Source: Rodentibacter mrazii (lineage in GTDB: Bacteria; Pseudomonadota; Gammaproteobacteria; Enterobacterales; Pasteurellaceae). Taken from it: a stretch of DNA of 41,772 nucleotides. A model generated the notes under the pieces. It was not told the origin of the DNA, did not search any database, and was given only the letters and a program-made list of their open reading frames with translations. Both the position numbers and the translations under genes were made by a program. Positions 1 to 41,772 of this stretch are shown one piece after another. The DNA is taken from positions 1-41,772 of the forward strand of contig NZ_MLHG01000050.1 in the NCBI RefSeq assembly GCF_001998825.1. The letters are read 5' to 3'. The stretch's first letter is position 1; every line of letters starts with the position of its first letter.

Positions 1-57
1 ATGAATTTCTTTACTATCTAATAATATCTCAACAACCTATTGTTGAAAGGAGTGATT

Positions 58-3000
58 ATGCAGGTCTCAAGAAGAAAATTCTTTAAGATCTGTGCAGGTG
101 GTATGGCGGGAACTTCCGCCGCTATGTTAGGCTTTGCTCCGGCAAATGCGTTAGCGGCGCCGCGTGAATATAAATTATTACGCGCTTATGAATCCCGTAA
201 CACTTGTACATATTGTGCCGTCAGTTGCGGTATGTTGCTTTATAGTACAGGCAAACCTCATACGGGCTTAAGTAGCTACACCGGTACAAATACTCGTTCA
301 AAATTATTTCACCTTGAGGGTGATCCCGACCATCCAATTAGCCGTGGCGCACTCTGTCCAAAAGGCGCCGGCGCACTAGATTACATAAACAGTGAAAGCC
401 GTGCTTTATATCCTCAATATCGCGCTCCGGGTTCCAACAAATGGGAACGTATTTCTTGGCAAGATGCGATCAAACGCATTGCCCGCTTAATGAAAGATGA
501 TCGCGATGCCAATTTTGTAGAAACCGATGCCAACGGGAAAACCGTAAACCGTTGGGCAACCACAGGGATTATGACCGCATCCGCCATGAGCAATGAAGCT
601 GCGTTACTGACGCAAAAATGGATTCGAATGCTCGGGATGGTACCGGTATGCAACCAAGCGAATACTTGACACGGACCAACGGTAGCAAGTCTTGCTCCAT
701 CATTTGGTCGCGGTGCCATGACAAATAACTGGGTTGACATCAAAAATGCCAATTTAATTATCGTTCAAGGCGGTAACCCTGCCGAAGCCCACCCTGTTGG
801 TTTCCGTTGGGCAATTGAAGCGAAGAAAAACGGTGCAAAAATCATCGTTATTGATCCACGCTTTAACCGTACAGCTTCTGTCGCTGATCTTCATGCGCCA
901 ATTCGTTCAGGTTCTGATATTGCGTTCTTAATGGGCGTGATTCGTTACTTATTGGAAAATGATAAGATTCAGCATGAATATGTTAAACACTACACGAACG
1001 CCTCTTTCTTAGTCAACGAAAACTTTAAATTTGAAGACGGACTGTTCTCAGGCTACGATGCTGAAAAGCGCAGCTATGACAAATCAACATGGAATTACCA
1101 GTTTGATGAGAATGGTCAGGCTAAACGTGATATGACATTACAACATCCACGTTGTGTGATTAATGTATTGAAAGAACATGTTTCCCGTTACACACCGGAA
1201 ATGGTTGAACGCGTGACCGGGGTAAAACAAAAACTGTTCTTACAAATCTGCGAGGAAATTGGTAAAACTGCTGAACCGAACAAAACGATGACGCATTTAT
1301 ATGCGTTAGGTTTTACAGAACATACTATCGGTACACAAAATATTCGCTCAATGGCAATGATCCAGTTGTTATTAGGTAATATGGGAATGCCGGGTGGTGG
1401 TATTAACGCATTACGTGGGCACTCAAACGTACAAGGTACAACAGATATGGGATTGTTACCAACCTCCCTACCTGGCTATATGCGTCTGCCAAACGATAAA
1501 GACTCGTCTTACGAGCAGTATATCAATGCAATCACGCCAAAAGACATTGTTCCGGGTCAAATCAACTATTATCGTAATACCTCAAAATTCTTTGTGAGCA
1601 TGATGAAAACCTTTTATGGTGACAATGCAACCAAAGAAAACGGCTGGGGCTTTGATTTCTTACCAAAAACAGATCGTTTTTACGACCCTATTACTCATGT
1701 GAAATTAATGAATGACGGTCAGTTACACGGTTGGATTTTACAAGGCTTTAACGTCTTGAACTCATTACCGAATAAGAATAAAACCCTTGCCGGTATGAGC
1801 AAGTTGAAATTCTTAATCGTACTTGATCCGCTTCAAACGGAAAGTTCTGAATTCTGGAAAAACTTTGGTGAATCAAACAATGTTAATCCTGCGGACATTC
1901 AGACTGAAGTATTCCGTTTACCAACCACTTGTTTCGCAGAAGAAGACGGTTCAATTTCCAACTCCGGACGTTGGGCGCAATGGCACTGGAAAGGTTGCGA
2001 CCAACCGGGTGAAGCATTACCGGATGTGGATATTCTTTCCATGCTCCGTGAAGAAATGCACGAACTCTATAAAAAAGAAGGCGGTCGTGGCATTGAATCT
2101 TTTGAAGCAATGACATGGAATTATGCACAATCACACTCACCAAGTGCGGAAGAATTAGCGAAAGAATTAAATGGTTATGCCCTTGAAGATCTTTACGATC
2201 CAAACGGCAACCTAATGTATAAAAAAGGTCAATTACTCAACGGGTTCGCACATCTACGTGATGACGGAACTACCACATCGGGTAACTGGCTATACGTAGG
2301 TCAATGGACGGAAAAAGGTAACCAAACCGCCAATCGGGATAATTCAGATCCATCCGGATTAGGTTGTACCATAGGTTGGGGCTTTGCTTGGCCGGCAAAC
2401 CGCCGTGTACTTTATAGCCGCGCCTCCTTAGATATTAATGGTAAACCATGGGATAAACATCGTCAGTTAATCAAATGGAACGGTAAAAACTGGAATTGGT
2501 TTGATATTGCCGACTATGGTACTCAACCACCGGGTTCTGATACGGGACCGTTTATTATGTCTGCCGAAGGTGTAGGTCGTTTATTCGCTGTTGATAAAAT
2601 CAATAATGGTCCAATCCCTGAACATTATGAGCCGATTGAAAGCCCGATTGATACAAACCCACTCCATCCAAATGTGGTGACGGATCCAACGGTGCGTATT
2701 TACAAAGAAGACCGTGAATTTATCGGTTCAAACAAAGAGTACCCATTCGTGGCAACTACTTACCGTTTAACCGAACATTTCCACAGTTGGACTGCACAAT
2801 CTGCACTGAATATTATTGCCCAACCACAACAATTTGTGGAAATAGGGGAAAAATTGGCGGCCGAAAAAGGTATCCAAAAAGGCGATATGGTGAAAATCAC
2901 CTCAAAACGTGGTTATATCAAGGCAGTTGCAGTGGTCACCAAGCGTTTGAAAGAATTGGTAATTGATGGAAAAACCGTTCACCATGTGGGTATTCCGATT

Positions 3001-3141
3001 CACTGGAATATGAAGGTCTTGAACGGTAAAGGCAATCGCGGATTCTCCACTAACGTTCTGACTCCGTCTTGGGGTGAAGCAAATACACAAACACCGGAAT
3101 ATAAAACATTCCTAGTGAATATTGAGAAAGCGGAGGTATAA
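58..3141 (+). CDS. fdnG: Formate dehydrogenase major subunit, selenocysteine-containing (Nar-linked, periplasmic)
   Basis: Molybdopterin/selenocysteine subunit that oxidises formate to CO2 in the periplasm and passes electrons to FdxH and FdxI. The reading frame is open from 58 to 3141 except for TGA at 667-669, read as selenocysteine 204 in the context NQANT-U-HGPTVA typical of this family. With the TGA read through the product is 1027 residues, close to E. coli FdnG/FdoG. The N-terminus carries a Tat signal (SRRKFF, residues 4-9, then a hydrophobic stretch ending near ANALA). Cys50, Cys53, Cys57 and Cys100 are the likely [4Fe-4S] ligands. The ATG at 58 is preferred over 40 because AAGGAG lies just before it and the Tat motif is then correctly placed. 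FdxH follows directly. In Haemophilus this gene is often called fdxG. An annotator unaware of Sec would split it at 669/718. Confidence 0.95.
681..698 (+). promoter_or_regulatory. SECIS-type hairpin for selenocysteine insertion in fdnG
   Basis: Downstream of the TGA at 667 the RNA can fold as GG, bulged U, AGCA, loop AGUCU, UGCU, CC. Counting the U of UGA as 1, the bulged U is nucleotide 17 and the loop carries G23 and U24, the residues known to be needed for SelB binding in E. coli formate dehydrogenase mRNAs. This supports genuine recoding rather than a nonsense mutation. Confidence 0.85.
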
Positions 3142-4068
3142 ATGATGGGTGTACAATCTCAAGATATTATTAAGGTCTCCGCAACCTCAGACCTCACACC
3201 TGCACCGCAGGCACGAGATCACAAAGTTGAAGTGGCAAAACTGATTGACGTTTCCACCTGTATCGGCTGTAAAGCCTGTCAAGTGGGTTGTTCGGAGTGG
3301 AATGACATCCGCTCCGATGTCAATGCACAATGCGTAGGTGTTTATGACAACCCGGTTGATCTCAATGCCAAAGCATGGACTGTAATGCGCTTTAATGAAG
3401 TGGAAGAAAACGATCGTTTAGAATGGTTAATTCGTAAAGACGGTTGTATGCATTGCTCGGAACCCGGTTGTTTAAAAGCGTGCCCTGCACCGGGCGCAAT
3501 TATCCAATACAAAAATGGTATTGTGGATTTCCAATCGGATAAATGTATCGGCTGTGGGTATTGTATTGCCGGCTGTCCGTTTAACATTCCTCGAATGAAT
3601 CCGGACGACAATCGTGTGTATAAATGCACCCTTTGTGTCGATCGTGTTTCTGTCGGTCAAGAGCCGGCTTGTGTCAAAACCTGTCCGACAGGTGCGATTC
3701 GTTTCGGTTCAAAAGAAGAAATGAAAATCTATGCGGAACAACGCGTTGCCGATCTTAAATCGCGTGGCTATGAAAAGGCAGGACTTTATGATCCACCGGG
3801 AGTTGGCGGCACGCACGTGATGTATGTGCTACATCACGCAGACAGACCTGAACTTTACAATGGTCTCCCGAAAGATCCGCAAATCGACCTCAGTATCACT
3901 TTATGGAAAGATGTGTTAAAACCGGTTGCAGCTGTTGCAATGGGTGGTTTGGCATTAGCTGAGCTTGGTCATTATTTAACCGTTGGTCCAAATGTTGAGA
4001 CGGATGTCGAAGATCACCATGAAAAATTTGAAAACGAAGATAAACACGGAGGAAAAAAAGATGAGTAA
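3142..4068 (+). CDS. fdxH: Formate dehydrogenase iron-sulfur (beta) subunit
   Basis: Electron-transfer subunit of the membrane-bound formate dehydrogenase, carrying electrons from FdnG to the cytochrome b subunit. The 308-residue protein has four ferredoxin-type cysteine clusters: [11 protein letters not shown] near residue 40, [14 protein letters not shown] near 100, [12 protein letters not shown] near 135 and a final set CTLC plus CVKTCP near 160-180. A single hydrophobic segment near residues 255-275 should anchor it to the membrane on the periplasmic side. It starts immediately after the fdnG stop codon; two ATGs lie in tandem (3142 and 3145) behind a GGAGG ribosome site, so either could be used. 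The 3' end overlaps the start of the cytochrome gene by eight bases, so translation is probably coupled. Confidence 0.95.
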
Positions 4069-4771
4069 ATTTGAAATTACTAACGATACTCGTATCGTTC
4101 GTCATCGAATTCCTGCACGTTTAAGTCACTGGTTTTTAGTCATTTCATTCTTTCTGACTATGTTTACCGGTGTGGCTTTCTTTTTCCCTGATTTTGCTTG
4201 GTTAACGGAAATTTTAGGTACCCCTCAACTTGCTCGGGCAATTCATCCTTTCACAGGGCTTTTAATGTTCGTTGCCTTTATTTTCTTGTGTTCCTTATAT
4301 TGGCATCATAACATTCCTGAGAAAAATGATATTCGCTGGTTAAAAGGTATCGTTGAAGTACTAAAAGGCAATGAACACGAAGTGGCATATAATGGAAAAT
4401 ACAACCTTGGTCAGAAAATGTTGTTTTGGACATTGATTCTTGCCATGTTCACCTTATTAGCAACCGGTATCATCATGTGGCGTCAGTATTTCTCCCACTA
4501 CTTCTCAATTCCGGTGCTAAGAATAGCAATACTTCTCCACTCTGCCAGTGCCTTTATGCTATTTACCGGCATTATGGTACATATATATATGGCATTTTGG
4601 GTAAAAGGATCAATTCGCGGTATTGTGGAAGGTTGGGTAACCGTTCGTTGGGCAAAAAAACACCACCCACGTTGGTATCGTGAAGAAGTGTTACCGGAGC
4701 TGGAAAAAGACGGAGAACGTGAAACAAAAGGTGAAAAACCGAAAGCCTTATTCAAAGGTATTGCGGGCTAA
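4061..4771 (+). CDS. fdxI: Formate dehydrogenase cytochrome b556 (gamma) subunit
   Basis: Integral membrane di-haem cytochrome b that takes electrons from FdxH and reduces quinone. The start at 4061 follows a GGAGG site and gives 236 residues, beginning [20 protein letters not shown], similar in size to the Haemophilus protein and slightly longer than E. coli FdnI/FdoI. About four membrane-spanning segments are visible, with candidate haem-ligand histidines in the first segment (RLSHW), near AIHPFTG, and late in the protein ([11 protein letters not shown] and MVHIYMAFW). The C-terminal tail is charged and cytoplasmic. The ATG overlaps the last bases of fdxH, showing a tight fdnG-fdxH-fdxI operon. 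Confidence 0.93.
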
Positions 4772-4787
4772 GTCAAAAACGAACGCC

Positions 4788-4818
4788 AAAAGTGCGGTTA
4801 AAAATGACCGCACTTTTT
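4788..4818. terminator. Uptake-signal dyad, likely terminator or attenuator between fdxI and fdhE
   Basis: Two uptake signal sequences in opposite orientation (AAGTGCGGT at 4790-4798 and ACCGCACTT at 4807-4815) form a stem with a short A/T-rich loop, followed by a T run. In Haemophilus such USS pairs commonly act as intrinsic terminators. It would separate fdhE from the structural genes, at least partly. Confidence 0.7.
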
Positions 4819-4835
4819 ATTATTGAAGAGGCATT

Positions 4836-5747
4836 ATGAGCATCAAAATCCTATCAGAATCCGAAATTAAGCAACAAAAAACAAATTCTTACGAAACACC
4901 GGCTATACTATTTGCCAACCCTAAAAATCTTTATCAACGCCGTGCAAAACGTTTAAGAGAATTGGCAAAAGAACATCCATTTGCCGATTATTTGCTTTTT
5001 GTTGCAGATGTAGTTGAAAGTCAGCTAAATATATTAGAAAAAAATCCGCTCGAAAAACAAAACTTCGAATATCTAAACAGTGTTGAGCCACTAAATGCAA
5101 AAACCTTCAAACGTAATCGCATTTGGCGTGAATATCTCAGCGAAATCTTGCATGAGACAAAACTAAAAGCAAATGAACAAGTTCTGACAACCATTGAATC
5201 GCTGGAAAAAGCCAGTACCGCAGAACTGGAACAAATGGCGGATCAATTATTGGCGGAGGAGTTTAATCTGGTCAGTAGCGACAAGGCCGTTTTTATTTGG
5301 GCGGCACTCTCACTCTACTGGCTCCAATTAACGCAACAAATTCCCCATCATAGCCGACTAGAAAATGCTGAAAACTTACACCTCTGCCCTGTCTGTAACT
5401 CTCTGCCGGTATCAAGCATGGTTCACATTGGCACATCTCAAGGTTTACGTTATTTGCATTGCTCATTGTGTGAAAGTGAATGGAATCTGGTTCGCGCTCA
5501 ATGTACCAATTGCAATGCTCACGATAAATTAGAAATGTGGTCATTAAATGAAGAATTAGCATTGATCCGTGCAGAAACCTGCGGTAGCTGTGAAAGCTAT
5601 TTGAAAATGATGTTTCAAGAAAAAGATCCTAATGTGGAAGCTGTTGCCGACGACTTAGCCTCTATTTTCTTAGATGTGGAAATGGAAGAAAAAGGTTTTT
5701 CCCGTAGCGGGATAAATCCGTTCCTTTTCCCAGCACAAGAAGTCTAG
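4836..5747 (+). CDS. fdhE: Formate dehydrogenase accessory protein FdhE
   Basis: Cytoplasmic maturation factor for respiratory formate dehydrogenases; family members bind the catalytic subunit and an iron centre through conserved CxxC motifs. The 303-residue product has four CxxC pairs in its C-terminal half: CPVC, CSLC, CTNC and CGSC, as expected for FdhE (rubredoxin-like domains). The length matches the family. It lies 64 bases after fdxI, separated by a USS-dyad hairpin, so it may have lower or separate expression. The ATG at 4836 is preceded by GAAGAGG. Confidence 0.93.
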
Positions 5748-5753
5748 TAAAAA

Positions 5754-5781
5754 CGGTCGTTATTTTTTCCAATAACGACCG
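5754..5781. terminator. Bidirectional terminator between fdhE and rimI
   Basis: A perfect 11-bp inverted repeat (CGGTCGTTATT and AATAACGACCG) with a six-base loop sits just after the fdhE stop, between the convergent genes fdhE and rimI, flanked by A and T runs. The sequence is not a USS. Confidence 0.8.
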
Positions 5782-5786
5782 CTCTT

Positions 5787-6227
5787 TTATAAATAACACG
5801 CCATTACAACAGCATTCTCTCTTTTCCCATCAGGCAATGGATAGTAATTTTTACGGATATCCACCTCATTAAATCCTTGCTTTTCATATAGCCAACGAGC
5901 CGAATTGGATTCCCTCACTTCAAGCCATAGGGTTTGGATTCCCTTTTCTTTAAGCTGCTCTATGAGTTCCTTCAAAAGGAAGGAGCCGAATCCTTTTCCT
6001 TGCATAACAGGTTCAATGGCAATATTAAACAACGTTGCCTCATCCAATACTATTTGGCAAATTGCAAATCCTACAATTTGGTTATCTTTAACCAACTTCA
6101 GATTCAAATAACGATCACCTTGATTATTTTTTAATCTCCCCAAAGACCAAGGCATTAAATGTGCTTGCTGTTCAATTTCATACAAACGCTCAAAATCACA
6201 TTCTTCAATAGTAAAAATTTGAAGCAT
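5787..6227 (-). CDS. rimI: Ribosomal protein S18 alanine N-acetyltransferase
   Basis: GNAT-family enzyme that transfers acetyl from acetyl-CoA to the N-terminal alanine of ribosomal protein S18. The acetyl-CoA loop is visible as VMQGKGFGSFLLKEL, and the C-terminal part has the family pattern LEVRESNSARWLYEKQGF. The frame is open for 33 codons further upstream, into holD, but MLQIFTIEECDF at 6227 is the family-like start and gives 146 residues. It starts four bases after the holD stop, so holD-rimI is probably one transcript, the same pairing I recall in H. influenzae. Confidence 0.9.
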   Translation of the reverse strand: MLQIFTIEECDFERLYEIEQQAHLMPWSLGRLKNNQGDRYLNLKLVKDNQIVGFAICQIVLDEATLFNIAIEPVMQGKGFGSFLLKELIEQLKEKGIQTLWLEVRESNSARWLYEKQGFNEVDIRKNYYPLPDGKRENAVVMACYL

Positions 6228-6231
6228 AATG

Positions 6232-6636
6232 TTAAACTTGTTGAATTTGCTGCCAAAGTTCACGTTTGGCAGAGGGTGAAGATTGAAAATCCTGATAGCT
6301 CGGTGAACGATAAATGCCTTCGGCATTCAAACAATAAGGCAAAGTGCGGTCAATTTTCGCTATATTTTCAGCGAGTAGCCAATAGCGTACAGAATGCTTT
6401 AACTCAAGATGTTGGATTTGTTCATAATTCAAACATAGACAATCTTCTTGCTTTATTTGAAGGCTCATTAATACATCCTCAAATAAAGGAGATTTACTCA
6501 AATTTTCATCGGATACCACCACAAAACGAATATGTTCCGCCACAGTAATCCCCACCGCCCCTTGAAATACCTCAGGACGGTAAAGCTCCCATTGAGTTAT
6601 CCCCATCTCTTTTAGAAGAAGATTGCGTCTTTCCAT
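6232..6636 (-). CDS. holD: DNA polymerase III psi subunit
   Basis: Small clamp-loader accessory subunit that, with chi, links the polymerase III holoenzyme to single-strand binding protein. The 134-residue protein begins MERRNLLLKEMGITQWELYRP, with the typical WELYRPEVFQG pattern of HolD. Psi is poorly conserved overall, so recognition rests on this N-terminus, the size and the holD-rimI gene order. A perfect USS is embedded in the coding sequence at 6342-6350. Confidence 0.88.
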   Translation of the reverse strand: MERRNLLLKEMGITQWELYRPEVFQGAVGITVAEHIRFVVVSDENLSKSPLFEDVLMSLQIKQEDCLCLNYEQIQHLELKHSVRYWLLAENIAKIDRTLPYCLNAEGIYRSPSYQDFQSSPSAKRELWQQIQQV

Positions 6637-6645
6637 TTTAATTAA

Positions 6646-7224
6646 TTAGAGAGAAATTGAATCAAACGGGTAGCTCATAAGGCTATTTACAATCGAACGT
6701 TCTTCCGCTTCCGTTAATTTTTGTTGATAGGCTTTTAGACTACGAAATGACAGAATATTTTTTTCAGAATGCACCACAGCAATAAAACGCTGAAAATCCT
6801 TACCATTACATGCATAGTAAAAAGAACTGCCATAGCTTAAAGTTTGCAAATCACATACTTTTTTATTGGAATCCAAATATCTATTAGTTAAAGTCGGTAC
6901 ATGGGAAAGATCTTTTAAATAAAAAGTTTCACTGGTAACCGATTTACGGTTTGAACGATCTAAACTCACTGCTAAGCTAATAAAACGAGGATCATCGCCT
7001 TTTACCGCTCTCGTTTGTTTCACATATTTTTCGCCATTAAACTCAATTTCAGTACCGACCTTTTTTACCCGTTCAAATTGTTCATCTAATTTTTTGAACA
7101 TTTCAACCTGCTCCGGTGTGATTTCAACTTTAGAAGGGGCTTGCGCTTTACCTTGTATCTGCTCAATGAGTTGACAACCTGATAATAAGCCGACCATTGC
7201 TGCCGCAAGTACGATTTTTTTCAT
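6646..7224 (-). CDS. Predicted outer-membrane lipoprotein of unknown function
   Basis: I do not recognise this family. The 192-residue product starts at the ATG at 7224, behind AAGGAA, with a classic lipoprotein signal MKKIVLAAAMVGLLSGC; the lipid-attachment cysteine is residue 17. The residue after Cys is Gln, which does not signal inner-membrane retention, so an outer-membrane location is expected. The mature part is mixed alpha/beta, has a Gln/Lys-rich coiled region after the lipobox (near residues 35-55), and has two further cysteines (VCDLQ and YACNG) that could pair in the periplasm. It lies nine bases upstream of holD on the same strand and divergent from rsmC. The open frame extends upstream of the lipoprotein signal, but that extension has no signal features. 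Confidence 0.75.
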   Translation of the reverse strand: MKKIVLAAAMVGLLSGCQLIEQIQGKAQAPSKVEITPEQVEMFKKLDEQFERVKKVGTEIEFNGEKYVKQTRAVKGDDPRFISLAVSLDRSNRKSVTSETFYLKDLSHVPTLTNRYLDSNKKVCDLQTLSYGSSFYYACNGKDFQRFIAVVHSEKNILSFRSLKAYQQKLTEAEERSIVNSLMSYPFDSISL

Positions 7225-7335
7225 AAAAGAATTCCTTGTAATAAATTGGTTAAAAACCAATGAAAAATGTTCTATTAGAGTTATCTTTGCTAGAATAGCA
7301 CTTAATTTTAACCAATAACCCACAGGATTCAAAGC

Positions 7336-8328
7336 GTGATTTCCCTTGAAAGTGAAGTTTTAGAGCGCCATCTTCCCCTTTTTTACCATAAGTCTGTTTT
7401 ACTTACCGGCGGAATTAACGATCAATTTCCACAAAAACTAGCACAACATTGCCAATCTGTTCAGGTTTGGAGCTGCTATTTTGATTATGCCCGCACCCAA
7501 AGTACAGTCAATTTTTCAATTGAATTTCAAGGTAAAGCAGATCTCATTATTTATTATTGGACAAAAAATAAGCAAGAAGTACAATTCCAACTGATACAAC
7601 TCCTTGCCAATGCGCAAGACGGACAAGAAATCTTCATCATCGGTGAAAACCGTTGCGGTGTACGTTCGGCAGAAAAAATACTCTCACCGTTTGGTGATAT
7701 TGCTAAAATTGATTCCGCACGCCGTTGTAAGCTATATCATTTTTCTCTGAAAAACCGACCGCACTTTTCACTCGATACTTTCTGGAAAACCTATCAACAT
7801 CCTCAACTACAAGGCTTAACAATCCATAGTTTACCCGGTGTGTTCAGTGCGAACGAATTGGATGTTGGGACCGCACTATTACTTTCCACGCTCAATCAAC
7901 CTATCAAAGGCAAGGTGCTTGATCTCGGTTGTGGTGCCGGTGTGATTGGTTCAATAATCAAAAAAGCGAATCCTAAAGCTGCTATCACGATGACCGATAT
8001 TCACGCTATGGCATTGGAATCCGCCCGAAAAACCCTTGCGGAAAATCAATTGGAAGGCGAAGTTTTTGCCAGCAATGTTTTCTCTAATATTGAAGGGAAA
8101 TTTGACCTAATCATTTCCAACCCGCCGTTCCATGATGGTATTGATACAGCTTATCAAGCGGTAACATCACTTATTAACCAAGCCAAACGGCATTTAAATC
8201 AAAGGGGCGAACTTCGCATTGTTGCTAATGCATTCTTACCTTATCCAGATTTATTGCAACAACATTTTGGGAAATTTGAGGTGTTGGCACAAACTTCAAA
8301 ATTTAAAGTTTACTCTGTAAAAAATTAA
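7336..8328 (+). CDS. rsmC: 16S rRNA (guanine1207-N2)-methyltransferase
   Basis: SAM-dependent methyltransferase acting on G1207 of 16S rRNA in the 30S subunit. The 330-residue protein has the two-domain RsmC layout: a degenerate N-terminal methyltransferase-like half, and a catalytic C-terminal half with the SAM motif VLDLGCGAGVIG near residue 195 and the amino-methyltransferase motif NPPFHDG near residue 260. Translation starts at GTG (7336) after CACAGGA; no in-frame ATG fits. treR follows only six bases later, so the two may be co-transcribed although functionally unrelated. A perfect USS lies inside the gene at 7758-7766. Confidence 0.92.
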   Translation: MISLESEVLERHLPLFYHKSVLLTGGINDQFPQKLAQHCQSVQVWSCYFDYARTQSTVNFSIEFQGKADLIIYYWTKNKQEVQFQLIQLLANAQDGQEIFIIGENRCGVRSAEKILSPFGDIAKIDSARRCKLYHFSLKNRPHFSLDTFWKTYQHPQLQGLTIHSLPGVFSANELDVGTALLLSTLNQPIKGKVLDLGCGAGVIGSIIKKANPKAAITMTDIHAMALESARKTLAENQLEGEVFASNVFSNIEGKFDLIISNPPFHDGIDTAYQAVTSLINQAKRHLNQRGELRIVANAFLPYPDLLQQHFGKFEVLAQTSKFKVYSVKN

Positions 8329-8334
8329 TCCAAG

Positions 8335-9276
8335 ATGGAAAAGAATTATACAATTAAGGATATTGCAAAACTTTGCCAAGTGGGGAAATCTACCGTTTCC
8401 CGCGTGTTAAATAATGATCCCAAAGTCAGTGAAGCCACACGACAAAAAGTTCAAACGATCATTGACTCCATTGGTTTCAGTCCAAACCGTTCTGCTCAGG
8501 CTATGCGTGGTGCACAAGAACCGGTTGTAGGTATTATTGTCTCGAGACTTAATTCAAGCGGTGAATCCCAAACATTACGAGCAATTTTGACCGCACTTTA
8601 CCGCCAAAAAATTACACCGATCATTGTTGAAAGTCAGTTTGACGAAAAACAAGTTGCCCACCATCTCAATCTATTCAAACAACGCCAAGTGGATAGCGTA
8701 ATTGTATTTGGATTTTCTCCTCTTTCCGAAAACATATTGCAACAATGGCAGGGAAACATAGTTGTTATCGCCCGTTATTTTAAGGATATTTCTTGTGTTT
8801 ACTATGATGATCAAGGTGCAATTAATGCGCTTATGGATAAATTCTATACACAAGGATATCGCCACATCGGCTATCTCGGCATACATGATCAAGACGAAAC
8901 AACAGGGCGATTGCGTACACAAAGTTATTTGGATTTCTGTCAGCAGCACCAACTCAAGCCCAATTTTGCCCTCACTGAACTTAATATTGAAGCGGGCTAT
9001 CAGCATAGCGCACAGCTAGCCCAACCACTTGATGCCGTGTTATGCGCCACCACAACCCTTGCGGTTGGTATGGTAAAGTATTTACAAGAGTGTCAATCAA
9101 TGCGCCCGCTTGCTTATATCGGACAAAATCCGCTGTTGGAACATTTCGTACCAAATTTGATAAGCCTTGATTTCGGCTATGAACAAGCAGGAAATTGGGC
9201 GGTGGAATTGCTGCTAGCACAAATTTATGGAAACAAAACAGTAAAACAACGACTCGTTTCCTTTCATTTGTCGTAA
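8335..9276 (+). CDS. treR: LacI-family trehalose operon repressor
   Basis: Transcription repressor of treBC; in enterobacteria its inducer is trehalose-6-phosphate. The 313-residue protein has an N-terminal LacI helix-turn-helix (YTIKDIAKLCQVGKSTVSRV, residues 5-24, and the hinge helix SPNRSAQAMRG) followed by a periplasmic-binding-protein-like effector domain. Assignment to TreR rather than another LacI member rests on its place directly before treB-treC, its TreR-like length and the palindromic operator before treB. The ribosome site is weak (CCAAG). Confidence 0.9.
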   Translation: MEKNYTIKDIAKLCQVGKSTVSRVLNNDPKVSEATRQKVQTIIDSIGFSPNRSAQAMRGAQEPVVGIIVSRLNSSGESQTLRAILTALYRQKITPIIVESQFDEKQVAHHLNLFKQRQVDSVIVFGFSPLSENILQQWQGNIVVIARYFKDISCVYYDDQGAINALMDKFYTQGYRHIGYLGIHDQDETTGRLRTQSYLDFCQQHQLKPNFALTELNIEAGYQHSAQLAQPLDAVLCATTTLAVGMVKYLQECQSMRPLAYIGQNPLLEHFVPNLISLDFGYEQAGNWAVELLLAQIYGNKTVKQRLVSFHLS

Positions 9277-9466
9277 AAGCATGATTTCTGAAAATGACGC
9301 AAAAAATAACCGCTCTTAAACCTAATTTGCTCTATTTTCTTCATTCAGAACTGATATTTATTCATAACTCTATTAGGGCATTGGTACCATCTCCAATAAT
9401 CAATCCTGATTTTGCAAAAATGAGTAAAATCTGACCGCACTTAAACAACCAATCATCTTTCAATTT

Positions 9467-9482
9467 TGTGATCTTCCTCACA
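9467..9482 (+). promoter_or_regulatory. Perfect CRP site upstream of treB
   Basis: TGTGA-TCTTCC-TCACA matches the core CRP consensus on both arms. It lies 108-123 bases before the treB start codon. With a start site near 9536 (TTTATA box about 9525-9530) the centre would be near -61.5, a class I position. With the TATAAT at 9490-9495 it would overlap the promoter instead. The first geometry is more likely to give activation. Confidence 0.75.
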
Positions 9483-9504
9483 TTTCTGTTATAATGCCAC
9501 TCAA

Positions 9505-9520
9505 ATGGGAACGTTCCCAT
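9505..9520 (+). promoter_or_regulatory. Palindromic operator upstream of treB, probable TreR site
   Basis: ATGGGAACGTTCCCAT is a perfect 16-bp palindrome with the central CG typical of LacI-family operators. It sits just downstream of the TATAAT at 9490-9495, between the CRP site and treB, where a bound repressor would block transcription. The resemblance to enterobacterial TreR boxes is from memory. Confidence 0.75.
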
Positions 9521-9589
9521 TTACTTTATAAACCTAAAGCGTATAATTCTCAGCCGTTTAATTTTTATACTAAAAAGAAGGTTTTTCTT

Positions 9590-11008
9590 ATGGCGAAACA
9601 AAAAATTGATCCGCAAAATGTGGATAAGCTGATCGTAGCGATTGGCGGACGTGAAAATATTGCAACAGTTACACATTGCATTACTCGTTTACGCTTTGTG
9701 TTAAACGATGAAAGTAAGGTAGATACCAAAGCGATCGAAGCCTTGCCAATGGTAAAAGCCAATTTCTCAACCGGCGGACAATATCAAGTTGTGATCGGTC
9801 AAGAGGTCGGCGACTATTACAAAATTTTGCTCGAAAAAACAGGATTGGCAAGCGTGGATAAAGAACAGGTAAAAGCAGCCGCACGTCAAAATCAAAAATG
9901 GTACGAAAGCCTGATTTCACATATGGCGGACATTTTTATTCCGCTTTTACCGGCGTTAATTAGTGGGGGATTGATTCTCTGTTTCCGTAATGTAATTGGC
10001 GATATTGCCATGTTTGATGGCAAAACGCTGACACAAATCAGCCCATTCTGGAACAGTATGCACAGTTTCTTATGGTTGATTGGCGAAGCCATTTTCCATT
10101 TCCTACCGGTGGGAATTTGTTGGTCGATTGCCCGTAAAATGGGCACTTCACCGATTTTAGGTATTGTACTGGGGATTACCCTTGTTTCTTCGCAACTGAT
10201 GAACTCTTACGCACTCGGTTCACAACTGCCGGAAGCGTGGAATTTTGGTTGGTTTAGTATTGAAAAAGTGGGCTACCAAGCACAAGTGATCCCGGCAATT
10301 ATGGCAGGTTTAACGCTCTCTTATATTGAGCGTTTTATGACAAAAATCGTGCCTGATTTCTTAAATCTTATCATTGTACCGGTCGTATCCATTATCCTCG
10401 CCGTATTCTTAGCCCATAGCATTATCGGGCCTATCGGTCGCGAAATCGGTAACGGGGTCGCCTTTGTGGTGAAACATGCCATGACGGGAGATTTTGCCCC
10501 AATCGGTGCGGCATTATTCGGGTTTCTCTATGCGCCGCTTGTGGTCACGGGCGTACATCAAACCTCACTTGCGATTGATATGCAGATGATCCAAAGTATT
10601 GGCGGAACACCTGTATGGCCAATCATTGCGTTGTCCAATATTGCTCAGGCTTCTGCGGTTGTCGGGATTATCTATGTGAACAAAAGTGCACAATCTCGCG
10701 AAGTGGCTATTCCTGCCGCTCTTTCTGCCTATCTCGGCGTGACCGAACCCGCCATGTATGGGATTAACCTCAAATATCGCTTCCCGATGTTATGTGCAAT
10801 GATCGGTGCAGCCGTAGCAGGCTTAATCTGCGGTTTATCCGGCGTGTTAGCCGGTAGTATTGGTGTGGGCGGCTTACCGGGTATTCTTTCCGTTCAACAT
10901 CAATATTGGGGAGTATTCGGTCTCGCAATGCTCGCTGCGATCGTGATCCCATTTATACTCACCACCCTCGTTTATAAACGTAAAGAAAAAGCAGGTGAGC
11001 TTGCTTAA
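9590..11008 (+). CDS. treB: PTS trehalose-specific EIIBC component
   Basis: Inner-membrane permease that imports trehalose and phosphorylates it to trehalose-6-phosphate. The IIB domain is N-terminal, with phospho-accepting Cys30 in THCITRLRF. The IIC domain follows with multiple membrane segments, starting near ISHMADIFIPLLPALISGG. There is no IIA domain; as in E. coli, IIA(Glc) encoded elsewhere should supply phosphate. The ATG at 9590 gives 472 residues, the E. coli TreB length; the open frame runs 32 codons further upstream through the operator and is not coding there. treC follows after a 134-base gap that contains one USS (11032-11040). Confidence 0.95.
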   Translation: MAKQKIDPQNVDKLIVAIGGRENIATVTHCITRLRFVLNDESKVDTKAIEALPMVKANFSTGGQYQVVIGQEVGDYYKILLEKTGLASVDKEQVKAAARQNQKWYESLISHMADIFIPLLPALISGGLILCFRNVIGDIAMFDGKTLTQISPFWNSMHSFLWLIGEAIFHFLPVGICWSIARKMGTSPILGIVLGITLVSSQLMNSYALGSQLPEAWNFGWFSIEKVGYQAQVIPAIMAGLTLSYIERFMTKIVPDFLNLIIVPVVSIILAVFLAHSIIGPIGREIGNGVAFVVKHAMTGDFAPIGAALFGFLYAPLVVTGVHQTSLAIDMQMIQSIGGTPVWPIIALSNIAQASAVVGIIYVNKSAQSREVAIPAALSAYLGVTEPAMYGINLKYRFPMLCAMIGAAVAGLICGLSGVLAGSIGVGGLPGILSVQHQYWGVFGLAMLAAIVIPFILTTLVYKRKEKAGELA

Positions 11009-11142
11009 TATAAAAAACTTACGGAAAAATGACCGCACTTTCAAGGGGACATAAAACCCCATCATACATGCGGTCAAGTTTCCTCCTATTTAAACGTGAG
11101 AGGATTTTTCAAATCCACACATACTTACTCGAGAAAGCAACG

Positions 11143-12771
11143 ATGAATAATAAGACTCAATGGTGGAAAAACGGCGTTATCTACCAAATTTATCCAAAAT
11201 CATTCCAAGATACGACAGGCAGTGGCACAGGCGATATTCAAGGTATCATCAAACGTTTAGACTATTTACAAACGCTCGGAATTGATGGCATTTGGATTAC
11301 GCCGATGTATGTTTCGCCACAAATTGACAACGGTTACGATATTGCCAACTATCGTGAAATTGATCCGAGTTACGGTACAATGGCGGATTTCGAGCAACTG
11401 ATTACCGAAGCCCATAAACGCAATATTCGTATTGTAATGGATATGGTGTTTAATCATAGTTCTACTTTCCACCGTTGGTTTGAAGAAGGGGAAAATCCAC
11501 AAAGCGAATACCACGACTACTATATTTGGCGTGAAAACCCGACTAACTGGAAATCAAAATTTGGCGGTTCGGCATGGAAATGGGCGGATAAAGCACAAAA
11601 ATATTATTTGCACTTATTCGCCCCCGAGCAAGCAGATTTAAATTGGGAAAATCCCAAAGTGCGGTCAGAATTGTTTGAAATTTGTCGTTTTTGGGCAGAA
11701 AAAGGCATTGATGGATTGCGTTTGGATGTGGTGAATTTGATTTCTAAACCTGAGCATTTTGAAGATGATTTCGAGGGAGATGGTCGCCGTTTCTATACCG
11801 ATGGACATAAGATCCACGAATATTTGCAAATGCTCAATCAACATGCTCTCACGCCTTACGGCTTGATGAGTGTGGGTGAAATGTCTTCCACCAGTCTTGA
11901 ACATTGCCAACGCTATGCCAATTTGAACGGTACAGAATTATCTATGACCTTCAATTTCCATCACCTCAAAGTGGATTACCCGAAGGGTGAAAAATGGACA
12001 TACGCCCAACCTGATTTTGTCGAACTGAAGTCAATTTTTAACTACTGGCAACAAGGCATGCACGGCAAGGCGTGGAATGCCTTATTTTGGTGTAACCATG
12101 ATCAGCCTCGTATCGTTTCACGTTTTGGCGATGAGGGGGAACTTCGTGCAATTTCCGCTAAAATGTTAGCGATGCTACTTCACGGTATGCAAGGTACGCC
12201 TTATATTTATCAAGGTGAAGAAATTGGTATGACGAACCCAAATTTCACCACGATTGAAGAATATCGCGATGTGGAAAGCTTAAATGCGTATGAGGAACTG
12301 AAAGAAAAAGGCATCAATGACGATCTGATTATAAAAATTCTGGCACAGAAATCCCGTGATAATTCCCGCACGCCGGTACAATGGGACGAGAGTGAAAATG
12401 CCGGTTTTTCCACCGCCCAACCTTGGATCGATGTGGCACGCAACTATACTGAAATCAATGTAGAAAAAGCATTAGCGGATAAGCACTCGGTGTTTTACAC
12501 CTACCAAAGCTTAATTAAACTCCGTAAGGAATTACCTATTTTAACCGAGGGCAATTACACTGATTTACTGCCGAATCACCCATCCGTTTGGGCATATCAA
12601 CGTCAAGCTAACGGGCAAACTTTAACCGTATTGGCAAATTTGAGCCATCAACCGCAATCTGTTGAGTTAAATGTGAAAGGCGAGGTATTAATGAATAATT
12701 ATGATGAGCTGTCATTAGAAGAAAATAAAGTGCTGTTAATGCCTTATCAGGGCATCTATTTGTTGGCTTAA
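11143..12771 (+). CDS. treC: Trehalose-6-phosphate hydrolase
   Basis: Cytoplasmic glycoside hydrolase family 13 enzyme that splits trehalose-6-phosphate into glucose and glucose-6-phosphate, completing the pathway begun by TreB. Starting at MNNKTQWWKNGVIYQIYPKS (11143) it has 542 residues, similar to E. coli TreC. GH13 landmarks are present: MDMVFNHSS near residue 100, nucleophile Asp195 in GLRLDVVNL, acid/base Glu246 in SVGEMSS, and the conserved Asp in WCNHDQPR near residue 315. A perfect USS lies in the coding sequence (11657-11665). Upstream in-frame codons back to 11029 lie in a USS-containing spacer and are unlikely to be translated. Confidence 0.95.
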   Translation: MNNKTQWWKNGVIYQIYPKSFQDTTGSGTGDIQGIIKRLDYLQTLGIDGIWITPMYVSPQIDNGYDIANYREIDPSYGTMADFEQLITEAHKRNIRIVMDMVFNHSSTFHRWFEEGENPQSEYHDYYIWRENPTNWKSKFGGSAWKWADKAQKYYLHLFAPEQADLNWENPKVRSELFEICRFWAEKGIDGLRLDVVNLISKPEHFEDDFEGDGRRFYTDGHKIHEYLQMLNQHALTPYGLMSVGEMSSTSLEHCQRYANLNGTELSMTFNFHHLKVDYPKGEKWTYAQPDFVELKSIFNYWQQGMHGKAWNALFWCNHDQPRIVSRFGDEGELRAISAKMLAMLLHGMQGTPYIYQGEEIGMTNPNFTTIEEYRDVESLNAYEELKEKGINDDLIIKILAQKSRDNSRTPVQWDESENAGFSTAQPWIDVARNYTEINVEKALADKHSVFYTYQSLIKLRKELPILTEGNYTDLLPNHPSVWAYQRQANGQTLTVLANLSHQPQSVELNVKGEVLMNNYDELSLEENKVLLMPYQGIYLLA

Positions 12772-12779
12772 CATCATCG

Positions 12780-12824
12780 GCGATGGTTTTCTCAGTGAGA
12801 TATGCTAGTATTTCAAACCATCGC
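12780..12824. repeat. Inverted repeat between treC and the YbhB-family gene
   Basis: GCGATGGTTT (12780-12789) and AAACCATCGC (12815-12824) are perfect 10-bp inverted arms separated by 25 bases that include a TATGCT box. It could be the treC terminator stem, or an operator or hairpin of the downstream gene. There is no T run after the second arm, so the terminator role is uncertain. Confidence 0.5.
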
Positions 12825-12847
12825 TCATTAACCAAAATAAGGAGAAT

Positions 12848-13348
12848 ATGATGATCGTAACCAGCTCTGCCATCAAAAATGGAGTATTTGAAGACAAATA
12901 CGGCAAACGTGGAACCCAATTTAGCCCAAACGGTATGCCCACCTATTCCATTCCCTTTGAAATTCAAGGTGCGCCGGAAGGTACAAAATCTTTCGCCGTG
13001 GTACTTGAAGATAAAGATGCGATTACCGCAAGCGGATTTGTTTGGATTCACTGGTTAATCGCCAATCTTGAACGCACAAATGTGCAAGAAAACGAAAGCC
13101 AAGCCGCAACGGATTATGTACAAGGTGCGAATTCTTGGGCGAGTGTGTTAGGCAAATTTGAACTTGATGAAGCCTCCGCTTACGGCGGTATGGCTCCCCC
13201 GAATTGTTTACATCGTTATGAATTGATTGTGTATGCCCTCGATACCAAACTCGATGTTAAACCGGGTTTTCGTTTCAATGATCTTCATTTTGCCATGCAA
13301 GGGCATATTTTAGATCAAGCGGTTGTGATGGGAACCTATGATGTTTAG
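12848..13348 (+). CDS. YbhB/YbcL family (phosphatidylethanolamine-binding-like) protein
   Basis: Small cytoplasmic protein of the Raf-kinase-inhibitor-like PEBP family; the bacterial role is not established. The 166-residue protein shows the family signatures: SFAVVLEDKDA near residue 55 followed by FVWIHWLIANL, then YGGMAPPNCLHRYELIVYALD (quoted here in part as GGMAPP and HRYELIVYALD), which form the ligand pocket. Two ATGs lie in tandem at 12848 and 12851 behind AAGGAG; the second has the better spacing. There is no signal peptide. Its stop codon overlaps the end of convergent uhpC by four bases. Confidence 0.85.
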   Translation: MMIVTSSAIKNGVFEDKYGKRGTQFSPNGMPTYSIPFEIQGAPEGTKSFAVVLEDKDAITASGFVWIHWLIANLERTNVQENESQAATDYVQGANSWASVLGKFELDEASAYGGMAPPNCLHRYELIVYALDTKLDVKPGFRFNDLHFAMQGHILDQAVVMGTYDV

Positions 13349-14628
13349 TTTTTAGTTGGATCTTGCGCTTTCAAAAACGGTAATAATGAAAGCGCAATAC
13401 CGGCTGCACAACAAGTAACAACTATGAAAAATCCCGTCCAATGGAAATATTTCATAATCAGTGCCAATGGATAGCCTGCAATAGCAGCGCCAAGGTAAGC
13501 AAATAATCCCACAAACCCGGTCGCTGTGCCGGGTGTTTTTTTATGGGAACATTCTGCCGCAGCCATACCGATTAACATTTGAGGACCAAAAATAAAAAAA
13601 CCAACCACAAAGAAAAGTGCGGTCTGTAAAATATAATTTTCTTTTGGTAACAACCATAAAGCGGTAATGGAAAAGAAAATACCAATAGCAAAAATCAATG
13701 CCATCGGTCCACGATTACTAGAAAACAGGCGATCCGATCCCCAACCGGCTACAAGTGATCCTAAAAAGCCCCCTACTTCAAATAACGCTAAGACACTGTT
13801 GGCTGAAACCAAGTCGTAATGGTATTTTTCAGTAAGATAAATATTGCCCCAATCATTAATCGCTGTTCGCACCACATAAACGAGGGTATAACTTAACGCT
13901 AACAACCAAATATATTTATTCAAAAAAACATAACGGCGCAAAATTTCCCGCCAACTTAAATGGGGAGCTAGAGATTCTTGCTTGAGTTCCAATTCGTCAT
14001 TTCGCCAATGTCCGACACTAGGTAGTCCCATGGACTCCGGTGTATTACGTAATCGCCATAACAAGAAAAAACCAATACAAATCGCCAATCCCCCGGCAAT
14101 GGCAAAACCATGGCGCCAACTATAATGTAACGTCACATAACCAATAAGCAAAGGAATCAATGCGCCTCCCACATTGTGCGCTGTATTCCAAATCGACCAC
14201 CAATGCCCACGTTCATGACGAGAATACCAACTCGTCAATAACTTAGAACAGGCAGGCCAGCCCCAGCCTTGAAACCACGCATTAGCCACCCAAAGTGCGG
14301 TAAAAAACAACACAGAATTTGATAATCCAAAGACAATATTAAGAATCCCCGTCATCATCAGACCAATTGCCATAAAATGACGAGGATTTGATTTATCGGA
14401 AAATATCCCTGAAAAAAATTTTGATCCCCCGTAGGTGATATAAAATAAGGTCGCCATCAACCCAATATCACTTTTTTCAATACCAAGATCGGTGATCATT
14501 TCCGGTACGGCAAAATTGAAACTCTTTCTTGTGAGATAAAAGCCTGCATAACCGATATACATGGCGATCATCAAATGCATACGCCAATAGCTATAAGTAC
14601 GGTCAATTTTTGAGGAAAATATTGTCAT
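13345..14628 (-). CDS. uhpC: Hexose-6-phosphate sensor/regulator of the MFS family
   Basis: Membrane protein homologous to the transporter UhpT; in E. coli it senses external glucose-6-phosphate and switches on the kinase UhpB. The 427-residue protein has the organophosphate:phosphate antiporter pattern: GYAGFYLTRKSFNFAVPEM near residue 22, WFQGWGWPACSKLL near residue 115, and WNTAHNVGGALIP near 150. Assignment as UhpC rather than a second transporter rests on its position directly after uhpB. It starts one base after the uhpB stop. The better start is the ATG at 14628; upstream codons run into uhpB. Two perfect USS are embedded (13615-13623, 14293-14301). Confidence 0.9.
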   Translation of the reverse strand: MTIFSSKIDRTYSYWRMHLMIAMYIGYAGFYLTRKSFNFAVPEMITDLGIEKSDIGLMATLFYITYGGSKFFSGIFSDKSNPRHFMAIGLMMTGILNIVFGLSNSVLFFTALWVANAWFQGWGWPACSKLLTSWYSRHERGHWWSIWNTAHNVGGALIPLLIGYVTLHYSWRHGFAIAGGLAICIGFFLLWRLRNTPESMGLPSVGHWRNDELELKQESLAPHLSWREILRRYVFLNKYIWLLALSYTLVYVVRTAINDWGNIYLTEKYHYDLVSANSVLALFEVGGFLGSLVAGWGSDRLFSSNRGPMALIFAIGIFFSITALWLLPKENYILQTALFFVVGFFIFGPQMLIGMAAAECSHKKTPGTATGFVGLFAYLGAAIAGYPLALIMKYFHWTGFFIVVTCCAAGIALSLLPFLKAQDPTKN

Positions 14629-14629
14629 C

Positions 14630-16141
14630 TTAAATCCTTGGCAGAGTAATTTTAATCGTTGTGCCGTGCTGCTTTGGCGATATTCTTTGTTCACAGGAAA
14701 TCAATTGAAATGTCCCACATAAAATATCAACCCGTTCTTGCATCCCCTTCAAGCCAAAACCTTGTTTGACTTTTGTCGGATCAAATCCCTTACCGTTATC
14801 CTGAATGATTAATTGAATATCTTTACGAATAATAATGGCAAGACTCACCGCAGTGGCAGCAGAATGTTTAACAATATTATTCAATCCTTCTTGACATAAA
14901 CGATAAAGGGTAATTTCTTGGATATGCTCAAGTTTTACATTATCTTTATCTTCCCAAAAAAGTGCGGTCGAAATTCCGTGAGTTTTGAGATCGAGTTCTA
15001 AAAGTAAATTCTGAATCGCCTGCTGGAGTGAAACATCATCTAACATTTTAGGGCGAATACGGTTTAATAATCCCTTTGTAGTATCGTAAATGTTTAGAGA
15101 AAGTTGCTCAATCATCCCGACCACTTCCGTTATTTTAGGGGAAGGTTCCAAACGTTTCATAATAGAAGCCTGCATACGAATTGCCGTGATGTTTTGTCCT
15201 ATTTCATCGTGTAATTCACGGGAGATGTCTTGACGAATCGCCTCTTCCGTATTAATAAGTTTCCGAGTGAGATGGCGATTACGATTCAGTTCTGTCGACA
15301 AACTTTGATTCAGATCCCGTTGCCGCTGAATCGCTAAACCGAGAAAAATTCCCGTAATCGTTTGTGCAGAAAGGGAAAGTAACAAATCCGTTAATGCCCC
15401 ACTCGAAAAATTCCCCATCGTCGCCGTGAGCGCAATACTATTTAACAATGTACCAAGCAATGCCCCCTGCCAACCATAGGCATAGGCGAGCAAAATAATG
15501 GGGACAGAGAGGAAAAATAAAGTAAACCGATGAAACTCTTCCGGCGTATAAATTTGAATAAGTATATTCAATAAAAACAATAAGATATAAATTAGAATAT
15601 GTTTGGCTCGTAACGAAATCGGCTTATGTACCAATCGTGCGGTAAGCGGAATCCAAGCACGCTTAAAAAGATATTCATCGACTAAAAAGCAGGCGGGCAT
15701 TATCAATAACATTCCGGTAAAACTGACCAGAAACGTATAAAAAAAGGAAAATGAAAGTATCGCCCCAACCAAGCCATTCATGAAACTCATCACAAGTGCT
15801 AATCCACTCTGTACGATGAGCTTACGGATTTCATTACCTTGGTAATATTCCTTTATCACCAGCGTAATAGGCACACTAATAAGAGCTAAAATGCCGGACG
15901 ACAAATAATATTCATCCTGTGACGCATAGATTAGCAACCCCAAGACAGAAAATTCAGCACCATAACTTACCCACCAAAATACTTTTGGCATATGTAAATT
16001 AACCCCTAACCGAAAAGCAAAAGGTAAAAACAGTAATGCCATTAAGGTATTTTCGAGTAAATAATCGGAAATCGCCCATAAAGAAAAGTAGGCACAAAAC
16101 AAAATGAAACCACTGTAAAGAAAGGTCAGCAATGACGTCAT
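14630..16141 (-). CDS. uhpB: Hexose-6-phosphate sensor histidine kinase
   Basis: Inner-membrane kinase that phosphorylates UhpA when signalled by UhpC. The N-terminal 270 residues hold about eight hydrophobic segments, followed by a dimerisation/phosphoacceptor region with His311 in [10 protein letters not shown] (HisKA_3 type; E. coli UhpB uses the equivalent His313). The ATPase domain has [12 protein letters not shown] (N box) near residue 417 and DNGKGFD plus [11 protein letters not shown] near 448-471. The 503-residue length matches the family. Its ATG overlaps the uhpA stop in an ATGA arrangement, so translation should be coupled. A perfect USS lies at 14960-14968. Confidence 0.93.
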
Positions 16142-16746
16142 ACTTTATAATGTTGGTGAAATAAATTCGTCAATTCTACGTTATTTTTCACTTCTAACTT
16201 GCTCATAATATTGGCACGATGGGCATGAATCGTTTTAAAACTCAAGCCTAATTTTTCGCCCATCTCTTTAGCCTCAAGTCCCTGACTTAGCAATTCGCAA
16301 ATTTGCAATTCACGTTTTGTTAGCAGATCAAATGGGTTGCCGGTGCGATTTGAAACCAATTTCACCGTCAATTCCGGCATTAAATAAACGCCACCGGCAT
16401 ACACGGTGCGAACAGCTTGTATCAGCTCATCAGGACTGCAACGCTTGCTTAAGTAGCCTTTTGCACCTTGTTCCAACGCTTTTTTAACCACAATTTCGCT
16501 ATCATTTACACTGAGCATAATGCAATGAATACCGGAAGGAATACTTTTTAGCAGTTCCAATCCACTTTCATCAGGCATTGAAATATCAATAATACACACA
16601 TCGGCTTTTGTGTGAGGTAACTTTTGGCGGGTTTCTTTCGCCGAACCAAACTCCCCCACGACAACAATCTCTTCTTCCAGTGAAAGTAACTGCGCAAATC
16701 CTGAGCGCACAATGATGTGATCATCAATGAGTGCAACTTTTATCAT
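16138..16746 (-). CDS. uhpA: Two-component response regulator for hexose-phosphate uptake
   Basis: NarL/FixJ-type activator that should switch on uhpT. The receiver domain begins [10 protein letters not shown] with acidic pocket Asp8 and Asp9 and phospho-acceptor Asp54 in [12 protein letters not shown]. The C-terminal LuxR-type helix-turn-helix is [20 protein letters not shown] followed by [19 protein letters not shown]. Starting at 16746 it has 202 residues, near the E. coli size. It lies 247 bases downstream of uhpT, a spacer that holds an inverted-repeat element and a USS, so uhpABC may have its own promoter or be read through from uhpT. Confidence 0.93.
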
Positions 16747-16827
16747 TGTGGTTTCCTCTGTTTTTTTAGAAGGGACGGATTTTAGCACTGAAAAAAGTGC
16801 GGTCAATTCTTGATGATTTTATGGCAT

Positions 16828-16930
16828 GATGTAGCAGTCGCACAAAACTGATTTTGGGATACTTGTAGGGACAGCCAACCACTGTCCCTATATTTCGTTG
16901 GAATTTCTGTTCTTATGTATTTGCTATAAA
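16828..16930. repeat. Intergenic inverted-repeat element, copy A (between uhpT and uhpA)
   Basis: The outer arms are related in inverted orientation (TAGCAGTCGCACAAAAC on the left; complement of the right reads TAGCAAATACATAAGAAC). The centre is a perfect 9-bp stem TAGGGACAG (16866-16874) and CTGTCCCTA (16882-16890) with a seven-base loop. Copies B (about 18575) and C (about 26291) share the same outer arms and a central hairpin in the same place. A USS at 16795-16803 lies next to it. It fills most of the 247-base uhpT-uhpA spacer. This is a MITE- or REP-like element with no coding capacity. Confidence 0.65.
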
Positions 16931-16993
16931 TACCAAAAATCTTTCTATTTTGACCGTACTTTGCATAATGAATGATGGGATTAAACGCTTCTT

Positions 16994-18382
16994 CTAAGAT
17001 TTTGCCGCTTCTCGTTTTTTCAAATAACGGATTTTACGTTCTTCAGCAATCGCCACAAAGGCCAATAACACCATACAGACTACCGCAGAAATATCTAAGG
17101 CGGCGAAAGTGCCTTCCCAACCGGTTAAACCAAAAATAGGTGTACCATCTGCAATCATTCCCAAGCCTAATTTCGCAAAACTATCGCCAATTAAATAAGC
17201 AAAAGTTCCTTTTACACCATCTGCGACCGCAATCGCTTTTTTCGGTACGAAACCGACAGCAGCGACACCAATTAATAATTGTGGACCGAAAACTAAGAAG
17301 CCAAGAATAAATAAGGTGACTAAATACATGGTCTCATTTGTTGCAAATTGATAGAACTCAAGAGAGAACACAATAAGGATTAATGCCACACAAGCCAATA
17401 GGGTACGGCGACCATTCGCTAAATCAGATAAATATCCCCATAAAAATGTCCCGACCAGAGCTCCAATTTCAAAGAGGGCAAAACCTGAAATTGCAGCATC
17501 TTTTGAAAAACCTAATTCTTGGTAAGCATACACTGGAGACCATTGGTCGATACCAATACGCACAATGTAAAGAAAAATATTTGCAACGCAAAGTAACCAA
17601 ATTACTTTGTTTTTCAAAACATATTGGATAAAAATCTGCTTTTTCGTGAGTTGATTTTCTTCTGCATCTTTATCTTCTTCAGAAATTTCCTCCCCAAATA
17701 ATTCCTCCGCTTTGCCTAAACCATAAGCTTCAGGAGAATCACTGCCATAACGTAAACCAATAAAACCGATGATTAATGCAACAATTGAAGGGAACACAAA
17801 CATTCCTAGCACATGGCCATCAAAAAATACATTTGCACCAAACAATGCCACACCCGCTGCGGCTGCACCACCCACATTATGGGAAAGATTCCAAAAACCT
17901 AAAAACATGCCACGTTTTTTACGTGGTGTCCATTTTGTAATGGTAGAATAACTTGAAGATCCGCCGGTACTTTGGAAGAAACCACTTAACGCATAGAATG
18001 CCACCATCAGGAAAATTGCAACGCTACCGCTGCCCATACTTGCACTGAATCCCAACATACAAAGGGCAGAAAGAATTAACATAAACGGAACAAATTGCTT
18101 GGTATTTTTCCCGTCGGCATAATAAGACACCACGGTTTTACCAATACCGTAAGTGATGGAGAATCCCAACCCTATCATCCCTAATTGGGTTTTGGTTAGC
18201 CCATAAGTATCGATCATATCATTTTGGGCAATATTGAAATTTTTACGCACCAAATACATGGCCATATAACCAAAAAATACAACAAAATAAGATTGCATAA
18301 AAGGTTTAAACCACATTTTGCGACGTTCCTCAACAGGTAAGTCAAGTGTCGGTTTTCTCACTTCGTTTAAAAAATTAAGCAT
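16994..18382 (-). CDS. uhpT: Hexose-6-phosphate:phosphate antiporter
   Basis: Inner-membrane transporter that takes up glucose-6-phosphate and other sugar phosphates in exchange for inorganic phosphate. Starting at [20 protein letters not shown] (18382, behind CGGAG) it has 462 residues, essentially the E. coli UhpT length. Family signatures: [19 protein letters not shown] near residue 39, [18 protein letters not shown] near 135, and [20 protein letters not shown] near 158. Here uhpT lies upstream of uhpABC on the same strand, whereas E. coli has it at the end. The promoter region carries a perfect CRP site and a candidate UhpA site. Confidence 0.94.
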
Positions 18383-18413
18383 AATATAGACTCCGAATAA
18401 AATAATTTTGCGC

Positions 18414-18419
18414 ATATTA
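18414..18419 (-). promoter_or_regulatory. Candidate -10 box of uhpT
   Basis: Read on the minus strand the box is TAATAT, 32-37 bases before the uhpT ATG, implying a start near 18407. No good -35 is seen, as expected for an activator-dependent promoter. From this start the CRP site is centred near -103.5 and the inverted repeat at 18463-18479 near -64. Confidence 0.5.
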
Positions 18420-18462
18420 GATCGGAATCCATTATTTCCCTTGCAAATATCACGTAGAAACC

Positions 18463-18479
18463 CTAAGAATTTTTCCTAG
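18463..18479 (-). promoter_or_regulatory. Candidate UhpA-binding inverted repeat upstream of uhpT
   Basis: On the plus strand CTAAGAATTTTTCCTAG, with arms of the form CTA-n-GAA and TTC-n-TAG around three bases. It is centred 64 bases upstream of the inferred uhpT start, where the main UhpA site lies in E. coli as I recall. The binding sequence in this lineage is unknown to me, so the assignment rests on position and symmetry. Confidence 0.5.
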
Positions 18480-18502
18480 ATTACAGTGTTTTCTTATAAA
18501 AA

Positions 18503-18518
18503 TGTGAGGTAGATCACA
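18503..18518 (-). promoter_or_regulatory. Perfect CRP site upstream of uhpT
   Basis: TGTGA-GGTAGA-TCACA on the plus strand matches both core arms. It lies 121-136 bases before the uhpT ATG and about -103.5 from the inferred start, the CRP position described for E. coli uhpT. A nearly identical 22-base stretch recurs upstream of the TonB receptor gene at about 24292-24312. Confidence 0.75.
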
Positions 18519-18529
18519 AATTGAAAGGA

Positions 18530-18560
18530 AAAAGTGCGGTCAATTTTCACCGCACTTTTT
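18530..18560. terminator. Uptake-signal dyad near uhpT promoter and pqqL 3' end
   Basis: AAGTGCGGT (18532-18540) and ACCGCACTT (18549-18557) form an inverted USS pair with A and T runs outside. It could end transcripts coming from pqqL before they enter uhpT. It lies immediately beside the inverted-repeat element copy B. Confidence 0.65.
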
Positions 18561-18572
18561 CTTTTATTCGGT

Positions 18573-18745
18573 ATTATGTAGCAAATGCACAAAATAGAAA
18601 TTTCAACGACATTGTAGGGATACACTGCGTGTATCCGTTATAAAAATCAAGTTATTTCAACAGGTTAAAATTTTGACGGTTTGAAATGATTTGGTTTTAT
18701 AACGCCCCTATATTTCATTGAAATACTTTTTTGTTTATTGCTATG
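18573..18745. repeat. Intergenic inverted-repeat element, copy B (between pqqL and uhpT)
   Basis: Fills most of the 380-base pqqL-uhpT spacer, ending about 18 bases from the pqqL stop. The outer arms are inverted relatives (TAGCAAATGCACAAAATAG on the left; complement of the right end reads TAGCAATAAACAAAAAAG). Inside are a perfect 8-bp hairpin GGATACAC-TGC-GTGTATCC (18618-18636) and a second, longer inverted repeat from TTATAAAA (18638-18645) to TTTTATAA (18695-18702). It is related to copy A and most closely to copy C, which shares the TGC-centred hairpin and the TTAAAATTTTG segment. Confidence 0.7.
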
Positions 18746-18762
18746 AACTTCCCATAGAAAAT

Positions 18763-21507
18763 TTATTTTTTATGCGTTGTAATAAATATCCGTTGATTTT
18801 CAGGATTATAGAGATATTTCGCAACAGACTTTACTTCATCAAGGGTAATGCTTTCAACAAGCTGATTAATTTCCGTTAAATACTGAGGGGTATGAAAACG
18901 GTTTTCACTATAAATGAGTCGCTCTAACCATGCCTCAGGAGATTGCTGTTGGCTTTCTTCCGTTTGGTAAAAATAACGTTTTGCCGTATCAAATTCTTCT
19001 GCCGTGATGCTGGTAGGTAAATCCGCTAATACCCGTTTTGCCATTTCAATCAGTTTATCTGTCATCTCAGGATTGGAGGAAAAAGTTAATGTTGTTTGTA
19101 TTCGGTTAGTCTCCGCTTGTAAGCGGCTTTTAAAGCGTTTGCTATAAATACCGAGTGTTTCATCCCGCATTTTTTGGCTTAATTTTTCCGAAGCAATGTT
19201 ACCGGCAAATTCAATCATCAAGGCTTTTTTCGCTTCCCAGTTATCCGGCGTAAACCACGAGATATACACGTTATCCTTTGATTCAGGATTCATCGCAAAT
19301 TTTTCTTCTAAAGACCCCGACTGCACTTTTAAGGGCTCGGTCTCAATATTTTTTCCCCGTTCAATCCCAGCTAAATTCTGTTCCAGAAGTGACCGCACTT
19401 TTCTTTCTTCCATATTATTCAGAATAAAGTAGGTAACCGGTACACGAGAAAGAGCCTGCCATTGTTGCATCAGATCTGACTCTGTGAGCATTTCAATTTG
19501 TTTAATACTCGGTTGAGGATTGATAGGCTGCCCGTAAACAAAGGTTTCCCATGCTAAATTACGTTTAAAGTCATCAGACTGAGACTGTAACTCAACACTG
19601 CGGATTTTTTCCCTTTTCGTTTTATCAAATTCTTCTTTTATTGTCGTTTCTTTCTGTTGTGCATAGTAGAAACGAAGTAAGTCGGCAAATTTATTGTTTT
19701 CAACGGTACTGAGAATATTAAGCTTGTCAAAACTTTGCCGAATAACAAGGGGAATATGATTATTTTCTTTCCACTCCAGCATTTGATTACGTGTCCAATT
19801 GAGTGGTGCATTATTGCCAATAAGTTGTATTGCCAATTTGCCTTTCCAATCTTGAATAATCGGGGCATTGGAGCCGGCCTGATTTTGTGCAACAAAATAG
19901 CTTTTTGTTTTTGCAATCGGAGATTTTAACCAAACGACAATATCCCCATTAGAAAGCGTCCAACGCACTGTATTTTGTGTTGGAAAACGTTGCTCTTTCA
20001 CAATACGACCTTGTTGTTTTAGCGGAGAAAATGTCATTTTCTCATTTGCACTTTCTGTGGGACGACGAAAATCGGCTTGTCTAGCGATTTTCCACCATTG
20101 TTGAATTTCCGTCAGTTTAATTGGCGACATTTCAACATTTAATGGCGGCATATATTGAAAAACTTGATCGGAAGCATTAAGCCAATATTGAATACGCTGA
20201 TTAACCTCCGCTAAACTGATTTTTTCTATTCCATTTTTAGTCATTTGTTCAATTTGAACTTGGTTATAGTAGGCTTTCTCATTCAGTAGGGTATTAATCA
20301 TAGCTTGCACCCAATCTTCAAAGGTGAAATTTTGTTGGGTTACCTTGTCATTTTCTAGCTGAAATAAAATTTTTTCTTTCTGTTTATCCAATTCTGCCTG
20401 TGTAATCGGATAACGTTTTAGTCGCTCGGCTTGCTCAATAATATAATTTGCCCCAACACGATGTGATTGTTTCTCAACATTAGCGGAAAGAACTAAAGCC
20501 GATGTTATTTTTCCTACTGGGATCTGGCGGGCAGAGAGAGAAGACAAGGTTGTCGGTATTTGATCTTTTTCGTTTCTAAAACGCTGATTTAAACTATTTA
20601 CGGCTAATTGATTAATAAGACGTTGTTCAAACCCCATCTCTGTTTGAGCTTGGCTTGCACTGTCATCAAACCGCCATAAATAGCTCACTTGACTATTGCT
20701 ATTTTGGGGATCACTAAGCCTATCAACTTTAATTTGTTCATCTAATGCAGGCTCATAATAATCGTTACCCCGAGTAGGAAGTACTTTTCGAGGCAAATCG
20801 GCAAAAAACGTTTTGATTAATTTTTCAGCCTCATTTGCTTTAATATCTCCAACAAGCAGTAACTGCATATTATTGGGTACATACCACGTTTTGTAATATC
20901 GTTGTAATTCAGTAACCGGCATCGTGTTGATACTCTTTTCCGTACCAATCACCGGGCGATTTTCATAACGTGAACCAACACGATAAGAACTTTGGCGTTG
21001 TTCAAAGAGACGTCGTTTTGAGCTGTCTCTTGTCCGCCACTCCTCTAAAATAATTTTACGTTCATCTTCCCAATCACTCGCCGTAATTTGAGCCTTAAAA
21101 AGCATTTGTTTCACCACATCCAATGTTTCCGTTAGGCTGAATGCTTTCGGTGGAATATAAATATAGGTCGTGTTTTCTTGGTTGGTAAAGGCATTGTAAT
21201 TTTTTCCCCGTAACCAACCTTGCTGATGAAGGTAGGGCATCACGCCTTTTGAATGAGTTTCCGTGGCACGAAACGCCATATGTTCCACCATATGAGCAAC
21301 ACCACTTTGTGCCGGCGTTTCATCAATCGCACCGGCATAAACCCGCATAATGACATCAACACGCTGTGGCTGGGTATGAATAGGTAAAATCGTGTAACGT
21401 AAACCGTTTTCTAATTGTCCCTGAACAGGAATAGGGGAAACGGCAACAACGTTTGCCGAAAATAAAAATAAGAAAAGATAAAATAGGTTACGCAAAATCA
21501 ACTCCAT
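18763..21507 (-). CDS. pqqL: M16-family periplasmic zinc protease, PqqL/FusC type
   Basis: Predicted periplasmic metalloprotease of the M16 (pitrilysin/insulinase) family. The 914-residue protein begins with a hydrophobic signal ending near VVA and carries the inverted zinc motif HMVEH at residues 72-76, with the downstream glutamate in ILEEW near residue 157. The length and two-half M16 layout match E. coli PqqL and Pectobacterium FusC; FusC cleaves ferredoxin imported whole through a TonB receptor. The gene follows the receptor gene by 74 bases. The frame opens with TTG at 21516; the ATG at 21507 is chosen, though no strong ribosome site precedes it. One USS lies inside (19392-19400). Despite the symbol it has no proven role in PQQ synthesis. 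Confidence 0.85.
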   Translation of the reverse strand: MELILRNLFYLFLFLFSANVVAVSPIPVQGQLENGLRYTILPIHTQPQRVDVIMRVYAGAIDETPAQSGVAHMVEHMAFRATETHSKGVMPYLHQQGWLRGKNYNAFTNQENTTYIYIPPKAFSLTETLDVVKQMLFKAQITASDWEDERKIILEEWRTRDSSKRRLFEQRQSSYRVGSRYENRPVIGTEKSINTMPVTELQRYYKTWYVPNNMQLLLVGDIKANEAEKLIKTFFADLPRKVLPTRGNDYYEPALDEQIKVDRLSDPQNSNSQVSYLWRFDDSASQAQTEMGFEQRLINQLAVNSLNQRFRNEKDQIPTTLSSLSARQIPVGKITSALVLSANVEKQSHRVGANYIIEQAERLKRYPITQAELDKQKEKILFQLENDKVTQQNFTFEDWVQAMINTLLNEKAYYNQVQIEQMTKNGIEKISLAEVNQRIQYWLNASDQVFQYMPPLNVEMSPIKLTEIQQWWKIARQADFRRPTESANEKMTFSPLKQQGRIVKEQRFPTQNTVRWTLSNGDIVVWLKSPIAKTKSYFVAQNQAGSNAPIIQDWKGKLAIQLIGNNAPLNWTRNQMLEWKENNHIPLVIRQSFDKLNILSTVENNKFADLLRFYYAQQKETTIKEEFDKTKREKIRSVELQSQSDDFKRNLAWETFVYGQPINPQPSIKQIEMLTESDLMQQWQALSRVPVTYFILNNMEERKVRSLLEQNLAGIERGKNIETEPLKVQSGSLEEKFAMNPESKDNVYISWFTPDNWEAKKALMIEFAGNIASEKLSQKMRDETLGIYSKRFKSRLQAETNRIQTTLTFSSNPEMTDKLIEMAKRVLADLPTSITAEEFDTAKRYFYQTEESQQQSPEAWLERLIYSENRFHTPQYLTEINQLVESITLDEVKSVAKYLYNPENQRIFITTHKK

Positions 21508-21581
21508 AAACTGCAAATAAAAACCACGTTAGGACATCATCATCCTAACGTGTTCTCTTTTTTGATAAATAGATATATTGG

Positions 21582-24215
21582 TTACCAGTGATAAGCAATG
21601 CCTAGCCAAAATTGACGACCTAATTCATAACTCGTTGTGCTTTGGCTTTCCGTTCCACCTAAATATTCAGAACGAGGACTCGCGGTTGCAATCCGACTGT
21701 TGAAGACATTCAATACATCAAGGCTCACTTCCATTTTTTGTTCACGGATAGGTAATGCCCAAAGTAAATGCCAATCTAATGTAGCTTTTCCACTGTATTT
21801 TTTCAGACGGTAATCATAAACCGCCCCACTATAATCACCGCAGGCTTGAGGCTGGCTTGAGTTCACACATTGAGCAACATCATAGCGGTTATAAGCTTTA
21901 TAGCCCGTTTTATAATTAAGAGTATGTGTCCACTTTAAATTCCAAGCCGGAATATCGGTTTGAAGTTCAAGAAAGCCTTCCCAAGGTTGATTAAAGTTAA
22001 ACGGTGGTAATTCATTTACCGTGGCATAACGTTTCCCTTCAAAAAGGTAGTATCGACCATTAAATGCAGCGGGATCGAAAACTAAGCTATCATCATAATT
22101 ACCATGATAATTCACATGTCGATTTTGATAGCGTAAACCGGCACGATAGTTCATCAATATTTTACCCAATTGATAGGCTTTATTATTTTGGAAGCTAAGT
22201 GTAAAGGTGTTGGTTTGCCCTTTACCCTCATTTGACATTTCTTTAGGTGCGTTCTTTTTCAAATCCTGTTTCACCGGTGTAAATTGGCGCTCACTTTTAC
22301 GATGAACCCAGTTAAATACCAAGGTGTGATCCGCTAGCCGGTAGTTAAAACCAAGGTTATATTCATCACTATAAGGTGTTTTTAAATCCCGACTGTTCGC
22401 CCAAGAAATAGAGTTGTTGGTACAATCACCCAATTTCCATTCCCCCACACCATTTTTATCCGCATAACGCTCTCCTTCCCGATTACAAGGAATATTTGAA
22501 CGTAACGCATAAGCCAACATATTGTTAGCAAAATAACGGTTATAACCCCCTGTAATATTAAAGCTGTCATCATTTAACACATTAATATTAAAGGCAAAAC
22601 GAGGGGCAATATTGAGATTTTTTAAGAAGCTGTCATAGTTTACATTGACACCCGGTACAAATTTAAAACGTTGCCAATAAATTTCGTCAGAAAAATAGAG
22701 ATTATAGTTATTCACATTGACTTTCGTATTAAAAGCCGGGTAATAGGTCATTCTATTTTGAAATTGTTCAGTTGGAATACAATCAAGGCAATTTTTTCCC
22801 GTATTTCTGAATAATGAATTAAAATTTGGCGCTAAAACAACCCGTCCATCTTTTCCGTTATAATTAAGAACTGATTGCATATAACGCACAGCATTTGGAC
22901 GCTCAGACTGTGCGGAAGCAAAATCTATCTGCCAGCCCAAAGAGAGCTTATGTTCGCTCTTTCCCCAATTTAGAGGCTCTAATTCATAATCTTGTTTCAA
23001 TGTTAATGTTTTAAGCTCTGAAGATAACTCACCGATTCCCCCTTCTCGCTTATAATCACATTTTCCCGATTTTTTATTTTTTAACGAACACCATTCTGTG
23101 CCGGCTGTACTCAGCAAAGTATTCCCTACCCAATTGTAATAATTTGTACCTGCATCATAAGCGATTCGATTGCGGTTATACTGATAAGCAAGAATACTCT
23201 TCACTATCCCCCAATCATCTGCATATTGTGATTCAATGTTAGCACGCCAACCACCACCATCACTTACATAGCGCCCATTTTTAACATTGTCGTTGTAATA
23301 CACACTTTCATGAGGAGAATATAGTAATGTAGCCAATAATTTATGTTGATCACTTGTTTGATAGCTGCCTTTCACCAAAAAGGTTTCTGCTAAACGCCGC
23401 TCTTTTTCCCAACGATTTAGTCCCTGATGATATTCCGGCATTTTAGACTGTGTACGGTTATAGCTGAATAATATACCGGCTTTATCATTAATAGGCTGAT
23501 TTAACGTGAAATCAAAAATATGTTTAGTAAATTTTGGTTGGACATTGCTTTCAGCGTAAGCATTATCAAATTCTAACCGCTCTTCATCACTAAGTTGAAA
23601 CGATGTCCAACTATCACGAGTGGTACGGTAGCTGATTGAACCACTTGATTTTGAGACTTCAGGTTCTTTAATTTGTGCATCGACAACGCCACCGGTAAAG
23701 CGAGAATATTTTGCCGGTATATTGCTATCATAAACAGCAACATTGCCTAATAAACGACTATTAATGTAGAAAGATTCCGGCGACCCGGGGGCAATATACA
23801 TAGAAGTGGGTTGAGTAAAATCCTCAGCAGATCGATACCCTCCATTAGATGAACCAGGGTTAAGCATATCACTGTTTGATAAACCATCAATTAAATAGCT
23901 ATTGTTATAATAAGGCTCACCATGAAAACTGACTAAATCAGGGGCAATTTCACCCGCCTGTGCTGAATTATTTGTTGTACCGCTAAACTGTACTGCCGGA
24001 TTATTCTTAAGTAATTCTGAAATATTCCCATTTCTTGCCGGTTTACGGGCTATATCCTCCGATGAAAGTGTTACAGCACCGGAAAACCCCGATGATGAGT
24101 TCGCAATCACAGAAATCGTCTCTAATTGATTTTCCGATTCCGAACTATCAGCATAGGCTATTGAAGTAAAAAATAAAGAAGAAATGAATGTCGCAACCTG
24201 TGTTTTTTTCATCAT
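21582..24215 (-). CDS. yddB: TonB-dependent outer-membrane receptor, YddB/FusA-like
   Basis: 877-residue outer-membrane receptor with a signal peptide ending near AYA-DSS, a TonB-box-like segment (LETISVIAN, residues 31-39), an N-terminal plug (ISELLKNNPAVQFSG through about residue 190) and a large beta-barrel ending in the aromatic IAYHW. The partner genes, an M16 protease and a YddA-type ABC protein in E. coli order, point to import of an iron-containing protein or other large iron source rather than a simple siderophore. Cysteines occur in closely spaced sets (WCSLKNKKSGKC, NCLDC, PCNRE with GDC, and QCVNSSQPQAC), likely disulfides in outer loops. Two ATGs in tandem (24215 and 24212) are possible starts. 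A Fur box lies 25-43 bases upstream. No USS occurs in this gene. Confidence 0.82.
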   Translation of the reverse strand: MMKKTQVATFISSLFFTSIAYADSSESENQLETISVIANSSSGFSGAVTLSSEDIARKPARNGNISELLKNNPAVQFSGTTNNSAQAGEIAPDLVSFHGEPYYNNSYLIDGLSNSDMLNPGSSNGGYRSAEDFTQPTSMYIAPGSPESFYINSRLLGNVAVYDSNIPAKYSRFTGGVVDAQIKEPEVSKSSGSISYRTTRDSWTSFQLSDEERLEFDNAYAESNVQPKFTKHIFDFTLNQPINDKAGILFSYNRTQSKMPEYHQGLNRWEKERRLAETFLVKGSYQTSDQHKLLATLLYSPHESVYYNDNVKNGRYVSDGGGWRANIESQYADDWGIVKSILAYQYNRNRIAYDAGTNYYNWVGNTLLSTAGTEWCSLKNKKSGKCDYKREGGIGELSSELKTLTLKQDYELEPLNWGKSEHKLSLGWQIDFASAQSERPNAVRYMQSVLNYNGKDGRVVLAPNFNSLFRNTGKNCLDCIPTEQFQNRMTYYPAFNTKVNVNNYNLYFSDEIYWQRFKFVPGVNVNYDSFLKNLNIAPRFAFNINVLNDDSFNITGGYNRYFANNMLAYALRSNIPCNREGERYADKNGVGEWKLGDCTNNSISWANSRDLKTPYSDEYNLGFNYRLADHTLVFNWVHRKSERQFTPVKQDLKKNAPKEMSNEGKGQTNTFTLSFQNNKAYQLGKILMNYRAGLRYQNRHVNYHGNYDDSLVFDPAAFNGRYYLFEGKRYATVNELPPFNFNQPWEGFLELQTDIPAWNLKWTHTLNYKTGYKAYNRYDVAQCVNSSQPQACGDYSGAVYDYRLKKYSGKATLDWHLLWALPIREQKMEVSLDVLNVFNSRIATASPRSEYLGGTESQSTTSYELGRQFWLGIAYHW

Positions 24216-24239
24216 AATAAGCTAAATTCTTTTTCAAAT

Positions 24240-24258
24240 AAGAAAGATTATCATTACC
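24240..24258 (-). promoter_or_regulatory. Fur box upstream of the TonB receptor gene
   Basis: On the minus strand GGTAATGATAATCTTTCTT matches 15 of 19 positions of the GATAATGATAATCATTATC consensus by my alignment. It lies close before the yddB start, in the yddA-yddB spacer, suggesting an iron-repressed internal promoter for yddB-pqqL. Confidence 0.7.
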
Positions 24259-24293
24259 AGTGATAGAGTGTACTAAAAATAAAATGAAAAAAA

Positions 24294-24309
24294 TGAGAGG
24301 TAGATCACA
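24294..24309 (-). promoter_or_regulatory. CRP-like site upstream of the TonB receptor gene
   Basis: TGAGA-GGTAGA-TCACA has one mismatch to the perfect site upstream of uhpT, and flanking bases are also shared over about 22 positions. It is 79-94 bases before the yddB ATG. CRP control of iron-protein uptake would be unusual but reasonable for a nutrient-scavenging system. Confidence 0.5.
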
Positions 24310-24385
24310 AATTCAAACAAATGAGGGAGATATTTTCAATAAATCTCCCCCAAAATTCAAAAAAGAATTCATATCCGAACTATGG

Positions 24386-26173
24386 TTAAAGGTTAGTTAA
24401 GCACCAAGTTCCATCGGTATGAAGTCGTAAACATTGCTGGTGATGATGAAATAATGTAGAACGATGTCCTACACTAATAATGATACTTCTCGGCAATGCT
24501 TTTCTCAGAAGAAGATACATCTGCTCTTCCAGATACTCATCGAGTGCTGCCGTTGACTCATCTAAAAAAATCATCATAGGACGATAAAGTAATATTCGGG
24601 CAAAAGAAATACGTTGTTGCTCGCCAAGAGATAAAATTCTTGTCCAATCATTTTCTTCCTCTAATTTTTCAACAAGATGTGCTAATTGAACCCTATCTAA
24701 AACGCTTGCAACATCATTGAGATCAACATCAGTAGGCACAGTATTTGGGTAATATAGTGCATCAATCAAACGACCTTGAGGTAAATACGTTTTTTGGGCA
24801 ATAAATAAACTATTATGGCGTGGGTAAGATATTTTTCCTTCTGCATATCGCCACAAACCGGCAACCGCTCTCAACAGGGTCGTCTTCCCTGAACCTGAAA
24901 GACCTTGAATTAATAATGTATCTCCTAAAGATAAATGAATGTTAAGTTCCCTAACTAAAACCTCCCCTTCAGGGGTTTTAACAGTAAGATCTTCAAAAAT
25001 AACGTTATTTTTATCTTCTTCAATTTTAATATTGACAAAATGGCGGGCTTCCCCAGTAGCTTGATAAAAACCACTCAAACGTTCCAACACCGCACGATAA
25101 CCGGCAAAATCATCATAAATATTACGGAAAAAAGAGAGAGAGGACTGAACCCTTCTAAAAGCTTGGGCCGTTTGCATTAATTCACCTAATTGGATTTGCT
25201 TCTCAAAAAAGCGGGTCGCCTGAATTAAAAAGGGAAAAATTGTCGACACCTGTGTCACCGCAAGATTAAATCCATTAAATTTTAGGGTTCGATGTACAAT
25301 TTTCCAAACATTATCAATCACTTTGTTAAATTGAGCGAGTAGCTGATTTTTTTCTACTTTTTCACCTTTAAAAAAGGCGATAGTTTCGGCATATTCTTTC
25401 ATACGCATTAAAGAGTAACGATAATTAGCGTTCAATCTCTCATTATTAAAATTAAGCCTGATTAGAGGTTTACCAATTTTAAAAGCAAATACGGTGCTGG
25501 CTAATACATAAATAAAAACCCAAAACACCATAGCATGAGGCAACGTAAAATCCCCTATCTGCATAGGACCTGATAGCCCCCATAAAATAATCGTAAATGA
25601 CACCATTGAAGTCACGGACTTGATTAATCCCAAGGATAAATTTAAGGAATTTGTAATATAAGCGGTAATATCCTGTTGAATACGTTGATCCGGATTATCG
25701 GTTTTTTCACTATCACAGAGCATTTTATAATAGGCTTGATTGACAAACCATTTATCTAAAATGGCTTCATTTGCCCATTTTCGCCAATGAATCGTGAAGG
25801 CTTTCTGTACATAATAAATTAACAAGGCATTGGCAATATGCACGCTTGATAACACAGCAAAAACAATAATTTGCCCCCAAAATTCAGCGGCATCCAACTT
25901 TTGCAATGCGTTGTATAAGGCTTTATTCCATTCTGATAATAAAATATCAATTCGAACTGTCACCAAGCTAAAAAATAGCACAGTGAAAAAATAAGCCAAA
26001 GGTTTAATTCTGCGTTTAATTGAAAAATAATCAGCACTTAAAAGCCAAAACTCTCTTCCCCACTTAGTCATCCTGATCAAAAGGAATGCAACCAGGGGAG
26101 AAATCGTCAAAATAATCCCCATGACACTGATTATCCAATAAAAAGAATTCAACAATTCTTGCGTCCAATTCAC
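24386..26173 (-). CDS. yddA: YddA/SbmA-like ABC transporter with fused ATPase
   Basis: Inner-membrane ABC protein with fused membrane and nucleotide-binding domains. The N-terminal 330 residues contain about six membrane segments of the SbmA/BacA/peroxisomal-ABC type (ABC_membrane_2), with FFEKQIQLGELMQTAQAF closing the region. The ATPase has Walker A GLSGSGKTTLL at 424-434, signature LSLGEQQ near 514, Walker B MIFLDES near 534 and the H-loop GHRS near 570. At 595 residues it is a little longer than E. coli YddA. Its place before the receptor and M16 protease matches E. coli yddA-yddB-pqqL; the equivalent ABC protein in Pectobacterium has been proposed to move peptides from the degraded import substrate. 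Translation starts at GTG (26173) behind AAGGA. Confidence 0.85.
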   Translation of the reverse strand: MNWTQELLNSFYWIISVMGIILTISPLVAFLLIRMTKWGREFWLLSADYFSIKRRIKPLAYFFTVLFFSLVTVRIDILLSEWNKALYNALQKLDAAEFWGQIIVFAVLSSVHIANALLIYYVQKAFTIHWRKWANEAILDKWFVNQAYYKMLCDSEKTDNPDQRIQQDITAYITNSLNLSLGLIKSVTSMVSFTIILWGLSGPMQIGDFTLPHAMVFWVFIYVLASTVFAFKIGKPLIRLNFNNERLNANYRYSLMRMKEYAETIAFFKGEKVEKNQLLAQFNKVIDNVWKIVHRTLKFNGFNLAVTQVSTIFPFLIQATRFFEKQIQLGELMQTAQAFRRVQSSLSFFRNIYDDFAGYRAVLERLSGFYQATGEARHFVNIKIEEDKNNVIFEDLTVKTPEGEVLVRELNIHLSLGDTLLIQGLSGSGKTTLLRAVAGLWRYAEGKISYPRHNSLFIAQKTYLPQGRLIDALYYPNTVPTDVDLNDVASVLDRVQLAHLVEKLEEENDWTRILSLGEQQRISFARILLYRPMMIFLDESTAALDEYLEEQMYLLLRKALPRSIIISVGHRSTLFHHHQQCLRLHTDGTWCLTNL

Positions 26174-26290
26174 TTCGTGTCCTTAGTAGATAAGTAAAAA
26201 CCATTTATGGTTTCGCAGTATAACATTAAACTCTAGTTGATAATCAATCGTAATAAGAAATGATTTGATATTATTTCAAAAGTGATGATG

Positions 26291-26449
26291 TTATGTGGAA
26301 AGTACAAAACAGAAATTCCAACGAACGTAGGGAGATACTGCGTGTGTCCCTTATAAGAAACAAATCATTTCAATATATTAAAATTTTGGCACTTGCAATA
26401 TATCCCTACAAGCGAGCCCCAAAATAGCGTTGTGCAACAGACACATAAT
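26291..26449. repeat. Intergenic inverted-repeat element, copy C (between rng and yddA)
   Basis: Occupies most of the 336-base rng-yddA spacer. The left arm ATGTGGAAAGTACAAAACAG resembles the left arm of copy B, and the complement of the right arm resembles the left arm of copy A (GTTGCACAA, then ATTTTGGG, then CTTGTAGGGA). The inner hairpin is AGGGAGATAC-TGC-GTGTGTCCCT (26329-26351), imperfect. The TTAAAATTTTGGC segment is shared with copy B. Together with copy B it brackets the yddA-yddB-pqqL cluster. Confidence 0.65.
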
Positions 26450-26462
26450 ATCGAAAACATAA

Positions 26463-26492
26463 AAAAGCGCGGTCAAAATTGACCGCACTTTT
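26463..26492. terminator. Uptake-signal dyad terminator downstream of rng
   Basis: A 14-bp inverted repeat, AAAAGCGCGGTCAA and TTGACCGCACTTTT around two bases, pairs one perfect USS (26482-26490) with a one-mismatch copy (AAGCGCGGT). It lies just beyond the rng stop codon and beside element copy C, and should terminate rng transcripts. Confidence 0.75.
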
Positions 26493-26509
26493 GTTTTACC
26501 ACCACTTTG

Positions 26510-27985
26510 TTACATCACCACAACATCAAACTGCTCTTGGTTATAAAAGGGTTCGGTTTTTACTTGGACACGTTTGCCAATAAACATTTCCACTTCGGGT
26601 AAAAGCCCATGAGATTCTTCGTTAATTAAATATTCCGCCACTGCTGGGGAAGCATATACAACAAATTGCTCGCTGCTGAATAAATGATACACGCGAATTA
26701 CCTCACGCATAATTTCATAACATACCGTTTCCACCGTTTTCACATGGCCACGACCACGGCATACCGGACATTCATCACAAAGAATATGTTCAAGGCTTTC
26801 ACGGGTTCGCTTACGTGTCATTTCAACTAAACCAAGTTGAGTGAAACCATTAACATTTGTTTTAACACGATCTTTGGAAAGAGCCTCTTGTAAAGATTCC
26901 AATACTCGGTTGCGGTGATCCTCCAAGTGCATATCAATAAAATCAATGATGATAATTCCACCAAGATTGCGTAACTGAAGTTGTTGGGCAATAGCTTTTG
27001 TTGCTTCAATGTTGATGTTAAAAATCGTTTCTGCTAAATCACGATGCCCGACAAATGCGCCGGTGTTGATGTCAATAGTCGTCATCGCTTCTGTTTGTTC
27101 GATAATCAAATAACCACCGGATTTTAAATTCACCCGTCGATCTAAAGCCTGTTGAATGCTATTTTCCACGCCATACACATCAAAGAGCGGTTGATTTCCG
27201 GAGTAAAGTACTAACTTATCGCTTAATTCCGGCATAAATTCATCGGTAAATTCTTTCACTTCGTTGAAACAAAGCTTTGAATCAATACGGATTCTTTCCA
27301 ATCTCGTCCCAATAAAATCACGTAAAATTCGCTGTGGGAGTGCCGGTTCACCATAAATCTTTGAGCGGGTAGGATATTTACTTTTACGTTCTAATACCTT
27401 TCGCCATAAACGTTTAAGAAATTCCGCATCTTGGCGAAGCTCTTCCTCAGTTGCCCCCTCTGTTGCCGTGCGAATAATAAATCCCCCTAATTCATCACAG
27501 AAAGGTTCTACCAATGCCTTCAAACGGGTTCGTTCTTCTTCACTTTCAATACGTTGTGATACCCCTACATGGCTATTTTCCGGCATAAATACAAGATAGC
27601 GGGAAGGTAATGTAATATCAGTGGTTAAACGTGCACCTTTTGTACCTAGGGGATCTTTTACAACTTGTACGACAATATCCTGTCCCTCTCGAACCAGCTC
27701 AGAAATACTTTTTACTTTAAATTGCTTCTGCTCATTTTCATCAACACATTCTGTGTGAGACACAATATCGGAAGCATGTAAAAATGCCGCTTTTTCCAAG
27801 CCAATATCCACAAAAGCGGACTGCATACCGGGCAATACACGCATTACCCGCCCTTTATAAATATTTCCCACAATGCCACGTTTGGCTTGGCGTTCTACAT
27901 GAACCTCTTTCAATCCGCCCATTTCCATCAATGCAATACGGGTTTCATTGGGCGTAACGTTCATCAATAATTCTACGGCATCCAT
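26510..27985 (-). CDS. rng: Ribonuclease G
   Basis: Endoribonuclease of the RNase E/G family that matures the 5' end of 16S rRNA and takes part in mRNA decay. Starting at MDAVELLMNVTPNETRIALM (27985, behind AGAGA) the product has 491 residues, the E. coli RNase G length. An S1-type RNA-binding segment with GNIYKGRVMRVLPGMQSAF lies near residues 35-60; the catalytic metal-site region contains TTIDINTGAFVGH near 300 and GGIIIIDFIDM near 345; the zinc-link motif CPVCRGRGH is near 405. The long C-terminal scaffold of RNase E is absent, so this is RNase G and not E. The frame stays open upstream to 28096 without family similarity. Confidence 0.94.
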   Translation of the reverse strand: MDAVELLMNVTPNETRIALMEMGGLKEVHVERQAKRGIVGNIYKGRVMRVLPGMQSAFVDIGLEKAAFLHASDIVSHTECVDENEQKQFKVKSISELVREGQDIVVQVVKDPLGTKGARLTTDITLPSRYLVFMPENSHVGVSQRIESEEERTRLKALVEPFCDELGGFIIRTATEGATEEELRQDAEFLKRLWRKVLERKSKYPTRSKIYGEPALPQRILRDFIGTRLERIRIDSKLCFNEVKEFTDEFMPELSDKLVLYSGNQPLFDVYGVENSIQQALDRRVNLKSGGYLIIEQTEAMTTIDINTGAFVGHRDLAETIFNINIEATKAIAQQLQLRNLGGIIIIDFIDMHLEDHRNRVLESLQEALSKDRVKTNVNGFTQLGLVEMTRKRTRESLEHILCDECPVCRGRGHVKTVETVCYEIMREVIRVYHLFSSEQFVVYASPAVAEYLINEESHGLLPEVEMFIGKRVQVKTEPFYNQEQFDVVVM

Positions 27986-28145
27986 TCTATTGTCTCTAAA
28001 TCTTATTTTAAGAACTCGCATAATAGGGTAAAATGCGCCCTTTCTCAAATCTTCAATATACTTTAAGACTATTTTAATAGTTTCAAAGTAAAACAAATTA
28101 TTCTCTGTAACGCCAACTAAGCAGAAAAACCTATAAGGAAACTCA

Positions 28146-29111
28146 ATGATCGATTTTCGCCCTTTTTATCAACAAATCGCCACAAGCCCTCTCTCTGATT
28201 GGCTTGAAACCCTCCCTCTCCAAATAAAAGAGTGGGAAAAACAAACTCATGGTGATTACGAGAAATGGTCAAAAATCATCGACTTTTTACCTGACTTAAC
28301 GGCAGATACCATTGATTTAAAAAATGCGGTGAAATCTGACCGCACTTCTCCCCTTTCGGAAGGCGAAAAACAGCGCATTATTCATCATTTAAAACAGCTT
28401 ATGCCATGGCGAAAAGGGCCTTATCATCTATTTGGTATTCATATAGATTGCGAATGGCGTTCTGATTTTAAATGGGATCGTGTGCTTCCTCATCTCGCCC
28501 CCCTAAAAGATCGCACTATTTTAGATGTGGGCTGCGGTAGCGGTTATCATATGTGGCGTATGCTGGGTGAGGGAGCCAAAATGGTGGTAGGCATTGATCC
28601 TACCGAACTTTTTCTCTGCCAATTTGAAGCCGTACGTAAATTATTAAACAACGATCGCCGCGTAAACCTCATTCCGCTTGGCATAGAACAAATGCAGCCC
28701 CTTGCTGCCTTTGACACGGTTTTTTCCATGGGCGTACTTTATCATCGAAAATCCCCCTTGGATCATCTGACCCAGCTAAAAAACCAACTGAAAAAAGGTG
28801 GGGAATTAGTACTGGAAACGCTAGTCATTGATGGCGATGTCAATAGCGTTCTCGTACCGACCGATCGCTATGCCAAAATGAAAAATGTGTATTTTATTCC
28901 CTCTGTTCCCGCCTTAATAAACTGGTTGGAAAAAGCGGGTTTTACCAATGTTCGCTGTGTGGACGTTGCCATTACAACACTGGAAGAACAACGTAAAACC
29001 GATTGGCTGGAAAATGAAAGCCTCATTGATTTTTTAGATCCGAATGATCATAGTAAAACGATTGAGGGCTATCCGGCACCTAAAAGAGCGGTCATTTTGG
29101 CGAATAAATAA
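28146..29111 (+). CDS. cmoB: tRNA U34 carboxymethyltransferase
   Basis: SAM-fold enzyme that uses carboxy-S-adenosylmethionine to convert 5-hydroxyuridine 34 into 5-carboxymethoxyuridine in tRNA. The 321-residue protein carries the cofactor motif [20 protein letters not shown] near residue 120 and [16 protein letters not shown] near 195, both typical of CmoB. Length matches E. coli CmoB. It is divergent from rng. The partner gene cmoA is not in this window. One USS (28339-28347) lies inside the gene. The ATG follows AAGGA. Confidence 0.94.
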
Positions 29112-29116
29112 AACAA

Positions 29117-29146
29117 AAAAGTGCGGTTAAAATTAACCGCACTTTT
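29117..29146. terminator. Uptake-signal dyad terminator between cmoB and maeB
   Basis: A perfect 14-bp inverted repeat, AAAAGTGCGGTTAA and TTAACCGCACTTTT around two bases, made of two perfect USS. It sits between the 3' ends of convergent cmoB and maeB and should act in both directions. Confidence 0.85.
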
Positions 29147-29160
29147 CATTAATAAAATAC

Positions 29161-31431
29161 CTAATCTTGCTGTGCCTGTACCGCTGCGTAAGCAATCATA
29201 TTAATAATACGACGAACGGAGGCTGACGGGTTTAAAATATGGGCGGATTTATTCATTCCCATCAAGATTGGACCAACGGTGACTGCGGTGGTAGTACCAC
29301 GCAATAGGCTATAACTAATACGTGCAGCACTTAAATTAGGGAACACAAGCAGATTTGCCGAGCCTTTTAATGGGCTATCCGGCATGACTTCAGCACGTTG
29401 TGCCGCACAAAGCGCAATATCCCCCCGCATTTCGCCATCAATCATTAATTGTGGGTTATGTTCTTGTACAATCTTCAAGGCATCACGTACTTTCGGTGCG
29501 CCTAGCGTGTTCGATGAACCAAAATTGGAATGAGAAAGCAAAGCGACTGCAGGTTCAATACCAAAACGATGTACTTCATCCGCTGCCATTAAGGTAATTT
29601 CCGCCAATTCTTCCGCACTTGGGTCATCATTGACATGCGTATCCGTTAAGAAAACATTACCACTTGGCAATACAAGACTATTTAAAGCCGCGGCGGTTTT
29701 TACACCATTTTTCAAGCCAATAATATCTTTAATGGAGTCTAAATGTTTACCATAAGAACCAAACAAACCACATACTAATCCGTCCGCATAGCCTAAATTT
29801 ACCAAGACGGAGGCAAGCACTGTTGTATTTGAACGCACAACACGTTTAGCGATTGCCGGCGTGATACCTTTACGTTTTGTGAGGTTGTAATAATATTTCC
29901 AACATTCTTCATAGCGTGGATTATTTTCATTATCCACCACTTCTACGTTTACCCCCACTTCTAAGCGTAAACCCAACTTTTTGATTTTTTCCTCAATCAC
30001 TTCTTTACGACCAATTAAAATTGGCGAGGCGAGCTCCATGGAAACGACTTCTTGTACAGCATGTAGGGCTTTTGTCTCTTCACCTTCAGCAAGAATAATA
30101 CGTTGTTTTGCGGATTTGGCTTGGCTAAAAATCGGACGCATAAATAAGCTGGTTTTATAAACAAACTGCGTAAGTTTTTCGGTATATTCACTCCAATTCT
30201 CAATTGGACGTGTCGCTACGCCGGATTCCATTGCTGCTTTTGCCACTGCCGGTGCGATACGTACAATTAAACGAGGGTCGAATGGGCGTGGAATCACATA
30301 CTCAGGACCAAATGTTGCACCTTCACCGCCATAAGCAGAGGTTACTACATCATTTTGTTCCTCAAGGGCAAGATCGGCAATAGCATAAACCGCCGCACGT
30401 TTCATTTCTTCATTAATCGTAGTTGCCCCAACATCTAGCGCACCACGGAAGATGAACGGGAAACAAAGCACATTATTGACTTGGTTTGGATAGTCTGAAC
30501 GACCGGTACAGACTATCACATCGGGGCGCACTGCTTTCGCTTCCGGTGGGGTAATTTCCGGATTTGGATTTGCCAAAGCAAGAATAATCGGGTGTGCCGC
30601 CATGGTTTTTACCATATTTTGTGTCAATGCACCGGCTGCTGAACAACCGAGGAAAATATCCGTATTCGGAATGGCATCAGCTAATGTACGCCAACCATTA
30701 TCTTCAATCGCATAATCTTCTTTCGTTTGATCCATACGATCACCACGATTTTTATAGACCACGCCTTTTGAATCACAAATGGTGATGTTTTCACGTTTCA
30801 TCCCAAGGGAAAGCAATAAATTCAAACAAGCAATTGAAGCCGCACCAGCGCCTGATGCAACAAGACGCACCTCCTCAATTTTTTTACCTATGATGCGAAG
30901 TGAATTAATAATTGCCGCCGCACTAATAATTGCTGTGCCGTGTTGATCATCGTGGAACACGGGAATATTCATACGTTCACGTAATTTTTGTTCAATATAA
31001 AAACATTCCGGCGCTTTAATATCTTCAAGATTTACGCCACCAAAGGTAGGTTCAAGAGAAGCGATAATATCCACTAATTTGTCCGGATCATGTTCATTCA
31101 CTTCAATATCAAATACATTAATACCGGCAAATTTTTTAAATAGGACACCCTTTCCTTCCATCACGGGCTTACCGGCAAGCGCGCCAATATTCCCTAATCC
31201 AAGAACTGCCGTACCGTTTGAAATAACTGCGACTAAATTACCACGTGCGGTATATTTATAAGAAGCCAACGGATCTTTTTCAATTTCTAAACAAGGTTCC
31301 GCCACGCCGGGAGAATAAGCGAGGGCTAAATCGCGCTGGGTTGCCAATGATTTGGTGGGGGTAACTTCAATTTTGCCGGGAATAGGAAACTCGTGAAAAT
31401 CCAATGCTGCTTGGCGTAGTTGTTCGCTCAT
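29161..31431 (-). CDS. maeB: NADP-dependent malic enzyme with phosphotransacetylase-like domain
   Basis: Cytoplasmic enzyme converting malate to pyruvate and CO2 with reduction of NADP. The 756-residue protein has the MaeB fusion: an N-terminal malic enzyme part (about residues 1-430) with [10 protein letters not shown] near 35 and the nucleotide-binding stretch [19 protein letters not shown] near 190, then a C-terminal phosphate-acetyltransferase-like part (about 430-756) that is regulatory rather than catalytic in E. coli. The ATG at 31431 follows GGAG at good spacing. Length is close to E. coli MaeB (759). Confidence 0.95.
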
Positions 31432-31520
31432 ATAAGTACTCCATTGTTGTGATACGGAACTTGGTTAACACATAACCAAATTGAAAAAACGGCTTGATTA
31501 TACTCCCTTTTTTTGCCTAA

Positions 31521-31550
31521 ATTTGTGATGAACCGCAAATTTTCACAAAT
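31521..31550. promoter_or_regulatory. Inverted repeat in the maeB / DUF1919 divergent region
   Basis: ATTTGTGA (31521-31528) and TCACAAAT (31543-31550) are perfect 8-bp inverted arms with a 14-base spacer, in the 190-base space between maeB and the DUF1919 gene. The arms look like CRP half-sites but the spacing is too wide for one dimer. The binding protein is unknown. Confidence 0.4.
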
Positions 31551-31569
31551 CTTTTACAAAAATTATAGG

Positions 31570-31598
31570 TTGAATTCACAGATTAAAGGGGGTAGCAT
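31570..31598 (+). promoter_or_regulatory. Candidate promoter for the DUF1919 gene
   Basis: TTGAAT (31570-31575) and TAGCAT (31593-31598) are separated by 17 bases, placing a start near 31605 and a short leader before the ribosome site AGGAG at 31609. The boxes are moderate matches to sigma-70 consensus. Confidence 0.35.
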
Positions 31599-31621
31599 AC
31601 AATTATTCAGGAGAGGTACTA

Positions 31622-32248
31622 TTGCTATCACAAATTAAAACCGCAGTAAATCAACTGCAAAGAAAATTCATTAATCATCAGCTCAGATCGCGTTTAAAAA
31701 ACCATGGTATGACGGTTATCTCTGCTAACTGTGTGGGTGCGTTTATTTTGCACGATCTCGGTGAACCTTTTAACTCACCTTTTGTTAATCTTTACTTAAG
31801 CCCTAAAAACTTTATTCGTTATTTGCAGAATATTGTTTTTTATCAACAACAATCCCTTGAGTTTATTGCTTCTGAAAAAAACTACCCAATCGGAAAATTG
31901 GCAGATATTGAAATTCATTTCATGCATTATCATAGTGAGCAAGAGGCAAGAGAAAAATGGCAAACCCGCTCTTCTCGGATCAATCCAGATAATTTGTTTA
32001 TCATCATGACAGATAAAGACGGGGCACAGGGTATCGCTTATGAAGAGCTGGAAGAATTCGATCGGCTTCCCTTTAAAAATAAAGTGGTGTTTACCCATAA
32101 ACCTTACCCAGACTTACGCTCTGCGTTTTACATTCAAGGTTTTGAACAACAAAATCAAGTGGGTGATTTATTTGCTTTTTCCGGTTGGAATGGCAAGAAA
32201 CATTATGATCAATTTGATTATGTAGCTTGGTTTAATCAAGATTCATAG
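31622..32248 (+). CDS. DUF1919 family protein, probably linked to surface polysaccharide
   Basis: 208-residue protein with the N-terminal pattern VISANCVGAFILHDLGEPFN followed by SPFVNLYLSPKNFIRYLQN, which I recognise as DUF1919; relatives are often found in capsule, LPS or exopolysaccharide gene clusters, but no reaction has been established to my knowledge. No signal peptide or clear membrane segment. C-terminal motifs include FIIMTDKDGAQ and FSGWNGKKHYDQFDY. Translation appears to start at TTG (31622) eight bases after AGGAG. Here it stands alone, between maeB and the sulfatase module, with no polysaccharide genes nearby. No USS occurs in it. Confidence 0.7.
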   Translation: MLSQIKTAVNQLQRKFINHQLRSRLKNHGMTVISANCVGAFILHDLGEPFNSPFVNLYLSPKNFIRYLQNIVFYQQQSLEFIASEKNYPIGKLADIEIHFMHYHSEQEAREKWQTRSSRINPDNLFIIMTDKDGAQGIAYEELEEFDRLPFKNKVVFTHKPYPDLRSAFYIQGFEQQNQVGDLFAFSGWNGKKHYDQFDYVAWFNQDS

Positions 32249-32278
32249 ATTATTTAATAGTAGCGAACCGGTGTTTTA

Positions 32279-33097
32279 CTAAATTGCAAAAAAATACTGC
32301 CAAATTCCCATATAACAGGCAATAGTAAATAAAATCAATCCCAGTAATTTAGTGATCACTCGATCACTGATTAAATTGCGTAATTTCATGGAAAAATAAG
32401 CGCTTGCCAACGCGCCAAGCACAACAGCTCCGACAATCGCAAAGTTTACATAACCGAATTGCCAATCGGATAAATAAGGGGTGGCTAAATTTGACTGACG
32501 AGATAAATAACCATAAAGGTTACCCACTCCACCAAATACCATCATATAGTTGGTATATACCGCAATTTGTTTTGGACTGACGGATTTTAATTGTGCCACT
32601 AAGGGGGCCATAATTGAACCGCCACCAATTCCTGTAATGCCGGCAATAAATCCACCGAATCCACAGTACAACATTCCTGATAAAATTTCCGATTGATTTC
32701 GTTGTGCCGTTTCTTGAATATCTTTTCTGTATAAAAGAGTGCGCAAACCGAGTAAGATTAAAGTAATTACAAAAATTGCCGAGATCAACTTATCAGAAAA
32801 GAAAAAACTCAATTCAAAGCCAATTTGTACACCTATAATGATGCCTATTGACCAAAAGATAAGATTTTTCTTATTAATTTTAATTGACTGCTGACGAAAT
32901 AAAGCTAAATTAATAATAGAAATACACATCACAATGGTGAGAGAACAAGCAGCAATAACCTGCATCGGTAGCTGTGGGAAAAGCGTGCGTAAAATCGGCA
33001 CCAATAAAACACCACCACCAACGCCAAATAAAGCAGACATAATATTGACTACAACACCACAAATGAACAAAATAAAAAAGATTGAAATAGTTGACAT
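32279..33097 (-). CDS. TauE/SafE-family anion exporter
   Basis: Multi-spanning inner-membrane protein of the TauE/SafE (sulfite, sulfoacetate and related anion exporter) family. Starting at MSTISIFFILF (33097) it has 272 residues and about eight membrane segments. The two repeated glycine-rich family motifs are visible: SALFGVGGGVLLVPIL near residue 21 and GGFIAGITGIGGGSIMAPLV near residue 152. The start at 33097 is preferred over 33109 because GGGAGGGA, which the longer frame would translate, is its ribosome site. It is divergent from a Crp/Fnr-type regulator, with a palindrome between them, and next to a sulfatase operon, suggesting that it exports sulfite, sulfate or a desulfated by-product. 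The substrate is inferred, not shown. Confidence 0.8.
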   Translation of the reverse strand: MSTISIFFILFICGVVVNIMSALFGVGGGVLLVPILRTLFPQLPMQVIAACSLTIVMCISIINLALFRQQSIKINKKNLIFWSIGIIIGVQIGFELSFFFSDKLISAIFVITLILLGLRTLLYRKDIQETAQRNQSEILSGMLYCGFGGFIAGITGIGGGSIMAPLVAQLKSVSPKQIAVYTNYMMVFGGVGNLYGYLSRQSNLATPYLSDWQFGYVNFAIVGAVVLGALASAYFSMKLRNLISDRVITKLLGLILFTIACYMGIWQYFFAI

Positions 33098-33155
33098 ATT
33101 CCCTCCCATTTAAAACAGGAGCATTCTACAATACGAGACTCCCTTTCATTTATGA

Positions 33156-33178
33156 TAATTGTCATATTACGACAATTA
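33156..33178. promoter_or_regulatory. Palindromic operator between the TauE-family gene and the Crp/Fnr-type regulator
   Basis: TAATTGTC (33156-33163) and GACAATTA (33171-33178) are perfect 8-bp inverted arms with a seven-base spacer, ending just before the ribosome site of the regulator gene. The position suggests autoregulation and control of the divergent exporter. The odd spacing differs from the CRP/FNR pattern, so the binding protein may be another factor. Confidence 0.55.
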
Positions 33179-33188
33179 AGGATAGCTT

Positions 33189-33746
33189 ATGTGCAAAGTA
33201 CCTATTTATACGCAATTAACAAATTGCCAAATCACTCAATTCTCCGTAAAAGAAAAAGGTACATTAATTTATCTACAAGGACGAAAAACCAAGGAGTTTT
33301 ATTATTTAAAATCCGGTTTAATTGGACTTTATCACATATTAGACAATGGGAAAGAAACACTGGTAAGAATTTACCAAGCACAAAGTTACTTTGGTTTTCG
33401 CACTTTTTTTGCACAAAATGATTACCATTGTTCCGCTAAGGTATTGAAATCCGCTGAAATCATTAAAATTACACCGCTGGATTTTGATAAATTTTGGCAA
33501 CAGAATGCCTCTTTTATGTTGTATTTACTCAAACAGCTTTCTACCGAATTACAAGATGCAGAATGCCGTTTATCAATGGCAGCCTATCAAAAAGTACAAG
33601 ATAGAATCTTACACAGTATAGATTATCTCAATTCCCATTATCCTAATTACCATTGGACAAATCGCGAAATCGCCGAATTCTCTGGGTGTGAAACAGAAAC
33701 CGCCATTCGAATTGGGAGAGAACTAAAAAAAATAAAAATGAAGTGA
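33189..33746 (+). CDS. Crp/Fnr-family transcription regulator of the sulfatase module
   Basis: 185-residue regulator with an N-terminal cyclic-nucleotide-binding-like beta roll (YYLKSGLIGLYHILDNGKET near residues 39-58, GF near the usual GE position) and a C-terminal helix-turn-helix (WTNREIAEFSGCETETAIRI, about residues 157-176). It lacks the conserved cAMP-contact RS pair of CRP and the N-terminal cysteine cluster of FNR, so the signal is unknown. The protein is short; the last DNA-binding wing is minimal. It starts at ATG 33189 behind AAGGA. It lies between the divergent exporter and the symporter-sulfatase-maturase genes, 138 bases before the symporter, and is the obvious local regulator. 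Confidence 0.75.
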   Translation: MCKVPIYTQLTNCQITQFSVKEKGTLIYLQGRKTKEFYYLKSGLIGLYHILDNGKETLVRIYQAQSYFGFRTFFAQNDYHCSAKVLKSAEIIKITPLDFDKFWQQNASFMLYLLKQLSTELQDAECRLSMAAYQKVQDRILHSIDYLNSHYPNYHWTNREIAEFSGCETETAIRIGRELKKIKMK

Positions 33747-33783
33747 TCAATTTTCAATTCCTAGATTAAGATCACATTTAATT

Positions 33784-33799
33784 TATGACAGAAATCATA
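33784..33799 (+). promoter_or_regulatory. CRP/FNR-type site at class II position before the symporter operon
   Basis: TATGA-CAGAAA-TCATA has perfect 5-bp arms with the 6-base spacer typical of CRP-family sites. With the TATGCT box at 33822-33827 and a start near 33833, the site is centred about -41.5, the class II activator position, and there is no good -35. The likely binder is the regulator encoded just upstream, or CRP itself. Confidence 0.6.
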
Positions 33800-33821
33800 T
33801 ATGCGTTGTTCAAATAGGTTT

Positions 33822-33827
33822 TATGCT
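33822..33827 (+). promoter_or_regulatory. Candidate -10 box of the symporter-sulfatase operon
   Basis: TATGCT, 57-62 bases before the symporter ATG. It is supported mainly by its spacing from the CRP-family site at 33784-33799. Confidence 0.45.
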
Positions 33828-33884
33828 ACTCCTGTCTCTTTCAGAGAGTTAATTTTTATCCATCGTTAACTAGGAGCAACATAT

Positions 33885-35570
33885 ATGACTATCACTATAA
33901 TTAGTTTTCTCGTTGTAACTGGATTCGTTGGTCTAATTTCTTGGTATCAAACCAAAAATGATGATTTCTCCAGTTCAAAAGGATATTTTTTAGCAGGGCG
34001 CGGATTGAGTGCAATTGTTATTGGTTGTTCAATGGTATTAAGCTCATTATCGACTGAACAGCTTATTGGTGTAAATGCGAATAGCTACGCCGGCAACTTT
34101 TCTATTATTGCTTGGACCATACCAACAGTCATCCCTCTATGCTTCTTGGCTTTATATCTACTACCTAAATATATTCGTAACGGTTATACAACCATTCCCG
34201 AGTTTTTTGAAAGTCGTTTTGACCGCCAAACCCGTTTGATTATGTCCGGTTTATTTTTGGTGTTTTATCTTTTTATTGTCATTCCGACCGCACTTTATAC
34301 CGGCGCAATCGCTTTTAACAAAATTTTTAATTTAGAAAGTGCTTTTGGGCTAAGTTATGGTGCCGCGATCACCTATACCGTCATCGCTATTGCCATCGTT
34401 GGTGCAATTTACGCTATTTTTGGTGGGTTAAAAGCTGTCGCTGTTTCTGATACTTGGAATGCTGTTATCTTAGTTATCGGTGCATTACTTGTACCAATTT
34501 TTGGTTTAATTCACTTAGGTAATGGGAGTTTTAGTGAAGGGCTACATATTATTACAACAACTCATGTAGAAAAATTCAATGCAATTGGAAGTGAAACAGA
34601 TGCTGTCCCTTGACCAACCATCTTCACCGGCATTATGCTTGTTCATTTCTTTTATTGGACAACGAACCAAGCTATTGTACAACGTGCATTAGGCGCAAAA
34701 GACTTAGCTTCAGGTCAAAAAGGAATTTTAGTCGCCGCGCTATTCCTTTTATTAATGCCATTAATCTTAAACTTACCGGGATTATTGAGTTTCCATATTT
34801 TAGGCGAAGGTTTAAAACCTATTGATGCGTCTTATCCGGAATTAGTTAATCGAACCTTCCCTACCGTTTTACAAGGTTTCTTTATTGCTGCGCTATTTGG
34901 GGCTATTTTAAGCACTTTTAACTCTTTCCTAAATTCTGCTGCAACAATTTATTGTAAAGATTTGCTCCCTTCGATTAGTAAAAGAAAATTTAGTGATGAA
35001 GAACTCATTCTCTACGCCAAAAAAGTTTCTACGGTCATGGCAATAGTAACGATGATTTTTGCGCCATTATTAATGTTCGGAACCGATGGCATTTTCTTAC
35101 TAACCAAACGCTTTGCCGGATTTGTCAATATCCCAATTGTAGCCTTATTTGCAATCGGTTTATTTAATAAAACAGTATCCGGTTTAGCCGCTCGCATTGC
35201 CTTATTCACTCACATTGTGCTTTATTTCTGCATCGTTTGGGTATTTGATGTCAAAATTAACTTTGTCTATGTGATGGCGGCATTATTTGTGTTTGATGTC
35301 GTATTAATGTTAATTTTAGGGATTTTCTTAAAACGAACGCCTTATGAAGAAAATAAAATCAATCATGCAGACATAAATTTAACCAACTGGAAATATGCAT
35401 CGCTCACAGTATGCTCATTAATCCTTGGTTTATTCATCTTATATGCATTGCTTTCACCAATTGGATTAGCTTCCGAAAACGGCAATCCCAAATTAGTAGT
35501 TGGTATTTATGCTTTACTACAAATTATCATCTTAATTTTCTTTGCATTAAAAAAGAATAAACAAGCATAA
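33885..35570 (+). pseudogene. Sodium/solute symporter (SSS family) interrupted by an in-frame TGA
   Basis: The frame from 33885 to 35570 encodes a full-length symporter of 561 codons with about 13 or more membrane segments, including [19 protein letters not shown] near residue 32 and FFYWTTNQAIVQRALGAK near residue 255, typical of SSS/SLC5 proteins. It is broken only by TGA at 34611-34613 (codon 243), where the family usually has Trp (AVP-W-PTIFTG is expected); a single G-to-A change of TGG explains it. No frameshift or other damage is visible and the frame resumes perfectly. No selenocysteine hairpin follows. The next base is C, a weak stop context, so low-level read-through by tRNA-Trp is conceivable. 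The likely cargo is a sulfated solute for the adjacent sulfatase. One USS lies inside (34287-34295). Alternatives are recent inactivation or a sequence error. Confidence 0.7.
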
Positions 35571-35581
35571 AGAGGAATGTA

Positions 35582-37030
35582 ATGAACAATATTATTTATA
35601 TTTTACTTGATCAAGTTCGTAAAGATATGCTCGGAACTTATGGGCATAGTATTGTAAAAACACCTAACCTTGATCGTTTAGCCCGTGATGGTATCCGCTT
35701 TAATAATGCCTTTACTCCGGCATCCGTATGCGGTCCTGCACGAACCTCATTATTCACAGGATTAATGCCTTCTAGCCATGGTATTATCAAAAACGGAGAA
35801 AAAGGCGGTTCAGGAGAAATCCCTCTACAAAATCCAAATATTGCCAATGTTCAAGGATACAATTCCTTTGTTATTGGTAAGTGGCATGTCGGTACGAAAT
35901 CAGTCCCGGAAGATTATGGTATTGCCGGCCACAATTTTGACGGCTATGGCTACCCCGGTAGCCAAGTCTATAAAAATATGGTGTTTAACCAACCTCCTAC
36001 TCATTCTAATCGCTATAAAGAATGGTTAATGGAAAAAGACTACGATATTCCAGAGGTCAGTCATGCCTATTTTGGCGATAATCCACATTTGCGGGTACAA
36101 GAATTGTGTGGGTTACTCTCCGGTACAAGAGAACAAACCATTGAATGGTTTATCATTGATGAAGCAAAAAAATATATCCTGCAATCTATTAATGAAAATA
36201 AACCATTTTTCGCTTGGATTAACTTCTGGGGACCACATACACCTTGTGTGATCCCAGAGCCTTATTATTCAATGTACAGCCCAGAAGATGTCATACTTGA
36301 TCCGAGTTTCTTTACCCCTTTGGAAGGGAAACCAAATCACTACCGCACAATATCCCAAATGTGGGGAATGTGGGAAGCAAGCGAAGAACGTTGGAAAGAA
36401 GTGATCACTAAATTTTGGGGTTATATTACCCTGATTGATGATGCTATCGGTGAACTATTTCAGTTTTTAGAGCAGCATCAGCTGTACGACAACACCTTTT
36501 TAGTTGCAACGGCCGATCATGGTGATGCGATGGGAGCACACAAAATGATTGAAAAAGGGGAGTTTATGTTCGACACCACCTACAATATTCCGTTGATTGT
36601 TAAAGATCCTAAATCTTCTCGAATCAACGAAGTAGATGACAATCTGGTTTATCTCCATGATTTAACTTCCACGGTGTATGATGTGGCGAATCAAGCGATC
36701 CCTCAAACTTTCCAAGGTGAGAGTATCCTACCGATAACACGCCGGCAGCAAAATAATCAACGTAAGGGGTTGCTATGCCAGCTTGCCGGTCATTTTGTTT
36801 ATTTTGAACAACGAATGTGGCGACGTAAAGACTATAAATTAGTTTTTAATGCAACTGATTACGGAGAGCTTTACAATATAGAACAAGATCCGGGAGAAAT
36901 GCACAATTTATTTTATGATTCCCAATATCAAGCAATCAAAAAAGAAATGTTGCAGGAAATGCATCAGGAAATGAAACGGTTAAATGATCCGTTAGAAAAT
37001 TGGCTTTATCGGATCATTGACGAAATCTAA
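35582..37030 (+). CDS. Sulfatase of the formylglycine-dependent type, predicted cytoplasmic
   Basis: 482-residue hydrolase of sulfate esters in the alkaline phosphatase superfamily. Cys50 in SVCGPARTSLFTG matches the C-x-P-x-R motif whose cysteine is converted to formylglycine. Metal-site residues include Asp10 in ILLDQVR and Asp312-His313 in ATADHGDAMG; the conserved lysine-histidine pair is in GKWHVG near residue 98. The C-terminal GELYNIEQDPGEMHNL is typical of the family. There is no signal peptide: the catalytic strand starts at residue 4, so the enzyme should act in the cytoplasm, fitting with an importer rather than a secreted enzyme. It starts 11 bases after the symporter. Its substrate cannot be read from the sequence. 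Maturation should depend on the radical SAM enzyme that follows. Confidence 0.88.
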   Translation: MNNIIYILLDQVRKDMLGTYGHSIVKTPNLDRLARDGIRFNNAFTPASVCGPARTSLFTGLMPSSHGIIKNGEKGGSGEIPLQNPNIANVQGYNSFVIGKWHVGTKSVPEDYGIAGHNFDGYGYPGSQVYKNMVFNQPPTHSNRYKEWLMEKDYDIPEVSHAYFGDNPHLRVQELCGLLSGTREQTIEWFIIDEAKKYILQSINENKPFFAWINFWGPHTPCVIPEPYYSMYSPEDVILDPSFFTPLEGKPNHYRTISQMWGMWEASEERWKEVITKFWGYITLIDDAIGELFQFLEQHQLYDNTFLVATADHGDAMGAHKMIEKGEFMFDTTYNIPLIVKDPKSSRINEVDDNLVYLHDLTSTVYDVANQAIPQTFQGESILPITRRQQNNQRKGLLCQLAGHFVYFEQRMWRRKDYKLVFNATDYGELYNIEQDPGEMHNLFYDSQYQAIKKEMLQEMHQEMKRLNDPLENWLYRIIDEI

Positions 37031-37096
37031 CATATTGAGAAAGTAATTAGGCGAGCATAAGGTTCGTCTAATTACATTGAGGAGATAACCTATTTT

Positions 37097-38203
37097 ATGC
37101 AAAAAGCAAATTTTCATTTGATGGCAAAACCTTCTAGCTTTCATTGCAATATCAAATGCGAATATTGCTTTTACTTATCTAAGGAAAATCAGCTTTCTTC
37201 TCATCAATTTATGGATGACCATACCTTAAAAAATTATATAAAACATTACATTCAATCCACTCAGCAACAACGTGTTGAATTTGTCTGGCAAGGGGGAGAG
37301 CCCACTTTAATGGGGCTTGATTTTTATAAAAAGGCCGTACAATATCAGCAACAATTTAGTCAAGGTAAACATATTACCAATGCGCTACAAACTAATGGTA
37401 TCGCCCTCAATCGACAATGGGCAGATTTTTTCAAACAACATCAATTTTTAATTGGGATTTCCATTGATGGGCTAAGCGATATTCACGATCAGTATAGAAT
37501 CTCAACCAATGGAAAACCCACTTACGAAAAAGTCAAACAAAGCATTGAATTATTACTCAATGCCAATGTTGAATTTAATACACTCACCGTTGTTAATAAT
37601 CAAAATTGGAATAAAGGAAAAGAAACTTATCAAGCCCTAAAATCTTTGGGAAGTCGATTTATGCAATTTATTCCTATTGTGGAACAACATCAAGGTCAAA
37701 TACAATCATTTTCAACACCTCCCGAAGGTTACGGAAAATTTTTGACTGATGTTTTTTATGAATGGCTTCCTGATCGTGGGACTATTTTTGTCATTGAGTT
37801 TGATAATCTATTGGGTCAGTGGTTAGGCTATCCCGCTAATAATTGTGTTTTCCGCCCAACCTGCGGCAGCTCCATGATTGTAGAAGCTAATGGCGATGTA
37901 TATAGTTGCGATCATTTTGTTTACCCCAAATACAAAGTGGGAAATCTAAATCAACAAAATCTGGCAAAGATTGCACTATCACCAGAACAACAGCAATTCG
38001 GTCAGAATAAGCTCTCTACCCTATCAAACTATTGCCTACAATGTAAATTTCGCTTACTCTGTCACGGAGGTTGCCCTAAACATCGTATTGTTACCCAGCC
38101 TAAAGGTTATCCCCATAATTATCTTTGTCCGTCTTATCGGTATTTTTTTAGTGAAACATCGGGTATAATGCGACAAATGAGCGAGCAAATTCGTTTCATA
38201 TAA
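37097..38203 (+). CDS. Anaerobic sulfatase-maturating enzyme (radical SAM/SPASM)
   Basis: Radical SAM enzyme that oxidises the sulfatase active-site cysteine to formylglycine without oxygen. The 368-residue protein has the radical SAM cluster CNIKCEYC at Cys17, Cys21 and Cys24, the SAM-contact EFVWQGGEPTLMG near residue 62, SISIDGL-like ISIDGLSDIHD near 122, and a C-terminal SPASM region with cysteines in CVFRPTCGSS, YSCDHFVYPKYKVGNL and CLQCKFRLLCHGGCP, for two more [4Fe-4S] clusters. It lies 66 bases after the sulfatase on the same strand, the usual pairing. The ribosome site (GGAG at 37081) is a little far from the ATG. It resembles AtsB/AslB-type proteins; the partner sulfatase has Cys rather than Ser. 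Confidence 0.9.
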   Translation: MQKANFHLMAKPSSFHCNIKCEYCFYLSKENQLSSHQFMDDHTLKNYIKHYIQSTQQQRVEFVWQGGEPTLMGLDFYKKAVQYQQQFSQGKHITNALQTNGIALNRQWADFFKQHQFLIGISIDGLSDIHDQYRISTNGKPTYEKVKQSIELLLNANVEFNTLTVVNNQNWNKGKETYQALKSLGSRFMQFIPIVEQHQGQIQSFSTPPEGYGKFLTDVFYEWLPDRGTIFVIEFDNLLGQWLGYPANNCVFRPTCGSSMIVEANGDVYSCDHFVYPKYKVGNLNQQNLAKIALSPEQQQFGQNKLSTLSNYCLQCKFRLLCHGGCPKHRIVTQPKGYPHNYLCPSYRYFFSETSGIMRQMSEQIRFI

Positions 38204-38210
38204 TAAAGAT

Positions 38211-38219
38211 TGCTATAAT
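38211..38219 (+). promoter_or_regulatory. Extended -10 promoter of rsuA-bcr
   Basis: TGCTATAAT, a perfect extended -10 element, lies 75-83 bases before the rsuA ATG and just after the maturase gene. No convincing -35 is seen, which an extended -10 does not need. Confidence 0.5.
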
Positions 38220-38293
38220 AGATCCAAGATATTCTCTTTCCTCTTTACCCCTTTTTTTCAAAAAACAACCTCAAAATTTAAGAAAGGAATCTT

Positions 38294-38992
38294 ATGCGAT
38301 TAGATAAATTCGTAGCCGAAAATACCGGCTTAACACGCTCTCAAGCAGCTAAAGCTATTCGCCAAAGTGCGGTCAAAATTAACGGTGAAATTGAAAAAAA
38401 TAGCGCCTGTAAAATTTCAAAAGAAGATAAAATTTATTTTGAAGATACTTTACTCACTTGGCTGGAAAGTGGGCAATATTTTATGTTGAACAAGCCACAA
38501 GGTTACATATGTTCAAATGATGATGGCGACTACCCCACTATTTATCAATTTTTTGATTACCCGCTCGCCGGAAAATTACATAGTGCCGGACGTTTAGATG
38601 TGGACACAACGGGGCTTGTGTTACTCACCGATGATGGGCAATGGTCGCACCGTATTACTTCCCCGAAACACCATTGTGATAAAACCTATCTCGTGACCCT
38701 TGCAGATCCGGTTGAACCCCATTATACACAAACCTTTGAAGAAGGAATTTTATTACGTGGGGAAAAAACACTCACAAAACCCGCAAAACTTGAAATTTTA
38801 GATGATTACAATGTCAATCTGACAATCTCGGAAGGGCGCTATCACCAAGTTAAACGAATGTTCGCCGCACTCGGCAATAAAGTTGTCGGATTACACCGTT
38901 GGAAAATCGGTACAGTAAAATTAGACGAAAACCTAGAAGAAGGCGAATACCGCCCACTCACACAATTAGAAATAGACAGTTTGGTAAAATAA
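38294..38992 (+). CDS. rsuA: 16S rRNA pseudouridine(516) synthase
   Basis: Pseudouridine synthase that modifies U516 of 16S rRNA. The 232-residue protein begins with an S4-like RNA-binding domain (MRLDKFVAENTGLTRSQAAK) followed by the catalytic domain with Asp in AGRLDVDTTGLVLLT near residue 102 and the C-terminal EGRYHQVKRMFAALGN. Length and motifs match RsuA. A perfect USS (38365-38373) lies within it. bcr starts one base after its stop codon; I recall the same rsuA-bcr pair in H. influenzae, which marks the end of the accessory sulfatase region. Confidence 0.92.
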   Translation: MRLDKFVAENTGLTRSQAAKAIRQSAVKINGEIEKNSACKISKEDKIYFEDTLLTWLESGQYFMLNKPQGYICSNDDGDYPTIYQFFDYPLAGKLHSAGRLDVDTTGLVLLTDDGQWSHRITSPKHHCDKTYLVTLADPVEPHYTQTFEEGILLRGEKTLTKPAKLEILDDYNVNLTISEGRYHQVKRMFAALGNKVVGLHRWKIGTVKLDENLEEGEYRPLTQLEIDSLVK

Positions 38993-38993
38993 T

Positions 38994-40187
38994 ATGAGAA
39001 AAACAATAAAACCTACATTCATTTTTATTATGACCCTTGGCATTTTATCCATGTTGCCGCCTTTTGGTGTCGATATGTATTTGCCGTCTTTTTTAGAAAT
39101 TGCCAAAGATTTCAATATCAGTCCGGAACAAGTACAGCACACACTCACTGCCTTTGCATACGGCATGGCATTCGGGCAGTTATTTTGGGGACCGTTCGGC
39201 GACAGTTTCGGACGCAAACCGATCATTTTGCTTGGCGTGATTATCAGCGCTATTGCCGCATTGATTTTGACCGGAATTAATTCTATCGGAAATTTCACCG
39301 CACTTCGTTTTATCCAGGGATTCTTCGGTGCTGCACCTGTGGTGCTTTCCGGTGCATTATTACGCGATTTATTCAGTAAAAATGAATTATCAAAAGTGAT
39401 ATCCACTATCACGCTCGTGTTTATGATTGCTCCTTTGGTTGCCCCAATTATCGGCGGTTACATCGTAAAATATTTCCACTGGCACGCTATTTTTTATGTC
39501 ATTGCATTAATGGGCATATTATCAACATTGTTAGTATTTTTTATCATTCCCGAAACCCATAAAAAAGAAAACCGTATTCCACTTCGTTTAAACATTATTG
39601 CCCGAAACTTTATGAGCCTATGGAAACAAAAACAAGTGTTAGGCTATATGTTTGCCGCCTCTTTCGGGTTTGGCGGTTTGTTTGCTTTCATTACTGCCGG
39701 TTCTATTGTGTACATCGGAATTTACGGTATTCCTGTCGATAAATTCGGCTACTTCTTTATGCTGAATATTGCCATTATGACTTTCGCCTCTTTCCTAAAC
39801 GGGCGATTTGTAATAAAAGTCGGGGCGGAAACCATGTTACGCATTGGTATTGCGATTCAATTTTTATCGGGAGTCTGGCTTATACTGACCGCACTTTTTG
39901 ATTTCGGCTTTTGGTCAATGGCGATAGGCGTAGCGTTTTTTGTCGGGCAAAATCCGCTGATTTCTTCTAATGCAATGGCATCCATTTTAGAAAAATTCCC
40001 CACAATATCCGGTACTGCCAATTCCTTGGTAGGCAGCGTGCGTTTTGCCACCGGTGCGATTATGGGAAGCTTAGTTGCCACCATGAAAATGGATACCGCT
40101 GCTCCGATGCTATTCACCATGGGAGCTTGTGTCGTGATTGCGGTATTAGCCTATTATTTTCTGACTTATCGAAATTTGAAAAGGTAA
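38994..40187 (+). CDS. bcr: Bcr/CflA-family drug resistance transporter
   Basis: MFS drug/proton antiporter of the Bcr/CflA group, related to the bicyclomycin resistance protein of E. coli. The 397-residue protein has about 12 membrane segments, with the characteristic start GVDMYLPSFLEIAKDF, the MFS loop GPFGDSFGRKP near residue 70 and the motif C region PVVLSGALLRDLF near 112. It is translationally linked to rsuA (one-base gap). Two USS lie in the coding sequence (39297-39305, 39888-39896). The actual substrates cannot be told from sequence. Confidence 0.9.
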   Translation: MRKTIKPTFIFIMTLGILSMLPPFGVDMYLPSFLEIAKDFNISPEQVQHTLTAFAYGMAFGQLFWGPFGDSFGRKPIILLGVIISAIAALILTGINSIGNFTALRFIQGFFGAAPVVLSGALLRDLFSKNELSKVISTITLVFMIAPLVAPIIGGYIVKYFHWHAIFYVIALMGILSTLLVFFIIPETHKKENRIPLRLNIIARNFMSLWKQKQVLGYMFAASFGFGGLFAFITAGSIVYIGIYGIPVDKFGYFFMLNIAIMTFASFLNGRFVIKVGAETMLRIGIAIQFLSGVWLILTALFDFGFWSMAIGVAFFVGQNPLISSNAMASILEKFPTISGTANSLVGSVRFATGAIMGSLVATMKMDTAAPMLFTMGACVVIAVLAYYFLTYRNLKR

Positions 40188-40189
40188 AA

Positions 40190-40216
40190 AAATGCGATCA
40201 ATTTTGACCGCACTTT
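40190..40216. terminator. Imperfect uptake-signal dyad terminator between bcr and the alanine-type symporter
   Basis: AAATGCGATCAA (40190-40201) pairs with TTGACCGCACTTT (40204-40216). The right arm is a perfect USS; the left has two mismatches to the USS core, so the stem has decayed partly. It lies between convergent genes. Confidence 0.6.
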
Positions 40217-40223
40217 GACTTTT

Positions 40224-41657
40224 CTATTTCCAAGTGTCTTGTTCAAACACCCGTTTTTTTAATTCAGGATAATTTTCAATTTTAAACTCCGGTATTTTCC
40301 CGGCTTTCAGTTGAAGTTGATAATCCTTCAATAATTTCCACACAATCGGTGAAAGCAACACGATTGCCACCAAATTAAGAATTGCCATTACTGCCATCAC
40401 CGTATCGGCGAAATTCCACACTACATTGCCGGAACGTACTGCACCAAAGTAAACGAAAAACAGAACAGTCAAACGGAATAACAACACAAACCACGGTTTA
40501 TTTTTAATAAAGCGGACATTACTTTCTGCGTAAGCATAGTTACCAATAATAGAAGAGTAGGCAAAAAGCAATAAAATAAAGGCAAGGAAATGCAAGCCAA
40601 ATTCACCCACATGATATTGCAAAGCGTTTTGTGTGAGAGAAATACTTTTGAGCTCTTCACCGCCATAATTATTTGAAAGCAAAATCACGATAGCCGTACA
40701 AGTACACACCATCATGGTATCCACAAATACGCCAAGCATTTGCACTAAACCTTGGCTAACCGGGTGTTTCACATGGGCAGCCGCTGCGGCATTAGGGGCT
40801 GACCCCATACCGGCTTCGTTGGAAAATAAACCACGTTTAATCCCCATCATCATAGCTTTAGACACCATCGCGCCGAAGAAACCGCCTGCCGCCGCATCAA
40901 AGGTAAAGGCACTTTTGATGATGTTACTGATCACCGTTGGCACCAATTCAATGTTCATACCCAAAATAATCACTGCCATAATGAGATAGAACAATGCCAT
41001 CATCGGCACAAGACTGCTGGAAATCACGGCAATGCGTTTAATTCCACCAAAAATAATAGCGGCGGTTAAAATCACCAACACAATACCGACATACTCACCT
41101 TGCCAATCCCAAGCATTACGTGTGGCTTCTACAATGGAATTTGACTGCACGGAATTGAAAGCAAAACCAAAAGTAAAAATCAGTGCAACCGCAAACGCCA
41201 CCGCCATACTACGTGACTTCAATCCCTGCACCATGTAGTAAGCCGGACCGCCACGATATGTTCCGTCTTTATCTTGAATTTTAAATAACTGTGCCAAAGT
41301 GGACTCTGCAAATGCGCTCGACATACCAATAAAGGCAGTGATCCACATCCAAAATACTGCACCTTCTCCACCAAGCGCTATCGCTGTGGCAACGCCGCCA
41401 ATATTCCCTACCCCAACCCGGCTGGCAAGCCCTGTTGCAAAGGCTTGGAAAGGGGTTAAAGAGCTGCCTTCTGCCGCCCGCCCAAACCACATTTCCTGAA
41501 TACTCACCGGGAATAATCGTAACTGCACGAAACCCGTTGTAATAGTGAAAAATAAACCGACACCAAGTAAAATCACAATGGTCAAATTCCAGATCGGTCC
41601 GTCAAGGTGAGCAACAATCCATACTAACAGTTGCTCTAAATAGTTAATCAGTTCCAT
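40224..41657 (-). CDS. Sodium:alanine-type symporter (AGCS family)
   Basis: Inner-membrane sodium/amino-acid symporter of the alanine or glycine:cation symporter family. Starting at MELINYLEQLLVWIVAHLDG (41657, behind GGAGGAT) it has 478 residues with about 10-11 membrane segments. AGCS signatures: GVGNIGGVATAIALGGEGAV near residue 80, TYRGGPAYYMVQGL near 130, and GIKRGLFSNEAGMGSAPNAA near 270. The open frame upstream to 41723 lacks family similarity. Alanine is the usual substrate; glycine or serine are possible. Confidence 0.9.
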   Translation of the reverse strand: MELINYLEQLLVWIVAHLDGPIWNLTIVILLGVGLFFTITTGFVQLRLFPVSIQEMWFGRAAEGSSLTPFQAFATGLASRVGVGNIGGVATAIALGGEGAVFWMWITAFIGMSSAFAESTLAQLFKIQDKDGTYRGGPAYYMVQGLKSRSMAVAFAVALIFTFGFAFNSVQSNSIVEATRNAWDWQGEYVGIVLVILTAAIIFGGIKRIAVISSSLVPMMALFYLIMAVIILGMNIELVPTVISNIIKSAFTFDAAAGGFFGAMVSKAMMMGIKRGLFSNEAGMGSAPNAAAAAHVKHPVSQGLVQMLGVFVDTMMVCTCTAIVILLSNNYGGEELKSISLTQNALQYHVGEFGLHFLAFILLLFAYSSIIGNYAYAESNVRFIKNKPWFVLLFRLTVLFFVYFGAVRSGNVVWNFADTVMAVMAILNLVAIVLLSPIVWKLLKDYQLQLKAGKIPEFKIENYPELKKRVFEQDTWK

Positions 41658-41772
41658 AAAATCCTCCGGATGAAAAGAAAGGGTGATTGTAGAAAAAAAT
41701 AAGAAAAAAACGATGTTTATCAATAATATATTAAAAAGAAATGAATTTTGAGAAGATTTTATTCAATTAAAT

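Follow-up and report, generated by a model that had tools for sequence, protein, structure and literature searches.

A five-gene cluster in Rodentibacter mrazii most likely forms the core of a regulon through which a small sulfated sugar would be exploited, being desulfated inside the cell with export of its sulfate, a reading to which we assign a probability of about 0.7. The window analysed is a 41,772-nucleotide stretch of contig NZ_MLHG01000050.1. A dedicated CRP-fold activator, probably not responsive to cAMP, would act on TATGA-N6-TCATA sites centred near -41.5 and switch on divergent units. The monosaccharide sulfate would enter the cell intact through an SGLT-like Na+ symporter; inside, a cytoplasmic formylglycine sulfatase, once processed by an anaerobic maturase, would free the sugar, and a TauE-family protein would pump out the sulfate.

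Gene content and conservation of the cluster

The initial annotation had described five neighbouring genes as a logical unit, and all five were recovered in the window (Table 1), including a CRP-fold gene in the place given to a Crp/Fnr-type regulator, between TauE and the symporter; the symporter (33885-35570), however, is split into two open reading frames. Across 140 Pasteurellaceae genomes, which like the sampled loci are related (several loci belong to a single species, and the Fisher values lack independence), the five-gene set was complete in 65, absent from 62 and mixed in 13. TauE and the regulator were matched in 74 genomes each, the two lists being identical, and TauE was also matched in 68 of the 69 that had a sulfatase. 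In 42 of the 43 named Pasteurellaceae-type loci no more than 160 bases separate the symporter from the sulfatase downstream of it, and the sole exception (L032) begins at the sulfatase; all five genes fall inside the retrieved stretch in 25 of these loci. The three genomes whose sulfatase remnants lack the nucleophile region (G062-G064) gave no maturase match at E<=1e-60, in keeping with the unit, whereas G024 and G066, in which the sulfatase is broken, still have a maturase match and count against it. Some components vary: the maturase is of a second type, 45-50% identical to that of the window, in 15 of the 65 full-set genomes, and in four loci (L085-L088) TauE, maturase and regulator stand beside other sulfatases with other transporters. 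Among the records carrying copies of the module are ones labelled Haemophilus parainfluenzae, Aggregatibacter and Mannheimia. In the loci inspected, TauE was tied to sulfatase genes, the maturase or the regulator; linkage to an unrelated pathway was considered and rejected, none being seen in these loci. Neither of the outcomes named beforehand as speaking against the unit, a lack of co-occurrence or a TauE tied to an unrelated pathway, was thus found, and co-occurrence strongly confirms that the five genes act as one unit.

Table 1. Genes and putative operators of the cluster, in window coordinates
Feature	Position	Strand	Evidence
TauE/SafE-family anion exporter, probable sulfate/sulfite exit	32279-33109	-	PF01925 137.9 bits, E 5.7e-40
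Putative operator TATGA-TAATTG-TCATA, TauE/regulator intergenic	33151-33166	.	TAGAAT box starts 23 bases past, TauE side
CRP-fold regulator, 185 aa, predicted activator	33189-33746	+	PF00027
Putative operator TATGA-CAGAAA-TCATA, 5' of symporter-sulfatase genes	33784-33799	.	TATGCT box starts 23 bases past
Symporter N-terminal part, SGLT-like sodium:solute, 242 aa, ends at in-frame TGA	33885-34613	+	PF00474 99.6 bits
Symporter C-terminal part, same frame, 311 aa	34635-35570	+	PF00474 65.6 bits
Formylglycine sulfatase (S1), cytoplasmic type, 482 aa; residues 50-54 CGPAR	35582-37030	+	PF00884, SGSH_C
Anaerobic sulfatase-maturating enzyme, radical SAM + SPASM	37097-38203	+	TIGR03942 501.6 bits, cut-off 349.45

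The symporter had been taken as intact, and the TGA at 34611-34613 that breaks its frame was missed. Both pieces carry the SSF domain PF00474, and with the Mannheimia symporter as reference a single match spans the two parts at 84% identity, with one TGA inside. In a 74-row alignment, some rows of which are one genome entered twice, the stop position holds Trp in 71 rows, Ile in 2 and a stop in 1, the window's own genome; among named loci only, Trp is found in 43 ortholog rows and Ile in 2 paralogs, the Ile-bearing rows being distant paralogs of about 40% identity. The TGA may be a true nonsense change or an assembly error, the sequence alone being compatible with either. Because the importer gene is interrupted, import is probably lost in this genome, barring such an error. 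That the cluster is here a decaying remnant without present function falls a little short of even odds. This in-frame TGA speaks for it, as do the sulfatase remnant of G063 and stops or splits in the sulfatase or symporter of G024, G062, G066 and G079. On the other side, the remaining four reading frames of the window cluster are open, both operators are exact, and the lone TGA could stem from the assembly.

The regulator and its putative operator

The regulator has DNR and CRP as PDB relatives and shares with the CRP/FNR group the cNMP-binding fold, a dyad spaced by six bases and a class II-like promoter spacing. CRP itself binds TGTGA-N6-TCACA, and FNR carries cluster-binding cysteines at its N-terminus. 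The cluster's regulator differs from CRP in its contact residues, for which we assume the CRP numbering R180, E72 and R82, and in its predicted half-site, TATGA. The motifs GCETET, YHC and FG(F/Y)RT are kept in 40 of 40 aligned copies, the latter two standing where CRP has its cAMP contacts E72 and R82. The R180 position is also altered, a change that matches the shift of half-site from TGTGA to TATGA. The NCBIfam CRP model scored 51.9 against a cut-off of 266, and no FNR-type N-terminal cysteine cluster was found, the window copy having only C2 and C13 near its N-terminus. These features suggest that the protein probably does not respond to cAMP. A poly-A slip near 33729 truncating the regulator was considered and rejected, since related proteins stop at nearly the same point.

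The dyad TATGA-N6-TCATA, which is new here, precedes TauE in each of 40 regions. Exact copies number 91 in 64 family loci, against 2.5 expected, of which 87 lie at module genes, 3 at a unit of Tct-type transporter and sulfatase, and 1 elsewhere; other spacings gave at most 4 sites and permuted half-sites at most 7. Outside the family, 26 loci from other phyla, Vibrio and E. coli held a single site. In the window there are 2 exact sites against 0.08 expected, and none of 100 shuffles gave at least 2. An unlinked ROK gene is preceded by the operator in 4 of 4 Avibacterium (g6) loci. A -10 box occurs 20-25 bases past the dyad in 71 of 83 unique regions, compared with 15-31 in other spacing windows, although in symporter regions alone it was met in only 28 of 42. 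This spacing suggests class II activation, and from these patterns we infer both that the regulator pairs with TATGA-N6-TCATA as its putative binding site and that it activates from it.

Sulfatase, transporters and the candidate substrate

The catalytic pair conforms to its initial description as a cytoplasmic-type sulfatase with an anaerobic formylglycine-generating maturase. The sulfatase (PF00884, 153.8 bits) has C50, P52 and R54 invariant across 30 aligned homologs, and its CGPAR agrees with the S1 nucleophile motif C/S-X-P/A-S/X-R given in the available text of PMC10154612. In an AF2 model (pLDDT 83.7) the fold starts at residue 3, so that no leader is visible and the enzyme looks cytoplasmic. 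Placement of the sulfatase by fold, also with a view to a SulfAtlas subfamily of known substrate, gave nothing above 26% identity among the Foldseek PDB matches listed, the best being 24-26% identical. In a viral library, all 7 matches at E<=0.001 were giant-virus sulfatase- or phosphatase-fold proteins of 10-19% identity. The maturase, well above its family cut-off (Table 1), carries CNIKCEYC, the radical SAM CX3CX2C motif, with PF04055 and PF13186, and it matches PDB entry 4k37 (E 7e-61). The proposal that intracellular desulfation sets this system apart from the usual secreted sulfatases stands as far as the cytoplasmic-type sequence goes, export of the sulfate being a prediction. PF01925 covers TauE fully (profile 1-237 of 237), and its predicted function is probably to export the released sulfate or sulfite. 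For the importer, the nearest solved structures to the Mannheimia symporter ortholog are sodium/glucose cotransporters (2xq2, E 3.6e-44). We infer transport, sulfate as the TauE cargo and the substrate. In several lineages the neighbours of the module include an aldolase, an aldose epimerase or a kinase or isomerase for sugars. On this sequence evidence a monosaccharide sulfate is the best reading of the substrate, and the sugar may be galacto-configured, as GalNAc or Gal sulfate.

The galacto configuration draws on nine Fusobacteriota loci in which the symporter-sulfatase pair is followed by ROK, AgaS-family, GatY-type and PfkB genes, and on L124, where a lacto-N-biose phosphorylase and TauE lie nearby. 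By curated models the gene set of one such locus, L127, is not specific: the AgaS-like protein reaches 414.3 of a 529.2 cut-off, the PfkB protein passes for 1-phosphofructokinase (304.1 vs 292) and stays under both tagatose-6-phosphate kinase cut-offs (252.8 of 469; 233.3 of 409.55), and the aldolase passes both the tagatose model (452.3 over 443.55) and a fructose model (345 over 343.05). The same machine might instead handle a sulfated sugar of gluco configuration, GlcNAc-6-sulfate for example, with the sugar entering the housekeeping GlcNAc route and no extra catabolic gene being needed, which we regard as unlikely but worth weighing. Pasteurellaceae have the Nag enzymes of that route. AgaS, ROK and GatY were matched in only 38, 13 and 2 of the 140 family genomes (E<=1e-40 for AgaS and ROK, E<=1e-60 for GatY), and in Gallibacterium (G052-G054) the module comes with a ROK kinase, whose best model is ROK glucokinase, under cut-off, and with AgaS unmatched. 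The fructose-phosphate models passed in L127 lean the same way, as do the GlcNAc-6S enzymes BT3177 and BT4656 among the sulfatase fold matches listed; the AgaS-family protein and tagatose-passing aldolase of the Fusobacteriota run and the lacto-N-biose phosphorylase of L124 count against a gluco sugar. In the window's own genome a tagatose/AgaS GalNAc pathway was rejected, AgaS, ROK and GatY queries being unmatched at those cut-offs, and the cluster has no sugar-processing gene among its genes; the earlier description of the module as self-contained is thus not supported.

A small non-sugar sulfate ester (an aryl, steroid or choline-like host metabolite) being imported and desulfated is improbable: the best NCBIfam label is "arylsulfatase" (PRK13759, 228.6 of 481, far under cut-off) and SpAS1 tops the fold matches, but the importer is closest to sodium/glucose cotransporters and the neighbours in several lineages are sugar genes. 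Scavenging of sulfur rather than carbon is more improbable still, for although the sulfatase would liberate sulfate in the cytoplasm, TauE accompanies it in nearly every genome under the common operator. Separately, an aldose epimerase lies near the module in 16 loci; this linkage is weak because the gene often adjoins two others that we take to resemble infC and rplT, and it may belong to the site.

Significance and related systems

None of the open-licence PMC titles and abstracts listed describes the module. The review PMC10154612, in its available text, treats use of sulfated host glycans through surface and periplasmic Bacteroides sulfatases; here a cytoplasmic-type variant, which has a regulator and operator of its own, is complete in about half of the sampled Pasteurellaceae genomes. 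If the regulon reading is correct, it would give this family a nutrient source not found in open-licence PMC searches, the operator would offer a handle for finding further sulfatase units, and the CRP superfamily would gain a new effector question. More speculatively, and with clear doubt, a Pasteurellaceae-wide sulfatase regulon can be envisaged, in which a previously undescribed CRP-fold activator senses a sulfated sugar or released sulfate rather than cAMP and, through TATGA-N6-TCATA, controls interchangeable importer-sulfatase cargos with a shared maturase, sulfate exporter and sugar kinase. Commensals and pathogens would thereby scavenge mucin- or chondroitin-derived Gal/GalNAc sulfates of the host intracellularly, the symporter-sulfatase cassette having moved among Fusobacteriota, Pasteurellaceae and an Anaerococcus.

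The Bacteroides thetaiotaomicron sulfatases S1_11, S1_15 and S1_16, several of which act on sulfated monosaccharides, are formylglycine S1 enzymes like that of the window, but several are surface or periplasmic in the account available from PMC10154612, whereas the window enzyme is without a visible leader; its identity to those BT chains that appear among the fold matches listed is 19-22%. An accessory island of Streptococcus pneumoniae, as far as the text seen of PMC3283741 describes it, likewise joins an importer, sulfatase, sulfatase-modifying factor and TauE-family protein, together with a ROK protein whose gene, when deleted, raises sulfatase and PTS transcripts. It differs in importing by a PTS and, in that text, a CRP-fold regulator is not mentioned; sulfatase activity went undetected with the substrate tried, and the likeness to the window cluster is one of gene content, set by description. 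In the Shewanella Aga pathway, the permease AgaP and kinase AgaK replace the PTS alongside AgaS, a permease-plus-kinase logic for GalNAc that resembles the Fusobacteriota run by description, with a sulfatase not mentioned in the part of PMC2996990 available. In E. coli K-12 (L084), yidJ-yidK likewise places a putative sulfatase next to an SSS symporter, and neither TauE nor a maturase is annotated in this 9.5-kb locus. YidJ is 27% identical to the module sulfatase and YidK 39% to the Mannheimia symporter, values at which an orthologous system was rejected. At the position of E88 in 2xq2, YidK has Glu and the module symporters have Thr in 10 of 10 (alignment A2).

Organization and integrity of the gene cluster

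The window is a single contig (G000:C83) from a 135-contig, 2.48 Mb assembly, and the cluster in it is flanked by a DUF1919 gene on one side and rsuA on the other. The initial annotation had described a module of five genes, all of which were found at their assigned positions, except that its single symporter is in fact two ORFs in the same frame, separated by a TGA codon (34611-34613). Within a 74-row symporter alignment, which contains some genomes fetched twice, the aligned residue is Trp in 71 rows, Ile in two distant paralogs, and a stop only in the window's genome (L001); restricting the alignment to named loci leaves 43 rows with Trp and the two paralogs with Ile. Relatives carry intact copies. 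The symporter or sulfatase is also interrupted by a stop or split in G024, G062, G066, and G079, indicating that module damage is not unique to the window's genome, and broken or fused copies occur in five named Pasteurellaceae-type loci (L059, L065, L068, L071, and L075). A maturase match is still present alongside the broken sulfatase of G024 and G066, while genomes G062-G064 keep TauE and regulator matches with no maturase match and only sulfatase remnants without the nucleophile region. Such remnants occur in Haemophilus-type genomes (L068; G062-G064), and in L068, titled Haemophilus aegyptius, symporter and sulfatase are apparently fused through a deletion.

Features of the cluster and its surroundings in the window
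Feature	Position	Strand	Remark
DUF1919 gene	31622-32248		strong match (275.5 bits), adjoins TauE
TauE	32279-33109	-	
Operator	33151-33166		0.08 expected (both operators)
CRP-fold regulator	33189-33746	+	
Operator	33784-33799		
Sodium:solute symporter, first piece	33885-34613	+	
Sodium:solute symporter, second piece	34635-35570	+	
Sulfatase	35582-37030	+	CGPAR = residues 50-54
Inverted repeat	37043-37075		11/12 bases paired
Anaerobic sulfatase maturase	37097-38203	+	

The only sulfatase match in this genome (E≤0.001) is the window copy itself, a protein whose fold begins at its very start, with no leader visible in the sequence. The inverted repeat between sulfatase and maturase is a possible attenuator or processing hairpin.

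Distribution and history in Pasteurellaceae

Across 140 family genomes from 43 genera, matches were found to the sulfatase in 69 (E≤1e-30), the maturase in 75 (E≤1e-60), TauE in 74 (E≤1e-30), the regulator in 74 (E≤1e-20), and the symporter in 72 (E≤1e-100), or 65 without seven genomes having only 42-43% identical paralogs. The proposed co-occurrence of the five genes was borne out, with all five in 65 genomes, none in 62, and a mixed set in 13, and with identical TauE and regulator lists; Fisher values are descriptive only because the genomes are related. In fifteen of the 65 five-gene genomes, the maturase is of a second type, 45-50% identical to the window's, which is divergent beside TauE where fetched (L091 for G128, L092 for G059).

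The 43 named Pasteurellaceae-type loci, several of them from the same species and one recorded as Pseudomonas stutzeri, place the symporter no more than 160 bases ahead of the sulfatase in 42 cases; L032, the exception, is a contig that begins at the sulfatase. The fetched stretches include TauE in 30, the regulator in 28, the maturase in 27, and all five genes in 25. At least four gene orders occur: the window/Mannheimia type, one with the regulator after the sulfatase, one in Gallibacterium with a ROK kinase, and one in Conservatibacter with TauE and regulator downstream. The locus titled Pseudomonas stutzeri (L051, NCTC11607 contig 1) groups among Aggregatibacter in the sulfatase tree and looks mislabelled.

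The sulfatase and maturase trees agree in grouping the window with Mannheimia and Lonepinella (100/99 in the first, 99/96 in the second), apart from Rodentibacter myodis of the same genus, whose genome G121 matches L046 without a difference across 4440 bases. The cassette probably moved between lineages. The sulfatase and maturase of L032 (a Lonepinella koalarum MAG) and L031 (Mannheimia haemolytica) are nearly identical, reflecting either recent transfer or MAG contamination.

Modules of this kind are known already: a pneumococcal island likewise combines importer, sulfatase, maturation factor, and TauE-family protein (PMC3283741). The yidJ-yidK pair of E. coli is a comparable system. No description of the regulator, operator, or family-wide cassette was found among the titles and abstracts listed for openly licensed PMC articles.

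The CRP-fold regulator and its predicted operator

The regulator belongs to the CRP superfamily, its nearest solved chains being DNR, a Crp/Fnr protein, and CRP. All 40 copies have the cAMP-binding residues of CRP replaced and share GCETET.IR in the recognition helix, where, by CRP numbering, R180 is Thr while E181 and R185 are kept. R180 of CRP contacts the G of TGTGA, and its replacement fits a change to TATGA, the putative half-site of this regulator.

A 5-mer dyad count upstream of module genes identified TATGA-N6-TCATA ahead of TauE in 40/40 regions. The 64 family loci, 968,003 bases in all, contain 91 exact matches spread over 53 loci, sites inherited together not being independent, where base composition predicts 2.5; 87 were at TauE, symporter, regulator, ROK, maturase, or sulfatase genes, three at a Tct-type unit (L087-L089), and one elsewhere (L036:145). 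Spacings other than 6 gave at most four sites, permuted half-sites at most seven, and 360,258 bases from Vibrio, E. coli, and other phyla (26 loci) a single one. All four loci examined of genus g6 (L138-L141), identified as Avibacterium because L056 and L060 share their coordinates with G025 and G028, respectively, have a site upstream of an unlinked ROK gene, and two of them another upstream of a further transporter-sulfatase unit. Seven of 41 maturase upstream regions (L085-L089, L091, and L092) carry the site, the maturase there adjoining TauE or the Tct unit; the remaining 34 have none. Nor did the exact scan find one at three stand-alone regulator genes (L100, L101, and L103), so that autoregulation is not general.

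Of 83 unique regions, 71 have a TATAAT-like box (≥4/6) beginning 20-25 bases past the site (TauE 40/40, maturase 7/7, symporter 28/42), compared to 15-31 regions when other six-base ranges are taken; for both window operators the box begins at offset 23. Such spacing would centre the dyad around -41.5, where class II activators bind. TGTGA-N6-TCACA also occurs upstream of TauE in 14/40 regions, suggesting that cAMP-CRP may co-regulate some units; this dyad is absent near the module in the window.

Alternative sulfatases and candidate substrates

Six genomes lack this sulfatase but encode TauE, regulator, and maturase, and in four of them the frame encloses a different sulfatase. The enclosed genes are a YidK-like symporter with a sulfatase of 469 or 470 aa (L086, L085), or a Tct-type transporter, assigned to the TctA family in L087, with one of 453 or 456 aa (L087, L088). 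L088 and L089 are homologous (sulfatase 84-87%, TctA 82-84%), the first gene of the Tct-type unit being broken into pieces in L088. G106 has the Tct-type unit with the maturase in L089, and TauE with the regulator apart in L090; in G026, TauE and regulator (L098) are separate from a glycosaminoglycan-like cluster (L097) of GH88, a 540-aa sulfatase with an N-terminus resembling a signal peptide, and its maturase, where the exact scan found no operator. L093, L096, L097, L102, and L143 combine GH88, PTS, LacD-like aldolase, 540-aa sulfatase, and maturase genes, with AgaS in most, apparently for glycosaminoglycan disaccharide use; the operator is absent from these clusters.

The symporter most resembles sodium/glucose cotransporters, led by the Vibrio structures 2xq2 and 3dh4 (vSGLT). 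At the E88 position, a galactose contact, the alignment has Thr in 10/10 module symporters and Glu in 5/5 of the YidK group, a loss of negative charge that would suit an anionic sugar. The best fold matches of the sulfatase AF2 model (pLDDT 83.7), SpAS1 and PsS1_NC, are too distant at 24-26% identity to fix its specificity.

Beyond the family, Fusobacteriota share the sulfatase-symporter pair, their sulfatases being 59-78% identical to that of the window and their symporters 58-68% identical to the Mannheimia protein; matches at E≤1e-120 occur in 21/98 genomes of the phylum vs 1/249 in the Anaerococcus order. Nine Fusobacteriota loci (L125-L132 and L137) continue with a ROK kinase, an AgaS-like protein, a GatY-like aldolase, and a PfkB kinase; a sugar freed unphosphorylated in the cytosol needs a kinase. 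L124 also has TauE and a lacto-N-biose (galacto-N-biose) phosphorylase. This gene run and phosphorylase lean towards a galacto-configured substrate. Against it, in L127, the locus to which curated models were applied, the AgaS-like protein scores below its model's cut-off, the PfkB passes the 1-phosphofructokinase model but none of those for tagatose-6-phosphate kinase, and the aldolase scores above cut-off for a fructose model in addition to the tagatose one; likewise, AgaS and ROK queries (E≤1e-40) and a GatY query (E≤1e-60) had no match in the window's genome, and Gallibacterium has the kinase with no AgaS match. The L127 scores make it slightly less improbable, if still unlikely, that the same machinery serves a gluco-configured sugar sulfate such as GlcNAc-6-sulfate, the freed sugar entering the housekeeping GlcNAc route, and they slightly weaken the already tentative proposal of a family-wide regulon with interchangeable cargos scavenging host galactose or GalNAc sulfates. 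Candidate routes for the freed sugar in Pasteurellaceae are the Leloir enzymes (galactose) or the Nag enzymes (GlcNAc).

Vibrio homologs (L076-L079 and L081; 52-56%) have more sulfatases near them, together with a DUF2264 protein and genes for a peptide-type ABC transporter, these neighbour families having been scanned in L076 only.
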